Assembly: GCA_900544765.1 (NCBI GenBank)
Contig: UQWI01000001.1
Span: 62,001-126,000 of the forward strand
Length of the DNA stretch: 64,000 nucleotides
Source: an uncultured Eubacteriales bacterium
GTDB lineage: Bacteria > Bacillota > Clostridia > Oscillospirales > Oscillospiraceae
Direction of reading: 5' to 3'
Shown here: piece by piece, positions 1-64,000 of the stretch
Position numbering within the stretch: position 1 is the first letter of the stretch
How the letters are laid out: every line of letters starts with the position of its first letter
Translations under genes and position numbers: made by a program
Notes under the pieces: generated by a model
What the model was told of the DNA's origin: nothing
The model's database searches: none
The model's input: the letters and a program-made list of their open reading frames with translations, nothing else

Positions 1-158
1 GTGACGTTGCAGCGTCCCTTTCCGGTTATGCGCAGCTTCCTGCCCAAATCCCTGTTCGGCTCGAGCAGCACCGTCTTGAGGCCGCGTCCGGCGGCCAGAG
101 CGGCACAGAACGTGCCGGCGGCGCCGCCTCCTATTATTACCGCGTCAGCCGTCAACAT
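1..158 (-). CDS. BaiN/HI0933-family FAD-dependent oxidoreductase, N-terminal fragment
   Basis: Only the first 52 codons are in the window; the gene runs off the left edge. The translation opens with a Rossmann dinucleotide-binding motif (VIIGGGAAG, residues 7-15) and continues to GRKLRITGKGRCNVT (residues 39-53), the signature of the HI0933/BaiN flavoprotein family. Family members bind FAD and act as NAD(P)-linked oxidoreductases; the substrate here cannot be inferred. The ATG at 156-158 overlaps the end of the upstream RpiR-type regulator gene by 14 bases, so the two are probably translationally coupled and co-transcribed. The family call is firm because the signature is intact; the rest of the protein is unseen. 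Confidence 0.85.
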   Translation of the reverse strand, partial: MLTADAVIIGGGAAGTFCAALAAGRGLKTVLLEPNRDLGRKLRITGKGRCNV

Positions 159-1008
159 TTTCAAACACCTTGTAGTCGCTCCAAATCTGCTCGAGCTTCT
201 TGAACGTGTCGCTCAGCGCGCCGCGGCTGCGCGAGCCGACGGCGATGACGATGGCGTTCACAAGGCTCATTGGCGCAACTAGAGAGTCCACGAACGAGAC
301 CATCTCGCTCTTGGCAAAGAGGCATACGTCCGCCATGCCAAAAAAGGGCGAGCTCTCGCTGTCGGTGAGGCCGACGGTGGACGCACCCCTGTCCTTGGCA
401 AAGCCCATGACCTTGGCAGAGCGCGAGGAGTAGCGCGGGAAGGTCAGGCCGATAAACAGGTCGCCCTCCCCTATGCGAAGCAGCTGCTCGTAGGCCTCAG
501 CCGCGCTGTTGTCGTCGATGAGGTGTACGCCCGGACGCAGCAGGCCAAGGTAATACGCCATGAAATCGGCCAGGCAGCGAGAAGTGCGCGACGCGAAAAT
601 GTATATGTCCTTCGCGCCCATGATGCTGTCTATCACCCGGTTGAAGCTGTCCTGGTCTATCTCCTCGAGCGTGGTCTGCAGCTTATCTATATCGTCGCTC
701 ATAACGCTCTTTAGTATGTTCTTGTCATCGAGCATATCCTTCGAGGCCTCGATGCGCTGCACGCTGGTCAGTCGCGAGCGTATCATCTCCTGCAGCGCCT
801 TGCGCATGCCCGGATAGCCATCGAAGCCCAGCTCGGCTGCGAAACGGACGACCGTGGACTCGCTCACGCCCACGGTCTTGCCGAGTTTTCCCGCTGTCAT
901 GAAAGCAGCTTTGTCGTAATTTTCCAGAATGTACTTTGCAATCAGCCGCTGTCCCTTTGAAAAACCTGAATTGTCCTTAGATATCAGAGCCAGAATATCC
1001 TTGTCCAT
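145..1008 (-). CDS. MurR/RpiR-family transcriptional regulator
   Basis: A 287-residue protein with the two-domain layout of RpiR regulators. The N-terminal helix-turn-helix spans about residues 1-77 (recognition region around VGVSESTVVRFAAELGF, 46-62), and a SIS sugar-phosphate-binding domain spans about 125-260. Regulators of this family control sugar or amino-sugar catabolism and sense phosphosugars. The only gene seen downstream in the same transcription unit is a BaiN-type flavoprotein, so no sugar pathway is visible and the effector is unknown. The ATG at 1008 follows a G-rich Shine-Dalgarno, and a sigma-A-like promoter lies about 60-90 bases upstream. Length is normal for the family. 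Confidence 0.9.
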   Translation of the reverse strand: MDKDILALISKDNSGFSKGQRLIAKYILENYDKAAFMTAGKLGKTVGVSESTVVRFAAELGFDGYPGMRKALQEMIRSRLTSVQRIEASKDMLDDKNILKSVMSDDIDKLQTTLEEIDQDSFNRVIDSIMGAKDIYIFASRTSRCLADFMAYYLGLLRPGVHLIDDNSAAEAYEQLLRIGEGDLFIGLTFPRYSSRSAKVMGFAKDRGASTVGLTDSESSPFFGMADVCLFAKSEMVSFVDSLVAPMSLVNAIVIAVGSRSRGALSDTFKKLEQIWSDYKVFENVDG

Positions 1009-1067
1009 CGTTATCCCCCATACTGTATGTAAAGCCCGTTCGTGTCCACGGGCGAAAAGCTTAGTTT

Positions 1068-1096
1068 ATTTTACACAGTTTGCGAATATATTACAA
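1068..1096 (-). promoter_or_regulatory. Candidate sigma-A promoter of the RpiR-type gene
   Basis: On the minus strand TTGTAA (1091-1096) and TAAAAT (1068-1073) are separated by 17 bases. A short inverted repeat (gcccgt ... acgggc, about 1034-1053) lies in the predicted 5' untranslated region and could be an autoregulatory site. Both are predictions from sequence only. Confidence 0.45.
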
Positions 1097-1130
1097 GGGG
1101 TATAACGTGAACAAACTTTTACGAATTGCC

Positions 1131-1844
1131 TCAAATCAGGCTTTTGATGTACCCCACTTCATCGCCGGTGAGTAATCTCCACCGTCCGGACGGCAGCTTC
1201 CCGAGCTTGAGTTCCCCCTCTGAAGTCCTGACCAGGCGAGTCACAACCAGGTTCACGCTCTCGCACATGCGTCTCACCTGGCGGTTGCGTCCTTCGTGTA
1301 TGGTAAAGCGCAGCCGCGTAAACTCGTCGTCGGAGCTGAGAAGCTTCACCTTGGCCGGGCGAATCTCCTTCCCGTCTATGGCGCGGAGCGCCTCCATGGC
1401 CGCAACCTGCCTTTGCGTGACTCGGCCGCGCACAGTGACGGAGTACACTTTCTCCACTTCGTGCGCCGGGTGCATGAGCGCGTTGGCGGCCTCGCCGTCG
1501 TCGGTCATTATCAGCAGGCCCTCGCTGTTGAGGTCGAGCCGTCCGACCGGGTACAGCCTGCGCCCTGCTCCCTCCACGAGTTCGGCAACGGTCCTGCGGC
1601 CCTTCTCATCGGAGAGCGTGGTAACATAGCCCCGCGGCTTGTTCAACATTATGTACATTCGTTCCGACATCTCGCCTATGCGCGCCCCGTCCACCTCGAC
1701 TATGTCCGTGTCCAGGTCCGCGCCCATGCCAAGCGTGGCCGTCTTGCCGTTTACGGTCACGCGGCCGGAGAGTATCAGCTTCTCGGCGGCCCGGCGCGAG
1801 GCTATGCCCGCGCCGGATATGAGTTTTTGCAGTCTTTCCTTCAT
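1131..1844 (-). CDS. rluB: Pseudouridine synthase, RluB/RsuA family
   Basis: A 237-residue protein with an N-terminal S4 RNA-binding domain (residues 3-60) and an RsuA/RluB catalytic domain. The catalytic motif GRLDLNSEGLL contains the active aspartate at about D104, and the RNR-type segment GRNRQVRRMCE is near the C terminus. Enzymes of this type isomerise a uridine of 23S (RluB) or 16S (RsuA) rRNA; Firmicute homologues of this size beside scpAB are usually called RluB. The ATG at 1844 has a GAGGA Shine-Dalgarno and overlaps the stop of the upstream carboxypeptidase gene by four bases. It is the last gene of a run that includes scpA, scpB and spore genes, the common Clostridia arrangement. 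Confidence 0.92.
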   Translation of the reverse strand: MKERLQKLISGAGIASRRAAEKLILSGRVTVNGKTATLGMGADLDTDIVEVDGARIGEMSERMYIMLNKPRGYVTTLSDEKGRRTVAELVEGAGRRLYPVGRLDLNSEGLLIMTDDGEAANALMHPAHEVEKVYSVTVRGRVTQRQVAAMEALRAIDGKEIRPAKVKLLSSDDEFTRLRFTIHEGRNRQVRRMCESVNLVVTRLVRTSEGELKLGKLPSGRWRLLTGDEVGYIKSLI

Positions 1845-2956
1845 TCTTCGTCCTCAGTCAAATATATGGGCCTCCCAAGGCCCCGGATAAGCTCCACGAT
1901 GCGAGAGAATATGCCCGAAGTGGCCTCTGCGGGCATGTCCGCCTCGTAGACAAGGCGCAGCTCGCACACCGTTTCGCCTTCGGATGTGACAATCACGCGC
2001 CCGGCGGTCTCACCTGCCCTTACAGGGCAGACGACAAAGGGCGGCAGCTCCAGCGAGAGCTCGTACTCCGCTCCCTTCGGCAGCAGCGCATACCCATCGC
2101 TCTCCGCCCTGGCCCCTGCGTACAGCGTCCCGCCGTTCACTGCGTTCACGCGGTAAGTGGTGTCCGAGTCTACGACCTTGACGTAGTCGTAGTTTTCGAA
2201 GGCCCAGTCGTAGAGCGCGGCGTGGTCGTCCCAATCCTGTCTGTCATCGAGCGTGACGCAGACATATCTGGCCCCATCCCGCTCGGCACAGCTCACAAGC
2301 GTGCGCCCCGCCGCCATAGTGTAGCCGGTTTTGATGCCGGTACAGCCTGAATACATGCCCAAGAGCTTGTTGTGGTTGTATATCTCGCTGCCGTGCACCG
2401 TGACGCTCTTTGTAGATACGATGCGGGCAAAGTCCTCGTTCTCCATAGCGCAGGCGCCGAGACGCGCCATGTCGCGAGCGGTGGAATAGTGTCCCTCGGC
2501 GTCCAGGCCGTGCGGGTTGGTGAAGTGCGTCCCGGCCATGCCGAGCTCTTCGGCCTTCTCATTCATGAGCTCTGCAAAGCTCTCAATGTCCCCGGCGGCA
2601 TGTATAGCGAGTGCGCTGGCCGCGTCGTTGCCGGAGGCAAGCATCAAGCCGTAGAGCAGCTCCTCTACCGTGTAGGTCTCACCGGAGCGCAGATACATGG
2701 AAGAGCCTTCCGTACCGGCGCTGCGGCTGTCTATCTCGACGAGCTCGTCCAGGCCGCAGTTCTCGAGCACAACGAGGGCGGTCATAATCTTCGTCGTACT
2801 GGCAATGAGCATGCGCTCGTCTGCATTGCGCTCATACAGTACCTTTCCCGTGTCCGCGTTGATGAGTATCGCGGCGCGCGCGCCTATGTCTGGCACTGCA
2901 AGCACAGGCATGGCGAGCACTGCGCAGGCTATTAAAAAGGCTATGGCTTTTTTCAA
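1841..2956 (-). CDS. dacF: D-alanyl-D-alanine carboxypeptidase, DacF/PBP5 type
   Basis: A 371-residue exported serine peptidase (S11 family) that trims the terminal D-alanine from peptidoglycan stem peptides. A signal peptide covers residues 1-20. The penicillin-binding triad is complete: STTK at 53-56 with the catalytic serine, SGN at 108-110 and KTG at 209-211. A C-terminal beta domain follows, ending in a possible amphipathic anchor. The frame starts at a TTG codon (2954-2956) encoding the MKK of the signal peptide; no ATG is placed better. The GGTGGTG in front of this TTG is part of one arm of a stable hairpin. In Firmicutes, dacF neighbours of ytfJ/scpAB are often sporulation-associated; that role is inferred. 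Confidence 0.92.
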   Translation of the reverse strand: MKKAIAFLIACAVLAMPVLAVPDIGARAAILINADTGKVLYERNADERMLIASTTKIMTALVVLENCGLDELVEIDSRSAGTEGSSMYLRSGETYTVEELLYGLMLASGNDAASALAIHAAGDIESFAELMNEKAEELGMAGTHFTNPHGLDAEGHYSTARDMARLGACAMENEDFARIVSTKSVTVHGSEIYNHNKLLGMYSGCTGIKTGYTMAAGRTLVSCAERDGARYVCVTLDDRQDWDDHAALYDWAFENYDYVKVVDSDTTYRVNAVNGGTLYAGARAESDGYALLPKGAEYELSLELPPFVVCPVRAGETAGRVIVTSEGETVCELRLVYEADMPAEATSGIFSRIVELIRGLGRPIYLTEDEE

Positions 2957-2960
2957 AACA

Positions 2961-2988
2961 GCACCACCCGTAAAACTCAGGGTGGTGC
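2961..2988. promoter_or_regulatory. Perfect 9-bp inverted repeat ahead of the dacF start
   Basis: GCACCACCC (2961-2969) and GGGTGGTGC (2980-2988) pair perfectly around a 10-base loop. On the minus strand the hairpin sits 4-32 bases upstream of the dacF TTG codon and contains its only Shine-Dalgarno-like G-rich stretch. It could end transcription from ytfJ, hide the dacF ribosome-binding site, or both. Confidence 0.6.
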
Positions 2989-3090
2989 TATTATTTGCAG
3001 TTACCGGCGGCGCTATTCGTCAAACGCGCTCTCCGCGCCGCAAAACTCTCAGCCGCTGTACCGCCTTGCGTCAGCAGCCGAGTTGTGCGC

Positions 3091-3504
3091 TCAGGCCTCT
3101 GGCGCGGCCTCCGGCGTCACAGTCGCGCCGGGCGTGGACTTCTTGTCAATGAATGCCTCGGCGCGGTCGAGCAGCTGCGGCACGAGGTCTATCACGCGGT
3201 CAAGCGTAGTAATCGCAGGCGGCTGGATGTTCAGCATACGCACGACTCCGTCCTTCACCACGAGGAAGCCGATGGGCTCGATGCGTATACCGGCTCCACT
3301 GCCGCCCACACATCCGTCGCGCTGCTTGACCAGGTCCCCGCCGCCTCCGGCGAAGCCCACGCTGACCCTGGACACGGGCACGAGCGTCACTCCGTCAGGC
3401 GTAGTCACCGGGTCGCCGACCACCGTGTTGGCGTCGACCATCTCTTTTATCTTGGCTATGCTCTGCTTGAGAAAATCAGCCATTGGAGTCTGCATCTGTT
3501 CCAT
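3091..3504 (-). CDS. ytfJ: GerW/YtfJ-family spore protein
   Basis: A 137-residue protein with the compact YtfJ fold: an amphipathic N-terminal helix (ADFLKQSIAKIKEMVDANTV), then the conserved GDPVTTPDGVTLVPVSRVSVG block and a glycine-rich GFAGGGG turn, and a variable tail. Bacillus YtfJ (GerW) is a forespore/spore protein needed for normal germination; the function here is inferred from the family. The ATG at 3502-3504 is chosen because a strong AAGGAAGG Shine-Dalgarno lies about 7 bases ahead; a shorter ATG at 3481-3483 lacks one. It overlaps the DUF2953 gene upstream by 29 bases, a standard pair in Clostridia, so coupled translation is likely. Confidence 0.9.
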   Translation of the reverse strand: MEQMQTPMADFLKQSIAKIKEMVDANTVVGDPVTTPDGVTLVPVSRVSVGFAGGGGDLVKQRDGCVGGSGAGIRIEPIGFLVVKDGVVRMLNIQPPAITTLDRVIDLVPQLLDRAEAFIDKKSTPGATVTPEAAPEA

Positions 3505-4150
3505 CTTGTTCCTTCCTTTCCTTGGCGGCGGCCTTAGCGGCCTTGTCCGCACTGCGTTTTATCTTGAGGAATCCAACGCCGGCCGCTGCGGCTACGGCGA
3601 TAATGCGCGCCAGGTTTATCGTGATAGTCACTCCGGCCTCCACCGTGTAGTTATCTGCCGAGAAGTCTATGCCGGTCTGCACATCGCTGCTGCGCACATT
3701 GAAGGCGTGACCGGCAGCGGAGCCGACGGTGGCCATGGCGTAGTTTATGGTGCCGTAGGCCATGACGGCGGAGTACGGGTCTCCCCCGCCCACGGTGATG
3801 TGCAGGAGAAAGCGGTTTACCGTCAGCTTGCGCCTGAAGCGCGAGAGCGTGCGGAGCACCAGCTTCAGCAAGTCCGGTATCATCTCCCGCGTCACGAGCG
3901 GCGGCTTGGGCTTTTTCTCTGCCTCCGGCTTCTCAGGCTTGGGTTTCTTTTCGCGCTTTTTGGCCGGCGCTTTCGTCTCCTGTTTCGCCGGGCGCGGGAA
4001 CAGCGGCAGGTCGAAGCACATTACGCGCGCAGAGACCTTGAACGAGCCCGCTGCGTAGTCCGCCGACACGCCCAGCGGCGTGAAGAGCAAAAGCAGCAGT
4101 ATGCAGAGCACTACCGCTAAAATTATCCATCCGACTATGATGACCACCAC
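3476..4150 (-). CDS. DUF2953 membrane-associated protein
   Basis: A 224-residue protein with one strongly hydrophobic N-terminal helix (residues 3-25), a lysine/proline-rich linker (about 55-85), and a C-terminal domain containing the GGGDPYSAVMAYGTINY segment typical of DUF2953. It ends in a basic, lysine-rich tail. The molecular function is unknown. DUF2953 genes are regularly next to ytfJ and scpAB in spore formers, which suggests a sporulation or cell-envelope role; that is inference from context. The frame opens with tandem GTG codons at 4150 and the Shine-Dalgarno is poorly placed, so the exact start is uncertain by a few codons. Confidence 0.82.
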   Translation of the reverse strand: MVVIIVGWIILAVVLCILLLLLFTPLGVSADYAAGSFKVSARVMCFDLPLFPRPAKQETKAPAKKREKKPKPEKPEAEKKPKPPLVTREMIPDLLKLVLRTLSRFRRKLTVNRFLLHITVGGGDPYSAVMAYGTINYAMATVGSAAGHAFNVRSSDVQTGIDFSADNYTVEAGVTITINLARIIAVAAAAGVGFLKIKRSADKAAKAAAKERKEQDGTDADSNG

Positions 4151-4194
4151 CTTTTTTGCCGAAGAAGGTTTATAACGGCCTTACAGCAGGCCGG

Positions 4195-4791
4195 TTATCC
4201 CATGTCCATTTCCAGCTGCTCGCCGCGCCCCTTGAGCTCCTCAACGGCGTTTTGGAGCTTCTCCAGGCCGTCGGCCTCGCTCATGTCCGGCAGTGTCGGC
4301 AGCTCATCGAGGGAGCTGATGCCCATGACGCGCAGGAAGGCCTCCGTCGTCCTGTACAGCGTTGGGCGCCCCGGGGCGTCCAGCCTTCCGGCGGGCTCTA
4401 TCAGGCCCTTTTCTGCCAGGCTGGATACAGTGTAGGAGCTGTCCACTCCCCTGACCTGCTCGACATACGCCCTGGTCACCGGCTGGAAGTAGGCAATCAC
4501 AGCCAGCGCCTCCAGCGCGCTCGGCGAGAGTTTGGGTGCGGCACGGTGCTCTATAACGCGGGCGATGAGCTTGGCGTGCTCAGGCGCGGAGCACAGCTGC
4601 AGCGAGCCGCCGAGGCGGAGCAGACGTATCCCGCGTCCGTTCTTCTCGTAGTACTCGCCCAGCTTGTCCGCTGTAACAAGTATATCCTCTTCCGGCACGC
4701 CGAAAACCAGCGACAGCCGGGCGACCGGCACCGGTTCGCCCGAGGCGAACAGCACGGCCTCCAGCGCCGGGGAAAGCTCTATTATATCCAT
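4195..4791 (-). CDS. scpB: Segregation and condensation protein B
   Basis: A 198-residue winged-helix protein matching ScpB along its length, including the ALEAVLFASGEPV opening, the central EALAVIAYFQPVTRAYVEQVRGVDS segment region (about residues 100-125), and the second winged helix with GRPTLYRTTEAFL. ScpB dimers bind ScpA (a kleisin) and SMC to form the bacterial condensin that compacts and segregates the chromosome. It begins directly after the scpA stop codon, so the two are co-translated. No smc gene is in the window, as is usual. Downstream on the same strand come DUF2953 and ytfJ. Confidence 0.95.
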   Translation of the reverse strand: MDIIELSPALEAVLFASGEPVPVARLSLVFGVPEEDILVTADKLGEYYEKNGRGIRLLRLGGSLQLCSAPEHAKLIARVIEHRAAPKLSPSALEALAVIAYFQPVTRAYVEQVRGVDSSYTVSSLAEKGLIEPAGRLDAPGRPTLYRTTEAFLRVMGISSLDELPTLPDMSEADGLEKLQNAVEELKGRGEQLEMDMG

Positions 4792-5586
4792 CTATTCTTC
4801 CTCTATGGCCTCAAGTATTTTCTCTGTGTCGCCGCCTGTGAACTCAAGCACCAAATCATTGCCCGCCTCGCTGATTATCAGGCTGCCCATGGAACAGAGC
4901 TCCAGCACAGACAGAAACACGGCTACAACCTCGCTGCGGCTGCGGCTCTCGGCGCACAGCTCGCCCAGCGTGGCTCTGCCGCGGCTGCTCAGGCGCTCGA
5001 TTATTTCCCGAGACTTGTCCCTCACGCCGTAAACTATGCGCTTCGGCGCAAGCTTTGCCAGCTCACGCGGCGCCGGCGGCTTTATGTCCGGACGCATGAA
5101 CACGCTCAGCAGCGCGCCGAGCAGCTCGGCGGGCTCGTGCCGATAATCGTAAGCCTTGGCCTCCCGGCTGAGCGGCTCCTGGCCGCGCGTAAACAAATCC
5201 TTGCCGTTTTCGCTCATCGCGCCGAACGTTTCAAGCACGCTCTTGACGGCGTCCCTTGCGCCCTTGGCCTTGAGCTGCTCCAGGCTGCTCATAAGCTGCT
5301 CCAGCTCCGTGACCTCCTTGTCGGCCGCCAGGAGCGTGCGCGTCTTGATGTACAGCAGGTAGGCCGCCATCTGCACGAACTCGCTGGCGACCTCCAAATC
5401 CATGCGCTGCATTTCGTCGAGATAGGCCAGGTACTGGTCAAGTATCTCGGACACGGATATGTCCCTTATTTCTATCTTGTTCTTGCTCAAAAGCTGCAAT
5501 ATAAGGCTGAGCGGGCCTTCGAAATCCGCGAGCGAATCGCGCTCGTGTACCACGCCTTCAAGGCGGAAAGTCGGGTCCGTACTCAT
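4792..5586 (-). CDS. scpA: Segregation and condensation protein A (kleisin)
   Basis: A 264-residue ScpA homologue. The N-terminal domain carries the family hallmark DFEGPLSLILQLLSKNKIEI (residues 18-37) that contacts the SMC neck. A helical linker follows, and a C-terminal winged helix contacts the SMC head. ScpA bridges the two SMC heads within the condensin complex. The ATG at 5586 overlaps the TGA of the upstream M50 protease gene (ATGA arrangement), and scpB starts right after the stop, so three genes form one translationally coupled block. Confidence 0.95.
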   Translation of the reverse strand: MSTDPTFRLEGVVHERDSLADFEGPLSLILQLLSKNKIEIRDISVSEILDQYLAYLDEMQRMDLEVASEFVQMAAYLLYIKTRTLLAADKEVTELEQLMSSLEQLKAKGARDAVKSVLETFGAMSENGKDLFTRGQEPLSREAKAYDYRHEPAELLGALLSVFMRPDIKPPAPRELAKLAPKRIVYGVRDKSREIIERLSSRGRATLGELCAESRSRSEVVAVFLSVLELCSMGSLIISEAGNDLVLEFTGGDTEKILEAIEEE

Positions 5587-6272
5587 ACAAACAGCCTCAC
5601 GATATTGAATCCGAACTCCGCGAACAGGAAGAGCCGGTCGAATACCCAGTTGGCGGCGGCGCTTAGCGGGTCCACGGGCAGGCGGTCCATAACTATGATG
5701 AGCACCAGCAGGAATATCATGCCGTAGCGCTCGTAGTACATGAGCTTGCGGTAGGAGCGCTCGGAGATAAATGAGTACAGCACCTTGCTGCCGTCCAGCG
5801 GCGGTATGGGTATGATATTGAACAGCGCCAGCGTCAGCGAGAGGTACGCCGTCAGATACAATGTTTGCAGGACGTAGTATCCGGCCACAGAGCCCGAGAG
5901 TGGGATATACAGCAGCCCGTAGACAAACAGCGCTATCACCGTCAGCATCAGGTTGGAGAGCGGACCTGCCGCAGCCGTCAGGGCCATTCCCTGCTTCGGG
6001 TTTTTGAAATTATACATATTCACCGGCACAGGCTTTGCCCAGCCGAAGCGGAAAGCGACCAGCATAATAAGGCCGATAACATCTATGTGCTTTATGGGGT
6101 TGAGCGTCAGCCGCCCGGCCCTCTTCGCGGTGTCGTCGCCGAGGCGCCATGCGGCATAGCCGTGGGCGCACTCGTGCAGAGTTATACATATCAGCGCGGG
6201 CAGCACCGACAGCAGCAGCCGGACGGGTACAGACCAGTCCAGCCCCTGTATGAAAGCTTGTAATCCGTTCAT
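5583..6272 (-). CDS. Site-2 protease family (M50) membrane protein, YwhC-like
   Basis: A 229-residue polytopic membrane zinc metalloprotease. The zinc motif HECAH lies at residues 33-37 in the first transmembrane helix, and the distal metal ligand is the aspartate of NIIPIPPLDG (152-161). These compact M50 proteins without PDZ or CBS domains are widely found just upstream of scpA in Firmicutes; their substrate is not known. The ATG at 6270-6272 has an AGAGGTG Shine-Dalgarno 5 bases upstream. About five hydrophobic segments are visible. It is the first gene of the scpAB run. Confidence 0.9.
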   Translation of the reverse strand: MNGLQAFIQGLDWSVPVRLLLSVLPALICITLHECAHGYAAWRLGDDTAKRAGRLTLNPIKHIDVIGLIMLVAFRFGWAKPVPVNMYNFKNPKQGMALTAAAGPLSNLMLTVIALFVYGLLYIPLSGSVAGYYVLQTLYLTAYLSLTLALFNIIPIPPLDGSKVLYSFISERSYRKLMYYERYGMIFLLVLIIVMDRLPVDPLSAAANWVFDRLFLFAEFGFNIVRLFV

Positions 6273-6353
6273 ATGGCACCTCTTGTGTTCATTATAACAA
6301 CTCTCACGTCCGAATACAAGAGCGGCGTTGGGCAATGCTTTGAAACAACCACG

Positions 6354-6908
6354 CTAAATTATTCTTCTATTATTCAAAAAAGCTGTATAAAAGTTGACCA
6401 TATCCTCAATGGTGACAGAGTCTGGATGCAAAGCCCAGTATTGATTCATGTGCCACTCCACACCTATGGCAGCTTCCCGATTAAGTATGTTTTCTGCTTC
6501 GGACTTAGACGAGTCCTTCATATACACTATGTTTAAGACTCGCCTAATTCGATCCATAAACTTGTTTTTAAACCTGGGCGTACCGTTATCTCCGCACAAA
6601 ACCGCAAACACATCAAGATTTTCAAAGATATACTCTATACTAGGACGCAAAAAATCTTCGTATGTAATATCCCCGTTTTGCAATTTCTTTATATTTACAA
6701 TCTGAGAATACTCATCCGCCATATTTTGCAGGAATTCATCTTCTATATGCCTGACTACATCATCTATAGAGCTGAAATAGAAGTAAAAAGTGCTTCTCCC
6801 GATGCCAAGTCGTTTAGCGAGGCTGCTCACCTTCAGCTTATAAGCAGGCTGCGTTCTTAGCATTTCAATAACCTCATTACATATTTTCCTTTCAGCAGTT
6901 GTAGTCAT
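6354..6908 (-). CDS. TetR/AcrR-family regulator of the adjacent permease-amidohydrolase pair
   Basis: A 184-residue protein with a TetR-type N-terminal helix-turn-helix (LAKRLGIGRSTFYFYFSSID, about residues 29-48) and an all-helical ligand-binding remainder. The gene is transcribed away from the permease/amidohydrolase operon. The two promoters share the motif ATTTAAATCC, so repression of both by this protein is a reasonable inference. Base composition is clearly A+T-rich compared with scpAB and engB on either side, and it shares this with its two partners, which points to acquisition as a unit. The ligand is unknown, perhaps the transported compound. Confidence 0.88.
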   Translation of the reverse strand: MTTTAERKICNEVIEMLRTQPAYKLKVSSLAKRLGIGRSTFYFYFSSIDDVVRHIEDEFLQNMADEYSQIVNIKKLQNGDITYEDFLRPSIEYIFENLDVFAVLCGDNGTPRFKNKFMDRIRRVLNIVYMKDSSKSEAENILNREAAIGVEWHMNQYWALHPDSVTIEDMVNFYTAFLNNRRII

Positions 6909-6939
6909 TATGCCAAAATTCCTCCTTTGATTTTATATC

Positions 6940-6968
6940 AGTATACCATTTAAATCCCGTTAATGCAA
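6940..6968 (-). promoter_or_regulatory. Candidate sigma-A promoter of the TetR gene
   Basis: On the minus strand TTGCAT (6963-6968) and TATACT (6940-6945) are separated by exactly 17 bases. The spacer holds one copy of the ATTTAAATCC operator candidate. An AGGAGG-type Shine-Dalgarno lies just before the ATG at 6908. Confidence 0.65.
6948..6957. promoter_or_regulatory. Operator candidate, copy 1 (ATTTAAATCC)
   Basis: ATTTAAATCC lies between the -35 and -10 elements of the TetR gene. An identical 10-mer occurs exactly 100 bases further on, beside the permease promoter. A shared motif in two divergent promoters controlled by a local TetR protein is the usual arrangement; binding is inferred. 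Confidence 0.5.
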
Positions 6969-7017
6969 ATCTTGCACAGTTTTAAAATTCTGTACAGTCA
7001 TCGCTTTTCTTATGTTC

Positions 7018-7046
7018 TTCGCATTTCTGCGTCGCTGCACTATAAT
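7018..7046 (+). promoter_or_regulatory. Candidate promoter of the permease-amidohydrolase operon
   Basis: A consensus TATAAT is at 7041-7046, with a weak -35 (TTCGCA, 7018-7023) at 17 bases. The GTG start of the permease is 41 bases downstream of the -10, behind GGAGG. Confidence 0.5.
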
Positions 7047-7064
7047 GATTTAAATCCTAGGATT
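7047..7064. promoter_or_regulatory. Operator candidate, copy 2, overlapping two palindromes
   Basis: The palindromes GATTTAAATC (7047-7056) and AATCCTAGGATT (7053-7064) overlap immediately after the TATAAT of the permease promoter, around the expected transcription start. The first contains the ATTTAAATCC motif also found in the tetR promoter. This is a good position for a repressor site. Confidence 0.55.
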
Positions 7065-7087
7065 AATTTTAGCTTGGAGGCGATACC

Positions 7088-8269
7088 GTGTGGACTAACC
7101 CAATCTTAAGTATAGCAATATACTTTCTGCTCTATGGAATAGGTTCTATCATTTCAAGGAAGACCAAGGGTATAGTTATTGAAGCTCTTTTTTTAAGCAT
7201 AATTTATGCATTAGGCTTCACCACCGGACTGTTACCTCAGGATGCACTCAACGGTACAGGTATTCCAGCCATGATGAATGCATTCGGTCTGATGCTTATA
7301 ATAACAAACTTAGGCACGTCAATTGAGTTAAAACGGTTTGTAGCGGAGTGGCGAACAGTGCTCATATGCCTTATAGGTCTGGTAGTGCTAGGCATAATGT
7401 TCTTCACATTGGGCTCCCTTCTCTTCGGCCGATACTATGCACTGAGCGCGTTTCCACCTATATCTGGTGGTGTTGTTGCAACAAGTCTTGTTGTCTCGGC
7501 AGCCGAGAATGCCGGAATGAACAGCTACGGCGCTTTTGCGTCCCTGCTTTGTTCGCTCCAATCCTTTGGCGCTGTACCGATAGCTTCGGTTCTTATGCGC
7601 AAATACTGTGACTATCTTGTTAAAGAAGAGAAGTATATTCCAGTGGCACAGGAAAAAGACGCAAAAAGCTGGCCTTCTTTAAAACTCATAAAGCGCTTTC
7701 CAGAAGCTCTATGTTCTGGGCCAATGATAACAACAAGGCTTTTACTCGTATGCATTGCAGGTACGGCGCTTGCAAACGCAACGGGAGGTGTGCTGCCGGC
7801 CGCAGTCATGGTGCTCATACTCGGTATAATCTTCACAGAAATAGGCTTTCTTGAAAAGCAAACTTTAGCACAAGCCGGATATATGGAATTCCTAATGCCA
7901 TGCTTGATAATGCTAATTCCCAACGGCTTTACTGGTTTGACACTGTCACAATTCTCTTCAATACTGCTCCCTTCTGTTTTCTTTGTTGTGTTTGGAGCAA
8001 TTAGTTTGGCTATTGGTGGAGTAATTGCCGGGAAGCTACTGAAGGTAGATTGGCGACTTGCCGCGTCGATATCTCTGTCAGCAATGTATGGCTACCCATT
8101 ATCTGAGGTAATTGCTCGTTCCATCGTATCACAATATGACTTACCCGAGAATGCTAAAGAGAACATGCTCGAACTAATTATGCCGCAGCTTATAATTGCA
8201 GGTTTCACCACCGTGACCGTCGCTTCTGTCGTAATAGCCGGTTTTGTAGTACCGCTTATTTTTATTTAA
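7088..8269 (+). CDS. Polytopic membrane protein, probable permease (family not recognised)
   Basis: A 393-residue integral membrane protein with about ten or eleven hydrophobic segments spread over its length and short hydrophilic loops, including a charged loop around residues 176-208. The glycine/serine-rich re-entrant-looking stretch FPPISGGVVATSLVVSAAENAG (about 121-142) and its rough repeat in the second half recall secondary transporters of the glutamate-symporter type, but no family signature is certain. It starts at GTG 7088 with GGAGG seven bases upstream. An amidohydrolase follows after 16 bases, so the pair probably imports and then hydrolyses a compound, or exports a product. Composition is A+T-rich compared with the flanks. 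The substrate is unknown. Confidence 0.75.
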   Translation: MWTNPILSIAIYFLLYGIGSIISRKTKGIVIEALFLSIIYALGFTTGLLPQDALNGTGIPAMMNAFGLMLIITNLGTSIELKRFVAEWRTVLICLIGLVVLGIMFFTLGSLLFGRYYALSAFPPISGGVVATSLVVSAAENAGMNSYGAFASLLCSLQSFGAVPIASVLMRKYCDYLVKEEKYIPVAQEKDAKSWPSLKLIKRFPEALCSGPMITTRLLLVCIAGTALANATGGVLPAAVMVLILGIIFTEIGFLEKQTLAQAGYMEFLMPCLIMLIPNGFTGLTLSQFSSILLPSVFFVVFGAISLAIGGVIAGKLLKVDWRLAASISLSAMYGYPLSEVIARSIVSQYDLPENAKENMLELIMPQLIIAGFTTVTVASVVIAGFVVPLIFI

Positions 8270-8285
8270 CATGGAGGTAATATCT

Positions 8286-9485
8286 ATGAAAAGGGTTTTC
8301 TTTGAAAACGCAAACATCGTCGACGTAATAAACAGGCAGATAATTTACGGAGGAATATATGTAGAAGATGGAATAATTTGCAGTCTAGGTGCTGATGCTA
8401 AATGTCCAGATGGTACCGAACGCATAGATATGGGCGGCAAAACGGTTCTTCCAGGATTGTTTAATGTGCATGCACATATCACTAGTCCGGACTCCGGCAT
8501 GGACGACCCACGCTATCTTCCAAGCTCCATGACTAGCCAACCCGGTATTATGTTGCTAGCAATTAAGCATTGTGAAGAAAATATACAAAGCGGGGTAACC
8601 TTTATACGTGATGTAGGCGGCCTTTTTGAAGTCGATATTGAGGCTATGCACGCAGTAAATAAAGGCGCCATAGTTGGGCCAGATATGCTAGTAAGCGGAC
8701 GCGCTATTGTGATAACCGGAGGACATGGATGGACTATACCCGGCATGACATACGAGGTAAACTGCGCTGACGAAGCTCGCAGAGCCGCAAGACTAAATAT
8801 TAGGGCCGGAGCAACCGCATTAAAGGTATGCGGCACAGGCGGCGTGGCGTCCCCTGGAGATCAGCCCGGCAGCGCTCAATTAACTGTTGAAGAAATGCAT
8901 GCTGTCTGTGAGGAGGGGCACAAGGCCGGATTAATAGTGGCATCTCATGCTCAGGGTACTCAGGGAATAAAGAACTCTATCCTTGCTGGTGTAGATTCTA
9001 TAGAACACGGATTTTACCTCGATGACGAATGTATTGAGCTCATGCTTGAACACAATGTCTGGTATGTTCCTACGCTCGTCACTGTACGGATGATTCTTGA
9101 ACGTGGCCCGGGAAAGATACCGGAGTTTATGATTGAAAAGTGCAAGTATGCCCATGAAGCACACCTCAAGTCATTTGAAAAAGCTCGCGCCGCAGGTGTA
9201 AAAATAGCCAGTGGCACAGATGCATCCGCCCCTTGCTGTCCACACTACGAATCCACAATGGAAGCCGTGGACATGGTTATGGCAGGAATGAGTCCTTGGG
9301 AAGCCTTATATGCGATCACTATGGAATCGGCGAAACTCTGCCGTGTAGATAAGCTTCTCGGAAGTATTGAGAAAGGTAAAAAGGCTCACTTCTCGGTTTT
9401 TGAAAAAAATCCTGCTGAGGACATAAAAGAAATATCCAAGAATGTCATGACTATAAAAAATGGCGAGATTGTTTGGAAAAAATAA
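8286..9485 (+). CDS. Metal-dependent amidohydrolase (imidazolonepropionase/prolidase-like)
   Basis: A 399-residue amidohydrolase-superfamily enzyme with a full binuclear-type metal site: HAH at 62-64, probable carboxylated lysine K180 in ALKVCGTGG, histidines H221 (ASHAQG) and H241 (IEHG), and D312 (SGTDA). These enzymes hydrolyse amide or ester bonds in cyclic amides, dipeptides or related compounds, usually in the cytoplasm; no signal peptide is present. The ATG at 8286 is preferred over the in-frame ATG at 8271 because GGAGGT precedes it at 7 bases. It follows the permease in a two-gene operon and ends at a strong terminator. The likely substrate is whatever the permease transports; the sequence does not identify it. 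Confidence 0.88.
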   Translation: MKRVFFENANIVDVINRQIIYGGIYVEDGIICSLGADAKCPDGTERIDMGGKTVLPGLFNVHAHITSPDSGMDDPRYLPSSMTSQPGIMLLAIKHCEENIQSGVTFIRDVGGLFEVDIEAMHAVNKGAIVGPDMLVSGRAIVITGGHGWTIPGMTYEVNCADEARRAARLNIRAGATALKVCGTGGVASPGDQPGSAQLTVEEMHAVCEEGHKAGLIVASHAQGTQGIKNSILAGVDSIEHGFYLDDECIELMLEHNVWYVPTLVTVRMILERGPGKIPEFMIEKCKYAHEAHLKSFEKARAAGVKIASGTDASAPCCPHYESTMEAVDMVMAGMSPWEALYAITMESAKLCRVDKLLGSIEKGKKAHFSVFEKNPAEDIKEISKNVMTIKNGEIVWKK

Positions 9486-9491
9486 AAAAGT

Positions 9492-9533
9492 AGTAGAACA
9501 AAACGGCAGCAAACGCTGCCGTTTTGTTCTACT
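9492..9533. terminator. Bidirectional intrinsic terminator
   Basis: A perfect 19-bp stem (9492-9510 with 9515-9533) and an AAAC loop, flanked by A-rich and T-rich runs. It separates the amidohydrolase operon from the convergent engB gene, whose stop codon touches the stem. Confidence 0.9.
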
Positions 9534-10120
9534 TATATAACCGCCGTTATCTCGCCGAGCAGCTCTCCCCTGCCCGTGCCATTTTCAGCCGAAAAGGCGA
9601 TAATTTTTGTCTCGTCAGGCAGCGCAAGCGTCTCGCGTATGAGCGCTATATTCGGCTCCACCGCGCTCTTCGACAGCTTGTCGCACTTGTTTGCGACGAC
9701 GACAAAGGGCATGCCCGAGCTCTTGAACCACTCGGACATGGTGACGTCGTCGCCCGTGGGCTTATGCCGGGCGTCGACTATGTGCACGCCCAGCGTTATG
9801 AGCCCGCTCTCGGCGAAAAACGCCTCCATCAGCGCGCCCCAGCGGTCGCGCTCAGCCTTGCTGACGGCGGCGTAGCCATATCCGGGAAGGTCCACGAAAT
9901 AGCACTTCCCGTCTACGTCGAAGTAGTTGACGTGTATGGTCTTTCCCGGCTGAGAGCCCACGCGCGCGAAGTTTTTTCGGTTGAGCAGCCGGTTTATAAC
10001 CGAGCTCTTGCCGACATTCGACTTGCCCGCGAACACTATTGACGGCCTGCCGTCGCGTATGAAGCCGGATTTGCTCGCCGCGCTCTTTACAAATTCCACA
10101 CGGTTTAGGTTTATCGCCAT
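9533..10120 (-). CDS. engB: Ribosome biogenesis GTP-binding protein EngB/YsxC
   Basis: A 195-residue small GTPase. G1 is GKSNVGKSS (32-40), the G3 region is DLPGYGYA, and G4 is NKCDK. EngB acts late in assembly of the 50S ribosomal subunit. It begins one base after the lon stop codon with an AGGA Shine-Dalgarno inside the end of lon. It is the last gene of the tig-clpP-clpX-lon-engB run, the same order as the lon-ysxC pair of Bacillus. Length and motifs are complete. Confidence 0.96.
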   Translation of the reverse strand: MAINLNRVEFVKSAASKSGFIRDGRPSIVFAGKSNVGKSSVINRLLNRKNFARVGSQPGKTIHVNYFDVDGKCYFVDLPGYGYAAVSKAERDRWGALMEAFFAESGLITLGVHIVDARHKPTGDDVTMSEWFKSSGMPFVVVANKCDKLSKSAVEPNIALIRETLALPDETKIIAFSAENGTGRGELLGEITAVI

Positions 10121-10121
10121 G

Positions 10122-12524
10122 TCACTGTCCTATTCTGGGGCTGTCAGCCTGGCCCTGAGGCGGCACCGACACGGCGTTGACCTGCTGCTCGACGGCAGCG
10201 CGGTTTAGCGCAACGTCGATAATGGCGTCCACATGGTCGGCTGTGACGAACTTCAGGCTGCGCCTGACCGTCTGGTCTATCTCTTCGAGGTCTGGCTCGT
10301 TGCCCGCGGGGATGATGACAGTGCTGACGCCCGTGCGCAGAGCGGCCATGGTTTTTTCCTTCAGGCCGCCTATTGGCAGGATACGCCCGCGCAGGGTAAT
10401 CTCGCCTGTCATAGCCAGGTCGCGCCGCACCGGGATACCCGTAAGAGCCGAGATTACGCCGATGCAGATGGTTATGCCGGCGCTCGGGCCGTCCTTAGGC
10501 ACGGCGCCCTCCGGGAAGTGGATGTGTATATCGCGGTTCTTATAGAATTCGGGGTCTATGCCGAGCTTGCCTGCGCGCGAGCGGATATAGGTGATAGCTG
10601 CCTTGCAGCTCTCCTTCATCACGTCGCCCAGGTTGCCTGTAAGCTCCAGCCTTCCGGAGCCCTCAACAACGCCGACCTCGACATCCAGCACCTCGCCGCC
10701 CACGCTGGTCCAGGCCAGGCCTCTCACCAGGCCGACTTCGTCGCGCGGATAGATGTGCTCCGGTTTATATTTCGCCGGGCCAAGCAGCTCTTCTAGCTTG
10801 CCTGCGCGCACGGTAAGGGATTTGTATTCGCCCTTTGCGATACCGGCCGCGCACTTGCGGCACAGCGCCGCAAGCTCACGCTCAAGCAGCCTGACGCCGC
10901 TCTCCCGCGTGTATAGGGTTATAATCTCGCGGATTGCGTCGTCGCTTACGCGCAGGCTGTTGCCGTTGAGGCCGTGGCGCTTGCGCTCTTTTGGCAGCAG
11001 GTGCTGCTTGGCTATCATAAGCTTCTCCTCGTCGGTGTAGCTGGAGAGCTCTATAACCTCCATGCGGTCGAGCAGCGGGCGCGGGATTGTGTCCGTCGTG
11101 TTGGCCGTGGTTATGAACAGCACGTTGGAGAGGTCGACGGGTATCTCCATGTAGTTGTCACGGAACTTGTCGTTCTGTTCCCCATCCAACGCCTCGAGCA
11201 GGGCGCTTGACGGGTCTCCCCTGTAGTCGCTGCCGAGCTTATCTATCTCGTCGAGCACCATTACGGGATTCATGCTCCCGGCCTGGATAATGCCGCTGAT
11301 GAGCCTGCCCGGCATGGAGCCGATATAGGTCTTGCGGTGGCCCCGAATCTCGGCCTCGTCGTGTACGCCGCCGAGTGCGACGTGAGAGAGCTTGCGGCCG
11401 GTGGCCCGGGCGATGCTCATTGCAATACTGGTCTTGCCGGTTCCCGGAGGTCCCACCAGGCAAAGTACGGTGCCGCGAATATTCGGGGCAAGCTTCCTGA
11501 CCGCCAAAAACTCGATTATGCGCTCCTTGACCTTCTCAAGGCCGTAGTGGTCCTCGTCGAGTATCTTTCTGGCCTTTTCGATGTCCAGCGTCTCCTTGGT
11601 GGTAGTGTTCCATGGCACTTCAAGGCAGGTGTCGAGATAGCCGCGTATCACGCTGGCCTCCGCGGAGCCGAAGGGCTGGCGCGAAAGGCGTGAGACCTCC
11701 TTGAGCAGCTTCTTCTCTACGTTCTCGGCAAGGTGCAGCTCACGGATGCGGCTGCGGTACTCGTCGAGCTCCTGCGGTGTGTCGTCCTCGCCCAGTTCGG
11801 ACTGTATCACCTTCATCTGCTCGCGGAGGTAATATTCGCGCTGGTTGCGGTTCATCTGCTCCTGCGTGCTTTCACTGATGTCGCGCTCTATGCCCTGAAG
11901 CGTTATTTCGCGCTGCACCAGCTGGCACAGCCGGGCAAGGCGGCGGCTCGGACGCAGCTCTTCCAGCAGCTGCTGCTTCTCCTCCGGCTTGAGATAGGTG
12001 TTCTGCGCCACGAAGTTCGAGATGTACTTCGGGTCAGTGTTCGCCATTATGCTGACCAGAGTCTCCTGCAGTAGGTTGTCGCTGGCCTGCAAATACTGGC
12101 TGTACAGGGACACGCAGCGGCGGCACAGGGCCTCTATCCTCACACTGGGCTTTTCCTCCACGTCCGGCAGCGGCTCCACCTCGGTGTAAAGGCAGGGCGA
12201 ATCCGTAATCATGCCCACTATGCGGCCGCGTCCTATACCCTCGACCATCACCCGGATTGTCTTTCCGCCCGGCTGCCTCAGCATCTGCCTTACGCGGCAT
12301 ACGGTGCCGATGTGGTAAATGTCGTCCAGGAAGGGGACGTCCTTGGCCAGGTCCTTCTGCGCGGTGAGGAAGATAATCTGGTCCTCGCTCATCGCCAGGT
12401 TCAAAGCTGCGGCGCTCATGGGCCGCTCTACATCGAAGTTCAGGAGCATTCCGGGGAATACGGCGAGGCCACGCAGCGGCAATACCGGCATGGCGCGCTG
12501 AACCTTGAATTCGTATTCGCTCAT
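10122..12524 (-). CDS. lon: ATP-dependent Lon protease
   Basis: An 800-residue LonA-type protease. The N-terminal LAN substrate-binding domain (residues about 10-205) is followed by a helical region and the AAA+ module with Walker A GPPGTGKTS around residue 355 and Walker B VMVLDEIDKL. The C-terminal S16 protease domain has the catalytic serine in DGPSAG and the catalytic lysine in GGLKEK. Lon forms a cytoplasmic hexamer that degrades damaged and regulatory proteins. The ATG at 12524 follows AAAGGAG. It lies between clpX and engB; a hairpin in the clpX-lon gap may modulate read-through. Confidence 0.97.
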   Translation of the reverse strand: MSEYEFKVQRAMPVLPLRGLAVFPGMLLNFDVERPMSAAALNLAMSEDQIIFLTAQKDLAKDVPFLDDIYHIGTVCRVRQMLRQPGGKTIRVMVEGIGRGRIVGMITDSPCLYTEVEPLPDVEEKPSVRIEALCRRCVSLYSQYLQASDNLLQETLVSIMANTDPKYISNFVAQNTYLKPEEKQQLLEELRPSRRLARLCQLVQREITLQGIERDISESTQEQMNRNQREYYLREQMKVIQSELGEDDTPQELDEYRSRIRELHLAENVEKKLLKEVSRLSRQPFGSAEASVIRGYLDTCLEVPWNTTTKETLDIEKARKILDEDHYGLEKVKERIIEFLAVRKLAPNIRGTVLCLVGPPGTGKTSIAMSIARATGRKLSHVALGGVHDEAEIRGHRKTYIGSMPGRLISGIIQAGSMNPVMVLDEIDKLGSDYRGDPSSALLEALDGEQNDKFRDNYMEIPVDLSNVLFITTANTTDTIPRPLLDRMEVIELSSYTDEEKLMIAKQHLLPKERKRHGLNGNSLRVSDDAIREIITLYTRESGVRLLERELAALCRKCAAGIAKGEYKSLTVRAGKLEELLGPAKYKPEHIYPRDEVGLVRGLAWTSVGGEVLDVEVGVVEGSGRLELTGNLGDVMKESCKAAITYIRSRAGKLGIDPEFYKNRDIHIHFPEGAVPKDGPSAGITICIGVISALTGIPVRRDLAMTGEITLRGRILPIGGLKEKTMAALRTGVSTVIIPAGNEPDLEEIDQTVRRSLKFVTADHVDAIIDVALNRAAVEQQVNAVSVPPQGQADSPRIGQ

Positions 12525-12557
12525 ATTGCACTCCTTTCTGTCAATCGCTTATACGCG

Positions 12558-12586
12558 CATGGGGACGGATGACTCCGTCCCCCATG
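12558..12586. other. GC-rich hairpin between clpX and lon
   Basis: CATGGGGACGGA (12558-12569) pairs with TCCGTCCCCCATG (12574-12586) with one bulged base and a 4-base loop. No U-tract follows on the minus strand, so it looks more like an mRNA processing or stability element, or a partial attenuator, than a full terminator. Confidence 0.5.
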
Positions 12587-12601
12587 TTAATGCAGTCTTT
12601 A

Positions 12602-13885
12602 TCACGAGGCGCTCTCTCCGGCCTCGCCCTTGTGTATGACCAGGGGCTCGGTGCCGTTCTCCACGCACTCTGTTGTGATTACTATTTTGGCTATGCTCGG
12701 GTCCGAAGGCACCTTATACATTATGCCCGTCATGACCTTTTCCATTACGCTGCGCAGACCGCGGGCGCCAATCTTCATGGCTATGGCCTTGTCGGCTATG
12801 GCCTCGAGCGCAGCGGGCTCAAACTCCAGCTCCACGCCGTCGTACTTCATCAGGGTCTGGTACTGGCGCGTGAGAGCATTCTTGGGCTCGGTCAGGATGC
12901 GGACCAGGTCGTCACGCTTGAGCGACTGCAGGCTTGTGATGACCGGAAGACGGCCTATGAGCTCGGGTATGATGCCGAACTTGAGCAGGTCGTGGCTCTG
13001 CACCTGGCTCATGAGCTCGCCCACGTCGCGCTCCGCAGCGCTCTTTATATCCGCTCCGAAGCCCAGGCTCTTACGGTCGGTGCGGCGCTCAATTATCTTG
13101 TCGAGGCCGTCAAAGGCGCCGCCGCAGATGAAGAGAATGTTCTTCGTGTCGACGTGTATGAACTCCTGATGCGGGTGCTTGCGTCCGCCCTGCGGCGGTA
13201 CGGAGGCCACCGTGCCCTCGAGCAGCTTGAGCAGCGCCTGCTGTACGCCCTCGCCGGAGACGTCTCGGGTTATGGACGTATTCTCGCTCTTGCGCGCAAT
13301 CTTGTCTATCTCGTCGACGTAGATTATGCCGTGCTCGGCGCGCTCCACGTCGAAGTCGGCGGCCTGGAGGAGCTTGAGAAGGATATTCTCAACGTCCTCG
13401 CCGACATAGCCGGCCTCGGTAAGCGTGGTGGCGTCGGCTATGGCAAACGGCACCTCGAGCATTTTTGCCAGCGTCTGGGCGAACAGCGTCTTGCCGGAGC
13501 CGGTGGGGCCTATGAGCAGTATATTGCTCTTCTGCAGCTCCACATTGCTGCTGTCCAGATGCGAAATGCGCTTGTAGTGGTTATACACTGCTACGCTCAA
13601 CGTTACCTTAGCGTCCTCCTGCCCAATGATATAGTCATCCAGCCAGGAGCGTATCTCCGCCGGCTTGGGCAGCCTGCTGAGCGCTGCGCCGGAATTGGAC
13701 GCGGGCTTGGGCTGCACCGGCATAACCTCCCGCGCATTGCTCGGGTCGCGCAGTATTTCCACGCAGAACTTGACGCAGTCCTCACAAATGTAGGCCCCGT
13801 TGCCCGCAATGAGACGCTTTACCTGATACTGCGGCCTGCCGCAGAACGAGCAGCGCAGTTCACCAAAGTTGTCTGATTTTGCCAT
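12602..13885 (-). CDS. clpX: ATP-dependent Clp protease ATP-binding subunit ClpX
   Basis: A 427-residue AAA+ unfoldase. The N-terminal zinc-binding domain has C12, C15, C34 and C37. Walker A GPTGSGKT is at 126-133 and Walker B is [11 protein letters not shown]. The ClpP-docking loop (IGF type) appears as FGI in the segment [13 protein letters not shown], and sensor-2 residues follow. ClpX recognises tagged substrates and threads them into ClpP. It begins behind AGAGGTG, 36 bases after clpP, in the conserved tig-clpP-clpX order. Confidence 0.97.
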
Positions 13886-13921
13886 TTTTCACCTCTTGCG
13901 CGGCTCGCGCCGCGTTTTTGG

Positions 13922-14503
13922 TCAACGCTTGTAGATGACCTTATCAATGAGGCCGTACTTCATGGCCTCCTCAGCGGGCATGAAGTTGTCACGCTCCGTG
14001 TCGATGGCAATCTGCTCTATGCTCTTGCCGGTGTTCTCGGCGAGGATGCGGTTGAGCTTTTCGCGCGTGCGGAGCATCCACTCGGCCTGGATTTTTATAT
14101 CGCTGGCCTGGCCCTTCGTGCCGCCGGAAGGCTGGTGTATCATTATCTCGGCATTGGGCAGAGCGAGGCGCTTGCCCTTCGTCCCGGCCGCAAGCAGGAA
14201 GGCGCCCATGCTGGCGGCCATTCCGACGCAGATGGTGGACACATCGCACTTGATATACTGCATAGTGTCGTAGATGGCCATGCCGTCGGTGACGGAACCG
14301 CCGGGGCTGTTTATATAGAACTGGATGTCCTTGTCCGGGTCCTGCGCCTCGAGGTAGAGCAGCTGCGCCACTATGAGGCTGGCGGTGGTGGAATTGACTT
14401 CCTCGCTCAGCATTACGATGCGGTCGTTCAGCAGGCGGGAAAAAATGTCGTAGGAGCGCTCTCCGCGAGAGGTCTGCTCCACTACATACGGTACCAAACT
14501 CAT
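13922..14503 (-). CDS. clpP: ATP-dependent Clp protease proteolytic subunit
   Basis: A 193-residue serine peptidase with the catalytic serine S98 in GMAASMG, the histidine H123 in MIHQP, and the aspartate in the TERDNFM segment near residue 172. ClpP forms a 14-subunit degradation chamber used by ClpX. The ATG at 14501-14503 (protein MSLVPYV) is chosen over an upstream in-frame codon because an AGGAGG Shine-Dalgarno is ideally placed. It lies between tig and clpX. Confidence 0.97.
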
Positions 14504-14580
14504 TTTATATTCCTCCTTGGTTAATATACGATAGAGAATGACCAAATGAGCTTAACCGTTTTGGAGGTAATTCAGTCGCC

Positions 14581-15924
14581 TTACTCCTGTTCGCTGCTCT
14601 CTTCGGCGGGAGCGGTCTCTTCGGCGGCGGCCTCCTCGGCCGGCTTGGGCTCGGTCTTAACGGCGCTCGAGTACATGACGTCGGCGGCCTTGCGGCGGAC
14701 GATGTCCTGGGTCATCAGCGTCTCGTCAATCATATCCTTTATTTTCTCGGCGTCCTTGCCATAATCAGAGGCGAGCTTGTCGTAGAACTCCTTCTTGTCC
14801 TCGTCGGTGGCTTCGATGTTCTCAGCCTTGACAACGGCGTCAAGCAGCAGGTCCGCCTTGACCTGATTCTCGGCGGCGGGACGCATCATGGCCGCGAAGG
14901 CATCCTCGGTCAGGCCGAGGCTCTTGATGAGGTCGGCGCGGTTCATGCCGCGGGCGCCCATGCTGTCGGCGTAGTTCATGAGGAACTCGTCGGTTTTTTC
15001 GGTAATCATGCTCTCGGGCACGGTCACGGTCATGTTCTCGATGGCCTTGGCGACGACAGCGTTCTTGAAGTCGGCCTCGGCGGCCTCGGTCTTGCGCTGC
15101 AGGGTCTTGGCCTTCAAATCGGCCTTGTACTCCTCGAGGGTGTCGAATTCGCTGATGTCCTTGGCGAACTCGTCGTCGAGCTCAGGCAGCTGCGGCTCGC
15201 GCACAGTGTGGACCTTGACCTTGAAGGTGGCGTCCTTGCCGGCGAGCTCGGGGGTGTACTGCTCGGGGAAGGTGACGTGAACCTCTCCGTCCTTCTCAGC
15301 CTCCATGCCGACGAGCTGATCCTCGAAGCCGGGGATGAACATTCCGGAGCCTATCTCGAGGGTGTAATTCTCGGCCTTGCCGCCGTCAAAGGGCACACCG
15401 TCCACAAAGCCCTCGAAGTCGAACACGACGGTGTCGCCGTTCTGCACGGGGCGTTCCACGTCGATGTAGCGGGCGTTGCGCTTGCGGGTATCCTCAATCT
15501 GGCCGTCTATCTCCTCGTCGGTAACGAAGGGCTCGGCATAGGGAGCCTCGATGCCCTTGTAGTCGCCGAGAGTGACCACGGGGTACAGGTCGGTGGTGAA
15601 GGTGATGGTGCAGACCTTGTTCTCATCGACGTTGTAGTCGGCTATGGACGGATTGCCCACGGTCTGAAGGGACTCCTCCTTGACGGCGTAGTCGAAGGCC
15701 TCGGGGGCGAGCTCCTGGACGGCCTCATCGTGGAAGATGTCGGCGCCGTACATGCCCTCGATTACCACGCGGGGGGCCTTGCCCTTGCGGAAGCCGGCGA
15801 CATATATGCTGTTCTTGAGCTTCTTATAGGCGGTATTTACAGCCTTCTCAAAGGAGTCGGCGTCAACTTCCACCTGGAAGATTGCGGTGTTGTTGTCTTT
15901 CTTTTCTACGTTCTTGACGACCAT
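14581..15924 (-). CDS. tig: Trigger factor
   Basis: A 447-residue ribosome-associated chaperone. The N-terminal ribosome-binding domain includes the GFRKGKAPR signature (around residues 43-51). An FKBP-type peptidyl-prolyl isomerase domain (about 155-240) and a long helical C-terminal domain with an acidic, alanine/glutamate-rich tail follow. It binds near the exit tunnel and shields nascent chains. It is the promoter-proximal gene of the tig-clpP-clpX-lon-engB unit, with GGAGGA nine bases before the ATG and a good sigma-A promoter upstream. Confidence 0.97.
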   Translation of the reverse strand: MVVKNVEKKDNNTAIFQVEVDADSFEKAVNTAYKKLKNSIYVAGFRKGKAPRVVIEGMYGADIFHDEAVQELAPEAFDYAVKEESLQTVGNPSIADYNVDENKVCTITFTTDLYPVVTLGDYKGIEAPYAEPFVTDEEIDGQIEDTRKRNARYIDVERPVQNGDTVVFDFEGFVDGVPFDGGKAENYTLEIGSGMFIPGFEDQLVGMEAEKDGEVHVTFPEQYTPELAGKDATFKVKVHTVREPQLPELDDEFAKDISEFDTLEEYKADLKAKTLQRKTEAAEADFKNAVVAKAIENMTVTVPESMITEKTDEFLMNYADSMGARGMNRADLIKSLGLTEDAFAAMMRPAAENQVKADLLLDAVVKAENIEATDEDKKEFYDKLASDYGKDAEKIKDMIDETLMTQDIVRRKAADVMYSSAVKTEPKPAEEAAAEETAPAEESSEQE

Positions 15925-15987
15925 GGGGTGGATTCCTCCTAAATCTTTATCGGTGAAAAATAATTAACTTGCAAATTTACGCGGGTT

Positions 15988-16016
15988 ATTATAGCAGATT
16001 GCGCAAATAAAAGCAA
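15988..16016 (-). promoter_or_regulatory. Sigma-A promoter of tig
   Basis: On the minus strand TTGCTT (16011-16016) and a consensus TATAAT (15988-15993) have a 17-base spacer, 64 bases upstream of the tig start. It probably drives the whole quality-control operon. No CIRCE or CtsR-like repeat was recognised. Confidence 0.75.
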
Positions 16017-16026
16017 TGGCAAACTG

Positions 16027-16716
16027 TTAATCCCTGACCCTAATTGGGGCAAAATTGACGTGGTCGGCGCTTACGAGCCGGAACTGCACCCCGTTTTTGA
16101 CTCCCTGGAAGGCGGCGGCGCAGCCTTTGCTGTGTATGTGGCCGTAATAGCACTCACGCACTCCGTACTTTTCTAACATTTCCAAAATCTCCGGGCACTC
16201 GTAATTCATGTACTTCGGCGGATAGTGCAGAAACACCAGCTTCTCTCTGTCTCCCGCAGCCTTCAGGCTGGCCTCAAGCCGACCTATTTCACGGAGCATA
16301 ATCTTCTTGTCGTGCTCGACTGAGCGCTCCTCCTCGTAGAACCAGCCTCGGGTGCCGCACAGAGCCGTTTCGCCGTATAGGCAGCAGTTATTATATAGTA
16401 TATCAATCGTGTCAATACCGTTCTCGGCGAAGAAGCGCCGGGCCTTCGTCGCAGTGCTCCACCAGTAGTCGTGATTGCCCTTGAGCACCACCTTTCTGCC
16501 GGGCAGCCGGTCTATGAACAGGAAGTCGTCGCGCGCGCCCTCAAGCGACATGCCCCAGCTCAAATCCCCGCAGAGCACGGTTACGTCTTCGTCCCTGAGC
16601 TGCGAGAAGCCTTCCAGCAGCTTGTCAACGTAATTTGTCCAGCGACCTCCGAACACATCCATCGGCTTGTCACAGCCGAGAGAGAGGTGGAGATCGCCGA
16701 TAGCATACAGCGCCAA
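16027..16716 (-). CDS. Calcineurin-like metallophosphoesterase
   Basis: A 229-residue protein with the metal-binding motifs of the family in order: GDLHLS (residues 7-12), GDLSWG, GNHDYWW, and GHIHSKG near the C terminus. Such enzymes hydrolyse phosphomonoesters or phosphodiesters with two metal ions; the substrate of this YkuE/YmdB-like clade is not known. The start is TTG at 16714-16716, with GGAGGT five bases upstream; no better ATG exists. It stands alone upstream of tig on the same strand and may have its own promoter. Confidence 0.88.
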   Translation of the reverse strand: MALYAIGDLHLSLGCDKPMDVFGGRWTNYVDKLLEGFSQLRDEDVTVLCGDLSWGMSLEGARDDFLFIDRLPGRKVVLKGNHDYWWSTATKARRFFAENGIDTIDILYNNCCLYGETALCGTRGWFYEEERSVEHDKKIMLREIGRLEASLKAAGDREKLVFLHYPPKYMNYECPEILEMLEKYGVRECYYGHIHSKGCAAAFQGVKNGVQFRLVSADHVNFAPIRVRD

Positions 16717-16798
16717 AGAGCACCTCCGAATAATTCAGCAGTTTCCTGCGGATAATAAGCTTGGGCAGAGCCCAAATAATCTCACTGGAGGCATAGAT

Positions 16799-16981
16799 AT
16801 GTCCGATAACAAGAAGAACAGCTGCAAGACCGCCATCGGATGCGATGCCGCAAATTGCGAGTATAATGAGCACGGCACTGGCTGCAGCGCCGACCACATC
16901 CGCGTAGACGGACGCAACGCCCACAGCACCGGAGAGACCTGCTGCTCAACTTTCAAGCAGAAGGGCTCCGCAAAGTTCTGA
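16799..16981 (+). CDS. DUF1540 cysteine-rich protein
   Basis: A 60-residue protein rich in cysteine. The pattern C9, C15, C20, C29, C48, C49 with the context AANCEYN ... C.ADHI.V and a terminal CCSTF block matches DUF1540, a small probable metal-binding domain common in Clostridia and often made during sporulation. The function is unknown. The ATG at 16799 has GGAGG seven bases upstream. It is divergent from the phosphoesterase and convergent with thrC. Confidence 0.88.
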   Translation: MSDNKKNSCKTAIGCDAANCEYNEHGTGCSADHIRVDGRNAHSTGETCCSTFKQKGSAKF

Positions 16982-17002
16982 CCCAATCTTTGAGCTAGCG
17001 GA

Positions 17003-17026
17003 GGGGCGGGCGCATGTGTCCGCCCC
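17003..17026. terminator. Terminator-like hairpin between DUF1540 and thrC
   Basis: GGGGCGG (17003-17009) pairs with CCGCCCC (17020-17026). The T-run is weak on either strand. It lies between two convergent genes, so a bidirectional terminator is the simplest reading. Confidence 0.5.
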
Positions 17027-17079
17027 GAATTATTCCCGTTTGCCTTACATACCGTCCTTCTCAACTAAACAGCACACAC

Positions 17080-18561
17080 TCAGCCCAGGAAGGCCTCCAC
17101 GACCTTGCGCATACCCTCCGGCGTAGTGCAGTCCGCAAATCTCTCAGCCTTGCTGCCCAGCCCTGCAAGCGGCGCGGGCGCATGCGTCCTGGTCACGCGC
17201 TCAAGCTCCCGTATGAGCTCATGCCCCGGAGCGTCGCTGCTCACGCCGAGGCTGGCCAGCACGCTTGTGCAGAACTTGTAGGGGCTGGCAGTGGAGACTA
17301 TGGCCGTCGGCGTCTCGTCGCCGGTGCCGCAGCGGTCGGCCGCCAGTACGGCACTGGCCACGGCGGTATGCGTGTCTATGAGGTAGCCATGCTCGGCCCA
17401 GACGCGGGCAATCTCAGCGCTGGCCCCGGCGTCGGTGCAGAAACCCGCAGAGAAATCGCGGCGAATTTTTGCGAGGACGTCCTCCCCCACATCGTAGCGA
17501 CCGGTTTCAGCGAGCTCTGCCATCCAGGCTGCGACCTTGGACGTGTCGCCGGTCATGAAGTACAGCAGCCTCTCGAGGTTGCTCGAGACGAGTATGTCCA
17601 TGCTCGGGCTGTTGGTGAGGTGGAAGTCGCGGCGCCTGTCGTAGACGCCGGTGTTGATAAAGTCGGTGAGTACGTTGTTCTCATTGGAAGCGCATATGAA
17701 CCTGTCTACAGGCAGTCCCATCTGCTTGGCTATCCATCCTGCGAGGATGTTGCCGAAGTTGCCGGTGGGCACGCAGAAGCTCATCTGCTCGCCGGGCACA
17801 ATCATGCCCGAGTTCACAAAATCGCAGTAGCAGGAGAAGTAATAGGCTATCTGCGGGAGCAGCCTGCCCCAGTTGATGGAGTTGGCCGAGGACAGGAACC
17901 AGCCCTTTTTCTCCAGCTCGGCGGCGAGGGCCTTGTCGGAGAAGATGCGCTTCACTCCGGTCTGTGCGTCGTCGAAGTTGCCCTCCACGGCGCAGACGCC
18001 GACATTATTTCCCTCCTGCGTGACCATCTGCAGGCGCTGTACGTCGCTGACGCCGTCACGCGGGTAGAAAACCAGTATGCGCGTGCCGGGCACATCGGCG
18101 AAGCCCTCAAGGGCCGCTTTGCCGGTGTCGCCGCTGGTAGCGACGAGAATGCACACGCCGAGCGACACTCCCTGATTTCTGAGCGAAGCGGTGAGCAGGC
18201 GGGGCAGCATCTGCAGCGCCATGTCCTTGAAGGCGCTCGTTGGCCCGTGCCACAGCTCAAGGTAACCCGTGGTCTCGTCTATGAGCCGCGTAGGGGCTAT
18301 GTCCTCGGAGTCAAAGTTGCCGCCGTACGCCTGGGCACAGAGCTCGGCGACTTCGTCCGGCGTAAAATCTGCGAGGAAGGGCGCCATTATGCGCGCCGCG
18401 CGCTCGCGGTAATTCATCTTGCACAAGCTCTCGAGCTCATCCTGCCCAATGTGAGGAAAGCTCTCAGGGACGTACAGTCCCCCGTCGGGCGCCAGGCCCC
18501 GGATTATAGCCTCGGCGGCGGATATCTTCTCATTCAGCCCACGGGTGCTGAAGTACTGCAT
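17080..18561 (-). CDS. thrC: Threonine synthase
   Basis: A 493-residue PLP enzyme converting O-phosphohomoserine to threonine. The PLP-binding lysine is K112 in the motif HGPTSAFKDMALQ, and the glycine-rich phosphate loop is VATSGDTGKAA. The length matches the long, plant/fungal-like bacterial class. The ATG at 18559-18561 (MQYFSTRG) is chosen because AGGAG lies about 8 bases upstream and the sequence matches the usual N terminus. It is the last gene of a minus-strand run after yraN; no T-box or threonine attenuator was recognised upstream. Confidence 0.95.
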   Translation of the reverse strand: MQYFSTRGLNEKISAAEAIIRGLAPDGGLYVPESFPHIGQDELESLCKMNYRERAARIMAPFLADFTPDEVAELCAQAYGGNFDSEDIAPTRLIDETTGYLELWHGPTSAFKDMALQMLPRLLTASLRNQGVSLGVCILVATSGDTGKAALEGFADVPGTRILVFYPRDGVSDVQRLQMVTQEGNNVGVCAVEGNFDDAQTGVKRIFSDKALAAELEKKGWFLSSANSINWGRLLPQIAYYFSCYCDFVNSGMIVPGEQMSFCVPTGNFGNILAGWIAKQMGLPVDRFICASNENNVLTDFINTGVYDRRRDFHLTNSPSMDILVSSNLERLLYFMTGDTSKVAAWMAELAETGRYDVGEDVLAKIRRDFSAGFCTDAGASAEIARVWAEHGYLIDTHTAVASAVLAADRCGTGDETPTAIVSTASPYKFCTSVLASLGVSSDAPGHELIRELERVTRTHAPAPLAGLGSKAERFADCTTPEGMRKVVEAFLG

Positions 18562-18574
18562 TTTCCCACTCCTA

Positions 18575-18964
18575 TCAAAAAGCATTTTCTATGTGATTAA
18601 ATACCGGCCCGCTCGCGCCCGGCTTGACCTCTATTACGTCGAAGCGCGGCTGCAGCTTAGAGCCGTGTTCCCCTAGCCAGCTCATAGCAGCGAGGCGCAG
18701 CCTCTCCTGCTTTCGGGCGTTAACGGCCTCACGCGGCTCTCCGAAGTCGCTGCGCGTGCGCTGCTTGACTTCGACGAACACAATGAAGCCCTCATCATGC
18801 CCGGCAAGGCGCTTCAGCAGCCCGGCGGTGCGCTGCTCGGCGATTATATCTATCTCTCCGCCGCGGCAGCGGTAGTTGCGCTCCACTATCCTGTAGCCCT
18901 TGCGCTCCAGAAAGCGCGCGCTCTCCTCTTCTGCCACACGGCCGTTGTACACGCTTTTATCCAT
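18575..18964 (-). CDS. yraN: YraN family protein (UPF0102)
   Basis: A 129-residue protein with the restriction-endonuclease-like core of UPF0102: G-x-x-AE-x-x-A near the N terminus, RNYRCRGGEIDII (about 30-42), and FVEVKQR. The catalytic-type residues (E, D, ExK) are present, so nuclease activity is possible but unproven for the family. The ATG overlaps the rnhB stop (18962-18966), the conserved rnhB-yraN pairing. The stop lies 13 bases before the thrC start. Confidence 0.93.
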   Translation of the reverse strand: MDKSVYNGRVAEEESARFLERKGYRIVERNYRCRGGEIDIIAEQRTAGLLKRLAGHDEGFIVFVEVKQRTRSDFGEPREAVNARKQERLRLAAMSWLGEHGSKLQPRFDVIEVKPGASGPVFNHIENAF

Positions 18965-19563
18965 CAGTGCATCTTCTTCAGGAAGCTGGGACGGTGCTCG
19001 GGGCAAACGCCCAGCTCATGTATGGCTGCGTAATGGGCCTTGGTTCCGTAGCCCTTGTGCGTCTCAAAGCCGTAGCCGGGATATTTCTCCGCAAGGGCGC
19101 ACATATATCTGTCCCTCGTCACCTTTGCGAGTATGCTCGCCGCGGCGATGGATGCGCAGCGGCCGTCGCCCTTGACCACGGTGCGGCAGGGGTATTCAAT
19201 GCCCTCGCTGCGGTTGCCGTCAATGAGCGCAAGGTCTATGCCGATTCCCAGCCTGCCGACGGCGCGGTTCATCGCCAGATAGGTCGCGCCGAGGATGTTG
19301 AGCTCCTCTATCTCCGCCACATCGGCGAAGGCAATTCCGTAGGCGACGGCTGTCGCCGTTATCTCGCCGTAGAGCTCCTCGCGTTTTTTCTCCGTGAGCT
19401 TCTTTGAGTCGTTCAGGCCCGGTATTTCGATATCTCTCGGCAAGATAACGGCGGCGGCGCACACCGGCCCGGCCAGCGGGCCTCGCCCGGCCTCGTCGAC
19501 GCCGCATACTGTTTCATAGCCTTCGTCATGTACGGCGTCCTCTATCTCCCAGAGCGCACTCAT
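18964..19563 (-). CDS. rnhB: Ribonuclease HII
   Basis: A 199-residue RNase HII that nicks RNA in RNA-DNA hybrids and removes misincorporated ribonucleotides. The GVDEAGRGPLAGPV motif with the first catalytic D-E pair is at about residues 21-34; the further acidic residues are in LIDGN and the later D of the TRDRYM region. It is translationally coupled to rbgA upstream (ATGA overlap at 19560-19563) and to yraN downstream. The C-terminal HELGVCPEHRPSF is typical. Confidence 0.96.
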   Translation of the reverse strand: MSALWEIEDAVHDEGYETVCGVDEAGRGPLAGPVCAAAVILPRDIEIPGLNDSKKLTEKKREELYGEITATAVAYGIAFADVAEIEELNILGATYLAMNRAVGRLGIGIDLALIDGNRSEGIEYPCRTVVKGDGRCASIAAASILAKVTRDRYMCALAEKYPGYGFETHKGYGTKAHYAAIHELGVCPEHRPSFLKKMH

Positions 19564-20450
19564 GCCCCGCCCTCCTGCTCTGGCGGCAGCTCAAGGGTTA
19601 TTCTGCCCAGCTTCCCGCCGCGGAACTCGTCGAGCAGCACGGCGCTCATGCGCTCCGTGTCGTACTCTCCCCTGCCCGCAAGGAAGCCTCTGTTCTTGGC
19701 AGCCTGCTCCAGCAGCTCCCAGCCCGCCAGGTTAGCTTCCGGGTCGAGCTTGTAGCGCTGCTTTATCGCCTCCGGATAGAGTGCGCGCAGGCGCACGAGG
19801 AAATTTGCGGCCAGGGTCTCGCGGTCGAGGACGTCGTCCTTGATGGCGCCGGTGACGGCCAGCAGCTCGCCAACCTCCTGGGAATCAAATTTGGGCCAGA
19901 GTATGCCGGGTGTATCCAGAAGCTCGAGCCCCTTGTCGACCGTTATCCACTGCCTGCCTCGCGTGACGCCGGGCCTGTCCGACACGGCGGCGGCCTTCTT
20001 GCCGGCCACGCGGTTTATAAAGGTGCTCTTACCCACATTGGGTATGCCGAGCACCATGACACGCACGGCGCGGGTGGACTGCCCCTTGGCGGCGCGCTGC
20101 TCCAAAAGCGGCTTGAGCAGGGTCCTGACAGCGCCTGAGAAGCCGTTTACGCCTTTTCCGGACTTGCAGTCGGTCTCCAGCACGGCGAGGCCCCTGTCCT
20201 TGAAATAAGCCTTCCAGCGGGCGCTGACGGCGGGGTCGGCCAGGTCCGAGCGGTTGAGCAGCACGAGGCGCGGCTTGCCCGCGGCTAGCGTGTCTATGTC
20301 CGGGTTGCGGCTCGCCACAGGTATGCGCGCGTCAAGTATCTCGCACACGGCGTCGACATTGCTTATGTTGGCGCTTATCATGCGTCCGGCCTTGGTCATG
20401 TGGCCGGGATACCAGTGTATATTCAGTTTTTCAAGTCCGTTGCCGTCCAT
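19560..20450 (-). CDS. rbgA: Ribosome biogenesis GTPase YlqF/RbgA
   Basis: A 296-residue circularly permuted GTPase. G4 (LNRSDLAD) comes before G1 (GIPNVGKST) and G3 (LDTPG), as is characteristic of the YlqF/YawG family. The N terminus has the HWYPGHMTKA signature. RbgA is needed for late 50S assembly. Its ATG overlaps the lepB stop by one base, and the rnhB start overlaps its own stop, giving the lepB-rbgA-rnhB order known in Bacillus and Clostridia, here close to rplS. Confidence 0.96.
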   Translation of the reverse strand: MDGNGLEKLNIHWYPGHMTKAGRMISANISNVDAVCEILDARIPVASRNPDIDTLAAGKPRLVLLNRSDLADPAVSARWKAYFKDRGLAVLETDCKSGKGVNGFSGAVRTLLKPLLEQRAAKGQSTRAVRVMVLGIPNVGKSTFINRVAGKKAAAVSDRPGVTRGRQWITVDKGLELLDTPGILWPKFDSQEVGELLAVTGAIKDDVLDRETLAANFLVRLRALYPEAIKQRYKLDPEANLAGWELLEQAAKNRGFLAGRGEYDTERMSAVLLDEFRGGKLGRITLELPPEQEGGA

Positions 20451-21043
20451 CAGGAATACACGCTCCCGAAGTTTTTGAGCGGATAAATGGTGAAGTACAC
20501 CTTGCCCATAATACAGCGCTCGTCCACGCAGCCGATGACGCTGTATCTGCTGTCGGTGGAGTGGTTGCGGTTGTCGCCCATGACGAACACACAGCCTTCC
20601 GGCACGGTGATTTCGCCGGTGAAGTCTATGGGGTCTGTCGTCAGTTCTGCAATATACGGCTCGTCAAGCGGCTCGCCGTCCACATACACTATGCCCCTGT
20701 CGAAGTCGATGTCCACAGTCTGGCCCTCAACGGCGATAATTCGCTTCACCAGCGGCTCCTCACGGTACTCGTCCTTGCGGAAAACGATGATATCGCCCGG
20801 CTTCGGGTCGTAAAACAGGTTGGAGACGATTATCTTATCGCCGTCCTCAAGGGTCGGGTTCATACTGATGCCGACCACGTCCACCAGACGGACAAAGAAC
20901 GAAAAGAGCAGCACACAGACGATTATGGCCATGACGATGCACTGCATCCAGTCGTAGATGTCCCTGCGGAGGCTGGCCTCTTCCTTCTTGTTGCCCTTGG
21001 CGTCGGGCTTGGCCTCAGGGGCCGGATTCATACTTTCGTTCAT
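20450..21043 (-). CDS. lepB: Type I signal peptidase
   Basis: A 197-residue membrane protease with one N-terminal transmembrane helix (about 33-52). The catalytic serine is S60 (GISMNPTL), the catalytic lysine is K100 (VKRIIAVEGQ), and the box GDNRNHSTDSR is in the C-terminal part. It cleaves signal peptides from exported proteins on the outer face of the membrane. The start is the ATG at 21041-21043 with GAGGT upstream. It lies between rplS and rbgA, the common Firmicute order. Confidence 0.96.
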   Translation of the reverse strand: MNESMNPAPEAKPDAKGNKKEEASLRRDIYDWMQCIVMAIIVCVLLFSFFVRLVDVVGISMNPTLEDGDKIIVSNLFYDPKPGDIIVFRKDEYREEPLVKRIIAVEGQTVDIDFDRGIVYVDGEPLDEPYIAELTTDPIDFTGEITVPEGCVFVMGDNRNHSTDSRYSVIGCVDERCIMGKVYFTIYPLKNFGSVYS

Positions 21044-21142
21044 CGTATTACCTCTATCAAGAAAGCTGTCCTTTTATTATACAATCGCGCGCCGCCTCTG
21101 GCAACAAAAAGTTTGCCGTCTTTCAGCGCGTGTCCAGTGCAT

Positions 21143-21179
21143 TGCAAAAGCCCCCCGCTTGCAGCGGAGGGCTTTTGCA
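21143..21179 (-). terminator. Terminator-like hairpin after rplS
   Basis: A 17-bp stem (21143-21159 with 21163-21179, one G-T pair) with a 3-base loop lies 10 bases past the rplS stop. The minus-strand 3' arm contains CTTTTGC. It probably ends or reduces rplS transcription before lepB. Confidence 0.75.
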
Positions 21180-21188
21180 GTCGCGTTT

Positions 21189-21530
21189 TCAGATACGCTC
21201 CTTGACCTTGGCCTTCTTGCCCACGCGGTCACGCAGGTAATACAGCTTGGCGCGGCGGACCTTGCCGCGGCGCAGGGTCTCAACGGAGACGATCGTGGGG
21301 GAATGCACCGGGAAGACCTTCTCGCAGCCGACGCCGTAGCTGATGCGGCGGACGGTGATGGTCTCGTTGATGCCGCCGTGCTTCTTCGCAATGATGGTGC
21401 CGTCGAACGCCTGGTTGCGGACGCGGTTGCCTTCCTTGACGCGGACGGTGACGCGGACGGTATCGCCGACGTTCATCTCGGGAAGCTCGGGCTTCATGTA
21501 CTTTTCGGTCAGAGCTTTGACCAGATCCAT
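21189..21530 (-). CDS. rplS: 50S ribosomal protein L19
   Basis: A 113-residue L19 protein. The conserved G-D-T-V-R-V, the [13 protein letters not shown] segment, and the C-terminal [19 protein letters not shown] are all present. L19 sits at the 30S-50S interface. The ATG at 21528-21530 is chosen because it gives the standard length and follows AGAGGG. It has its own sigma-A promoter, and a leader region of about 90 nt precedes it. The usual partners rimM and trmD are not adjacent in this window. Confidence 0.97.
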
Positions 21531-21625
21531 AGTATATCCCTCTTTCAATACGGACGTTCTTACCGGCGGGTCAAAGCCTCGGCAGCGGACCATCCTGATT
21601 ACGCGCGGAACACCCGCGCAAGCTA
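21531..21625 (-). promoter_or_regulatory. Candidate L19 leader (ribosomal protein autoregulatory element)
   Basis: Between the predicted start of transcription and rplS lie about 90 bases with a GC-rich hairpin (cgcggg ... ccgcg type, about 21603-21618) and conserved-looking segments such as CAGGATGGTCCGCTGC and GGTAAGAACGTCC on the minus strand. Firmicute rplS genes often carry an L19 leader. The match is by general resemblance only; a covariance-model search was not possible here. Confidence 0.4.
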
Positions 21626-21629
21626 AAAT

Positions 21630-21658
21630 ATAATATCACAGGGCAGTGCGGATTGCAA
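21630..21658 (-). promoter_or_regulatory. Sigma-A promoter of rplS
   Basis: On the minus strand TTGCAA (21653-21658) and TATTAT (21630-21635) are separated by 17 bases, in A+T-rich sequence about 100 bases upstream of rplS. Confidence 0.75.
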
Positions 21659-21680
21659 GAGGAAATTTGAGTTTTTTCTC

Positions 21681-21702
21681 ATAAAAGCGGCGTGAAAGCC
21701 GC
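21681..21702 (-). terminator. Terminator after the flavodoxin gene
   Basis: A short GCGGC/GCCGC stem (21687-21691 with 21698-21702) is followed on the minus strand by TTTTAT. It lies 20 bases past the flavodoxin stop and before the rplS promoter. Confidence 0.55.
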
Positions 21703-21721
21703 GTCCATCCGCAAATATGGC

Positions 21722-22186
21722 TCACTTGCCCCCGAGCTGCTCAACCCAGGCGTCCATCGCTGCTATATCCGCGCCGTTTTTGAACGCGGCCCCCGGCAGG
21801 AACACGGCCTTCGGCGAGAGCCTTTCCGCGTCGCGCGGCATGTTTTTTAGCCCGCTGCCGCCGCTGGTGCAGAATAGCGCCACCCGCTTGCCGTCGAGAG
21901 GCGCCTTTGCAAGGAAGGTCGCTACGGGCGCGGCGAAGGTCCCGCACCAGTTCGGGGAGCCGACCAGCACGGTGTCGCAGTCTGAGACGTCCGGCATGGA
22001 GGCTAGCTCCGGTCGTGTCCCGGCGCGTAGTTCCTCCATAGCCCTGTTGACCACGGCGCGGTAATCCTCGGGATAGGGCTCCGCCGGCCTGAGCTCAAAC
22101 GTCTCAGCGCAGAGCTTTCCGGCTATGTGCTCGGCGGCGGCGCGCGTCTGCCCCGAGCGGGTGAAATATATAACGGCTGCTTTCAT
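21722..22186 (-). CDS. Flavodoxin family protein
   Basis: A 154-residue flavodoxin-fold protein. The FMN phosphate-binding loop is FTRSGQTR (residues 8-15), and a second flavin-contacting loop is near GSPNWCGTFAAPV. Single-domain flavodoxins shuttle electrons or act as small FMN oxidoreductases; the partner is unknown. The ATG at 22184-22186 is chosen over an upstream codon because GGAGG precedes it. It is a monocistronic-looking gene between glycosyltransferase and rplS, with terminators on its downstream side. Confidence 0.88.
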   Translation of the reverse strand: MKAAVIYFTRSGQTRAAAEHIAGKLCAETFELRPAEPYPEDYRAVVNRAMEELRAGTRPELASMPDVSDCDTVLVGSPNWCGTFAAPVATFLAKAPLDGKRVALFCTSGGSGLKNMPRDAERLSPKAVFLPGAAFKNGADIAAMDAWVEQLGGK

Positions 22187-22249
22187 ATGTCTGCCTCCAA
22201 TCCGAGTATATTTTACCACACAGGCGCGGCGTTGAAAAGGGCGCGGGGC

Positions 22250-23077
22250 TCATTTGCCCCACGCTCTCTCTGCAAGGCGCTCATAGTGCCGGTACAGCAC
22301 GCCGAAGCGGTATATGTAGTTCGGCTTCCAGGGCTTTGCCTTGCCGCAAAAGTGCAGTATGGCCGTGTTTTCCATCACCCAGCTCATGTCCTGCCCGCCC
22401 GTGCTGCGCAGCACGTAGTTGTTGAAGTTGCGCGCGTCGTAGTTCCAGAGGGCGTCGTCCAGCGGCAGTATGCTATCGCCGTACACTGCGTTTAGCAAAT
22501 CCTGGTCGGGCATGACCAGCTCGCGACGGTGCTCCCGGACGAATGCGAAGAGCTCGTCCGGCGCCACTTCGCTTCGGCAGCGCTCAAGGTCTATGAGCAG
22601 TACGCCGGAGTTGTAATAGTCGTGGTCGGTACCGAGCCTTATACGGTTCACGTTGTTGGCAAGCTCGGTCTTGCCGGTGTGCGCGGCAGCCGCGAACATG
22701 TTGCCCTGCATATCTGTCTCCCAGAGCTCGCGCAGCGGGTTTATTACCAGAATGTCCGGGTCCAGGTAGAGCACTCGGCTCAGGCTGTCCGGCAGCATCT
22801 GCCCCGCCAGCAGCCGGTAGTACATCTCGCGCGGGTACTGTGCGGTCACGGGCGCGCCGTCAAAGAGAGCGGCGTCCACAGGTACGCTGTGGAATTCCCA
22901 GCCCGCCTCGCCGCACCAGCGCTCGAGCCCCTCGAGCTCGCGCTCAGGCAGGCCGGAGTGCATTAGGTACAGCCCGAAGGTCTCTCCGGGGTTGTTTAAG
23001 CGGATGCTGGTCAGCAGCACACGCAGCTGCGGAAGGTAGTTTGCGTCCAGAGCGCAGAGGAGCTGTATCCTGTCCAT
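22250..23077 (-). CDS. Glycosyltransferase family 8 protein
   Basis: A 275-residue GT8-type glycosyltransferase. It has the N-terminal LLCALDANYLPQLRVLLTSI segment, the metal/nucleotide-binding DxD in LYLDPDILVINPL (around residues 96-108), the YYNSGVLLIDL block, and a C-terminal HFCGKAKPW motif that closes the sugar-nucleotide site. Members use UDP-glucose or UDP-galactose to build surface polysaccharide or lipopolysaccharide-type glycans; the acceptor here is unknown. It starts three bases after the DUF308 stop region, with GGAGGT upstream, so the two are probably one transcript. Confidence 0.92.
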   Translation of the reverse strand: MDRIQLLCALDANYLPQLRVLLTSIRLNNPGETFGLYLMHSGLPERELEGLERWCGEAGWEFHSVPVDAALFDGAPVTAQYPREMYYRLLAGQMLPDSLSRVLYLDPDILVINPLRELWETDMQGNMFAAAAHTGKTELANNVNRIRLGTDHDYYNSGVLLIDLERCRSEVAPDELFAFVREHRRELVMPDQDLLNAVYGDSILPLDDALWNYDARNFNNYVLRSTGGQDMSWVMENTAILHFCGKAKPWKPNYIYRFGVLYRHYERLAERAWGK

Positions 23078-23080
23078 GGC

Positions 23081-23620
23081 TTACCTCCGGGCAAGGTTCC
23101 CGATGGAGTTCACAACGCCGTCTATGCCCAGCAGTATCAGGTAGAAGCCCACCAGGAAGGCCATTGTGAAGGCGGAGAGGAACGGGTCGAAGAGCAGCGC
23201 GAAGCCCAGGATGAGGCCGATGATGTTCAAGACGAGTGAAAAATAGTAGTAGACGTTTCCGGCCAGCACACGGGTCACGCCGAGGTTCATAAGGCGCGAG
23301 ATGCAGTGGCAGATGAACCAGATGGGGAACAGCCACACGAGCGCTATAGTGCCGACCACAGGCCTGAGCAGAATCATTACGCCGGCGAGAATGCTGAGTA
23401 TGCCGGTCACAAGAGAGGCCGCCGGCCCGAAACCGGTACGCCGCTCGAGCTTTACATATACGATTATGTCGAATATGCCTATGACGGCCGCGAGTATGCC
23501 GTAGATGATTGCCGCGCTCTCGAGGGCGCTGTCCGGCCTCGTGAGCGTCAGCGCGCCGATGACTATAAGTAGTGCACTCAATATCAGCTCACATATTGAA
23601 AAACCTTTGCTTCTATACAT
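23081..23620 (-). CDS. DUF308 (HdeD-like) membrane protein
   Basis: A 179-residue protein with six hydrophobic segments arranged as repeated pairs and the short TRPDSAL and LRPVVG turns typical of DUF308/HdeD proteins. HdeD in Escherichia is linked to acid stress; no function is established in Clostridia. The ATG at 23618-23620 follows GGAGGT. It is divergent from a TetR-type gene, and the 79-base gap contains a 14-bp palindrome, so control by that regulator is plausible. Confidence 0.88.
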   Translation of the reverse strand: MYRSKGFSICELILSALLIVIGALTLTRPDSALESAAIIYGILAAVIGIFDIIVYVKLERRTGFGPAASLVTGILSILAGVMILLRPVVGTIALVWLFPIWFICHCISRLMNLGVTRVLAGNVYYYFSLVLNIIGLILGFALLFDPFLSAFTMAFLVGFYLILLGIDGVVNSIGNLARR

Positions 23621-23646
23621 TTTACTTACCTCCAGACTATATTTGT

Positions 23647-23660
23647 TCACAAAGTTGTGA
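23647..23660. promoter_or_regulatory. Palindromic operator candidate
   Basis: TCACAA-AG-TTGTGA is a 6+6 palindrome with a two-base centre, located between the divergent DUF308 and TetR-type genes. The position suits a site through which the regulator controls both; binding is inferred. Confidence 0.5.
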
Positions 23661-23699
23661 TATGATAGTGGCCTATTTTGTTGAGGTGGATGTTTACTT

Positions 23700-24254
23700 A
23701 TGGCAATAGATACGAAGCAGATGATAACCGACAAGCTTTTCGGCCTGCTGACCCGAGAAATGCCGGAGAACGTAACGGTAAAACGCCTGGTCGAGGAGTG
23801 CGGCATCAGCCGCCAGACCTTTTACTATCACTTCAAGGACATAATCGAGGTCATGGAGTGGGGCTGCGAGCAGGCGATGAGGAAGGCCTTTGATATGAGC
23901 ATGCAGGCCGCGACGCCCAAAGAGGCCATAACCGCCTTCATCGTCGAGGTGGTCAACAACCGCAAGGCCATCTCCCATCTGCTGTCGAGTCAATACAGCC
24001 ACGAGCTTTCACAGATTATGCAGAAGTCAATAAGGGCCTATCTCTGGCATCTGTTCGGGACCATGTTCCCGAACTCCGCCCTTTCCGTAGCGGACACAGA
24101 GGTTGCCCTCGATTTCTTTACCGGCGGCATAACCGGGCTGATACTCAGCAACTTTACAAAGCGGGATTTGGACACCACCGTCCTGGCCGACCAGATATAC
24201 CGCCTGCTCTCCGGCCAGATGAGAGAGGCCCTCGGTTTCCCGACGACTGAATAA
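23700..24254 (+). CDS. TetR/AcrR-family transcriptional regulator
   Basis: A 184-residue regulator with a TetR-type helix-turn-helix (VKRLVEECGISRQTFYYHFKD, about residues 27-47) and a helical C-terminal domain of the DhaS/YcegE-like type. It is divergent from DUF308, and a small helical protein and an ABC exporter pair follow on the same strand after a terminator. TetR proteins next to heterodimeric ABC exporters usually control them, so it is a candidate drug-responsive repressor. The ATG at 23700 has GAGGTGG at a slightly long distance. Confidence 0.88.
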   Translation: MAIDTKQMITDKLFGLLTREMPENVTVKRLVEECGISRQTFYYHFKDIIEVMEWGCEQAMRKAFDMSMQAATPKEAITAFIVEVVNNRKAISHLLSSQYSHELSQIMQKSIRAYLWHLFGTMFPNSALSVADTEVALDFFTGGITGLILSNFTKRDLDTTVLADQIYRLLSGQMREALGFPTTE

Positions 24255-24311
24255 TAATCCGGCGTGGGGCAAAGCGCCACTTATAGTTTTGAACCTCTGT
24301 CCTTACACATT

Positions 24312-24350
24312 CCCGGAAGTGTAAAAGATTAGTACACTTCCGGGTTTTTG
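24312..24350 (+). terminator. Intrinsic terminator of the TetR gene
   Basis: A perfect 12-bp stem (24312-24323 with 24333-24344) is followed by TTTTTG. It insulates the regulator gene from the downstream exporter operon. Confidence 0.85.
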
Positions 24351-24376
24351 TCTATACAGGCAGGCAAAATTATAAG
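24348..24376 (+). promoter_or_regulatory. Candidate promoter of the ABC exporter operon
   Basis: TTGTCT (24348-24353) and TATAAG (24371-24376) have a 17-base spacer. The -35 begins in the T-run of the preceding terminator, and the -10 lies in an arm of the outer inverted repeat. Confidence 0.6.
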
Positions 24377-24435
24377 TGGCGCTTTTTTTATTGCTGATGT
24401 AACATGGGCGCACTCCAAGAGAAAGGATGAGAAAA

Positions 24436-24870
24436 ATGACGCCTGAACGCGGTGTTTTTTCCGCTAAGCTCTCCGAGCTTGAATCGGCATATGCCAGGCT
24501 GGACAGCTGTGTGCGGCATTTGCAGAGCGCGGACGCCGCCGAGCTCAAAAACCAACTGAAGGAGCTCGACGAAGAGGACCGCCGCTGCAGCGCGGCGCTA
24601 GAAAAGCGCGCAGGAAGCCGTCTCCCCTTCGCCGCTGCGCTCTCGAGTTTGCAGCTAAAATATGTGCGCGGCGTGGACGACCTGCTGTCCAGCGAGATGG
24701 ACTCAGGCATAAGCCGCTCCGACAAGGTCGAGGCTGCCGCCCTGACGGCCGAGCACATGATAGATTTGGCCACGGCGGCTTGCCGCCAGGCTCTCAGGGC
24801 GGCCACTGCCGCTCTGCTCTGGCAGCGAGAAAGCGAGAACAAAAAGCAAGCGAGGGAAAGTGAATGCTGA
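24436..24870 (+). CDS. Small helical protein of unknown function, exporter-linked
   Basis: A 144-residue, highly charged, alanine/glutamate/arginine-rich protein with no signal peptide or membrane segment; heptad-like leucines suggest a coiled coil (about residues 8-55). No family was recognised. It precedes the first ABC exporter gene and overlaps it (ATG at 24864, stop at 24868-24870), so co-translation is likely. The ATG at 24436 is preferred over one three codons earlier because AAAGG is correctly spaced only for the later one. In similar operons such small proteins are sometimes regulators, but no HTH is evident here. Confidence 0.65.
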   Translation: MTPERGVFSAKLSELESAYARLDSCVRHLQSADAAELKNQLKELDEEDRRCSAALEKRAGSRLPFAAALSSLQLKYVRGVDDLLSSEMDSGISRSDKVEAAALTAEHMIDLATAACRQALRAATAALLWQRESENKKQARESEC

Positions 24871-26621
24871 AACTTATAAAGCGTCTCCGGCGCAATGACA
24901 TACTGATGGCTCTGGCATGCAGTGTGCTTGTGCTCGGACAGATATATTTTGACCTGAAACTCCCGGATTATATGAGCAACCTCACCGTACTCATAGAAAC
25001 CCCGGGCAGCACGATGGGCGACATACTGAACACGGGCCTTGAAATGCTCGGCTGCACGCTGGCCGGCGCGGCGCTGTGTATAATCTGCGGCTATCTCACC
25101 GCGAAGGTTGCGGCGGGCTTCGCGCTGACGACGCGTGAAGCTGTGTTCAACAAGATAGCCGATTTCGGCCAATATGAGATGATGCACTTCTCCGTGCCCA
25201 GCCTGATAAACCGCACCACCAACGACATAACGCAGGTGCAAATGGTCATCGCCATGGGCCTCCAGCTGCTCATAAAGTCCCCGATAATGGCAGCATGGGC
25301 AATTATAAAGATAATAGACAAGAGCTGGGAGCTCTCCGCCATAACCGCCGGGTTCATTGTTGCTCTGCTAATGGTGATCATCGTCATCATTGTGCTCGTA
25401 CTGCCGCGCTTCAGGCGCGTTCAGAAGCTCACCGACCACATAAACCTTGTCGCAAGAGAAAACCTGACAGGCATAAACGTGGTTCACGCCTACAACGCCG
25501 AGGACTACCAGAACGCCAAGTTTGAAAAGTCAAACTCGGCCCTTATGCGCACACAGCTCTTCAACCAGCGCACCTTTGCCTTCCTGATGCCCGTTGTGAC
25601 CCTGGGCATGAACACGCTGGCCCTCGTTATATACTGGGTCGGCGCGGCCATAGTAAACGCCGTACCCGCCGAGGACATGGCCGGAAGGCTTGAGAGCTTC
25701 AGCAACATCGTAGTATTCGGCACCTACGCCACCTACGTCATAATGAGCATATTGATGCTTGTCATCATAATCATGCTCCTGCCCGCCGCCCAGGTCTCCG
25801 CCGGACGTATAAACGAGGTTCTCTCCGCCGAGTCCAGCATACTGGAGGGCGGGGTCACCGAATCCCCCGAGACCGGCACCGTGGAGTTCAAGGACGTCAG
25901 CTTCCACTACCCCGACGGCGGCGACGTGCTCGAGCACATCAGCTTCAAGGCAAACAAGGGTGAAACAGTGGCCTTCATCGGCGCGACGGGCTCCGGCAAG
26001 ACGACGCTGGTCAGCCTCATAGCGCGCTTTTACGACGCTACGGGAGGCGAAGTGCTGGTCGACGGCGTAAATGTGAGGGACTACAGCTTCGACGCGCTCT
26101 ACGACCGCGTGGGCTATGTCACGCAGAAGGCGGTGCTCTTCTCCGGCGACATAAAGGGCAACGTGCTCTTCGGCGAGAGCCGGGGCGGCCGCGAAGACTC
26201 CGACGTCAGCCATGCGCTCACCCTGGCCAAGGCCGACGAGTTTGTAAACAAGCTGTCCGACGGCCTGGCGTCTCCTGTTGCAGAGGGCGGCTCCAACTTC
26301 TCTGGCGGACAAAAGCAGAGGCTGTCCATCGCCCGCGCCCTGGCGCGGGAACCCGAAATACTGGTCTTTGACGACTCCTTCTCCGCCCTGGACTACCGCA
26401 CGGACGCCGCTCTGCGCGCCGGGCTGAAAAGTGATTTGGCCGATACGACCAAGATAATCGTCGCACAGCGCATCGGAACGATACGCAATGCGGACAAGAT
26501 AATCGTCCTGGACGACGGCAAGGCTGTCGGCATCGGCACGCATGACGAGCTCATGCGCTCCTGCCCGGTGTACCAGGAGATAGCCCGCTCGCAGCTCTCC
26601 AGTGAAGAACTGGGCGCGTAA
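24864..26621 (+). CDS. ABC exporter half-transporter with degenerate catalytic site
   Basis: A 585-residue half-transporter: six transmembrane helices (about 15-325) and a nucleotide-binding domain. Walker A is GATGSGKTT, the signature is FSGGQKQR, and Walker B reads EILVFDDSFSALD, so the catalytic glutamate is replaced by aspartate. That substitution marks the degenerate-site subunit of heterodimeric type IV exporters such as TM287/288 or BmrCD. The partner gene starts 12 bases downstream and keeps the glutamate. The likely role is export of drugs, peptides or lipids. Translation is coupled to the small helical protein upstream. Confidence 0.93.
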   Translation: MLKLIKRLRRNDILMALACSVLVLGQIYFDLKLPDYMSNLTVLIETPGSTMGDILNTGLEMLGCTLAGAALCIICGYLTAKVAAGFALTTREAVFNKIADFGQYEMMHFSVPSLINRTTNDITQVQMVIAMGLQLLIKSPIMAAWAIIKIIDKSWELSAITAGFIVALLMVIIVIIVLVLPRFRRVQKLTDHINLVARENLTGINVVHAYNAEDYQNAKFEKSNSALMRTQLFNQRTFAFLMPVVTLGMNTLALVIYWVGAAIVNAVPAEDMAGRLESFSNIVVFGTYATYVIMSILMLVIIIMLLPAAQVSAGRINEVLSAESSILEGGVTESPETGTVEFKDVSFHYPDGGDVLEHISFKANKGETVAFIGATGSGKTTLVSLIARFYDATGGEVLVDGVNVRDYSFDALYDRVGYVTQKAVLFSGDIKGNVLFGESRGGREDSDVSHALTLAKADEFVNKLSDGLASPVAEGGSNFSGGQKQRLSIARALAREPEILVFDDSFSALDYRTDAALRAGLKSDLADTTKIIVAQRIGTIRNADKIIVLDDGKAVGIGTHDELMRSCPVYQEIARSQLSSEELGA

Positions 26622-26633
26622 AGGAGAAAAGCA

Positions 26634-28406
26634 ATGAGTAAAACCAGGAAGAGACATTCCATCGCGGATGTGCTCCGCGAACTGTTCAACTATAACGGCA
26701 AGCTTATACTGCCCACAGTCGTGTCGCTGCTGTTTGCGGCGGCAGGCGCAGTCCTGACTATCATCGGCCCCAGCCTGCTAAGCGACATCACCGACATCAT
26801 ATCCGACTCGATTTTTGCCGAGATTGATTTGGCCGCAATCGGAAGGATAGGTGTAAAGCTGCTCATAATCTACCTCATCAGTGCCGTGCTGACCTATGTT
26901 GAGCATTACATCATGGCCACCGTGACGCTGGAGCTCTCCCGCGACCTCCGGCGCGATTTGTCCCGCAAGATAAACGTCGTACCCATGAGCTACTTCAACA
27001 CCGTGTCCTACGGCGACGTACTCAGCCGTGTGACTAACGACGTCAGCACGCTGCAGCAGGCCATGGCAAACAGTCTGCCCAGCATGATAAGCTCTGCCGC
27101 GCAGTTTGTCGGCTGTCTCATCATGATGTTCGTCACCGAGTGGTGCATGGCCCTCGCAGCCGTTGTGATTACCCTTGCGGGCTTCATCATCATGGGCATA
27201 GCGATGCTCCGCTCCCAGAAGTATTTCAGCGCCCGCCAGACCAACCTCAGCTCCCTGAACGGCTATGTCGAGGAGATATACTCCGGCCACAACGTTGTGC
27301 GTCTTTCCCGCGCCAACGACCAGGTTAAAAACGAGTTTGGAGCCATGAACGGCGAGCTCTACGACGCCGACTGGCACAGCCAGTTCCTCTCCGGCATCAT
27401 GCAGCCGCTGATGACCGTCATTGGCAACCTCGGCTATGTGGCCGTGTGCGTCATAGGCTCGGCCCTCGTCATGGACGGTGAGATAGGCTTCGGCGTGATT
27501 GTGGCCTTCATCATGTATGTGCGCCTCTTCACCTCCCCGCTCAGCACCCTCGCCCAGGGCATGACCCAGATGCAGACTGCGGCCGCCGCCGGAGGTCACA
27601 TTTTCAGCTTCCTGCACGCCGAAGAGCTGCCCGAGGAGCCGGGCAAGCTTGACAGGCCAAAGGAAGTGCGCGGCGAGGTCGAGTTCGAGCATGTGCGCTT
27701 CGCCTACCCCGACAGCCCCGAAAAGGTCATCATCAAGGACTTCTCGGCGCACATACAGCCGGGCCAGAAGGTGGCAATCGTCGGCCCCACCGGCGCCGGT
27801 AAGACGACGCTGGTCAACCTGCTGATGCGCTTCTACGAGATAAACAGCGGTTCAATCAAAATAGACGGCGTGGCTACGAGCGACATGAAGCGTGAAGCCG
27901 TCCACAATCTGTTCAGCATGGTTTTGCAGGATACCTGGCTGTTTGAAGGCACAGTGCGCGACAATCTTGTCTACAACAAACAGGGCGTCACGGATGAGCA
28001 GCTGGAAAACGCCTGCCGTGCCTGCGGCATCTACCATTTCATCGAGACCTTGCCCAAGGGTTTCGACACCGTGCTGGACGACTCCATCGCTATCTCCGCC
28101 GGTCAGAAACAGCTGCTGACCATTGCCCGGGCAATGATTCAGGACAACCCCATGCTCATCCTCGACGAAGCCACGAGCAGCGTCGACACACGTACCGAGC
28201 TGGTCACCCAGCGCGCCATGGACGCGCTCACCAGCCACCGCACAAGCTTTGTCATAGCCCACAGGCTCAGTACCATCAAGAACGCTGACCTCATCCTTGT
28301 GCTCCGCGACGGCGATATAATAGAACAGGGTACGCACGAAGAGCTGCTCTCCAAGGGCGGCTTCTACGCAGAGCTCTACATGAGCCAGTTCGAAAAGTCC
28401 GCCTGA
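26634..28406 (+). CDS. ABC exporter half-transporter with canonical catalytic glutamate
   Basis: A 590-residue half-transporter: six transmembrane helices (about 20-330) and a nucleotide-binding domain. Walker A is GPTGAGKTT and Walker B MLILDEATSSVD has the normal glutamate, while its signature is ISAGQKQ rather than LSGGQ. Together with the aspartate in the partner this gives one competent site (this Walker B with the partner FSGGQ) and one degenerate site, as in known heterodimeric exporters. The GGAG Shine-Dalgarno is well placed. The stop codon lies in the stem of the following terminator. Confidence 0.94.
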   Translation: MSKTRKRHSIADVLRELFNYNGKLILPTVVSLLFAAAGAVLTIIGPSLLSDITDIISDSIFAEIDLAAIGRIGVKLLIIYLISAVLTYVEHYIMATVTLELSRDLRRDLSRKINVVPMSYFNTVSYGDVLSRVTNDVSTLQQAMANSLPSMISSAAQFVGCLIMMFVTEWCMALAAVVITLAGFIIMGIAMLRSQKYFSARQTNLSSLNGYVEEIYSGHNVVRLSRANDQVKNEFGAMNGELYDADWHSQFLSGIMQPLMTVIGNLGYVAVCVIGSALVMDGEIGFGVIVAFIMYVRLFTSPLSTLAQGMTQMQTAAAAGGHIFSFLHAEELPEEPGKLDRPKEVRGEVEFEHVRFAYPDSPEKVIIKDFSAHIQPGQKVAIVGPTGAGKTTLVNLLMRFYEINSGSIKIDGVATSDMKREAVHNLFSMVLQDTWLFEGTVRDNLVYNKQGVTDEQLENACRACGIYHFIETLPKGFDTVLDDSIAISAGQKQLLTIARAMIQDNPMLILDEATSSVDTRTELVTQRAMDALTSHRTSFVIAHRLSTIKNADLILVLRDGDIIEQGTHEELLSKGGFYAELYMSQFEKSA

Positions 28407-28450
28407 CGGCAAAAGCCCGCCTTCCGTTTGGAAGGCGGGCTTTTGCCGTC
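28405..28450. terminator. Bidirectional intrinsic terminator
   Basis: A perfect 21-bp stem (28405-28425 with 28430-28450) with a GTTT loop and internal AAAAG/CTTTT runs. It lies between the convergent ABC exporter and anti-sigma-like genes and touches both stop codons. Confidence 0.92.
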
Positions 28451-29425
28451 TCAAGTGCACTCGTCAAACACCGCGTCGAATATGGCTCCGGGCATGTATG
28501 CGCAGACGCGCAGGGCGCTGCCGTCGTATTTTACGCAACCGTTTTCAAAGAGCCGGAGCGGCACGGTCGTACCGTCGGCGAGCTCAAAGCAGAGGTGGGC
28601 TTCGGCGTACTCGTAGTCGAAGATGTCGCCGTTTTCGCTCCACGCGCTCCACTCCTGCATGGGAGAGGCAAGCAACAGCGAGACAAAAGCCTCCAGGCTC
28701 TCCGTGTCCAGCTCGTGCCGCGCGTCTATATTTTCCTCCCAATCGGCGTCGAGGACGTAGTACGCTCCGACGTAGCTCTCAATGTGCAGAAGTTCCCCGA
28801 ACAGGTCCGCGCCGCTGTAGAGCGTCACGTCGCTCAGGCAGTCGTAGAACTCTATCTTCCCGTCGGGGCCGTCCATGCACAGACGGAAGTCCGTGTCATA
28901 GCCCCTGACGCTGTATACGTCGCCGCCGATGCTCGACGCACCCTCGACGTACTCGTCCGCGCCGGACCACTCGTCTATGTCGCCCGTGACAGAGCAGATA
29001 TAGCCGTCCTTAAGCGAGGGGTCGGCGTACTGCCCTGTCTGAGTATAGAGCCTGCCGCCGTGGATAAAGAAGGCGACCATGTCCGCCGCCACACCCTGCT
29101 CCGCCGAGGGGGCCTCCGGCATTGGGTCCGGCGGGATGTATACGCCCTCATACGGCGGAGCGGGTTCAAACACGCCGTTGTCCGGCGAGGCGTCGGACGA
29201 GCTCTCTGCAGGCGGATGTGTGCCGTCCTGAGCAGTATGCCCTCCCGCCGTACCCGACGGGTTCCACAGGACAAGCGCCAGCGCCGCGCAGGCGGCCAGC
29301 GCGGCAGCCGAAGCAACAACGCGTCTCTTTTTTGATTTGCGAGGAGCTTCTGTCTCTGTCCCCGCTTCTTCTATGATGTCCTCGGATACGCCGCCGAAGG
29401 CTTTGAATATGTCCCGGTTTGTCAT
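28451..29425 (-). CDS. Membrane-anchored anti-sigma-like protein
   Basis: A 324-residue protein with a short cytoplasmic N terminus (about 1-35, basic KSKKRR at 31-36 included), a single transmembrane helix (about 37-55), a low-complexity proline/serine/acidic linker (60-110), and an extracytoplasmic acidic domain that was not recognised. It starts at an ATG overlapping the stop of the sigma factor gene (ATGA at 29422-29425), the arrangement of ECF sigma/anti-sigma operons in Clostridia. It is inferred to hold the sigma factor at the membrane; no zinc-binding ZAS motif is visible, and the sensed signal is unknown. Confidence 0.75.
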   Translation of the reverse strand: MTNRDIFKAFGGVSEDIIEEAGTETEAPRKSKKRRVVASAAALAACAALALVLWNPSGTAGGHTAQDGTHPPAESSSDASPDNGVFEPAPPYEGVYIPPDPMPEAPSAEQGVAADMVAFFIHGGRLYTQTGQYADPSLKDGYICSVTGDIDEWSGADEYVEGASSIGGDVYSVRGYDTDFRLCMDGPDGKIEFYDCLSDVTLYSGADLFGELLHIESYVGAYYVLDADWEENIDARHELDTESLEAFVSLLLASPMQEWSAWSENGDIFDYEYAEAHLCFELADGTTVPLRLFENGCVKYDGSALRVCAYMPGAIFDAVFDECT

Positions 29426-29979
29426 ATTAGCTCCTCACTTTCGAGATACGCGCGCAGTTTCCTGCGCGTCCTGTGGAGCAGCGAGCGCACAGCCTGCTCG
29501 CTCATGCCGTTGCGTCGGGCTATGTCCGGCACAGCGGCGCATTCAAAACAGCGCTGCACGAATACGCGCCTCGTCCTGGCGTCCTGTGAGCGCAGGAAGC
29601 CGTCGATTGCCCCTGCCAATTCCTGAGCGTCCAAATTCTCGTCCACGCTGCCCGGCGCCGGCACGCACTCAGCCAGCTCGTCCAGTACGGCCTCCGCCTC
29701 GCCGCAGCCGCGCTTTTGCGCCGCAGAGCGCTCCAGCAAAGCCAGCGCGTGGTTTCGCGCAGCGCGCGCCAGCCAGGCTCTGAGCGAGCACGGCTCCTCG
29801 GGCGGAATCTTCGTCCACGCCGCCATATAGGCGTCGGACTCGCACTCCTCGGCGTCGCGGGCAGAGCCGGTGATGTTTGACGCCACCGTGCGCAGATACG
29901 GTCCGTACTTTTCGCGGCATTTTTCCAGTGCCTGTTCATTTCTGGCCTTAAAGAGCGCTATTATAGCTCTGTCGTCCAT
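29422..29979 (-). CDS. ECF-type sigma factor
   Basis: A 185-residue sigma-70-family protein with region 2 (about residues 8-75, YGPYLRTVASNITGSARDAEECESDAYMAAW) and region 4 (about 125-180, with the helix-turn-helix PDIARRNGMSEQAVRSLLHR). The middle linker is long and alanine-rich. The ATG at 29977-29979 (MDDRAII) is used; an earlier in-frame start is less well placed. It is co-transcribed with the membrane anti-sigma-like gene. The target regulon is unknown, but the divergent VWA gene promoter is adjacent and could be a target. Confidence 0.9.
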   Translation of the reverse strand: MDDRAIIALFKARNEQALEKCREKYGPYLRTVASNITGSARDAEECESDAYMAAWTKIPPEEPCSLRAWLARAARNHALALLERSAAQKRGCGEAEAVLDELAECVPAPGSVDENLDAQELAGAIDGFLRSQDARTRRVFVQRCFECAAVPDIARRNGMSEQAVRSLLHRTRRKLRAYLESEELI

Positions 29980-30117
29980 TCCGCCGCCCCTTTCCCTGAG
30001 GTACCTCACCTATAAAGTAAGGTTTTTCTTTGCCCTGTTGCGTCGGGCATTGTCGCTTTTACTCTCAACGGCACATTATGCTTCGGGATGCAAAATCCCA
30101 GAGGGAGGTAACACAAA

Positions 30118-31500
30118 ATGGGTGTTACGAATTCTAATAAGCTAATAAATCTCGACCGGATAGACTGCGACGGCTCCCTGCGCGTGACGCTGGCGCTGAC
30201 CGCGGCTCCGGATATTATAGCAAATCCCACCGACATCGTCCTGGTGCTTGACCGCTCCGGCAGCATGACCGGCACTCCGCTGGCCAATATGAAAACCGGC
30301 GCCAAGACCTTCATCGACATCATAGCTGAGTCCACCGACGGCACGGCCAGCGGCCAGATTGGCTTCGGCAGCCATATAGGCATCGTGAGCTTCGCAGACA
30401 CCGCAATGGATAACACGCAGCTCATCACCTCGGTGGACACTCTGAAGAACGCCGTGGACGCCCTGGCGGCCGCCGGCAACACCAACCACGCGGACGCCTT
30501 CTCCAAGGCCATCTCGCTCTTTGACCCGAGCTCCAGCAACGCGAAGGTCATAGTCATGTTCACCGACGGCAAGACCACCGCCGGCGGGCCTCCGGCCCCT
30601 GTCGCCGCTCAGGCCAGGGCCGACGGCATCATCATCTATTGCATCGGCCTCATCGGCTCCGACGGCATAGACGTCGCCACGCTCGAGGAGTGGGCCTCTT
30701 CCCCGGCTGCCACCCATGTGGCCGTCACCCCGGACGCCGAGGAGCTGGAGGACCTCTTCAGGGAGCTAGCCGAGAACATCACCAAGACCGGCGCGACCAA
30801 CATCGTCATCGACGAGAGGCTGAACCCCGACTTCGTCATCACCAGCATCGAGGCGCCCGACAAGGGCAGCGTGTCCAAAACCGGCGACCAGACTCTTCGC
30901 TGGACCATACCCGAGCTCGGCGTGAGCGCGAGCGAGAGCGCCCAGCTGGTGTTCTTCATCAGGCACACCGCCCAGACGCCCGGAACCAAGACCGTCAACG
31001 AGACTATCAGCTATTCCGACAGCGAGGGCAACGTCGTAATCTTCCCCTCTCCCACCGTCGAGGTGGACTGCGGCGTAGTTGTCAACCCCGAGGAGTGCCC
31101 CGTACCCGTGGAGTTCTCTGTAAACGGCTGCTCCGACGCCATACTGGTGGATTTGGGTGAAGTTGAACTCGAGTCGCTCTGGCGCATCATCCAGGCCGAC
31201 GTCACCGTCAAAAACGTCTGCCCCGGCAAGCGCGTGTCCCTGGCGGCCATACTCACCGAGGTGGACAGCGAGGGCATGGAGTACCAGCGCGGCATGAAGG
31301 CTTTCGCCCTGCCCGCCCATAATTTCTCCACCTGCCGGGACGTTCTTGTCCGCTGCATCAAGTTTGCGGTACCGGAGAGCCTTGCCGAAAACGGCGAGCC
31401 CGCCGGCGCCATGTGCGGCACCCGTCAGTTCAAGATGCGCTTTATCGCGCACAATATAGACACCGACTACCGCTGCTGCGAGGCGGAGGTCACCCTGTAA
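30118..31500 (+). CDS. Von Willebrand A domain protein with two C-terminal beta domains
   Basis: A 460-residue protein without signal peptide. A VWA domain (about 38-215) has a complete MIDAS: D45-x-S47-x-S49 (DRSGSM), a threonine in GNTNHAD near 122, and TD at 149-150. A beta-sandwich-like segment (about 235-330) with a DUF11-like pattern follows. A cysteine-containing C-terminal domain (about 340-460) was not recognised. MIDAS VWA domains bind protein partners through a metal ion. It starts behind GGGAGGT, divergent from the sigma factor gene, and ends at a terminator beyond which lies a small G-protein gene on the opposite strand. Function unknown. Confidence 0.85.
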   Translation: MGVTNSNKLINLDRIDCDGSLRVTLALTAAPDIIANPTDIVLVLDRSGSMTGTPLANMKTGAKTFIDIIAESTDGTASGQIGFGSHIGIVSFADTAMDNTQLITSVDTLKNAVDALAAAGNTNHADAFSKAISLFDPSSSNAKVIVMFTDGKTTAGGPPAPVAAQARADGIIIYCIGLIGSDGIDVATLEEWASSPAATHVAVTPDAEELEDLFRELAENITKTGATNIVIDERLNPDFVITSIEAPDKGSVSKTGDQTLRWTIPELGVSASESAQLVFFIRHTAQTPGTKTVNETISYSDSEGNVVIFPSPTVEVDCGVVVNPEECPVPVEFSVNGCSDAILVDLGEVELESLWRIIQADVTVKNVCPGKRVSLAAILTEVDSEGMEYQRGMKAFALPAHNFSTCRDVLVRCIKFAVPESLAENGEPAGAMCGTRQFKMRFIAHNIDTDYRCCEAEVTL

Positions 31501-31522
31501 GAAAGGATATCCCAAACCAATG

Positions 31523-31550
31523 AGGAGGCCCGCCACAAGGCGGGCCTCCT
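31523..31550. terminator. Bidirectional terminator between the VWA and G-protein genes
   Basis: A 12-bp stem (31523-31534 with 31539-31550) and an ACAA loop between convergent genes. The T-run is modest on the plus strand (CTTCACTT). Confidence 0.75.
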
Positions 31551-31559
31551 TCACTTGCG

Positions 31560-32063
31560 TCACAGACGCGAAACTATGTCCTTAAGCAGCTCCTCGAGGG
31601 CCGAGATACCGGCCGCGACCTGTCCGCCGGCCGCGTCAAGCACGGAACCGACGAACACACCGTAGCCCTCGTCCGGCATGCCTGTCTCGTAGAACATACG
31701 CCGGGTCTCAATCATGGCCAGTTCAATGAGCTCGTCATCGTAGCCGAGCAAGTCGAACTTGTTGAAGAACACGCCGTCAAACCTCATGTTCCTTCCCCGC
31801 AGCAGCTCATCGATGTCCAGCGGCCCGTCGTCTGCGCCCACGACGAGATACCACATATCCGCCTCGGCGGCACCGGAGTCAAGGTCCGAAAAGTGAGTCT
31901 CGAGCATGTCCAGCACCACGCCCTTCATGCTGATGCGGCAGCCGCCGGGTATCTCGCCTCCTGCTCCGCTCCTTGCTGCGAATTTGCCAAGCAGCTCCAG
32001 CAGGGACGTCTTGCCCACTCCCTCGGTACCCAAAATGCGGATGGTAACGCGCCTGGTTTCCAT
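31560..32063 (-). CDS. Small P-loop G-protein-like protein
   Basis: A 167-residue single-domain protein. G1 is LGTEGVGKTS (11-20) and a canonical G4 is NKFD (101-104). A normal G3 (DxxG) is not evident; the nearest is DLDSG at 60-64. It is thus a divergent Ras-like or SRPRB-like GTPase. No membrane segment is present. The ATG at 32063 is chosen because GGAG sits 8 bases upstream, whereas the ATG two codons earlier would be too close. It is convergent with the VWA gene. Guanine specificity rests on the NKxD motif; the role is unknown. Confidence 0.75.
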   Translation of the reverse strand: METRRVTIRILGTEGVGKTSLLELLGKFAARSGAGGEIPGGCRISMKGVVLDMLETHFSDLDSGAAEADMWYLVVGADDGPLDIDELLRGRNMRFDGVFFNKFDLLGYDDELIELAMIETRRMFYETGMPDEGYGVFVGSVLDAAGGQVAAGISALEELLKDIVSRL

Positions 32064-32129
32064 TTTCATCGCTCCTATACTTATATTTCGTACCCGGCGT
32101 TAGGATGCGCGGTGACCGCCGGGCCGTAT

Positions 32130-32789
32130 TTACCTGAACAGATTCATGTCCGCGTCGTAGAGCTCCACGCGTCGGAACTTGGCGAAGTCCGGCTTCAGCT
32201 CCGGCGAGAGCTGCTCAAGCGCCTTTACGAGCAGTTCCGGGTTCACAGTCGGTTCCTGCGCCGAAATGACGCAGTCGACCTTCACCCCGCCCTCAACCGG
32301 CGTACATGTGAAATCGCGCACGTTGCCGCAAAGCTCCAACACGCCCTCGCCTCGTTTTGTGCGGCGTGTAACGGGTATGCTCTCGCGGGCGAAGAAGCCG
32401 ACCAGCGGCTCCGTGACGGCCTCCGGCGGGATATTGTCGTAGTCGAAGCGACCTTCCACTCGCAGCCACTTGATGAGCGCGGCCCTGCGCTCCGGCTCGT
32501 AGCACTCCAGGAAGCGTATGCCCTCCGGCGAGGTGGCGTTCAGCTTGCCAGGAAGGGCGGCGAGGTCAACATCTCTCTTTACGCGGAAATCCATCAGCTC
32601 GCAAACGCTCTCGGCGCCGACGGAGAGCGGCAGGCAGATAGATATGAGCGCGTGCGGGTTGAAACCCTCGGAATAGCGCAGCGGGGTTTCAGCGCGCAGA
32701 AAGATGCGCTGCACCACGCGCATGAGGTCCAGATGGCTTATGTACGCGGCCTTGCCGGTCTTTTCAAATCTGAGCCTGAGCTTATCCAT
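32130..32789 (-). CDS. TIGR03936-type radical-SAM-linked protein (DUF2344)
   Basis: A 219-residue protein of the DUF2344 family (opening LRLRFEKTGKAAYISHLDLMR, residues 3-23; GFNPHALIS at about 42-50). The family nearly always occurs next to, or fused to, a B12-binding radical SAM protein (TIGR03960), as here, where the two genes overlap by 8 bases. The pair lies upstream of rne/rng or rplU in many Clostridia, hinting at RNA or ribosome modification, but the reaction is not established. No such genes are adjacent here. Confidence 0.92.
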   Translation of the reverse strand: MDKLRLRFEKTGKAAYISHLDLMRVVQRIFLRAETPLRYSEGFNPHALISICLPLSVGAESVCELMDFRVKRDVDLAALPGKLNATSPEGIRFLECYEPERRAALIKWLRVEGRFDYDNIPPEAVTEPLVGFFARESIPVTRRTKRGEGVLELCGNVRDFTCTPVEGGVKVDCVISAQEPTVNPELLVKALEQLSPELKPDFAKFRRVELYDADMNLFR

Positions 32790-34620
32790 CGCACTTCACC
32801 CCCTTGGGCAGCAGGTCCTGCGCGCCGCAGGCCGAGCAGGCCGCGCGGCAGTCGGGGCTCAGCTGAGCCGAATAGGCGCGGCGCCTTTCACGCAGCAGGA
32901 GGCTAGTCCTCACGCCCATGTCCACGCGGCACCAGGGCAGGACTTCGTCCTCGGCGCGCTCTCGAGTGGCGTAAAAGTCCGGGTCCACGCCGCACTCGTA
33001 GAAGGCGTCCATCCAGCGCTTGAAGCTGAAGTAGTCGCTCCAGGCCTCCATGCGCCCTCCGCGGCGCCAGACGGCTTCTATCGCGTCGCCCACGCGCCTG
33101 TCTCCCCGGCTGAGCACGGCTTCGACGAAGCTGGTGTCCGGGTCGTGCCAGTTGTATGTCACGTTCTTGGCGGTTATGCTGTCCCGCAGCAGGTTCACGC
33201 GGCGCCTGTACTCCTCGCGGGTGACCTGGGCCTCCCACTGGAAGGGGCTGTGCGGCTTCGGCACGAAGCAGCTCGTGGACACGGTGATGCGGACTCCGCG
33301 CTGCTTATTGGGCGAGCTCTCGCGCCAGACATGAAGCACCTGGGCCGCGAGGTCGGCGATGCCCACGACGTCCTCGTCCGTCTCCGTGGGCAGGCCGAGC
33401 ATGAAGTAGAGCTTGATGCCGTTCCAGCCGCCCTCAAAGGCGATGCGGCAGGTGTGCAGGAGGTCCTCCTCCGTGACGTTCTTGTTTATGACGTCGCGCA
33501 GCCGCTGCGTACCCGCCTCGGGCGCGAAGGTCAGGCCGCCGCGCCGCACCTTTTGCAGGCGGCTCATCAGTTCCATTGAGAAGTTGTCCGCGCGCAGGCT
33601 GGGCAGCGAAAGGCTGACGTTGCGAGGCTCGCAGTATTCGAGCAGGCCGTCGCAGGCCTCGCTCAAACAGCGGTAGTCGCTGCTCGACAGGCTGAGCAGC
33701 GTCGCCTCCTGAGAGCCCGTGTTCTTTATGCTCTCTATGCCCTGGCGTATGACGGTCTCCGGCTTTTTTGCCCGGATGGGCCTGTACACGTATCCCGCCT
33801 GACAGAATCGGCAGCCGCGAACACAGCCGCGGAAGAGCTCCACGTTCACGCGGTCGTGGACTATCTCCGTGCTGGGCACGATGGGGTTTGTGGGGTAGTA
33901 CACGCTGTCGAGGTCGGCGATTATGCGCTTCGTGACCTTCTCCGGCGCGCCGGGCAGACAGCGCATTTCAGACAGTGTGCCGTCGGCGCTGTAAACCGGC
34001 TCGTAGAGGCTGGGGACGTAGACGCCCTGTATCTTTGCGGCCTCCAGCAGGAAGTCGCGCTTGCTCCAGCCCTCGTCGCGGGCCTTCTGGAACAGGCGCA
34101 GGACTTCGACGTCCACCTCTTCGCCCTCGCCGAGGACCATCAAATCCATGAAGGGCGCCATCGGCTCGGGGTTGCAGCAGCTTGTACCGCCCGCGAAAAC
34201 CAGCGGCACCAGGTTGGGCCGGTCGGCGCTCCTGAGCGGCAGCCCCGCCATGTCGAGCATGTCCAGCACGGTGCAGTAGGCCATTTCGTAGCCTATTGAG
34301 AAGCCCAGCACGTCGAACTCGCTCACAGGGTCTCCGCTCTCGAGAGCGTACAGGGGTATGCCCTGCTCCCTCATGGCCTCTGCCATATCGCCCCAGGGTG
34401 CGAACACGCGCTCGCACCATATGTCCGGCTCGTTGTTTATGACACCGTAAAGTATACGCATGCCGAGGTTGGACATGCCTATCTCATACACATCCGGGAA
34501 ACAGAAGGCCATGCGCAGCTTAACTCCGCGCTTGTCCTTAATTATCTCATTGAGCTCGCCGCCGGTATATCTGGCGGGTTTTTGCACATTTGGAAGTATG
34601 CGCTCCAATCTTCTGTCCAT
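32782..34620 (-). CDS. B12-binding-domain radical SAM protein, TIGR03960 family
   Basis: A 612-residue enzyme. The N-terminal part (about 30-200) has a cobalamin-binding-like Rossmann fold, and the radical SAM core carries the 4Fe-4S motif CVRGCRFC in FRGCVRGCRFCQAGYVYRP (around residues 262-280). The C-terminal region has a cysteine cluster (CRAACSACGAQ). The chemistry is not known for the family, although a radical modification of RNA or protein is likely. The ATG at 34618-34620 is chosen over an upstream codon because it gives the usual N terminus MDRRLERILP. It has its own promoter and is coupled to the DUF2344 gene. Confidence 0.92.
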   Translation of the reverse strand: MDRRLERILPNVQKPARYTGGELNEIIKDKRGVKLRMAFCFPDVYEIGMSNLGMRILYGVINNEPDIWCERVFAPWGDMAEAMREQGIPLYALESGDPVSEFDVLGFSIGYEMAYCTVLDMLDMAGLPLRSADRPNLVPLVFAGGTSCCNPEPMAPFMDLMVLGEGEEVDVEVLRLFQKARDEGWSKRDFLLEAAKIQGVYVPSLYEPVYSADGTLSEMRCLPGAPEKVTKRIIADLDSVYYPTNPIVPSTEIVHDRVNVELFRGCVRGCRFCQAGYVYRPIRAKKPETVIRQGIESIKNTGSQEATLLSLSSSDYRCLSEACDGLLEYCEPRNVSLSLPSLRADNFSMELMSRLQKVRRGGLTFAPEAGTQRLRDVINKNVTEEDLLHTCRIAFEGGWNGIKLYFMLGLPTETDEDVVGIADLAAQVLHVWRESSPNKQRGVRITVSTSCFVPKPHSPFQWEAQVTREEYRRRVNLLRDSITAKNVTYNWHDPDTSFVEAVLSRGDRRVGDAIEAVWRRGGRMEAWSDYFSFKRWMDAFYECGVDPDFYATRERAEDEVLPWCRVDMGVRTSLLLRERRRAYSAQLSPDCRAACSACGAQDLLPKGVKCDG

Positions 34621-34653
34621 GAAACGACCCCGCTTACACAAAATACGCAAACA

Positions 34654-34682
34654 AGTATATACTATTGCAGATAATTTTACAA
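34654..34682 (-). promoter_or_regulatory. Sigma-A promoter of the radical SAM operon
   Basis: On the minus strand TTGTAA (34677-34682) and TATACT (34654-34659) have a 17-base spacer, 34 bases upstream of the ATG. Confidence 0.7.
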
Positions 34683-34773
34683 GTGCGCAGAAAAGTCTGT
34701 TTTTTCAGGAACAAACCCGCTGGGCAAGCGTCTAACGCATATATCATGGTATTTTACCAGAAGGGATGACCAC

Positions 34774-35958
34774 ATGGAGACTAACACCAGGAATAAAAAC
34801 CACCTCGTCCTCGTGGGCGTTTTGGCCGCTGTACTTATTATAGGCATAATAGCAAGCTGCACGCTTGGAGCCATGGCGCTCGGGCGTCTCTCCGCTCAGG
34901 ATGAGCAGATAAGCAAACTGAGCGAAACGCTCACCACCGTCATAGGCAGCAACTCAGACACCGTGAAGCAGGAGGATGACGTCGCCGTCGCGGGACAGTA
35001 TTACATACGCTCCACCCTGCCCATATCCGACGCGTACAAGTCCGGGGACACGTCCTCGCTTGACGAAAGGCAGAAGGAGACGCTGAGCATGGCTTCTAAG
35101 GTACTCGACGAAATTATTGCAGACGGCATGACTCCCTACGAGAAGGAAAAGGCCGTATACGACTGGATGTGCGCAAACCTCGGGCACGAGAGCGGCGTGA
35201 CAGTCGTTGTCCCGACTGCTCCCGAGTACAGCGCAGAGCCCTACGGTGTGCTTAAGTACCGCGCCGCAGTATGCGTGGGCTTCGCCACGACCTTCAGGAT
35301 GTTCATGCAGATGCTCGACATAGACTGCATGGTCGTCCACAACTCCTACCACAGCTGGAATCTGGTCAACCTGGACGGCGAGTGGTACCACACGGACATA
35401 TACTCCGACGTTGGAAGCGGAGACTACTCCAACTTCAACATGACCGACGAGATGTGCTCGTACGGCCACAACTGGGACACCGACTTTTTCCCCGCCGCGA
35501 ACGGGCTGAAGTATTGCTACGCCTACATGAACGCTAAGGAGCTCAGCGACGTCTACACCCTGCCCTCCCTTGTGCGCGAGGTGCTGGACGCTGACGAAGT
35601 GAGCAACCTGTACCTAATCTTCGACGCCGACAAGCACAAGCAGCAGCTCGCAGGAGAGCTGCTCAGCAGCACCGACAGCGCTCTTATGAGTTATGCGGAA
35701 ATGAACGGGCGCGATATGTGGATGGAATACAACATGCAGCTTGTCGACGGCCGCGTCCTGCTTACGGTAAACATCACGGATAACAGCGACAGCTCAGAAG
35801 AGCCTGCCGACGGGCTCACCGATGATGAGTACGCTCAGATTAACGAGGCAGTCAACGAGGCCTTCGGCGATGTATACGACGGGGATGTTATGCAAGACGG
35901 CAGTGAGGACTACCCCGACGCTGAGCCCACCGACCTGCCCGCAGTGGAGGTGGCCTGA
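34774..35958 (+). CDS. Membrane-anchored transglutaminase-like protein
   Basis: A 394-residue protein with a single N-terminal transmembrane helix (about 11-36), a linker, and a transglutaminase/protease-like core. The catalytic triad is readable as C167 (AAVCVGFATTF), H193 (NSYHSWNLV) and D208 (WYHTDIY). The C-terminal region is acidic, with a serine/glutamate-rich tail. It probably faces outside and may act as a cysteine protease or cross-linking enzyme on the cell wall or surface proteins. It overlaps the next gene (TGATG), a DUF4358 lipoprotein, so they are one operon and probably work together. Confidence 0.87.
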   Translation: METNTRNKNHLVLVGVLAAVLIIGIIASCTLGAMALGRLSAQDEQISKLSETLTTVIGSNSDTVKQEDDVAVAGQYYIRSTLPISDAYKSGDTSSLDERQKETLSMASKVLDEIIADGMTPYEKEKAVYDWMCANLGHESGVTVVVPTAPEYSAEPYGVLKYRAAVCVGFATTFRMFMQMLDIDCMVVHNSYHSWNLVNLDGEWYHTDIYSDVGSGDYSNFNMTDEMCSYGHNWDTDFFPAANGLKYCYAYMNAKELSDVYTLPSLVREVLDADEVSNLYLIFDADKHKQQLAGELLSSTDSALMSYAEMNGRDMWMEYNMQLVDGRVLLTVNITDNSDSSEEPADGLTDDEYAQINEAVNEAFGDVYDGDVMQDGSEDYPDAEPTDLPAVEVA

Positions 35959-36440
35959 TGAAGAAGCTAGGCATAGCGCTCGCAGCGTTCGCGCTTACGC
36001 TCTCCCTTGCCGCCTGCGGCTCAGGAGGCGGCAGCTCGGCAGCTGACCCCGTCAAGCTGGGCGAGGCCATGCTCTCCGAGGCCAGGGACCTGCCCGACAT
36101 GACCGTAGTGCACAGCGGCACAGCTGACGGCGAAGAGCTCTTCCCCTATCTCTCCGGTATGGACTACGGCAAGGTATCCGGGTACTACATGGCATACGCC
36201 ACAGCGGGCAGCGCCGAGGAAATAGCCGTCATCAGCCTTAAGGACAGCTCCGACGCCGCCGAGGCCCGCGCCTCGCTTGAGAAGCACCTCCAGGACCGTC
36301 TCGGCATATTCAGGGTCTACGGCCCGGACCAGGCGGCAATGCTGGAAAACGCGCGCATATCTGCCCGTGATGGCAGCGTAGCTTTAATCATCTGCTCGAA
36401 TGCGGACGAGGTGGAGGGCGTATTCCGCGCCCAGGGTTGA
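35958..36440 (+). CDS. DUF4358 lipoprotein
   Basis: A 160-residue predicted lipoprotein. The signal peptide ends in the lipobox LSLAAC with the lipidated cysteine at C20, followed by a glycine/serine linker and a compact alpha/beta domain with the SGMDYGKVSGYYMAYA pattern of DUF4358. The function is unknown. It starts within the stop of the transglutaminase-like gene and has a GGAGGT Shine-Dalgarno inside that gene. It ends three bases before the convergent spoIVFB-like gene. Confidence 0.88.
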   Translation: MKKLGIALAAFALTLSLAACGSGGGSSAADPVKLGEAMLSEARDLPDMTVVHSGTADGEELFPYLSGMDYGKVSGYYMAYATAGSAEEIAVISLKDSSDAAEARASLEKHLQDRLGIFRVYGPDQAAMLENARISARDGSVALIICSNADEVEGVFRAQG

Positions 36441-36443
36441 TAG

Positions 36444-36989
36444 TCAAACCCTGGCCTGTCCGGCCATAAGCACAGCCCCGGCGGCGAGCAGGGCGATTCC
36501 CATGTCGCTCGCTGCCAGCACCACACCCAATAACAGAACGGCGGAGGCCGCGACCAGGGACACCATGGCCGCGGCCTTTCTGCCGAACAGGCACTCGAAC
36601 ATCCGTCCCCCGTCGAGGGGGAGCACGGGCAGGGCGTTGAACACGCTCAGCGCCAGGCTCATACCGGCGGAAATCAGCAGCATGTCCGAATTCATGGCCG
36701 TACCGGCCCCGGAGGCCAATCCTGCCCACACGACGCCCACGACGGGTCCCGCCGCGTCACAGAAGAGCTCGTGCCAGCGAGAGCGCGGGGTACTGCGCGT
36801 GATTACGGCCCCGGTCACATTGGCCGTGATTGAAACCACGCGCCCGCCCGTGAGGGCAATAGCCGCCAGGTGGCCCAGCTCGTGTGCAGCGGCGGCCAGG
36901 AGCAGCGCCGCAAATTCAGACACATCCAGAACAAAATACAGCGCCGCGAGCAGCAGTACGCCCCCGGCGCTAAGATGCAGCTTTCTCAT
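36444..36989 (-). CDS. spoIVFB: SpoIVFB-like site-2 protease (M50)
   Basis: A 181-residue membrane metalloprotease with HELGH at 36-40 and the distal aspartate in LPVLPLDGGRMFE. It is short and hydrophobic throughout, lacking the CBS domain of longer SpoIVFB proteins. In Bacillus SpoIVFB releases sigma-K by cleaving its pro-sequence in the mother cell. Here the gene is coupled (ATGA) to an upstream M23-domain protein, matching the spoIVFA-spoIVFB gene pair, so a sporulation role is a good inference. No sigK gene is in the window. Confidence 0.82.
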   Translation of the reverse strand: MRKLHLSAGGVLLLAALYFVLDVSEFAALLLAAAAHELGHLAAIALTGGRVVSITANVTGAVITRSTPRSRWHELFCDAAGPVVGVVWAGLASGAGTAMNSDMLLISAGMSLALSVFNALPVLPLDGGRMFECLFGRKAAAMVSLVAASAVLLLGVVLAASDMGIALLAAGAVLMAGQARV

Positions 36990-37867
36990 GATAGGTAGAA
37001 CTCCGGATTGTAATATACCCCGTCGCAAGTGAGCTCGAGGTGAAGGTGGGGACCGGTCACATTTCCCGTGGCCCCGACAAGGCCGATGCACTCCCCTGCC
37101 GTCACAGTGTCGCCCCCGGTGACATAGACCGCGGAACAGTGCGCGTAGAGCGTCTGCCAGCCTCCCGGGTGCGTCACGATGATGTAGTTGCCGAAGCCGG
37201 CATCCCAGCCCACCATTCCGACCGTCCCCGAGGCGAAGGCCAAAATCTCCGTACCCGTCCAGGCGGCGAAGTCCGTGCCGTAGTGGAACAGCACCTCGTT
37301 TCTCAGCGGGTGCATGCGATATCCGAAGCCGCTGCTGGTCATGCCCGCCACTGGACTGACGTAGTCAAACGGCAGCTCCGGGTATCCGTAGCTCACGTTT
37401 GCCGGGACGTCGTAGTCTGAGAACTCCGCCTGGGCTTCCAGGAACGCGCTGACGGCCTCCGGCACAAGCTCAGGAGTGGGAGACGGCTCCGGCGTCGGCG
37501 CCGCCGTGGGCTCAGGGGCGGGCTCCTGCGTGGGCTCCGGCTCGGGCGCTGGGGACACGTCCGGCAGCAGCGCCTGCTGCTCGTCGAGCAAATCCTGAAT
37601 CGTGCCCGGCGAATAGACGCCCACCTCATCGCTCTGCGGCGCGCCCGTCAGCTGCTGCAGCACCTGGGCCACCTCGCCGTTTGAGCTCAGGCCGCGCCCC
37701 AGCTCCCGGAATACCGCCGTATAGTCGGCGTCGCGCTCTATGAGCTCGTGCAGGGCCGCGCGGGCGGGCGCGGTCTGCTCCGGAAACAGAAGCTTGAGCG
37801 CCGTCAGGACCAGGAACAGCAGCGCGGAGAGCAGCACTTTTAAACTTTTCCCTGATGAGACCTTCAT
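36986..37867 (-). CDS. spoIVFA: M23-domain membrane protein, SpoIVFA-like
   Basis: A 293-residue protein with one N-terminal transmembrane helix (about 9-28), a long proline/glutamate/threonine repeat linker (about 105-135), and a C-terminal LytM/M23 domain (about 170-290). The metal ligands and catalytic residues look intact: H195 and D199 (HYGTD), H243 (YAHC) and H274/H276 (HLHLE). SpoIVFA of Bacillus has an inactive M23 domain and inhibits SpoIVFB; this one may still be a peptidase. The start ATG has a weak Shine-Dalgarno. Paired with the SpoIVFB-like gene. Confidence 0.8.
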   Translation of the reverse strand: MKVSSGKSLKVLLSALLFLVLTALKLLFPEQTAPARAALHELIERDADYTAVFRELGRGLSSNGEVAQVLQQLTGAPQSDEVGVYSPGTIQDLLDEQQALLPDVSPAPEPEPTQEPAPEPTAAPTPEPSPTPELVPEAVSAFLEAQAEFSDYDVPANVSYGYPELPFDYVSPVAGMTSSGFGYRMHPLRNEVLFHYGTDFAAWTGTEILAFASGTVGMVGWDAGFGNYIIVTHPGGWQTLYAHCSAVYVTGGDTVTAGECIGLVGATGNVTGPHLHLELTCDGVYYNPEFYLS

Positions 37868-37919
37868 ACCGAAATTATATTGTCATCGGGACGGGCTTAT
37901 ACATCTTGAAAAGATTTTC

Positions 37920-37948
37920 TTGACAAGACGGGCTCTGGCACTTATAAT
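37920..37948 (+). promoter_or_regulatory. Consensus sigma-A promoter of tRNA-Pro
   Basis: TTGACA (37920-37925) and TATAAT (37943-37948) are both perfect and separated by 17 bases. The tRNA begins 14 bases after the -10. Confidence 0.92.
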
Positions 37949-37961
37949 AAGGAAGCTTCTT

Positions 37962-38037
37962 CGGGGTGTAGCGCAGATGGTAGCGCGCATGGTTCGGGAC
38001 CATGAGGCCGCGAGTTCAAGTCTCGCCACTCCGACCA
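37962..38037 (+). tRNA. tRNA-Pro (anticodon CGG)
   Basis: A 76-nt cloverleaf. The acceptor stem CGGGGTG pairs with CACTCCG (one G-T), the anticodon stem is CATGG/CCATG, the loop TTCGGGA gives anticodon CGG, and the T-loop is GTTCAAGTC. The CCA end is encoded. A consensus promoter precedes it and an intrinsic terminator follows within two bases. Confidence 0.95.
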
Positions 38038-38038
38038 C

Positions 38039-38076
38039 GTCGCTGCGGACGGCATATCGTTCGCAGCGACTTTTTT
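38039..38076 (+). terminator. Intrinsic terminator of tRNA-Pro
   Basis: GTCGCTGCG (38039-38047) pairs with CGCAGCGAC (38062-38070), followed by six T. Confidence 0.9.
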
Positions 38077-38194
38077 ATTAAAAAGCCACTTCTCACTAAT
38101 TCTGCTCAGTTCCTCTCCAAATCGAGCCTTATGAATCCGCGAGCGCGGCGCAGCCCTGCCGGGCTTTTGTGTCCGAGAAAAATTTTTTCCTTAT

Positions 38195-38207
38195 GTGACT
38201 TAGTCAC
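38195..38207. promoter_or_regulatory. Palindrome upstream of trxA
   Basis: GTGACT-T-AGTCAC, a 6+6 palindrome, lies 69 bases before the trxA ATG, just upstream of a possible promoter (TATATT at 38230-38235). It may be a regulator site; no -35 of good quality is seen, so activation there is conceivable. Confidence 0.45.
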
Positions 38208-38275
38208 GGTTTTTTCCGCTGCGGCGGTGTATATTAAGCACACAAGGAAGCTACGAGCCGAAAGGAGATATACAA

Positions 38276-38584
38276 ATGGCCGAAATAACCATCACTAAGA
38301 GCAATTTTGAGAGCGAAGTACTCCGCAGCGACAAGCCCGTACTCGTTGATTTCTGGGCCAGCTGGTGCGGCCCCTGCCGCATGCTTGCACCGGTCGTTGC
38401 ACAGATAGCCGACGCCCGCGACGACGTCAAGGTCGGCAAGATAAACGTCGACGAGCAGCCGGAACTGGCGGCGCGCTACAGCGTCTCCAGCATCCCCACC
38501 GTGCTTGTATTTAAAGACGGCAAGGTGGCCGCCTCCTCCGTGGGCTATCGCCCGAGGCCGCAGATAGAAGCGCTGCTCGGCTGA
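38276..38584 (+). CDS. trxA: Thioredoxin
   Basis: A 102-residue thioredoxin with the active-site motif WCGPC (W30 to C34), the cis-proline region SIPTV, and the final glycine-rich segment. It reduces protein disulfides using electrons from thioredoxin reductase, which is not in the window. AAAGGAG lies 8 bases before the ATG. A strong terminator follows, so it is likely monocistronic. The upstream palindrome may give redox or other control. Confidence 0.96.
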   Translation: MAEITITKSNFESEVLRSDKPVLVDFWASWCGPCRMLAPVVAQIADARDDVKVGKINVDEQPELAARYSVSSIPTVLVFKDGKVAASSVGYRPRPQIEALLG

Positions 38585-38634
38585 ATTATTTAGCTTTATT
38601 CTCTCCCTTCCTATACACACTCTCTCCAACAGGA

Positions 38635-38664
38635 GGCCCGCCGTCCGGCGGGCCTTTTGTTTTT
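38635..38664 (+). terminator. Intrinsic terminator of trxA
   Basis: GGCCCGCC (38635-38642) pairs with GGCGGGCC (38647-38654), followed by TTTTGTTTTT. Confidence 0.9.
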
Positions 38665-38690
38665 GTGCATCCTATTAAGAAATAGAATCA

Positions 38691-38717
38691 GGCCCGGCAG
38701 AGATGACCTGCCGGGCC
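38691..38717. terminator. Second terminator-like hairpin between trxA and the activase genes
   Basis: GGCCCGGCAG (38691-38700) pairs with CTGCCGGGCC (38708-38717). A TTGTTTATT run follows on the plus strand. It probably serves the convergent minus-strand activase operon and gives backup termination of trxA. Confidence 0.65.
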
Positions 38718-38747
38718 TTGTTTATTATTGCAGCAGCCGCAGACGGC

Positions 38748-40073
38748 TCAGACCGCGCTGGCAAGAGCGCGCTTCTTCTCGGGGGCCTGCGGCGCCTGGG
38801 TGACGGCGCGTTTGCCCTCGCGCTGCTCCAAGCGCTCGCGCGCCACGGCGAGCATGAGCTTGATGCGGTTCTCCTGATTGACACGGGTTGCGCCCGGGTC
38901 ATAGTCGATAGGCGTGATGTTCGCGCTAGGATAGAGCTCGCGGATACGGTTGATGACGCCTTTGCCGCAGATGTGGTTCGGCAGGCAGCCGAAGGGCTGC
39001 GCGCAGATGATGTTCTCGTAGCCGGTCTTGACCAGCTCCACCATCTCGGCGGTGAGCAGCCAGCCCTCTCCCATCTTCGTGCCGGTGGATATGACGCCGT
39101 CAGCCTGCTTGACGAGCTCCAGGAAAGGCATCGGGGCGTGGAAGCCGTTATTCTTGAGCGAGTCTATCATGACCTTTTCCGTCTTGCCTATGATATTCAA
39201 CAGCAGGCTCGAAGCGTTGAGCGTGAGGACGTTGCCGCCGTAGAGGCGCGCGGTCTCTGAAAAGTTGTACACGCAGTACTGCACGAAGCCCATCAGGCCG
39301 GGGATATTGACCTCGCAGTCCTGGCTGGCCAGGAACTTCTCCAAGTCGTTGTTGCCGAGCGGAGAGTACTTGACGTATATCTCGCCCACGACGCCGACCT
39401 TGACCTTCGGAGTGCGCTTGACGGGTATGGATGCGAACTCGGCGGCGATGCGGGGCATGTTCTCTCGAACCTCGCGGCTGTGCCAGCCCTTGTCGGCGCG
39501 CAGCAGGGCGCTGAGCTCGTGTATCCACTTCTCCTGCATGGCTGCGGCGTCGCCCTTGTTTATCTCGTAGGGCTCGGTCTGCGCGCGGAGCGTCACAAGC
39601 AAATCCCCGTAGTAGATGACGCTGAACAGCCTGCGTATGGTCGTCAGAGTCATGGGGAAGCCGCTGTCCTTCTCCAGGCCGGAGAAGTTCAGGCTCACAA
39701 CCGGTACCTGGCCGTATCCGGCCTTGACCAGCGCCTTGCGCAGCAGGTGTATGTAGTTCGACGCGCGGCAGCCGCCGCCGGTCTGCGTGATGATAAGGGC
39801 GGTGTGCTCCAGGTCGTACTTGCCGGAATTGAGCGCGTCGATAAACTGCCCTATCACCAGCAGCGCCGGGTAGCAGGTGTCGTTGTGGACGTACTTGAGG
39901 CCCAGCTCCGCAACCTGGCTGCCGCAGTTTTCCAAGAGCTCGCACTTGTACCCCGCCTGCTCCATGATGGCCGCCATGAGCCTGAACTGCACCGGGGCCA
40001 TGTTGGGTATGAGTATCGTGTGCGTTTTCTTCATGTCCGGCGTGAACCGGGGGTAGGTGTATTCCTCGCTCAC
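38748..40073 (-). CDS. Dehydratase activase-related protein, C-terminal component
   Basis: A 441-residue protein equivalent to the last third of the roughly 1,400-residue acyl-CoA dehydratase activase-related proteins of Clostridia, with a CoA-dehydratase-like domain. Conserved segments include CYPALLVIGQFIDAL with cysteine, TQTGGGCRASNYIHLLR, and CAQPFGCLPNHICGKG, whose cysteines could bind an Fe-S cluster. It starts with GTG at 40071-40073, overlapping the TGA of the upstream activase gene, with AGGAGG seven bases ahead. So the long protein is made as two coupled chains here. The tail (about 415-441) is a basic, variable extension. Confidence 0.85.
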   Translation of the reverse strand: MSEEYTYPRFTPDMKKTHTILIPNMAPVQFRLMAAIMEQAGYKCELLENCGSQVAELGLKYVHNDTCYPALLVIGQFIDALNSGKYDLEHTALIITQTGGGCRASNYIHLLRKALVKAGYGQVPVVSLNFSGLEKDSGFPMTLTTIRRLFSVIYYGDLLVTLRAQTEPYEINKGDAAAMQEKWIHELSALLRADKGWHSREVRENMPRIAAEFASIPVKRTPKVKVGVVGEIYVKYSPLGNNDLEKFLASQDCEVNIPGLMGFVQYCVYNFSETARLYGGNVLTLNASSLLLNIIGKTEKVMIDSLKNNGFHAPMPFLELVKQADGVISTGTKMGEGWLLTAEMVELVKTGYENIICAQPFGCLPNHICGKGVINRIRELYPSANITPIDYDPGATRVNQENRIKLMLAVARERLEQREGKRAVTQAPQAPEKKRALASAV

Positions 40074-42988
40074 TTGGCTTCCTCCTGTCTCTCGTCCAGG
40101 GCCGCAAACAGGCTGCGCAGGCGTATGCGCACAGCGCCCAGGTTGGTTATCTCGTCTATCTTGAGCTGGGTGTACAGCTTGCCTCCTCGGTGGAGTATGT
40201 CGCGGGTCTCATCTGTGGTGATGGCGTCGACGCCGCAGCCGAAACTCACGAGCTGTACGAGGTCCATGTCTGGCTGCGAGCAGCAGTATTTTGCCGCCGC
40301 GTAGAGCCGCGAGTGGTAGGTCCACTGGTTGAGCACGCCCGTCGGGAACTTCTCGACGTATTGGCTCACGCTGTCCTCGGTGACGACCGCCGCACCGGAG
40401 CGGGTGATGAGCGTGTCAATGCCGTGGTTGACCTCGGGGTCTATGTGATAGGGCCTGCCCGCGAGGACAATTATGCGCTTGCCCTGCCGCCTGGCCTCGT
40501 CGATTATCTCACGGCCTCGCGCGCGTATATCGTCCATGTGGCGCTGATACTCGGCGTAGGCGGCGTCCGAAGCGGCCTTGACCTCGCCCTTTGTGATATC
40601 CGGGAATCGGGCATGCAGCACATCGCAGGCCTTGGCCACGAAGTCCTTCGGCCTGTGCAGGCCGATGTAGTCGTATATGAACTTGACGCTCTCGAGCTCC
40701 GCGCAGTTGCCCGCCAGAACCTCGGGGTAATAGGCCACGACGGGGCAGTTATAGTGGTTGTCGCCCAGGTGCTCGTCGAGGTTGTAGGTCATGCAGGGAT
40801 AGAAGACGGCGTCCACGCCCATGTTGACCAGAGCCCGGATGTGCCCGTGCGCGAGCTTGGCCGGGAAACAGACCGTATCGCTGGGGATGGTCGCCTGGCC
40901 GCTCAGGTACAGCGCACGCGAAGAGAAGGGGCTGTGGTACACCGTGAAGCCGAGCTTCGTGAAGAAGGTGTGCCAGAACGGGAAGAGCTCCCACATGTTG
41001 AGCGTAAGCGGGATGCCTATCTTGCCGCGCCCGCCCTTTACCGGCTTGTAGGACTTGATAAGCTGGCGCTTGTACTCGTAGAGGTTGAGCTCGCCGGAGT
41101 CGGCCTTGCCGGTTATTGGGCGGTCGCAGCGGTTTCCGCTTATATAGGTCTCCCCGTCGGAGAAGGTGTTGATAGTCAGCTGGCAGTTGTTGCCGCACTT
41201 GCCGCAGTTCTCGCTGCGGGTGAGCTGGGTGAAACGCTCCAGCTCCTCCCTGCTGAGCAGCGTACTCTTCCTGCCGCGGCTGTGCTGCTCGCCGTAGAGC
41301 GCCGCGCCGAAGGCCCCCATCAGGCCCGCTATGTCCGGGCGTATGACCTCCACGCCCATCTCGTTTTCAAACGCGCGCAGCACGGCCTCGTTATAGAAGG
41401 TGCCGCCCTGGACGACTATCTTGCGCCCAAGCTCCTCGGGCGAGGACGCGCGGATAACTTTGTACAGCGCGTTGCGCACGACGGATATGGAGAGCCCCGC
41501 GGAGATATTGTCCAGCGTGGCGCCGTCCTTCTGCGCCTGCTTGACGGAGGAGTTCATAAACACGGTGCAGCGTGAGCCCAGGTCCACGGGCCGCTCGGCA
41601 AAGAGGCCCAGCTTGGAGAACTCCTCGACGCCGTATCCCAGCGCCTGCGCAAAGGTCTGCAGGAAGCTGCCGCAGCCGGAGGAGCATGCCTCGTTGAGGA
41701 ATATGTCGCTGATTGCGCCGTCCTCAATCTTGAAGCACTTCATGTCCTGCCCGCCGATGTCAATGATGAAGTCCACGCCCGGCAGGAAGTGCCGCGCGGC
41801 GGTGAAGTGCGCCACGGTCTCGACAAGGCCGAAGTCGCAGTGGAAGGCGTGCTTGGCCAAATCCTCGCCGTAGCCGGTGGTCGTCACCGAGCCGACCTCT
41901 ATATTCGGGTGCCCGGTGAGTATTTTCAGCAGCGTGTCGCGTATGAGCGGTACGGGGTTGCCGAGGTTGGGCCGGTAGTCGGTGAAGAGTATCTGCGCCT
42001 GCTCGTCAATCACCACCAGCTTGACGGTGGTAGATCCGGAGTCTATTCCGATGTGCACGCGTCCGGAGTAATCCTCCGGAAAATCCGCGCGCGGGACGCG
42101 GGCGCGCTCGTGTCTGACCTTGAAGGCGTCGTACTCCGCCTGAGATTTAAAGAGAGGCGGCATGGAGCGGTAGCTCGCGGTCAGGCCGCGCTCACGCATG
42201 CGCTCCGCGACGTCGTTCAGGTTGAACTCCTTGTCGGAGTAAAAAGCCGCGCCCATGGCGACGTAATAGAGGCTGTTATCCGGGCAGAGCCCGCGCACGC
42301 CGAGCGTCCTGTCAAAGCACTCACGCAGCACGTCGGAGAAGGTCAGCGGCCCGCCCAAATACAGCACATTGCCCTTTATAGGCCTGCCCTGGGCCAGTCC
42401 GGCAATCGTCTGATTGACGACAGCCTGGTAGATACTTGCAGCAATATCTTCTGTGCGCGCACCCTGGTTGATGAGCGGCTGTATATCGCTTTTGGCAAAA
42501 ACGCCGCAGCGAGATGCGATGGTGTAAGTCTTTTCTGCGTGCCGCGCGGCGGTGTTCATCTCATCCGCGCTGAGCTTCAACAGCGTGGCCATCTGGTCGA
42601 TGAACGCGCCTGTGCCTCCCGCGCATGATCCGTTCATGCGGACTTCCATAGCGCCGGTGAGGAAGAGTATCTTTGCGTCCTCGCCGCCGAGCTCGATTAT
42701 GCAGTCCGTCCCCGGCGCGAGGCGGTTGGCGGCCACGCGGGTGGCGAACACTTCCTGAACAAAGGGCACTCCAACACTGTCGGCCATGCCCATTCCAGCG
42801 CTGCCGGATATAGCCAGCTGCGCGACGCCGTTTGGTATATATGTCGCGCAGACCTTTCGCAAAAGCTCCTCGCTCTTTTCCATTATATGACTATAGTGCC
42901 GCTCATAATCGCTGAAAACAAGCCTGTCCTTGTCATCGAGCACAGCGCACTTTATAGTTGTAGAGCCTATGTCAAGCCCAACTCGCAA
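40070..42988 (-). CDS. 2-hydroxyacyl-CoA dehydratase activase-like ATPase with two ASKHA domains
   Basis: A 972-residue protein. Two BadF/BadG/HgdC-type ATPase domains occur in tandem, the first starting GLDIGSTTIKC (4-14), the second at IGIDSGSTTVKLV (around 315). Each has the cluster-cysteine motif (CAGGTGAF and CSSGCGSF). A zinc- or Fe-S-like CGKCGNNC motif (around 600) and a DUF2229 domain follow. HgdC-type activases use ATP to push an electron into a dehydratase. No dehydratase genes flank it, so the partner is unknown. The start is TTG at 42986-42988 behind AGGAGG; a TATAAT lies on the minus strand at 43035-43040. Confidence 0.87.
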   Translation of the reverse strand: MRVGLDIGSTTIKCAVLDDKDRLVFSDYERHYSHIMEKSEELLRKVCATYIPNGVAQLAISGSAGMGMADSVGVPFVQEVFATRVAANRLAPGTDCIIELGGEDAKILFLTGAMEVRMNGSCAGGTGAFIDQMATLLKLSADEMNTAARHAEKTYTIASRCGVFAKSDIQPLINQGARTEDIAASIYQAVVNQTIAGLAQGRPIKGNVLYLGGPLTFSDVLRECFDRTLGVRGLCPDNSLYYVAMGAAFYSDKEFNLNDVAERMRERGLTASYRSMPPLFKSQAEYDAFKVRHERARVPRADFPEDYSGRVHIGIDSGSTTVKLVVIDEQAQILFTDYRPNLGNPVPLIRDTLLKILTGHPNIEVGSVTTTGYGEDLAKHAFHCDFGLVETVAHFTAARHFLPGVDFIIDIGGQDMKCFKIEDGAISDIFLNEACSSGCGSFLQTFAQALGYGVEEFSKLGLFAERPVDLGSRCTVFMNSSVKQAQKDGATLDNISAGLSISVVRNALYKVIRASSPEELGRKIVVQGGTFYNEAVLRAFENEMGVEVIRPDIAGLMGAFGAALYGEQHSRGRKSTLLSREELERFTQLTRSENCGKCGNNCQLTINTFSDGETYISGNRCDRPITGKADSGELNLYEYKRQLIKSYKPVKGGRGKIGIPLTLNMWELFPFWHTFFTKLGFTVYHSPFSSRALYLSGQATIPSDTVCFPAKLAHGHIRALVNMGVDAVFYPCMTYNLDEHLGDNHYNCPVVAYYPEVLAGNCAELESVKFIYDYIGLHRPKDFVAKACDVLHARFPDITKGEVKAASDAAYAEYQRHMDDIRARGREIIDEARRQGKRIIVLAGRPYHIDPEVNHGIDTLITRSGAAVVTEDSVSQYVEKFPTGVLNQWTYHSRLYAAAKYCCSQPDMDLVQLVSFGCGVDAITTDETRDILHRGGKLYTQLKIDEITNLGAVRIRLRSLFAALDERQEEAK

Positions 42989-43103
42989 GAATATTCCTCC
43001 TCAAGCTGGTGTAGATAGTCCCAGCTAAAAGCACATTATATAGCGTTGCTCAAGGTTATTTGTGAACTTTCCATGAACACTCCGAGGTATTTTGGCAAAA
43101 TGA

Positions 43104-43130
43104 AACACCGGGCGAAAAACGCCCGGTGTT
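43104..43130. terminator. Hairpin upstream of the activase operon
   Basis: An 11-bp stem (43104-43114 with 43120-43130) with an A5/T5 loop. On the minus strand it is followed by TTCATTTTG. It could end transcription arriving from the arsC-like gene and repeat A. Confidence 0.5.
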
Positions 43131-43164
43131 ATACGGCAATCATGTTTGTTATAGAGACGTCCAA

Positions 43165-43712
43165 CCGCCAGGCGGGGATGGTGCAGCCGAGGGCGGCTGC
43201 TGCACTCCTGGGGCGCTTTCTTTGGTCTTGTTCAAAGAAAGCGTCCCAGACCCCGAAAGGAAATCCGCTTGCTACCGTATCCCACGACCCAGCAACCACA
43301 CAGCCGGGTACCGTATCCTACAGGGCAGAACGGATTAGCGGCTGCGAAAGTATAGCTCGGCTGCGCCGACCTTGCCAAAAGCAAGCGCCAAATTTACAAG
43401 CGGCACAGCCAAGTTGTACTCACCACCCGTCAGCGGTACGCGAAGCGATTTTGTACCTGCCAGAGAAGTTCGCTTCTCTGGCAGAGAGGAGGAGCGATGT
43501 AATGAGCGAGCTTTCGGGCTTGTCCGGAAGCGAGGGATATGGAATCCGCGACGACGAGGTTGGCGATGCACAAATACCATCTGACTGAGCTCCCACTGCC
43601 GGTATGCTGAAAGCCATATTACAGCGTAGTAAGGCTAGTTTAGCACCAAAGCGAATTTCTTTCGGGGTGTGGGGAGCTTTCTTTTTTCAAGACAAAAGAA
43701 AGCTTCCCACTA
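43165..43712. repeat. Dispersed intergenic repeat, copy A
   Basis: The 848-base gap 42989-43836 contains no convincing gene; most of it is this element. About 290 bases (from about 43186) are nearly identical to copy B at 48.6-48.9 kb, and the right end (about 43593-43712) also matches. It begins CCGCCAGGCGGGG, has a hairpin of the form GCTTTCTTTG/CAAAGAAAGC (about 43217-43246), and ends with a GGGAGCTTTCTTTT hairpin. It holds about 110 bases absent from copy B, including a TGCCAGAGAAG/CTTCTCTGGCA hairpin. Confidence 0.85.
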
Positions 43713-43836
43713 AGGGTCTGCAACCCGCCGGGTTGCACCGCCCCGCCCGGCGGCGGGCCGCATGGCTTTGCTAGGAATACGGGAAACGGCAGCGTAGATG
43801 TAAACGTTTAGGCTTCCCTCATCTTCTTCTTCCTGC

Positions 43837-44169
43837 TCACTCCCAGGTTTTCCAGACCTCCGGACAGTAGCCCACAGTGGCCTGCCTGCCGTTTCTCACA
43901 ACGGGAGTACGGATGTTGTCCGGGTACTCGAGCAGTCGTTCGAGACGCTCGGCGTCGCCGGCCATGTACTTTATGAGGTCGGCGTCCGGGGCCTTCGGGT
44001 CTATCAGTGCGTCGAGGCCTACGGCGGACTTCACGCTCTCAAGCTCCCGGCGGCTCATGCCGTAGCGCGGCAAATCTATGAGCTGGTACTTGATGCGGCG
44101 TTCCTTGAAATACCGCTCCGCCTTCTTGGTGTCGAAGCACTTGTTCCTGCCGAATATCTGTATGTTCAT
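43837..44169 (-). CDS. ArsC/Spx-family thioredoxin-fold protein
   Basis: A 110-residue protein of the ArsC/Spx/MgsR family. The N-terminal FGRNKCFDTKKAERYF segment has the single redox cysteine C11 (a CxxT rather than CxxC). The conserved YRLIDLPR-like strand and the RTPVVRNG segment with the cis-proline follow. It could be an arsenate-reductase-like enzyme or a Spx-like RNA polymerase-binding regulator; the RPI motif of Spx is not clear. GGAGG precedes the ATG. It follows the dipeptidase gene on the same strand with a 70-base gap. Confidence 0.85.
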   Translation of the reverse strand: MNIQIFGRNKCFDTKKAERYFKERRIKYQLIDLPRYGMSRRELESVKSAVGLDALIDPKAPDADLIKYMAGDAERLERLLEYPDNIRTPVVRNGRQATVGYCPEVWKTWE

Positions 44170-44240
44170 TGCGTCCTCCCTCTCAATCGTGAAACCGCCT
44201 GCGGTTTTGGCCTGTATGTATCAGTCCTGCCTGGACTGCG

Positions 44241-45146
44241 TCAGCAAGTCCTCTCGAGTATCTCCATAAGGTTGTCGTAGAAGATGGCCCGGACAAGCTC
44301 TTCCGGGTAGTTCCTGCGAAGCAGGGCCTCGTACAGCGCGCCCATGTCCTGTACGCCCGTCAGTGAACGCGGGGTGGCGTCTATGCCGTCGAAGTCCGTG
44401 CCGAGGAACACGGCCCGCTCACCGCCCAGGGCGAGGAAGTGCTCTATGTGGCGCACGGCGTCGTCTATATCCGCGCCGCCCTCGTGCAGGAAGTCCGGGC
44501 AGAGGTTGACGCCCGCCCCGCCCCCGGATGCCGCCAGGCTACGGAACTGGTTGTCGGTGAGGCTGCGCGGGTGCGGGCAGACCACGGCGCTGTTCGAGTG
44601 GCTGGCTATCATCGGCTTCTCGGCTATCTCGAGCGTGTCGTAAAAGGTGCACTCGCTGGCGTGGGACATGTCCACGGCCACGCCGAGGCGCTGGCACTCG
44701 CGCACAAATTCACGGCCGAGCAGCGTGAGGCCGGAGCCGGAATCCATGGCCGCACCGCAGACGGCGTTGTCGTGGTTCCAGCAGAGGTTCAGCATGACTA
44801 TGCCGTCGCGCTCTCTCGCCTCTCTTAGCCTGGCTATGTCGCAGTCAAGATTCTCCGCGCCCTCAACGGACAGCAGGACGGCAACCTTCCCAGCTGCGTT
44901 GGCCGCCTTCACCTTCTGGGGCGAGCGGCAGAAGGTCACATGCTCCCAATGCTTCGAGCACTCGCTGCGCAGCATGGCGGCTTTGGCCGCATAGTCCCCG
45001 TTCCACACGGCGAACACCTGCGCGCAAGGCGAGAACCCGCTCAGCCGCCTGAAGTCGGCCATGTGCGTGTTTTCAAAAAGCCCACCGCCGTGTTCGTATA
45101 CGGCGGTGAGCGTGTCACAGTGTGCGTCAAAGTATGGTATGCGCAA
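44241..45146 (-). CDS. Membrane-dipeptidase family (M19) peptidase
   Basis: A 301-residue M19 dipeptidase. The first metal ligands are H9 and D11 (DAHCDT), a bridging glutamate is in LSVEGAENL, further histidines are in MSHASECTF and ASHSNSAV, and the aspartate is in GTDFDGID. These zinc enzymes cleave dipeptides, including ones with a D-residue at the C terminus, and may recycle cell-wall peptides. The start is TTG at 45144-45146, giving MRIPYFDAHCD, with GGAGG nine bases ahead. It lies 15 bases after rnj and is likely co-transcribed with it. Confidence 0.9.
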   Translation of the reverse strand: MRIPYFDAHCDTLTAVYEHGGGLFENTHMADFRRLSGFSPCAQVFAVWNGDYAAKAAMLRSECSKHWEHVTFCRSPQKVKAANAAGKVAVLLSVEGAENLDCDIARLREARERDGIVMLNLCWNHDNAVCGAAMDSGSGLTLLGREFVRECQRLGVAVDMSHASECTFYDTLEIAEKPMIASHSNSAVVCPHPRSLTDNQFRSLAASGGGAGVNLCPDFLHEGGADIDDAVRHIEHFLALGGERAVFLGTDFDGIDATPRSLTGVQDMGALYEALLRRNYPEELVRAIFYDNLMEILERTC

Positions 45147-45161
45147 GGTAAAAAGCCTCCG

Positions 45162-46817
45162 TCAGATAGTGATTATCATGGGCAGTATCATCGGGCTGCG
45201 CTTTGTCGTCTTGTAGAGGTATCCGGTCAGGTTGGTGCGTATCTTGTTCTTTATCGCGTTGTAGTCGGTAATCTTCTGGTGGCGGCAGCTGGCCAGGCTC
45301 TCGTGCACAACGCGCTTTATCTCGTCGATGAGCGCCTCGCTGTCCCGCTCGTAGATGAAGCCGCGGGTTATCACTTCGGGGCCGCCGACGAGGCCGTTGT
45401 CCTCGTTGGAGAGCGCCACGGTGACGACTATCATGCCGTCCTCGGCCAGATGCTTGCGGTCACGCAGCACAACGCTGCCGACGTCGCCGACGCCGCTGCC
45501 GTCGACGAACACGCGCCCGGCCTGGACATGGTCGGTTATCTTGACTGTCTTGCGGCTGAGCTCTATCACGTCGCCGTTCTCGGCCACGACGGTGTTGTTG
45601 GGCTCTATGCCCATGCCATGGGCTATCTCGGCGTGCTTGCAGAGCATGCGGTACTCGCCGTGCACGGGGATAAAGAAGCGCGGCCTGGTCAGCGCGAGCA
45701 TCATCTTCTGCTCCTCCTGCGAGGCGTGGCCGGAGACGTGCAAATCCGTGTGGCGGTCGTAGATGACCTCGGCGCCTTTATGGAAGAGCTCGTCAATGAC
45801 GCGGGAAATAGTCGTCTCGTTGCCGGGTATGGCGCTCGCGGAAATAATTATCCTGTCGTTGGCGTCGATGTTTATCTGCCTGTGCTCGGAGTAGGCCATA
45901 CGGTAGAGAGCGGACATGTTCTCGCCCTGGCTGCCAGTGGAGATTATGACTGTACGGTCCTTGGGCTGGCCCTTTATCTGAGTGAGCTCCATGAGTACGC
46001 CGTCGGGTATATCCATGTAGCCGAGCTCCATAGCGACGCGGAGCATGTTCTCCATGCTGCGGCCGGTTACGGCGACCCTGCGCTTGTACTTGGCCGCGAC
46101 GTTTATAATCTGCTGTATGCGCTGCACGTTGGAGGCGAAGGTCGCCACGATTATGCGCTTGTCGCAGCCCTTGAAGAGCTCGTCGAACTTGTCGGCGACC
46201 TTGCGCTCGCTCTCGGTGTGGCCGGGGCGTTCCACATTTGTGGAGTCGCTGAGCAGCGCGAGCACGCCCTGCTTGCCGAGCTGGCCGAGGCGGGCGATGT
46301 CTATCATCTCGCCCTGCACGGGGGTGACGTCTATCTTGAAGTCGCCGGTGTGTATCACGACGCCTATGGGCGTGCGGATGGCGAGCGCGACGGAGTCCGC
46401 GATGGAGTGGTTCACGCGGATGAACTCAATCTCGAAGCAGCCGAGACGGAATTTGTCCCCGACGTTCTTCGTGAATATCTGGGTGTTGTAGAGCAGGTCG
46501 TGCTCCTCGAGCTTGAGCTCTATGATGCCCGCGGTGAGGGGCGTAGTGTAAATGGGCACGTCTATGTCGCGCAGGACGTATGGTATCGCGCCGATGTGGT
46601 CCTCGTGACCGTGGGTAATGACAATGCCCCTGATGCGCTCCTTGTTCTGCTTCAGGTAAGTGATATCGGGTATGACAACATCGACGCCGTAGAGCTCCTC
46701 GTCCGGGAAGCCCAGACCGCAGTCCACGACGATAATGTCCTGCCCGTACTCATACACGGTGAGGTTCTTACCAATCTCACCGAGGCCGCCGAGCGGAATT
46801 ATTTTCAATTTTGCCAT
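45162..46817 (-). CDS. rnj: Ribonuclease J
   Basis: A 551-residue metallo-beta-lactamase/beta-CASP nuclease. The zinc motif HGHEDH is at residues 69-74, with later motif residues in HTGDFKID and LLSDSTN. The beta-CASP domain (about 200-400) and the C-terminal domain are complete. RNase J has 5'-3' exo- and endonuclease activity in mRNA turnover and rRNA maturation. The ATG at 46815-46817 is preferred to a TTG two codons earlier because GGAG is 8 bases ahead. A TATAAT lies at 46867-46872 on the minus strand. Confidence 0.95.
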   Translation of the reverse strand: MAKLKIIPLGGLGEIGKNLTVYEYGQDIIVVDCGLGFPDEELYGVDVVIPDITYLKQNKERIRGIVITHGHEDHIGAIPYVLRDIDVPIYTTPLTAGIIELKLEEHDLLYNTQIFTKNVGDKFRLGCFEIEFIRVNHSIADSVALAIRTPIGVVIHTGDFKIDVTPVQGEMIDIARLGQLGKQGVLALLSDSTNVERPGHTESERKVADKFDELFKGCDKRIIVATFASNVQRIQQIINVAAKYKRRVAVTGRSMENMLRVAMELGYMDIPDGVLMELTQIKGQPKDRTVIISTGSQGENMSALYRMAYSEHRQINIDANDRIIISASAIPGNETTISRVIDELFHKGAEVIYDRHTDLHVSGHASQEEQKMMLALTRPRFFIPVHGEYRMLCKHAEIAHGMGIEPNNTVVAENGDVIELSRKTVKITDHVQAGRVFVDGSGVGDVGSVVLRDRKHLAEDGMIVVTVALSNEDNGLVGGPEVITRGFIYERDSEALIDEIKRVVHESLASCRHQKITDYNAIKNKIRTNLTGYLYKTTKRSPMILPMIITI

Positions 46818-46958
46818 TAACAATTCTCCTTGTTGTAAGTATATTTATGTAACTACGGCTATACACATTATAACCGCTGCGCACATGATGTAGCCAGTCC
46901 TCTCTCCTAGTCGCCGCGCCCACACCGGATAATGCTCCGCATGGGCCTATCTTCCACG

Positions 46959-47048
46959 CCGCCAGGCGGGGGCGGTGCAGCCGAGGGCGGCTGCAAGCCC
47001 GTTCCACCCCGTTTCTTTGGGCAAGACCAAAGAAATGGGGTGGAAGGG
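46959..47048. repeat. Short variant (copy C) of the dispersed intergenic repeat
   Basis: It starts with the same CCGCCAGGCGGGG and CAGCCGAGGGCGGCTGC segments as copies A and B. It then has its own 17-bp hairpin (47004-47020 with 47027-47043), whose core TTTCTTTGG/CCAAAGAAA resembles the hairpin at the same place in A and B. It lies between recR and rnj. Confidence 0.75.
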
Positions 47049-47062
47049 GTCTGGCTGCAAAC

Positions 47063-47665
47063 TCACATCTCAACGCGGCCTTCGAGGGCGCGCTGGAGCG
47101 TGGCGTCGTCGGCAAACTCCAGATTGGAGCCCACGGGGATACCGTAGGCCAGGCGGGTCACCCTCACGCCGAAGGGCTTCAGCAGACGGGATATGTACAT
47201 GCTCGTCGTCTCTCCCTCGGTGTCGGGGTTCAGGGCCATGATGACCTCCTCCACGCCGCCTGCGGCGACACGGCTCACCAGCTCCGCTATCTTGAGGTCG
47301 TCCGGGCCGATGTGGCTCATTGGGCTCAGCACGCCGTGAAGGACGTGGTACAGGCCGCTGTACTCGCGGCCTCGCTCTATGCTCACGACGTCGCGGGGCT
47401 CCGCCACGACGCATATGGTGCTCTTGTCGCGCTTGTCGCTAGCGCAGATGGGGCAGACTTCGGCGTCAGTCAAATTCTGGCAGACCTTGCAGGTGTGCAC
47501 TGTGGCACGGGCGCGGATTATCGCGTCGGCAAAGCTCTCCGCCTCGCCCTCAGGCAGGCTCAGCACGAAGAAGGCCAGCCTCTGTGCGCTCTTCTTGCCT
47601 ATGCCCGGAAGCATTGCGAACTTATCTATCAGGTTTTCAAGTGCAGTAGGAAAGAAAGATGGCAT
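47063..47665 (-). CDS. recR: Recombination protein RecR
   Basis: A 200-residue RecR with the helix-hairpin-helix LPGIGKKSAQRLAFF, the C4 zinc finger (CKVCQNLTDAEVCPIC), and a Toprim domain with the conserved VVAEPRDVVSIER and the NPDTEGE acidic motif. RecR works with RecF/RecO in daughter-strand gap repair. The ATG at 47663-47665 (MPSFFPTALENL) is the standard start, with GAGG about 11 bases ahead. Its usual dnaX-ybaB partners are not adjacent; the neighbours are rpe and rnj. Confidence 0.96.
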   Translation of the reverse strand: MPSFFPTALENLIDKFAMLPGIGKKSAQRLAFFVLSLPEGEAESFADAIIRARATVHTCKVCQNLTDAEVCPICASDKRDKSTICVVAEPRDVVSIERGREYSGLYHVLHGVLSPMSHIGPDDLKIAELVSRVAAGGVEEVIMALNPDTEGETTSMYISRLLKPFGVRVTRLAYGIPVGSNLEFADDATLQRALEGRVEM

Positions 47666-47689
47666 TTTACAAACGTTCCTCACATATTT

Positions 47690-48358
47690 TTATGCCTTGA
47701 TATCCGCAGCCATGCGCAGCTCGCGAATAGCGGACCTGCGGTCGGCCTTGCTGAACACGGCGTTGCCCGCAACCAGGACACTTGCCCCAGAGTCGACCAC
47801 CAGCGGGGCGGTCTGGACGTTGACGCCGCCGTCCACCTCGAGCTCGCAGCCCGGACGGCTCTGCTCCAGCAGGGCACGCACTCCGCGCATTTTGCTGAGC
47901 GCCTCGCTCTTGAGGCTCTGGCCGCCGAAGCCGGGCTCCACGGTCATTATGAGCACCATGTCTAGGTACTCCAGGTACGGCAGGATGACGCTGCCCGGCG
48001 TGGCAGGCTTGATTGCCAGTCCGGCCTTCTTCCCGTGGCCGTGTATGTCGCGCAGGGCCTCGATGATGTAGTGAGGCTCGTCGGCCTCGACGTGCACCGT
48101 CACCATATCGGCGCCCGCGTCGCAGAAGCGCGCGGCGTAGCGCACCGGCTTGGCCACCATGAGGTGAGCGTCGATAAACATGTCCGTGCTCCTGCGCAGG
48201 CTCTCCAGCACGGGCAGGCCGATGCTTATGTTCGGCACGAACATGCCGTCCATCACGTCGAAGTGCAGCCAGTCCGCCCCGGCTGCACGCACGGCTTCAA
48301 CCTCGTCCTTGAGCCTCACAAAGTCCGCTGACAGCAGCGAGGGAGCAATTTTTATCAT
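47690..48358 (-). CDS. rpe: Ribulose-phosphate 3-epimerase
   Basis: A 222-residue TIM-barrel enzyme interconverting ribulose 5-phosphate and xylulose 5-phosphate. Key motifs are IAPSLLSADF at the N terminus, HFDVMDGMFVPN with the metal-binding histidine and aspartate, DAHLMV, TVEPGFGGQ, and EVDGGVN with the second catalytic aspartate. The ATG at 48356-48358 has GGAGGT at 7 bases. It has its own upstream promoter and a GC-rich leader of about 130 bases. It lies upstream of recR on the same strand. Confidence 0.96.
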   Translation of the reverse strand: MIKIAPSLLSADFVRLKDEVEAVRAAGADWLHFDVMDGMFVPNISIGLPVLESLRRSTDMFIDAHLMVAKPVRYAARFCDAGADMVTVHVEADEPHYIIEALRDIHGHGKKAGLAIKPATPGSVILPYLEYLDMVLIMTVEPGFGGQSLKSEALSKMRGVRALLEQSRPGCELEVDGGVNVQTAPLVVDSGASVLVAGNAVFSKADRRSAIRELRMAADIKA

Positions 48359-48499
48359 CTTCGGCACCTCCGTAACGGCGTACATGCCGGGCGCGTAAGA
48401 TAAGATGACGGCGGTGCGCGCGGCAAAGTCTTTATATAGGGGGCTCCGGGTCCCATCAGCCCGGTGCTCCCGGTGATATTTATCGCATTATATCAATTT

Positions 48500-48528
48500 A
48501 TTATACATCATACCGGGAATCAAATCAA
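48500..48528 (-). promoter_or_regulatory. Sigma-A promoter of rpe
   Basis: On the minus strand TTGATT (48523-48528) and TATAAT (48500-48505) have a 17-base spacer. A second TATAAT lies about 13 bases further downstream. The leader to rpe is about 135 bases and contains pairable CCGGG/CCCGG blocks (about 48440-48475). Confidence 0.7.
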
Positions 48529-48570
48529 CAGAAAGATTCCACCCGGCAGACACGCCAGACATTGCTCCCG

Positions 48571-49075
48571 CCGCCAGGCGGGGATGGCGCAGCCGCAGGC
48601 TGCTGCTGCACTCCTGGGGCGCTTTGCCACGTCGCCCGACGTGATGGGTGCAGCCGAGGGCGGCTGCTGCACTCCTGGGGCGCTTTCTTTGGTCTTGTTC
48701 AAAGAAAGCGTCCCAGACCCCGAAAGGAAAACCGCTTGCTACCGTATCCCACGACCCTGCAACCACACAGCCGGGTACCGTATCCCACAGGGCAGAACGG
48801 ATTAGCGGCTGCGAAAGTATAGCTCGGCTGCGCCGACCTTGCCAAAAGCAAGCGCCAAATTTACAAGCGGCACAGCCAAGTTGTACTCACCACCCGTCAG
48901 CGGTACGCGAAGCGAGTCCGCGGTCGGCGATGCACAAGTACGCTCTGACTAAGCTCCCACTGCCGGTATGCTGAAAGCCATATTACAGCGTAGTCAGGCT
49001 GGTTTAGCGCCAAAGCGAATTTCTTTCGGGGTGTGGGGAGCTTTCTTTTTTCAAGACAAAAGAAAGCTTCCCACT
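48571..49075. repeat. Dispersed intergenic repeat, copy B
   Basis: The gap 48529-49149 contains no convincing gene. The element has the same start, middle and end as copy A. Its first module (CAGCCG.. to CTGCACTCCTGGGGCGCTTT) is present twice in tandem (about 48588-48619 and 48650-48689). It lacks the roughly 110-base segment of copy A. Both ends carry CTTTCTTT/AAAGAAAG hairpins. Confidence 0.85.
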
Positions 49076-49149
49076 AGTGGCCGCAGCCCAGTGGCTGCAT
49101 TCACGCCGGAATGCCTGTATTGCGCTACAAAAAATACAAAAAAATCAAA

Positions 49150-49175
49150 GTTACCCGGGGATGGCCCCGGGTAAC
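49150..49175 (-). terminator. Intrinsic terminator after the glmM-linked gene
   Basis: An 11-bp stem (49150-49160 with 49165-49175) five bases past the stop of the left-handed-helix gene, followed on the minus strand by TTTGATTTTTTTG. Confidence 0.9.
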
Positions 49176-49180
49176 TGGTC

Positions 49181-49840
49181 TTATTTGCGTTCGACTATCT
49201 CGTCTGCGGACTTGTATATGTGTCCGGCGGGGATGACGCCTCGCACGCTGCTCGTGGGATACACGCTCACTCCCCTGCCCAGGACGCTGCCCGGGTTCAG
49301 GACGCTGTTGCAGCCTACCTCGACGTTGTCGCCGAGGATGGCCCCGAACTTCTTCAGGCCCGTCTCGATGCGCTCCGCGCCGCTCTTCACGACGACGAGG
49401 GTCTTGTCGCTCTTGACGTTCGAGGTGATGCTGCCCGCGCCCATGTGCGACTTATAGCCTAGGATGCTGTCGCCGACGTAGTTGTAGTGCGGCGTCTGCA
49501 CTGAGTCAAAGAGCACGACGTTCTTGAGCTCCACGCTGTTGCCCACGACGCAGCCCTTGCCGACTATCGCGCTGCCGCGGATGAAGGCGCAGTGGCGCAC
49601 CTCGGCGCCGTGGTCGATGATGCAGGGCGCACCGATATACGCCGAGGGGAACACCGTGGCGTCCTTCGCTATCCAGACACCTTCAGCCGGGTGGTCGTAC
49701 TCCTCCTCCGGCAGCATGGGCCCGAGGGCGAGGATGAAGTCCTTGATGCCGCCCAGGACCTCCCAGGGATAGGTCCTGCCCTCAAAGAGCCCGGCGGCTA
49801 TGGTGTGGCTAAGGTCGAGTAGATCAGTTATCGTGTACAT
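49181..49840 (-). CDS. Left-handed beta-helix protein, GlmU/acyltransferase-like, coupled to glmM
   Basis: A 219-residue protein with an N-terminal helical part (1-60, DLLDLSHTIAAGLFEGRTYPWE) and then hexapeptide repeats forming a left-handed beta-helix (about 65-200: AYIGAPCIIDHGAEVRHCAF-type repeats). It resembles the C-terminal acetyltransferase half of GlmU and proteins labelled UDP-GlcNAc pyrophosphorylase-related in Clostridia, but no nucleotidyltransferase domain is present. The ATG at 49838-49840 is favoured by AAGGTG at 5 bases; a further ATG lies one codon upstream. The glmM stop overlaps the start. Its acyl donor or sugar substrate is unknown. Confidence 0.8.
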   Translation of the reverse strand: MYTITDLLDLSHTIAAGLFEGRTYPWEVLGGIKDFILALGPMLPEEEYDHPAEGVWIAKDATVFPSAYIGAPCIIDHGAEVRHCAFIRGSAIVGKGCVVGNSVELKNVVLFDSVQTPHYNYVGDSILGYKSHMGAGSITSNVKSDKTLVVVKSGAERIETGLKKFGAILGDNVEVGCNSVLNPGSVLGRGVSVYPTSSVRGVIPAGHIYKSADEIVERK

Positions 49841-51192
49841 CATTTCACCTTCAACAGATGCCCGCTGGCGCGCATGGCGTCGATTATTTCGTCCACGGCA
49901 GCCTCGCAGCGCTCGTCGGTCTCGGCCTCGGCCATGACGCGCAGCACCGGCTCGGTGCCGCTCTTGCGCAGGAGGACGCGGCCCGTGTTGCCCAATTCCG
50001 CCTCCACCTTGGCCACGCTGGCGGTGACGGCCGCGTCCGCCAGGGTGCCGTCCTTGTCGTCGACGATGACGTTCTTGAGCACCTGGGGGTAGATGGTGAC
50101 TGGCTCGCGCAGCTTGCTCAGCGGCAGCTTGGTGTCGAGCATGACCTGCATGACCTTGATGGCGGTGATGAGGCCGTCGCCCGTGGTGGCGTACTTGGAG
50201 AAGATTATGTGGCCGCTCTGCTCGCCGCCGATGAGGTGGCCGTTTTCGCGCATGTTCTCCCAAACGTATTTGTCACCGACGGCGGTCTTTTCGTACCTGA
50301 TTCCGGCCTCGTCGAGGGCCTTATAGAGGCCGAAGTTGCTCATCACCGTGGTGACCAGGGTGTCGTTGTCGAGCCTGCCGCGCTCTTTCATGTGCTTGGC
50401 GCACATGTACATAATCTCATCGCCGGAGACGTAACCGCCGAACTCGTCGACGGCCAGGCAGCGGTCGGCGTCGCCGTCAAAGGCGAAGCCCACGTCCAGG
50501 TGGTTCTCACGGACAAGCTGCTGCAGCGCCGCGATGTGGGTGGAGCCGCAGTCGACGTTGATGTTCAGGCCGTCGGGCTTGTTGCCGATGACGTAGGTGT
50601 CCGCACCCAGGGCGTCGAACACGCTCTTGGCTATCATCCAGGTGCTGCCGTTGGCGCAGTCCAGGCCGACCTTCACGCCCTTGTAGGAGTGGGTGGACAG
50701 GCTGATGAGGTAACCGATGTAGCGGTTGCGGCCCGCGGAGTAGTCTATGGTGCGGCCTATGCCCGCGCCGGTGGCGTGAGGAGGCTCCGGCGCATTACCG
50801 TCGAGGTAGGCCTCAATCTCGTCGAGGACGCTCTCCTCCATCTTCTCACCCTGGCTGTTGAGGAGCTTGATGCCGTTGTCGTGGTAGGGGTTGTGGCTGG
50901 CGCTTATCATAACGCCGCAGTCGAAGTCGTCCACGCGCGCTATGTAGCTCACGCTGGGCGTGGTGGTGACGTGCAGCAGGTAGGCGTCCGCGCCGGAGCT
51001 GGTGAGCCCCGCGGAGAGCGCGCACTCGAACATGTAGCTCGAACGGCGGGTGTCCTTGCCTATGACTATCTTGGCCTTGTGCTCGCGGCCGTAGTACCAG
51101 CCGATGAAACGCCCAATCTTGAAGGCGTGCTCGGCGGTCAAATCCACATTGGCTTCACCACGGAAGCCGTCGGTTCCAAAGTATTTTGACAT
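49840..51192 (-). CDS. glmM: Phosphoglucosamine mutase
   Basis: A 450-residue enzyme converting glucosamine 6-phosphate to glucosamine 1-phosphate for UDP-GlcNAc and peptidoglycan. The phosphoserine loop ISASHNP has its active serine at S99. The metal-binding loop FDGDADR and the sugar-binding GGEQSGH follow, and a C-terminal phosphate-binding RKSGTEPVLRVM is present. The ATG follows GGAGG. It is coupled to the beta-helix gene downstream and lies near nagB, which works on the same glucosamine 6-phosphate pool in the reverse direction. Confidence 0.96.
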   Translation of the reverse strand: MSKYFGTDGFRGEANVDLTAEHAFKIGRFIGWYYGREHKAKIVIGKDTRRSSYMFECALSAGLTSSGADAYLLHVTTTPSVSYIARVDDFDCGVMISASHNPYHDNGIKLLNSQGEKMEESVLDEIEAYLDGNAPEPPHATGAGIGRTIDYSAGRNRYIGYLISLSTHSYKGVKVGLDCANGSTWMIAKSVFDALGADTYVIGNKPDGLNINVDCGSTHIAALQQLVRENHLDVGFAFDGDADRCLAVDEFGGYVSGDEIMYMCAKHMKERGRLDNDTLVTTVMSNFGLYKALDEAGIRYEKTAVGDKYVWENMRENGHLIGGEQSGHIIFSKYATTGDGLITAIKVMQVMLDTKLPLSKLREPVTIYPQVLKNVIVDDKDGTLADAAVTASVAKVEAELGNTGRVLLRKSGTEPVLRVMAEAETDERCEAAVDEIIDAMRASGHLLKVK

Positions 51193-51257
51193 GTATTCCT
51201 CCAGAATAACAGACCTTCGGCCCGCTTTCGCGGGCCGTAAGTCCGGGTTTGACAGAT

Positions 51258-51980
51258 TCAGGACAGAAGGCTGGCGGCCGCTTCGTCCAGATAGACCTCC
51301 ACGTCCTCGTGGAGCTGCAGCAGGCTGGCGGGTACGGCTATCTCCGGCCTGCCCTGGACCGTCTGCTTGATTATCTCCGCCTTGTCCTCGCCGAAGGCCA
51401 TGAGGATTATGCTCTTGGCGAGCATGACCGTATGTATGCCCATCGTCACCGCGTGCGTCGGCACCTCGTCCATGCTGCTGAAGAAGCGGCGGTTGGCCTC
51501 ACGGGTGCGCTCGGTGAGCTTGACTATATGCGTGAGCGAGGTGAAGGGCGTGAGCGGCTCGTTGAAGCCGATGTGGCCGTTGTGGCCTATCCCCAGCAGC
51601 TGTAAATCTATGCCGCCTACGGCCGCTATCTCCGCGTCGTACTGCTCGGCCTCCTCGTCGCTCTTCACGAAGCCCGAGGGTACATGGGTGTTCTCCGGCT
51701 TGATGTCTATGTGCTCGAAGAGGTTCTTATCCATGAAGTACCTGTAGCTCTGGTCATTCGTACCGTCCAGGCCGACGTACTCGTCCAGGTTGAAGCTCTT
51801 GGCCCCGGCGAAGGACACTTCCCCCGCCGCGCAGAGCCTGGCGAGCTCGGCATACAGGCCCAGAGGCGTGGAGCCCGTGGCCAGGCCGAGTACGGCCTCC
51901 GGCTTGCGGTGCAGCAGCTCCACATAGCGCTGCGCCGCCTTCTTGGTTACTTCCTCTTTGCTGCCGACTATCAGTTTCAT
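51258..51980 (-). CDS. nagB: Glucosamine-6-phosphate deaminase
   Basis: A 240-residue enzyme converting glucosamine 6-phosphate to fructose 6-phosphate and ammonia. The active-site segments LATGSTPLGLY, NLDEYVGL (catalytic aspartate), and LGIGHNGHIGFNEP are all present. It is slightly short relative to the allosteric enterobacterial form, like other Firmicute NagB proteins. The ATG has GGAGGA upstream. It lies between dapL and glmM on the same strand; no nagA is seen. Confidence 0.95.
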   Translation of the reverse strand: MKLIVGSKEEVTKKAAQRYVELLHRKPEAVLGLATGSTPLGLYAELARLCAAGEVSFAGAKSFNLDEYVGLDGTNDQSYRYFMDKNLFEHIDIKPENTHVPSGFVKSDEEAEQYDAEIAAVGGIDLQLLGIGHNGHIGFNEPLTPFTSLTHIVKLTERTREANRRFFSSMDEVPTHAVTMGIHTVMLAKSIILMAFGEDKAEIIKQTVQGRPEIAVPASLLQLHEDVEVYLDEAAASLLS

Positions 51981-51998
51981 ATTCGTCCTCCGTAGATA

Positions 51999-53210
51999 TC
52001 AGAGCATTTTCCTTATGCGCTCCACGGCCTCGCGGGTGTTGTCCGCGTCGCCGAAGGCGGTAAGCCTGATGAAGCCCTCGCCGCTGGGTCCGAATCCCGC
52101 GCCCGGCGTTGTGACCACGTTGGCCTCGGTGAGGAGCCGGTCAAAGAATTCCCAGCTTCCCTGGCCGCCGGGAGCCCGGAACCAGATATAGGGCGAATCC
52201 GTGCCGCCATAGACCTCGAGCCCGGCTCCGCTGAGCCCGCTGCGTATGACGCGCGCGTTGGTCATGTAGTAGGCTATGAGCCCGGCGACCTGTTCCCTGC
52301 CCTCGGGAGAGTACACCGCCTCCGCCGCACGCTGGATGACATAGGCCGTGCCGTTGAACTTTGTCGACTGGCGACGCATCCACATGTCGTAGAGGCTCTC
52401 GCCGCAGCGCACCAGCGCGCGGGGTATGACCGTCCAGCCGCAGCGCGTGCCGGTGAAGCCCGCTGTCTTGGAAAAGCTGCAGAATTCTATGGCGCAGGTC
52501 TCGGCTCCCGGGAGCTCGTAGATGCTCCTGGGCAGGGACGGGTCGGATATATACGCGCGGTAGGCCGCGTCGTAGAGGATGACGCTGCCGTGCTCGTTGG
52601 CGTAGTCCACCCAGGGCTGGAGCTGCCCGCGTGTCGCGGCCATGCCGGTGGGGTTGTTCGGGAAGCACAGGTAGATGAGGTCGGGTACCCGCTCTGGCAG
52701 CTCCGGGATGAAGCCGTTCTCCGCCGTGCAGGGCATGTAGACGATGTTCGTCCACTTGCCGCCGACGTACTCGCCCGCGCGGCCGCTCATGGCGTTGGCG
52801 TCGATGTACACGGGGTACACGGGGTCGCATACCGCGACGACGCAGTCCTCGGAGAAGATGTCGCCGATGTTGCCGCAGTCGCTCTTGGCGCCGTCGGAGA
52901 TAAAGATTTCGTCGGCGCTTATCTTGGCGCCGTAGGGCTCGTAGTCGTTCTTGACTATGGCCTCGCGCAGGAAATCGTAGCCCTCGTAGGGGCCGTAGCC
53001 CATGAAGCCGGCCTTGTCGCCCATCTCGTCCGCGGCGCGCTTTAGCGCGTCCACGCAGGCCGCAGGCAGGGGCAGCGTGACGTCACCTATTCCAAGCTTT
53101 ATGAGGCGCTTGTCGGGGTGGGCCTCGCTGTAGGCCGCGGTGCGGCGTGCAATCTCGGCGAAGAGGTAGCTGCCGGGCAGCTTCATATAGTTCTCGTTGA
53201 GTTTGAGCAT
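51999..53210 (-). CDS. dapL: LL-diaminopimelate aminotransferase
   Basis: A 403-residue class I/II PLP aminotransferase. The PLP lysine is in FCSFSKTAGFTGTRCGW, and the substrate-binding segments FPNNPTGMAATRG and GIGDVTLPLP are diagnostic of DapL. It converts tetrahydrodipicolinate directly to LL-diaminopimelate, bypassing the succinylase and acetylase routes. The ATG at 53210 follows GAGGT. dapF lies immediately upstream, so the last steps to meso-diaminopimelate are encoded together. Confidence 0.96.
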   Translation of the reverse strand: MLKLNENYMKLPGSYLFAEIARRTAAYSEAHPDKRLIKLGIGDVTLPLPAACVDALKRAADEMGDKAGFMGYGPYEGYDFLREAIVKNDYEPYGAKISADEIFISDGAKSDCGNIGDIFSEDCVVAVCDPVYPVYIDANAMSGRAGEYVGGKWTNIVYMPCTAENGFIPELPERVPDLIYLCFPNNPTGMAATRGQLQPWVDYANEHGSVILYDAAYRAYISDPSLPRSIYELPGAETCAIEFCSFSKTAGFTGTRCGWTVIPRALVRCGESLYDMWMRRQSTKFNGTAYVIQRAAEAVYSPEGREQVAGLIAYYMTNARVIRSGLSGAGLEVYGGTDSPYIWFRAPGGQGSWEFFDRLLTEANVVTTPGAGFGPSGEGFIRLTAFGDADNTREAVERIRKML

Positions 53211-53223
53211 TTTACACCTCGTG

Positions 53224-54063
53224 TCAGATGAGGAATTCGCCGTCGTACACGGTGACGGCCGGGCCGGTCATGTAGATGAGGTTCTTGTCGCGGTCCCACT
53301 CTATCATCAGCTCGCCGCCGCGCAGGATGAGCCTGGCGGAGTTTTCGCACCTGCCGTTGACCACGGCGGCCGCCAGGGCGGCGCTGGAGCCGGTGCCGCA
53401 GGCCATCGTCTCGCCGCTGCCGCGCTCCCAGACGCGCATCTTGAGCTTATTGCGGTCGATGACCTGGACGAACTCGGTGTTCACGCGCTCCGGGAAGAGC
53501 GGATGGTTCTCGAAGAGCGGGCCGATGTTCGGCAAATCCATCCACTCCACGTCGTCGACGAACACGACGCAGTGGGGGTTGCCGACGGAGACGGCGGTGA
53601 CGTTCCACATGTTGCCACCGACCTCAATGGGCTGGTCTATAAAGGCCGTGCCGGAGGCGTCGACGGGTATCTGGGCGGGCTCAAAGACGGGCGTACCCAT
53701 GCAGACGCGCACGCTCTCAACCACGCCGTCCTCCAGGTTAAGCCAGAGCGTCTTTACGCCCGCACCGGTTTCAACGTCGATTACGGTCTTGTCGGTCATG
53801 CCGCGCTCGTAGACGTACTTGGCGACGCAGCGGATGCCGTTGCCGCACATCTGCGCCTGCGAGCCGTCGGCGTTGTACATATCCATCTTGAAGTCGGCCT
53901 TGTCGGATGGGCAGATGCAGATAAGCCCGTCGCTGCCCGCGCCGAAGTGCCTGTCGGACACCTTGCGGGAAAACTCGGGCCTGGCCGCCTCGGGCAGGTC
54001 CTCCTCAAAGCAGTTGACGTACACATAGTCGTTGCCGCAGCCTTGCATTTTAGTAAACTTCAC
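53224..54063 (-). CDS. dapF: Diaminopimelate epimerase
   Basis: A 279-residue cofactor-independent epimerase converting LL- to meso-diaminopimelate for lysine and cross-bridged peptidoglycan. The two catalytic cysteines are C73 (AQMCGNGIRC) and the one in ETMACGTGSSAAL (about C218). The start is GTG at 54061-54063, giving MKFTKMQGCGNDY, with GGGAG about nine bases ahead. It is 13 bases upstream of dapL and co-transcribed with it. Confidence 0.96.
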   Translation of the reverse strand: MKFTKMQGCGNDYVYVNCFEEDLPEAARPEFSRKVSDRHFGAGSDGLICICPSDKADFKMDMYNADGSQAQMCGNGIRCVAKYVYERGMTDKTVIDVETGAGVKTLWLNLEDGVVESVRVCMGTPVFEPAQIPVDASGTAFIDQPIEVGGNMWNVTAVSVGNPHCVVFVDDVEWMDLPNIGPLFENHPLFPERVNTEFVQVIDRNKLKMRVWERGSGETMACGTGSSAALAAAVVNGRCENSARLILRGGELMIEWDRDKNLIYMTGPAVTVYDGEFLI

Positions 54064-54190
54064 ACTTAGTCACTCCCATCAGTGAACTCGCCGCCTCGCG
54101 GCGTTATCAATTTATTATATATGACTTCCCCCGTGGTTGCAAGACCCTTTGCGCCGTGCCGTCACAAAGCCCGCGCCAAACGCGTCTGAA

Positions 54191-54244
54191 AGATACAAAA
54201 AACAATTTAGTCCCGCTGGATGATTTTTTGTATTTTTTGTATCT
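54191..54244. repeat. A/T-rich inverted repeat
   Basis: AGATACAAAAAA (54191-54202) and TTTTTTGTATCT (54233-54244) are perfect inverted copies, separated by 30 bases, between the terminator of the oxidoreductase gene and dapF. A similar tract of TACAAAAAATACAAAAAAA lies at 49130-49145. The function is unknown. Confidence 0.6.
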
Positions 54245-54272
54245 CCACGCAGCGTTTGCGCGGCATAAAAAG

Positions 54273-54292
54273 AGAGCCCCTCCTGGGGCTCT
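54273..54292 (-). terminator. Intrinsic terminator of the oxidoreductase gene
   Basis: AGAGCCCC (54273-54280) pairs with GGGGCTCT (54285-54292); on the minus strand CTTTTTATG follows. Confidence 0.88.
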
Positions 54293-54299
54293 CCTGCGT

Positions 54300-56984
54300 T
54301 TATTTGCGGCTGAGCGGTTTGGTCAGGCTCTTGATGGCGATGTTGCCGTAGCGCTTCATCACATGCGGGGCAAGGCTGGGAACAAGCTTGTCGTAGTCCA
54401 GGCCCTCGACGTCACGGACGCGCTCGAGGTGGATGGCGTCGAACTTGCACTTCGTGGTGCAGATGCCGCAGCCGACGCACATGTACTCGTCGAGCACCAC
54501 AGCGCCGCAGCCAAGGCAGCGCTCGGTCTCCTTCTTCATCTGCTCCTCAGTCAGGGTGCCGCGCAGGTCGCGGAAGGTCTTGACGGCCTCGGCGGGGCTG
54601 GCCCCGGCGGCCTTCTGGCGCGCCGTGAGATTCAGGCCGCGCACCGCGACGCGGGCCGCTTCCTTGTCGAGTGAGAGATATTCCTTGACGGCGCGGCCGA
54701 GCACCAGGCTCTGGCCCTCGTGTACAAAGCGGTGTATGGAAATGCTGGCCTCCTTGCCGGCGGCTATGGCGTCGATGGCGAAGCCGGCGCCGGTGACCAC
54801 GTCGCCGCCCGCGAAGATGTCGCCCTCGTCGGTCTGGAGCGTGACCTTGTCAATCTGGACGGTGCCGTTCCTGTTGAACCTGACGGCGGTGCCGCGGAGC
54901 ATGTCGCCCAGTTCCACGCGCTGTCCCAGGGCGGTTATGACGCACTCGACGGGCATGTCCTCAGTCTCGCCGGTAGGCTCCGGGCGAGCCCTGCCGCTGC
55001 CGTCCTTCTCACCCAGGCGCATGAGGCTCAGCCTCAGGCCGCTGACGCTCCCCTCGCCCAGCACTTCGGCGGGCGCGGCCAGGAAGCGGAATTTGACGCC
55101 CTCGGCCTCGGCTTCGGCAATCTCCTCGTCGGAGGCGGGCATCTCCTCGCGGGTACGGCGGTAGAGCACGGTGACGCTCTCGGCGCCCAGGCGCAGCGCG
55201 GCGCGGGCGCAGTCCATAGCGGTGTTGCCGCCGCCGATGACGGCCACGCTCCTGCCCACGACGGGTTTATTCTCAGTGTTGACGGCCTCCAGGAAGCCCA
55301 GGCCGTCCCATACGCCGCCCTTGTCCTCGCCGGGTACGCCGAGCTTCACGCTCTTCCAGGCGCCCGCAGCGAGGTAGAAGGCCTCGTAGCCCTCCTCGCG
55401 CAGCTGGTTTATGGTGACGTCCTTGCCGACCTCCACGCCGCACCTGAACTCCACGCCCAGGGCGCGCAGCACGTCAATCTCGGCCTCCACGACGTCCTTC
55501 TCGAGACGGAAGGAGGGTATCACGCGCGTGAGCATACCTCCCACTCTGTCTCCCTTTTCAAACACGGTGACAGGATAGCCCTTGACGGCGAGGTAGTACG
55601 CGCAGCTCAGGCCGCTCGGGCCGCCGCCAATGACGGCAATCCTGTTCGTGAAGGGCCTGCCGGTCTGGTTGAGCATCTTGGGTACGAAGCGGCTCTCGGC
55701 GCTGAGCTCCTTGTCGGCGATGAACTTCTTGATGTCGTCGATGGCGATGGGCTGGTCGATGTCTCCGCGAGTGCAGGCGTCCTCGCACTTGCGGTTGCAG
55801 ATACGGCCGCAGACCGCCGGGAACGGGTTCTCCTTCTTGATGAGCTCCAGCGCCTCGAGGTACTTGCCCTGGCTGGCGAGCTTGATGTAGCCCTGCACGG
55901 GGATGTGCGCGGGACACTCCATCTTGCACGGCGCGGTACCGCTCTCCGCGACGTAGCTGCGGTTTGTGCGGTAGTCGACGTTGAAGTGCTTCTCTGTCCA
56001 GGGCTGGTCGAAGGGCGTGCGCTCCTCCGGCTCCGGGTTGGAGCAGAGCTTGGCGCCCAGCTTGAGCGCGCCCATCTGGCAGTTCTCAACGCACTGGCCG
56101 CAGGCGACGCACTTGTCGCGGTCGACGCGCGCGACGTAGTTGGTGCGCAGCATGTCCGGGTCGTTGAAGTACTCGCCCAGGCGCAGCGCGAGACATGAGC
56201 AGCCGCAGCAGTTGCAGATGGCGGTGGGCCCGTCGTAGCCCTCGGCCTCGTTTATCTCGTGCACCAGGCCGTTGTCCTCGGCGCGCTTGAGTATCTCCTT
56301 GGCCTCCTCCTTGCTGACCAGGCGGTGGCTGCCCTGCTTCGAGAAGAACTTGGCGTTGTCGTTTATGTACATGCACATGTCCTCTTCGAGGTGGCCGCAG
56401 CCCTCGCCCATAATACGGCGTGTGCGGCGGCAGGAGCACGGGCCGACGGATATGGCCCAGGCATTGTCGATTATGCGCTCCACCTCGTCGTAGGGGGCGG
56501 CGTGAGTGTCGTTCTTGATGGCGCTGCCCACGGGCATCACGCGCATCGGCCCCATGCCTGCCGGGAAGTTCGGCACCAGGATCTGCGTGCGGTAGCGCGT
56601 GTAGCGCTCGAAGCACTCGGCTATGACGGGGTACTTCTCCACCTGCTCCTTGACGGAGAGCATGCCCTCCATAATGCCCGGGACCCAGATGGGGTAGTAG
56701 TAGGTCTCCTCGTCGCCGTCGTATACGCAGCGGACTATGCCGCAGTCGGCGAGCTTGTTTACCTGCTCCTGGGCATACTCAACGCTGACCTTGGCCTTAC
56801 TCGCAATCTCCTCGATGTGGCGCGGGCGGCGCACCTTGACGTGCATGCCGATGTCGGCCATTTCGTCCGTGACCACCGGGTCGAGTATCATGTACTCGGG
56901 GTCCGAGGGCGTCACGCCGGTGTAGGTCCCGCATTCGAGGCTTATCTTCGTGGCCAGCATGAGTATTTTCTTCCTGAACGCCAT
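54300..56984 (-). CDS. Multidomain Fe-S/FAD oxidoreductase (GltD-like with ferredoxin domains)
   Basis: An 894-residue protein. Residues 1-270 hold a winged-helix-like segment (around 53-75) and a cysteine-rich region (GPCSCRR, CNCCGCSC). A 4Fe-4S ferredoxin motif CVACGQCVENC is at about 293-303. A GltD-like N-domain (CPAHIPVQGYI ... CEDACTRG) precedes an FAD Rossmann motif VIGGGPSGLSCAY and an NAD(P) motif VIGGGNTAMDCA. The C terminus has CLGCG and CVGCGICTTKC. It probably transfers electrons between NAD(P)H and ferredoxin or a partner protein. It has its own promoter and terminator. The exact reaction is unknown. Confidence 0.85.
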   Translation of the reverse strand: MAFRKKILMLATKISLECGTYTGVTPSDPEYMILDPVVTDEMADIGMHVKVRRPRHIEEIASKAKVSVEYAQEQVNKLADCGIVRCVYDGDEETYYYPIWVPGIMEGMLSVKEQVEKYPVIAECFERYTRYRTQILVPNFPAGMGPMRVMPVGSAIKNDTHAAPYDEVERIIDNAWAISVGPCSCRRTRRIMGEGCGHLEEDMCMYINDNAKFFSKQGSHRLVSKEEAKEILKRAEDNGLVHEINEAEGYDGPTAICNCCGCSCLALRLGEYFNDPDMLRTNYVARVDRDKCVACGQCVENCQMGALKLGAKLCSNPEPEERTPFDQPWTEKHFNVDYRTNRSYVAESGTAPCKMECPAHIPVQGYIKLASQGKYLEALELIKKENPFPAVCGRICNRKCEDACTRGDIDQPIAIDDIKKFIADKELSAESRFVPKMLNQTGRPFTNRIAVIGGGPSGLSCAYYLAVKGYPVTVFEKGDRVGGMLTRVIPSFRLEKDVVEAEIDVLRALGVEFRCGVEVGKDVTINQLREEGYEAFYLAAGAWKSVKLGVPGEDKGGVWDGLGFLEAVNTENKPVVGRSVAVIGGGNTAMDCARAALRLGAESVTVLYRRTREEMPASDEEIAEAEAEGVKFRFLAAPAEVLGEGSVSGLRLSLMRLGEKDGSGRARPEPTGETEDMPVECVITALGQRVELGDMLRGTAVRFNRNGTVQIDKVTLQTDEGDIFAGGDVVTGAGFAIDAIAAGKEASISIHRFVHEGQSLVLGRAVKEYLSLDKEAARVAVRGLNLTARQKAAGASPAEAVKTFRDLRGTLTEEQMKKETERCLGCGAVVLDEYMCVGCGICTTKCKFDAIHLERVRDVEGLDYDKLVPSLAPHVMKRYGNIAIKSLTKPLSRK

Positions 56985-57036
56985 TGTTTTCCCTTCCTTT
57001 CATATGTCTTTTAAGCGTGTTCCTGTACTTATACAC

Positions 57037-57065
57037 ATTATAAGCCCGTGCTGTCTGTTATTCAA
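57037..57065 (-). promoter_or_regulatory. Sigma-A promoter of the oxidoreductase gene
   Basis: On the minus strand TTGAAT (57060-57065) and a consensus TATAAT (57037-57042) have a 17-base spacer, 53 bases upstream of the ATG. The -10 to start segment TATAATGTGTAT is identical to the one upstream of rnj. Confidence 0.8.
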
Positions 57066-57148
57066 TTAACAGCTTTGGAGAAGTAGCTCAGCCGCTTTTG
57101 TGCGCTTTGACGGTTAATTGTGGTCCGACCAGTGTCTGTATTGTGCTA

Positions 57149-57177
57149 TTGACCGACGCAGCGCGCCGTGTTATGAT
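57149..57177 (+). promoter_or_regulatory. Sigma-A promoter of the hypA-like gene
   Basis: TTGACC (57149-57154) and TATGAT (57172-57177) have a 17-base spacer. GGGAGGT lies before the ATG at 57198. Confidence 0.8.
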
Positions 57178-57197
57178 AATCGCAGGGAGGTGATCCC

Positions 57198-57539
57198 ATG
57201 CATGAGATAGGCGTCGTGCGCTCCATGATGCGCACGGTGGAGGATTTTGCCCGGGACAACGGCATAGACGAGATAGTCAGCATAGTGCTGGAGATAGGCG
57301 ACCTGTCTATGATAATCCCCAAGTATGTGGAAGACATTTACTCCGTAGTGTCCAAGGACACTCGCTTTGAGGGTACGGAGCTGGTCATCGAGACAGTTGA
57401 GGGCCAGGGTGTCTGCCGCGACTGCAAGCGCGCCTTCCCCATCGTGAAAAACGAAGGCTACTGCCCCCGCTGCGGCAGGCGCAACGCAGACATAATCAGC
57501 GGCCGGGACTTCATCATCAAGGAGATAGTCGTGCCGTAA
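57198..57539 (+). CDS. hypA: HypA-like nickel/zinc metallochaperone
   Basis: A 113-residue protein with the N-terminal nickel-binding MHE motif (M1-H2-E3) and the structural zinc site C73-x2-C76 ... C89-x2-C92. HypA delivers nickel to NiFe hydrogenases (with HypB) or supports other nickel enzymes. No hydrogenase, hypB or urease gene is nearby; the divergent neighbour is a large Fe-S oxidoreductase. The gene is therefore isolated and its client enzyme is unknown. A GC-rich hairpin follows the stop (57540-57563). Confidence 0.88.
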   Translation: MHEIGVVRSMMRTVEDFARDNGIDEIVSIVLEIGDLSMIIPKYVEDIYSVVSKDTRFEGTELVIETVEGQGVCRDCKRAFPIVKNEGYCPRCGRRNADIISGRDFIIKEIVVP

Positions 57540-57609
57540 AGCGTGTTTTTTGTGCAACACGCTCGTCCGTGACGCGCGCTCGCGCCTCATTTTGTGCGGT
57601 TTTTGCGGC

Positions 57610-57638
57610 TTGACTTTCGCCATGCAAAGCGGTATGGT
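57610..57638 (+). promoter_or_regulatory. Sigma-A promoter of the aromatic-leader operon
   Basis: TTGACT (57610-57615) and TATGGT (57633-57638) have a 17-base spacer; an overlapping TATAAG lies at 57638-57643. The transcript would begin around 57645-57650, about 40 bases before the leader peptide start. Confidence 0.75.
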
Positions 57639-57686
57639 ATAAGCACAGATTCAAAAACGGCCCCGTGCCGGAAAGGAGACAGTCAC

Positions 57687-57848
57687 ATGAAGCAGCTCAT
57701 CGTCAACACCATGAACCGTGTGAATTCCGTCTCCATCTGCGCCCAGGCTCGCAATGCTTTTGCGGGCTTCTTTAGCTATGTCTATTTTTATTTTTACTTT
57801 TATTCCCAGACTAAGCTAAGAAGCCTGACAAGACCAGCGGCCTGCTGA
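57687..57848 (+). CDS. Phe/Tyr-rich leader peptide of the ABC importer operon
   Basis: A 53-codon frame with a strong, well-spaced Shine-Dalgarno (GGAAAGGAG, 8 bases ahead of ATG). Residues 28-39 read FFSYVYFYFYFY, ten aromatic residues in twelve. The frame uses TTT and TAT for most of these (five of six Phe, four of five Tyr in residues 25-39), although the transporter gene downstream uses TTC and TAC almost everywhere. It is followed by a terminator and by an aromatic-amino-acid-type ABC importer operon. By analogy with PheL it is inferred to be a regulatory leader peptide sensing charged tRNA-Phe/tRNA-Tyr. No similar protein is recognised. Confidence 0.85.
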   Translation: MKQLIVNTMNRVNSVSICAQARNAFAGFFSYVYFYFYFYSQTKLRSLTRPAAC

Positions 57849-57873
57849 ACGCATAACTTTAGCAGCAACGGCC
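57839..57873 (+). promoter_or_regulatory. Candidate antiterminator overlapping the leader stop codon
   Basis: GGCCTGCTG (57839-57847) can pair with CAGCA (57863-57867) and GGCC (57870-57873), leaving two bulged bases. The leader stop TGA is at 57846-57848, inside the 5' arm. The 3' arm overlaps the 5' arm of the terminator (57867-57879), so the two folds exclude each other. A ribosome at the stop codon would cover the 5' arm; one stalled on the Phe/Tyr run would not. Confidence 0.65.
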
Positions 57874-57902
57874 CTCGCCTTGAACGGCGGGGGCCGTTTT
57901 TT
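57867..57902 (+). terminator. Intrinsic terminator (attenuator) of the ABC importer leader
   Basis: A 13-bp stem (57867-57879 with 57886-57898, one G-T pair) and a 6-base loop, followed by TTTTTT. It stands between the leader peptide and the transporter genes, so unchecked it would shut the operon off. Confidence 0.9.
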
Positions 57903-58037
57903 GTTTGTGGTTGTATCTAACGAGATGACCAACACCGTCTGACTCTACTGATGCGGGCATCTGCTGCGGCATTGGTCACCCGTCAGAAACAACCACAGGC
58001 GAGCTCTTACGAAAAGAAATAGGAAAAGGAGACGAAA
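57903..58037 (+). promoter_or_regulatory. Structured 5' region between the attenuator and the first transporter gene
   Basis: Three nested stems can form in register: 57906-57914 with 57989-57997 (9 bp), 57926-57932 with 57972-57978 (7 bp), and 57950-57954 with 57957-57961 (5 bp). The stems end before the GGAG of the 58038 gene. It could be a second regulatory or stability element; no known riboswitch was recognised. Confidence 0.5.
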
Positions 58038-59075
58038 ATGATGAAGATGAAGAAACTGCTCTGTATCGCCCTGGCGGCAGTGATGGTACTCGCCCTCGCA
58101 GCCTGCGGCAGCACTACCCAGCCCAGCGAGAACGGCGACCCCACCTCGAACCCCAGCAGTGAGCCCACTGCCAACCCCAGTTCCGGCGCCGAAGCTGCCC
58201 AGTATGTCGTCGGCATCTGCCAGCAGATGACCCACGACGCGCTCGACCAGGCCACGCTCGGCTTCAAGGACGCGCTCAATGAAATTCTCGGCGAAGGCGT
58301 CGTGGAGTTCCGCGAGCAGAACGCCGGCGGCGAGCAGACCAACTGCACGACCATTATGAACGGCTTCGTCTCCGAAGGCGTGGATCTCATCCTCGCCAAC
58401 GCCACCTGGCCGCTCCAGGCGGCCGCCAGCGCTACGGCCGACATCCCCATTCTCGGCACCAGCGTCACCGACTACGCCACTGCGCTGAACCTCGACAACT
58501 GGACCGGCACCGTCGGCAACAACATCTCCGGCACCAGCGACCTCGCCCCGCTCGACCAGCAGGCGGACATGATTCAGGAGCTCTTCCCCGACGCCGAGAC
58601 TATAGGCCTGCTCTACTGCTCCGGCGAGCCCAACAGCGTCTACCAGGTAGAGACCATCAGCTCCTACCTCGAGGAGATGGGCTACACCTGCACCCCCTAC
58701 GCCTTCACCGACGTGAACGACCTCTCCAGCGTCACCCAGACCGCCTGTGACAACTCCGACGTCATCTACATCCCCACCGACAACACCGCCGCCTCCAACA
58801 CCGAGACGATAGCCAACGTCGTCCTGGCCGCGGGCGTGCCCGTAGTCACCGGTGAGAGCGGACTTTGCTCCGGCTGCGGCGTGGCCACCCTGTCCATCAG
58901 CTACTACGACCTCGGCTACACCACCGGCGAGATGGCCGCGCAGATACTCCAGGGCGAGGCCGACATCACCACCATGGCCGTCCAGAGTGCGCCGAACGTC
59001 ACCAAGATGTACAACGCCGCCAACTGCGAGACCCTGGGCATCACCATCCCCGAAGGCTACGAAGCCATCGCCTGA
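58038..59075 (+). CDS. ABC importer substrate-binding lipoprotein, TrpX-like (COG2984), copy 1
   Basis: A 345-residue lipoprotein. The signal peptide ends at LALAAC with C23; a low-complexity Ser/Asn/Pro linker (about 24-52) and a two-lobe periplasmic-binding-type domain follow. Conserved blocks include FREQNAGGEQTNCTTI, LANATWPLQAA, and LLYCSGEPNSVYQVE. The COG2984 family includes the predicted tryptophan/tyrosine-type importer protein TrpX. It lies after the aromatic leader and before the permease and ATPase. AAGGAG precedes ATG 58038. An aromatic amino acid or derivative as ligand is inferred from the leader, not from the protein itself. Confidence 0.88.
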   Translation: MMKMKKLLCIALAAVMVLALAACGSTTQPSENGDPTSNPSSEPTANPSSGAEAAQYVVGICQQMTHDALDQATLGFKDALNEILGEGVVEFREQNAGGEQTNCTTIMNGFVSEGVDLILANATWPLQAAASATADIPILGTSVTDYATALNLDNWTGTVGNNISGTSDLAPLDQQADMIQELFPDAETIGLLYCSGEPNSVYQVETISSYLEEMGYTCTPYAFTDVNDLSSVTQTACDNSDVIYIPTDNTAASNTETIANVVLAAGVPVVTGESGLCSGCGVATLSISYYDLGYTTGEMAAQILQGEADITTMAVQSAPNVTKMYNAANCETLGITIPEGYEAIA

Positions 59076-59140
59076 GAATCAAACCAACACACGCTCGGGG
59101 GGCTGCGGCCCCCTTGAGCGTCTGACTAAGGAGCAGACCA

Positions 59141-60103
59141 ATGGACATCTTGCAATCGCTTGTAAACTCCCTGCCCGGCGTGGCCGGTCAGGGCCTCATC
59201 TGGGGCCTCATGGCCATGGGCGTGTATATCACATACCGCATACTGGACGTCGCCGACCTCACAGTTGACGGCACGCTCGGCACCGGCGGCGCGGTGTGCG
59301 TGCTGCTGATGGTGAACGGCGTGAACGCCTGGCTGGCGCTGCTGATAGCTACAATCGCCGGTATGCTCGCCGGGCTGGTAACAGGGCTGTTTCACACGAA
59401 ATGCGGGATTCCGGCCATACTCTCCGGCATACTCACCCAGCTGGCGCTCTACTCCATAAATCTGCGCATTATGGGCTGGGGTACCAGCGCCGGGACGCAG
59501 TCCACGCTGGCCATCAGCGTCGACAAGTACGACCTCATAGTCTCGTCGCGCTACGTCCGTGAGCTGAACCTCTCGAACCCCCTGCCCATCCTGCTGGTGA
59601 TAACCGCCGCAGTCATCGCGCTGCTCTGGTGGTTCTTCAAGACGGAGAGCGGCAGCGCGCTGCGCGCCACGGGCGCCAACCGCCAGATGGCCCGCGCCCA
59701 GGGCATCAACACATCCCGCAACACCGTAATCGGCCTGATGATATCCAACGGCATGGTCGGTCTTGCGGGCGGTCTGCTGGCCCAGTACCAGGGCAGCAGC
59801 AGCGTGGACATGGGCCGCGGCGCAATTGTAATCGGCCTGGCCGCCGTCATCATCGGCGAAGTGCTCCTTCGCGGCAACGGCAAGGTGCTGCGCGGCCTCA
59901 TCGGCTGCACGGTCGGCGCCATAGTCTACTACTTCGTCATCCAGATAGTGCTCAGGCTCGGCCTAGGCACAAACGACCTGAAACTCTTCACCGCACTCAT
60001 AGTCGCGCTCTTCCTCGCCATCCCCTATTGGAAGGGCAAAGCCGCCGCAGCGCGCAAGCGCACCGTCACTCTCAAGGAGGAAAAGAACAATGCTCGAGCT
60101 TAA
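59141..60103 (+). CDS. ABC importer permease, TrpY-like (COG4120)
   Basis: A 320-residue inner-membrane translocator with about eight or nine hydrophobic segments. The conserved GxTVDGTLGTGGAV-like stretch (DLTVDGTLGTGGAV, about 40-53) and the AQGINTSRNTVIGLMISNGMVGLAGGL block (about 186-212) are characteristic of the COG4120/BPD_transp_2 type. It forms the channel for the TrpX-like binding protein. An AAGGAG-type Shine-Dalgarno precedes the ATG. The ATPase gene overlaps its end by 14 bases. Confidence 0.9.
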   Translation: MDILQSLVNSLPGVAGQGLIWGLMAMGVYITYRILDVADLTVDGTLGTGGAVCVLLMVNGVNAWLALLIATIAGMLAGLVTGLFHTKCGIPAILSGILTQLALYSINLRIMGWGTSAGTQSTLAISVDKYDLIVSSRYVRELNLSNPLPILLVITAAVIALLWWFFKTESGSALRATGANRQMARAQGINTSRNTVIGLMISNGMVGLAGGLLAQYQGSSSVDMGRGAIVIGLAAVIIGEVLLRGNGKVLRGLIGCTVGAIVYYFVIQIVLRLGLGTNDLKLFTALIVALFLAIPYWKGKAAAARKRTVTLKEEKNNARA

Positions 60104-60887
60104 CAACGTCTCCAAGACCTTCAACCCCGGCACCATAAATGCCAAGACTGCGCTCAGCGGCCTGAACCTCACTCTCAACGACGGCGACTTCGTGACTGTG
60201 ATAGGCGGCAACGGCGCAGGCAAGAGCACAATGCTCAACGCCATAGCGGGCGCGTTCGACGTCGACGGCGGCAGCATCGTCATAGACGGCACCGACATCA
60301 CCCGTCAGAGCGAGCACAAGCGCGCCGCCATGATAGGCCGCGTATTCCAGGACCCCATGATGGGTACCGCCCCGACGATGACCATAGAAGAGAACCTGGC
60401 CCTCGCCGCCCGGCGCGGACGCCGCCGCACCCTGGCCTGGGGCATACGCAAAAGCGAGCGCGAGCGCTACCGTGAGCAGCTCTCCCGTCTCGGCCTCGGC
60501 CTTGAGAACCGCATGACCGCCCGCGCCGGCCTGCTATCCGGCGGCCAGCGCCAGGCCCTGACCCTGCTCATGGCCTCGCTGGTGCGGCCCAGGCTGCTGC
60601 TCCTCGACGAGCACACCGCCGCCCTCGACCCCGGCACCGCCGCGCGCGTGCTGGAGCTCAGCGACCAGATAGTCCGCGAGGGCCGCCTCACCACGCTGAT
60701 GGTCACGCACAACATGCGCGACGCCATAGAGCACGGCAACCGACTCATAATGATGAGCGAGGGCCGCATAGTCCTCGACATATCCGGCGAGGAGAAACGC
60801 CGCCTCACCGTCGACAGCCTGCTCGCCAAGTTCTCCCGCGCCGCCGGCGAAGACATGCTGACGGACAGAGTGCTCATAGGCGCATAA
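60090..60887 (+). CDS. ABC importer ATPase, TrpZ-like (COG1101)
   Basis: A 265-residue ABC ATPase with Walker A GGNGAGKST (about 38-46), signature LLSGGQRQALTL, Walker B LLLLDEHTAALD, and the H-loop MVTHNMRDA. It powers the importer together with the COG4120 permease. It starts within the permease gene behind AAGGAGG. A second binding-protein gene follows after 410 bases of hairpin-rich sequence. Confidence 0.94.
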   Translation: MLELNNVSKTFNPGTINAKTALSGLNLTLNDGDFVTVIGGNGAGKSTMLNAIAGAFDVDGGSIVIDGTDITRQSEHKRAAMIGRVFQDPMMGTAPTMTIEENLALAARRGRRRTLAWGIRKSERERYREQLSRLGLGLENRMTARAGLLSGGQRQALTLLMASLVRPRLLLLDEHTAALDPGTAARVLELSDQIVREGRLTTLMVTHNMRDAIEHGNRLIMMSEGRIVLDISGEEKRRLTVDSLLAKFSRAAGEDMLTDRVLIGA

Positions 60888-61297
60888 AAATCGTCCAGGG
60901 AGGACGTTGTCCCCCCTAGATACCGTCCACCCAGCAGCCGGATACCCCCCTTCGCCTTGCACGGCAAGGCGAAGCCCCGACTCGATGAATACGGCTCAAC
61001 GACGTCACAGTGAAGTTTTCGTCCACCTTTTTCAAAAGGTGGCGGGTTCCAAGGGCGGAGCCCTTGGTCGCGCTCAGGGAGCGCGAAATACTTACGCGAC
61101 AATAAAAGTCAGGAGGGGGTCTGGTGGAACCCTACTAAGGGATTCCCCAGGAGAGATGACTTACAATTTATTAGGCAACTATGCACCCCGTAGGTTGTTT
61201 GTATCTTGCATTTAATGCTGCGTGCGACAGCCGGGGGTGTATTTTTGCGGCCTAAATCAGGCCAAATATAGCAAAACCAAGAAAAGAGGTAACCAAA
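60888..61297 (+). other. Hairpin-rich intergenic region with no gene
   Basis: Three consecutive stable hairpins were read: CCACCTTTT/AAAAGGTGG (61023-61042), CCAAGGG/CCCTTGG (61049-61067), and CGCGCTC/GAGCGCG (61069-61085). A fourth, imperfect stem occupies about 61119-61148, and a GGCCT/AGGCC hairpin lies at 61249-61263 shortly before the Shine-Dalgarno of the next gene. No good promoter was seen. The first half looks like a family of intergenic palindromic sequences. Confidence 0.6.
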
Positions 61298-62275
61298 ATG
61301 CACAGGAAACTGCTCTCCGCCGCACTCGCGGCCACGATGACGCTCACGCTCGCCGCCTGCGGCTCAGCCCAGGACGACGCCCAGAGCGCCGAAAACCCCG
61401 ACGCCTATATCGTGGGCATCTGCGAACAGATGGAACACGTCTCGCTCAGTGAAGCCACCCGTGGCTTTAAGGACGCGCTGACAGAGGCGCTCGGCGCAGA
61501 CAACGTGACCTTCCGTGAGCAGAATGCCGGCGGAGAGCAGACCAACTGCACAACTATAATAAACGGCTTTGTCAGCGAAGGCGTCGACCTCATACTCGCC
61601 AACGCCACCTGGCCGCTCCAGGCCGCGCAGAGCGCCACAGCCGACATCCCCGTGCTCGGCACCTCCGTCACCGACTACGGCACCGCCCTCGGCATAGAGG
61701 GCTTCTCCGGCACCGTCGGCGGCAATATCTCCGGCACCAGCGACCTCGTCGACCTTGAGGCCCAGGCAAAGATAGTCCAGGAGCTCTTTCCCGACGCCGG
61801 GAATGTCGGCCTGCTCTACTGCTCCGGCGAGCCCAACAGCGTCTACCAGATAGAGACCGTGCGTGAGAGCCTAGAAGCCATGGGCTACACCTGCGAGGTC
61901 TACGCCTTCACCGACGTGAACGACCTCGCCAGCGTCACCCAGGCCGCCTGCGACACCTCCGACGTCATCTACATCCCCACCGACAACACCGTCGCGTCCA
62001 ACACCGAGAGCGTCGCCAACGTGGCCCTGGCCGCAGGCGTCCCCATCGTGGGCGGAGACCCCGGCATCTGCTCCGGCTGCGGCGTGGCCACCATAGCCAC
62101 GGATTACTATGAGCTCGGCCGCCTGACCGGCGAAATGGCCGCAAAGATACTCACCGGCGAGGCGGATATCTCCACCATGCCCGTGCAGTACGGCGCGATG
62201 GAAAAGCTCTACAACCCCGCCAACTGCGAAACCCTCGGTATAACCATCCCCGAAGGCTACACAGCCGTAGAGTGA
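61298..62275 (+). CDS. ABC importer substrate-binding lipoprotein, TrpX-like, copy 2
   Basis: A 325-residue paralogue of the 58038 gene. The signal peptide ends LTLAAC with C21. The same blocks FREQNAGGEQTNCTTI, LANATWPLQAA, YCSGEPNSVYQIE and NCETLGITIPEGY are present, so most of the domain is conserved. The Ser/Asn/Pro linker of copy 1 is much shorter. It has AGAGGT before the ATG and an intrinsic terminator after it. With one permease and one ATPase for two receptors, the importer may take two related ligands, or the second copy may be expressed differently. Confidence 0.88.
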   Translation: MHRKLLSAALAATMTLTLAACGSAQDDAQSAENPDAYIVGICEQMEHVSLSEATRGFKDALTEALGADNVTFREQNAGGEQTNCTTIINGFVSEGVDLILANATWPLQAAQSATADIPVLGTSVTDYGTALGIEGFSGTVGGNISGTSDLVDLEAQAKIVQELFPDAGNVGLLYCSGEPNSVYQIETVRESLEAMGYTCEVYAFTDVNDLASVTQAACDTSDVIYIPTDNTVASNTESVANVALAAGVPIVGGDPGICSGCGVATIATDYYELGRLTGEMAAKILTGEADISTMPVQYGAMEKLYNPANCETLGITIPEGYTAVE

Positions 62276-62280
62276 CCAGA

Positions 62281-62311
62281 GCCGTCCCGGCCCAACGCCG
62301 GGACGGCTTTT
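62281..62311 (+). terminator. Intrinsic terminator of the ABC importer operon
   Basis: GCCGTCCCGGC (62281-62291) pairs with GCCGGGACGGC (62297-62307), followed by TTTT. Confidence 0.92.
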
Positions 62312-62486
62312 GCGCTCAGCAGGTCTGCTGACGGCCGCATTCTCTTGCGTCATGCCGTCCGACGATATATTTGCCCAAAACCGGAACGCGCTACAGCCAA
62401 TATCAAGCCGTTCCGGCTGTTTATATACCAGAAAAAGCATTTCCAAACTATTTACAATTTGTTCGCTGTTTTTTACAGCTTTCGGC
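62312..62486. other. Intergenic region with inverted repeats
   Basis: The gap between the second binding protein and the CBS gene (62276-62619) holds no gene. It contains CAGCAG-GT-CTGCTG (62317-62330) and CCGGAACG/CGTTCCGG (62381-62388 with 62409-62416). It is A+T-rich towards its right end, where the CBS-gene promoter lies. Confidence 0.5.
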
Positions 62487-62515
62487 TTGATTTCAGCTCC
62501 AGTATAGGTTATTAT
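62487..62515 (+). promoter_or_regulatory. Sigma-A promoter of the CBS-domain gene
   Basis: TTGATT (62487-62492) and TATTAT (62510-62515) have a 17-base spacer. Transcription would start near 62522, upstream of two possible translation starts. Confidence 0.75.
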
Positions 62516-62619
62516 ATATAAGGAATGAGGAGAAGCGCACCGTGCAATTATTCAGGAAGGAGGCGCGTATCAAGGCGCGGCGCCGCGTAAAGTATACCAT
62601 AACGTCAGGAAGGTCAAAA

Positions 62620-63045
62620 ATGAACATTCCTAAAATACTCACCCCCAAGGCAATGACCGCCTACCTAAACGACAACGACACCGTCCGTCAGGGGCTCGAG
62701 GTCATGAAGCGCTATGGCTACACCGCCATACCTGTGCTGAACGACCACGGCGAGTACATCGGCTGCATCACCGAGGGCGACTTCCTCTGGCACATCCTGT
62801 CCACCGGCAGCACCTCAATGAAAAGCCAGGAGCGCTACCGCATCTCCGAGCTTGTCCGCCGCGACTTCTGCCCACCGCTCGGCATTGCCGCCGATGACGA
62901 CGAGGTAATCGACGCCGTCATGCAGCAGAACTTTGTCCCCATAGTCGACGACCGAGGCTGCTTCTGCGGCATCGTTACCAGGCGCAGCGTAATAGGCGCC
63001 CTGGCCGGGGCCGAGGCCACGCTCATCGGCAAGGCCGCCATATAA
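62620..63045 (+). CDS. Two-CBS-domain protein
   Basis: A 141-residue protein consisting of two CBS motifs: the first around LEVMKRYGYTAIPVLNDHGEYIGCITEGDFL (about 26-56), the second around AVMQQNFVPIVDDRGCFCGIVTRRSVI (about 101-127). CBS pairs bind adenosine nucleotides and act as energy or ligand sensors. The ATG at 62620 follows AGGAAGG. A GTG at 62542, behind GAGGAG, would add 26 mostly basic residues in frame and cannot be excluded. It stands alone with its own promoter and terminator; the target is unknown. Confidence 0.88.
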   Translation: MNIPKILTPKAMTAYLNDNDTVRQGLEVMKRYGYTAIPVLNDHGEYIGCITEGDFLWHILSTGSTSMKSQERYRISELVRRDFCPPLGIAADDDEVIDAVMQQNFVPIVDDRGCFCGIVTRRSVIGALAGAEATLIGKAAI

Positions 63046-63058
63046 ATACGAAAAAGAC

Positions 63059-63085
63059 AGCCGCCCTGTTTCCAGGGCGGCTTTT
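63059..63085. terminator. Bidirectional terminator between the CBS gene and the P-type ATPase
   Basis: AGCCGCCCTG (63059-63068) pairs with CAGGGCGGCT (63073-63082), followed by TTTT; A-rich sequence lies on the other side. Confidence 0.88.
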
Positions 63086-63093
63086 ATATTGCC

Positions 63094-64000
63094 TCAGAGC
63101 AGCCTTGTCATGCTCTTGAGGCTGATGGCGACGGTGGAGGCATTGTGAAGCATAGCTCCCGTGGCCGGAGGCAGTATGCCTGTTAGACCCAGCGCTATAA
63201 GCGCGCCGTTGAAGCCTATCACGAAGCGGTAATTTGAGCGTATCCTTGCCATAAGCGCCAGCGCTATCCTGCGCAGGGCTACAAGCTCGGATATGTCCCC
63301 CTCGGAGATGGTGATGTCGGCAATTTCCCTGGCAATCGCCGCGCCGGAGCTTATCGCCACACCGGCGTCGGCGGCGGAAAGCGCCGGAGAATCGTTTATG
63401 CCGTCGCCGACCATAATGACCGTATGCCCGGCAGCCTTGAGCTTTTGTACATATGCTGCTTTGTCCTCAGGCAGTACCTCGGCGCAGAAATCGTCCACGC
63501 CGACCTCGGCCGCTATGGCCTCAGCAGTGCGGCGGCTGTCGCCGGTTAGCATAATGCACCTGCTTATACCCAGTTCCCTAAGCCTTCTCAGGGCCGGCAC
63601 CGCCTCCGGTCTGAGCGGGTCGGAAACGCATATCACAGCTGCCAGCGTGCCGGCAACAGACAGGTACAGATGAGAATAGTGCGTCGGGATTGCATCAAAC
63701 CTCCCACGCTCACCATCCGGCACAACGCAGCCGCAGTCCTCAAAAATGAAGTGCGCCGAGCCAATCTGAACTGTCTCTTCGCCCACGCGGCTGGATATCC
63801 CATGGGCGACTATGTACTCCACCTTGCTGTGCAGCTCATCATGGCTCAGTCCAAGCTCCTGTGCCCGGCGGACAACGGCGTTCGCCATCGAGTGCGGAAA
63901 GTGCTCTTCCAGGCATGCGGCCAGGCGCAGCATCTCGTCCCTGTCCTTGCCGCCGAAGGTGACGATGTCCGCCACCTCCGGGCAGGCGCATGTGAGCGTA
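63094..64000 (-). CDS. Heavy-metal-type P-type ATPase, C-terminal part
   Basis: About 302 codons are in the window and the frame remains open at the right edge. The first residues read TLTCACPEV, the end of the DKTGTLT phosphorylation loop, whose aspartate lies just outside. The nucleotide-binding region contains the histidine of EEHFPHSMANAV (SPHP-like HP motif altered to PHS), and the hinge MLTGDSRRT, MVGDGINDSPAL and ASTVAISLKSMTRLL endings are typical of P1B ATPases. The transported metal cannot be told because the membrane CPx motif is not visible. A GTG at 63975 is internal, not the start. Confidence 0.93.
   Translation of the reverse strand, partial: TLTCACPEVADIVTFGGKDRDEMLRLAACLEEHFPHSMANAVVRRAQELGLSHDELHSKVEYIVAHGISSRVGEETVQIGSAHFIFEDCGCVVPDGERGRFDAIPTHYSHLYLSVAGTLAAVICVSDPLRPEAVPALRRLRELGISRCIMLTGDSRRTAEAIAAEVGVDDFCAEVLPEDKAAYVQKLKAAGHTVIMVGDGINDSPALSAADAGVAISSGAAIAREIADITISEGDISELVALRRIALALMARIRSNYRFVIGFNGALIALGLTGILPPATGAMLHNASTVAISLKSMTRLL

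Follow-up and report, generated by a model that had tools for sequence, protein, structure and literature searches.

A predicted phenylalanine/tyrosine leader-peptide attenuator family ahead of probable tyrosine/phenylalanine importers in two genera of Clostridia

The window—the whole 64,000-nt stretch of DNA analysed here, from a gut bacterium of the Clostridia—carries a short leader, predicted to be translated, ahead of the genes of an ABC importer. The following elements and genes make up the locus:

57610-57638, + strand: sigma-A type promoter, TTGACT-17-TATGGT (promoter scan of the window)
57672-57678, + strand: Shine-Dalgarno sequence of the leader, AAAGGAG (sequence reading)
57687-57848, + strand: leader peptide ORF of 53 codons, MKQLIVNTMNRVNSVSICAQARNAFAGFFSYVYFYFYFYSQTKLRSLTRPAAC, from ATG 57687 to the stop TGA at 57846-57848
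57768-57803, + strand: control codons FFSYVYFYFYFY, residues 28-39 of the leader peptide, 10 of 12 codons aromatic
58038-59075, + strand: substrate-binding protein 1 (SBP1), with a predicted Tyr-type pocket, Glu/Tyr (profile, structure match, alignment)
59141-60103, + strand: importer permease (ORF list, profile match)
60090-60887, + strand: importer ATP-binding protein (ORF list, profile match)
61298-62275, + strand: second substrate-binding protein (SBP2), with an Asp/Tyr pocket (profile match, alignment)

A leader-peptide attenuator had been proposed at this place from the letters alone (hereafter the sequence-only reading), with a sigma-A promoter, a well-placed Shine-Dalgarno sequence and a 53-codon frame carrying an aromatic run at residues 28-39. 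These elements stand as proposed: the scan gives one promoter-like match at the leader against a mean of 0.3 in shuffles, AAAGGAG precedes the ATG, and the frame and run occupy the positions claimed for them. Boxes resembling the promoter are visible 5' of the leaders of many relatives (by eye, without a count), and purine-rich sites like the Shine-Dalgarno sequence are present in relatives' leaders. The 5' neighbour of the leader is a hypA-like gene (57198-57539; 84.3 bits, slightly below the cut-off of 88.1). No leader of its own was seen upstream of SBP2, and in the gap between the ATP-binding protein gene and SBP2 the + strand scan listed neither a promoter-like nor a terminator-like site. 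The closest relatives of SBP1 are found in L001, an uncultured Clostridia genome (89% identity), and in L002, Candidatus Scatomorpha intestinavium (81%).

The promoter spacer (57614-57629) holds a palindrome-like CTTT..AAAG, possibly a repressor site; similar boxes occur in several leader loci and also in leaderless loci. A small hairpin, CGGC..GCCG at 57658-57670, lies immediately 5' of the Shine-Dalgarno sequence, and its arms differ in several relatives yet are often complementary. Between the terminator of the leader and SBP1 sits an imperfect palindrome of about 95 nt (57903-57997; arms 57906-57922/57981-57997 and 57926-57937/57967-57978), which is missing at the same place in L001 and L002 and resembles a small inserted repeat element.

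A search with the binding protein gave 78 related loci, in which the upstream DNA was read and the frames were scanned. Leaders are present in 13 of the 78 and number 15, the surplus coming from L015 and L025, in both of which two leader-binding protein units stand in tandem; upstream reading of the other 65 loci revealed no leader (L075 comes without upstream DNA). Together with the window leader and two more from genome searches, L089 and L090, these form the working set of 18 leaders aligned as A3. The gene that follows encodes a binding protein of the importer family in all 18. On both strands of the window and the 78 related loci, 11 short frames reach 9 or more aromatic residues in 12, and every one of them is a leader: the aromatic-rich leader frame is not a product of chance.

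At the level of genomes, the leader profile matches 12 of the 13 members of the nearest genus, 11 of the 12 having supplied the profile; the sole addition, G349 (L089), is a weak hit at E 7.4e-4 whose leader was verified by reading. Outside the genus, profiles of the first alignments matched 13 of 400 genomes of the family, partly by chance, and 11 of 394 genomes of the order and 6 of 391 of the class, mostly as chance hits. We also examined 53 loci with PF04392 genes, 23 of them in the genus and the others the 30 best of 122 positive genomes of the order, by reading the DNA 5' of these genes. Four divergent leaders (L161, L162, L163 and L169) lie among the 30 order loci and were found only by this reading. 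Once they are added to the profile, it picks up 15 of 394 genomes of the order at E≤0.05. Five of these fall below 1e-8, and all five are represented in the profile. The divergent leaders occur in 4 of 4 genomes of one second genus, the same genomes that supplied the profile; the genome tallies are not independent, most positive genomes of both genera having fed the search profiles.

The amino acids encoded by the run are well kept. At the seven YFYFYFY sites of A3, 96 of 101 codons specify Phe or Tyr (25 gapped cells set aside), and 10 of the 15 distinct variant codons at run sites keep Phe/Tyr, against 22% expected from random single changes; the run is only weak in L040. A protein collection yielded 106 clusters of leader peptides at E≤1 (largest 0.059), composed of 12.1% F and 9.4% Y with W at 3 of 5629 residues, and no Pfam domain was found in them; one matching peptide, P0038, bears the label Oscillibacter sp. 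MSJ-2. The length of the YF repeat differs among near-identical leaders (clusters P0001, P0027 and P0042), as if the unit expands and contracts.

The importer had been taken for a TrpXYZ-type transporter. Membership of the TrpX family holds good, but scores and pocket residues speak against tryptophan as the substrate and predict tyrosine or phenylalanine instead. Against the TrpX model NF041285, with its cut-off of 390 bits, SBP1 scores 227.7 and SBP2 205.7, and the position of the Trp-selecting pocket residue (Gln-284 of SP1069, carried over by alignment and residue spacing) holds Tyr in both. The best solved relative is 6hni (E 4.6e-42), the tyrosine-binding CD0873 of C. difficile, whose description ascribes the selection of tyrosine to Glu-263 and the exclusion of tryptophan to Tyr-279 (PMC6816091). 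The equivalent residues, placed by alignment and a 16-residue spacing, are Glu/Tyr in SBP1, which gives it a CD0873-type pocket as far as the ligand can be predicted, and Asp/Tyr in SBP2; the Glu residue is also common in binding proteins of loci that have no leader. Because the binding protein falls below the TrpX cut-off and carries the Glu/Tyr pair linked to tyrosine binding in CD0873, a Tyr/Phe importer appears likelier than a Trp importer, and the leader is a pointer to Tyr/Phe transport by importers that might otherwise be labelled TrpX. Two loci contain leaders of unlike composition side by side:

L015, 4774-6364: tandem leader-binding protein units with differing Phe:Tyr mixes
L025, 4708-6279: tandem leader-binding protein units with differing Phe:Tyr mixes

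In these two related genomes, the only ones concerned, the binding protein is of the Asp type after the leader with 8 Phe and 1 Tyr, and of the Glu type after the one with 6 Phe and 7-8 Tyr. Prephenate dehydratase (PF00800) was found in 0 of the 13 genus genomes, with 14 of 14 controls positive (genome completeness is not given), and the genus is predicted to be auxotrophic for phenylalanine.

These observations bear on what the leader senses. It might respond to any slowing of translation, for instance by ribosome-targeting drugs, the aromatic run being merely a slow stretch; the bmrB leader before BmrCD in B. subtilis, described as a ribosome-mediated attenuator ahead of an ABC transporter in a Firmicute (PMC4191407), would be a precedent. 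A run of Phe/Tyr with Trp near zero throughout the 106 clusters, a target resembling an aromatic amino-acid importer and the prephenate dehydratase result in the genus all argue against such a general sensor, which we consider very unlikely.

Comparison and folding of the leaders give the following elements:

57746-57768, + strand: P1 hairpin, GGCUCGC (57746-57752) with GCGGGCU (57762-57768) (pairing on A3)
57765-57783 with 57808-57825, + strand: protector stem 1:2, with the YFYFYFY codons in its loop (covariation on A3)
57823-57888, + strand: antiterminator 2:3, in three parts (outer helix, middle GGCC/GGCC, inner stop-codon hairpin)
57823-57834 with 57877-57888, + strand: outer helix of the antiterminator (covariation, folding)
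57839-57842 with 57870-57873, + strand: middle GGCC/GGCC pairing of the antiterminator (folding)
57842-57849 with 57858-57865, + strand: inner stop-codon hairpin (folding)
57868-57902, + strand: intrinsic terminator 3:4 (57868-57879 with 57886-57897) and U-tract (terminator scan, fold)

Neither the protector stem nor P1 had been mentioned in the sequence-only reading. The protector shows 10 of 16 pairs changed on both sides on A3, with 72.8% of cells pairing against 33-55% for slid versions, and its covariation score is reached by 0 of 500 shuffles, a contrast inflated, like the other shuffle contrasts given here, by the relatedness of the leader sequences. Slid by three columns, the stem still has 9 pairs with two-sided changes, though fewer cells pair. 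Pairing energies sum to -343.5 for the true partners and to -258.6 (s.d. 15.4) for permuted ones; none of 20,000 permutations is as good, nor is any of 20,000 when 13 less related leaders are used. The cognate partner is no better than the mean of the non-cognate ones in L015a, L025a and L089, and barely better in L040. The residues between the run and SLTR, which look unconserved as peptide, are encoded by the covarying protector arm. An earlier protector candidate, CAGGCU/AGCCUG across the run, showed two-sided changes not above shuffles (349 and 220 of 500) and a permutation count of 298 in 20,000, and was replaced by the stem listed above.

On the 3' side, the terminator claimed at 57867-57902 is found as a stem at 57868-57897 with a U-tract to 57902. 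The antiterminator that had been claimed at 57839-57873, with the leader stop codon in its 5' arm, is a possible pairing, but the inner hairpin at the stop codon forms in the same fold as the terminator; the two are therefore compatible and do not exclude each other, and the antiterminator supported by paired changes is longer. Exclusion of the terminator comes from the middle GGCC pairing and the outer helix. The outer helix is the part of the antiterminator that covaries: 7 of its 12 pairs have changed on both sides on A3, 76.1% of cells are paired against 22-40% in slid versions, the covariation score is reached by 0 of 500 shuffles, and permutation of partners does as well once in 20,000, and again once in 20,000 with 13 less related leaders. 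New loop sequences in L041 and L040 are matched by new sequences of segment 2, and L010 reads segment 2 in another frame, so that the RNA AGCCUGACAGGAC is kept and the peptide changed. The terminator itself, with 3 of 11 pairs changed on both sides on A3, does not exceed a version slid by one column.

In RNA that begins just before segment 2 and stops short of the terminator's outer 3' arm, 18 of 18 leaders have the outer antiterminator helix in their minimum free energy fold; once that arm is added, the terminator forms in 18 of 18. The starting and cut points were our own choice. The whole window leader, unmasked, folds with the protector, the stop hairpin and the terminator; since the terminator is the stable form at full length, the outcome has to be decided kinetically, during elongation of the RNA. 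With a ribosome placed on the last aromatic codon, 4 of the 18 leaders (L015a, L033, L036 and L089) fold without antiterminator pairs, and the pairing in L025a is of another kind; elsewhere in the set, 0-17% of shuffles pair at least as well as observed. Single leaders, that of the window included, are weak evidence when taken alone. The outer helix of the window has only 3+4 pairs. Shuffling segment 2 gives equally good pairing in 17% of trials (36% for L033, 50% for L090), and of 15 non-cognate segment 3 pieces, 12 are better partners for the window's segment 2 than its own.

In the window, the last codon of the run starts 22 nt before segment 2, and 26 nt separate the start of segment 2 from the end of the stop codon, a distance shared by 12 of the 18 leaders. 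Given the usual ribosome footprint, segment 2 would stay accessible while a ribosome is within the run, and its 3' part would be covered by one on the stop codon.

P1 is paired in 123 of 123 cells, and 1 of its 7 pairs has changed on both sides, in three sequences: Arg22Leu and Ala26Glu occur together in L031, L033 and L045 and keep the pair. Shuffles match the single two-sided pair in 219 of 500 cases and the three cells in 1. Such changes are relevant to the idea that the leader encodes an arrest peptide, which would sense free Phe or Tyr in the ribosome exit tunnel in the manner of TnaC. Some residues of the peptide (AR..FAG) are indeed strongly conserved, but they are encoded by P1, where paired changes preserve the RNA stem. 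The C-terminal part of the peptide is altered in L010 while its RNA is kept, and many control codons and an intrinsic terminator are not known as features of the TnaC arrangement; we judge an arrest peptide extremely unlikely.

UUCUUU, an instance of TTNTTT, adjoins P1 of the window directly on the 3' side. The motif abuts P1 without a gap in 12 of 18 leaders; it begins 5 nt further on in L089, L162, L163 and L169, is lacking near P1 in L015b, L025b, L040, L041 and L090, and occurs only 23 nt further on in L161. In the vmlR leader of B. subtilis, a pause hairpin with TTNTTT is described as a NusG pause signal in a paper that also cites runaway transcription in this organism (PMC9226507), and in the tlrB leader NusG pausing is reported to synchronise polymerase and ribosome (PMC6851288). 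P1 with TTNTTT has the look of such NusG pause signals and may synchronise the ribosome with the polymerase. A pausing role for P1 is something we infer, because TTNTTT also follows from two Phe codons and P1 shares positions 57765-57768 with the protector. If P1 is a pause site, the question of how classical attenuation can work where ribosome and polymerase are not necessarily coupled becomes directly testable. Tentatively, we go one step further and combine two proposals: P1 with TTNTTT could be a built-in synchroniser that halts the polymerase until the ribosome arrives, and the Phe:Tyr mix of each leader could track the pocket of its binding protein, making the leader readable as a specificity label. 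This joint reading may well be wrong; if the synchroniser is real, classical attenuation could work where the polymerase can outrun the ribosome.

Leaders outside the alignment offer a comparison that is independent of its construction. From A3 we built a covariance model that covers P1 together with the outer helix of the antiterminator; having 19 pairs in 159 positions, it is largely a sequence model. Run over 95 sources, namely the window and 94 loci not used in building, it matches all four divergent leaders outside its training set (L161 at 8e-14, L169 at 3e-12, L163 at 3e-11 and L162 at 4e-11), and beyond these the next match in the 95 sources has an E of only 0.18. P1 is present in all four. 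A fold that ties up the terminator loop is found in three of them, of which L162 and L169 are nearly identical; in L163 the same antiterminator is not shown. The case for an attenuator rests on the paired changes and on this out-of-sample model.

An untranslated frame, with the RNA acting as a riboswitch or a T-box-like element, has to be weighed against the same data. In the relatives L068 and L069 this place is taken by a T-box, and all 13 of the 13 genomes of the genus have T-box matches at E≤0.001, with 9 of them exceeding the cut-off. At Rfam gathering thresholds, however, the window has only a tRNA elsewhere: the scan of the locus returned no family at threshold, and the T-box covariance model gave no match there. 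Start, Shine-Dalgarno sequence, frame and the Phe/Tyr meaning of the run are all kept, and we find an untranslated element scarcely credible. The T-boxes of L068 (4583-4830) and L069 (4598-4832), upstream of the same binding-protein family, look like an exchange of sensors at the same gene. Near other binding-protein loci we noted a TwoAYGGAY RNA (L067, 3380-3545, - strand) and an FMN riboswitch (L011, 1077-1206, + strand), and cobalamin riboswitches are found in L068 (4294-4487) and L069 (4319-4517), both on the - strand.

The leader is very probably a ribosome-mediated transcription attenuator, which would govern a Tyr/Phe ABC importer according to how far tRNA-Phe and tRNA-Tyr are charged. 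Sequence comparison shows conservation of the leader frame with its run, of the stems and of the target gene. The check suggested along with the sequence-only reading, conservation of the Phe/Tyr run and of two competing stems among relatives, came out in its favour over the 18 leaders compared, and with the corrections given above, run conservation and covarying stems support a leader-peptide attenuator. The parts of a classical attenuator can each be pointed out: a short ORF with start and Shine-Dalgarno sequence ahead of the operon, its frame conserved among relatives; a run of codons for amino acids related to the operon (Phe/Tyr with almost no Trp, matching the predicted pocket of the importer); a protector stem, whose position suggests disruption by a ribosome on the control codons; an antiterminator that excludes the terminator when the leaders are taken as a set, with a spacing that suggests occlusion by the ribosome; and an intrinsic terminator ahead of the first gene.

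How the leader would respond to phenylalanine and tyrosine, in which direction and with what kinetics, we infer as follows. In untranslated RNA the protector 1:2 would form, segment 3 would stay free and the terminator 3:4 would fold. With plentiful Phe and Tyr, the ribosome would cross the run and come to sit on the stop codon at 57846-57848, where it would cover the inner hairpin as well as segment 2 in its 3' part, and again the terminator would form. When Phe or Tyr is short, the ribosome would stall in the run and mask segment 1, leaving segment 2 (57823 onward) free to capture the terminator loop and inner arms (57877-57888) before the outer 3' arm is made. The terminator would thereby be prevented, and the polymerase would read into the importer genes. 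P1, which lies in the codons just before the run and is followed by UUCUUU, may pause the polymerase so that the ribosome catches up.

The pheL and trpL attenuators of enteric bacteria combine a leader ORF containing control codons with a 1:2 protector, a 2:3 antiterminator and a 3:4 terminator. In its predicted design the window leader is like them in all four respects, and unlike them it occurs in Clostridia, targets an importer, mixes Phe and Tyr codons and has an extra hairpin, P1, 5' of the codons. The sequence-only reading had considered it an unusual, possibly undescribed class of attenuator in Firmicutes. That is too broad, since classical leader-peptide attenuators with His and Leu codons have already been reported there (PMC2965389, PMC9413887, PMC5794164); because of these reports, only the Phe/Tyr importer attenuator family appears new, the classical design being known in Firmicutes. 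In the open-licence literature we found no description of a Phe/Tyr leader attenuator for this importer.

Among Firmicutes, leader-peptide attenuators for histidine are described for hisS/hisZ in bacilli (PMC2965389) and, including Eubacteriales, for his operons (PMC9413887). They share with the present family the use of classical attenuation where relatives use T-boxes, and differ, as described in these sources, in having histidine codons and in controlling the his operon, transporter or tRNA-synthetase genes (PMC2965389, PMC9413887). The Leu-rich attenuator peptide of the S. aureus ilv-leu operon likewise pairs a leader peptide with a terminator in a Firmicute and is reported to have genetic support; it differs in the amino acid, leucine, in controlling a biosynthesis operon and in belonging to Bacilli (PMC5794164). 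The uORFC-13-1 motif before aroF in Acholeplasma is also a predicted Phe-sensing uORF ahead of an intrinsic terminator, but it precedes a biosynthesis gene, has at least one Phe codon in its description and comes from another lineage (PMC8632094). The tlrB (yxjB) and vmlR leaders of B. subtilis have a pause hairpin, accompanied by TTNTTT in vmlR, to which P1 with its TTNTTT looks alike; those leaders are described as antibiotic-induced, whereas pausing at P1 is putative (PMC6851288, PMC9226507). The Trp T-box of trpXYZ in Streptococcus suis serves the same transporter family, and there too tRNA charging controls termination; it works, by its description, through direct tRNA binding with a Trp specifier and no leader peptide (PMC9382623). 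The Phe/Tyr leader attenuators form a supported family in two Clostridia genera whose genomes also hold T-boxes, so that one lineage uses two different sensors of tRNA charging.
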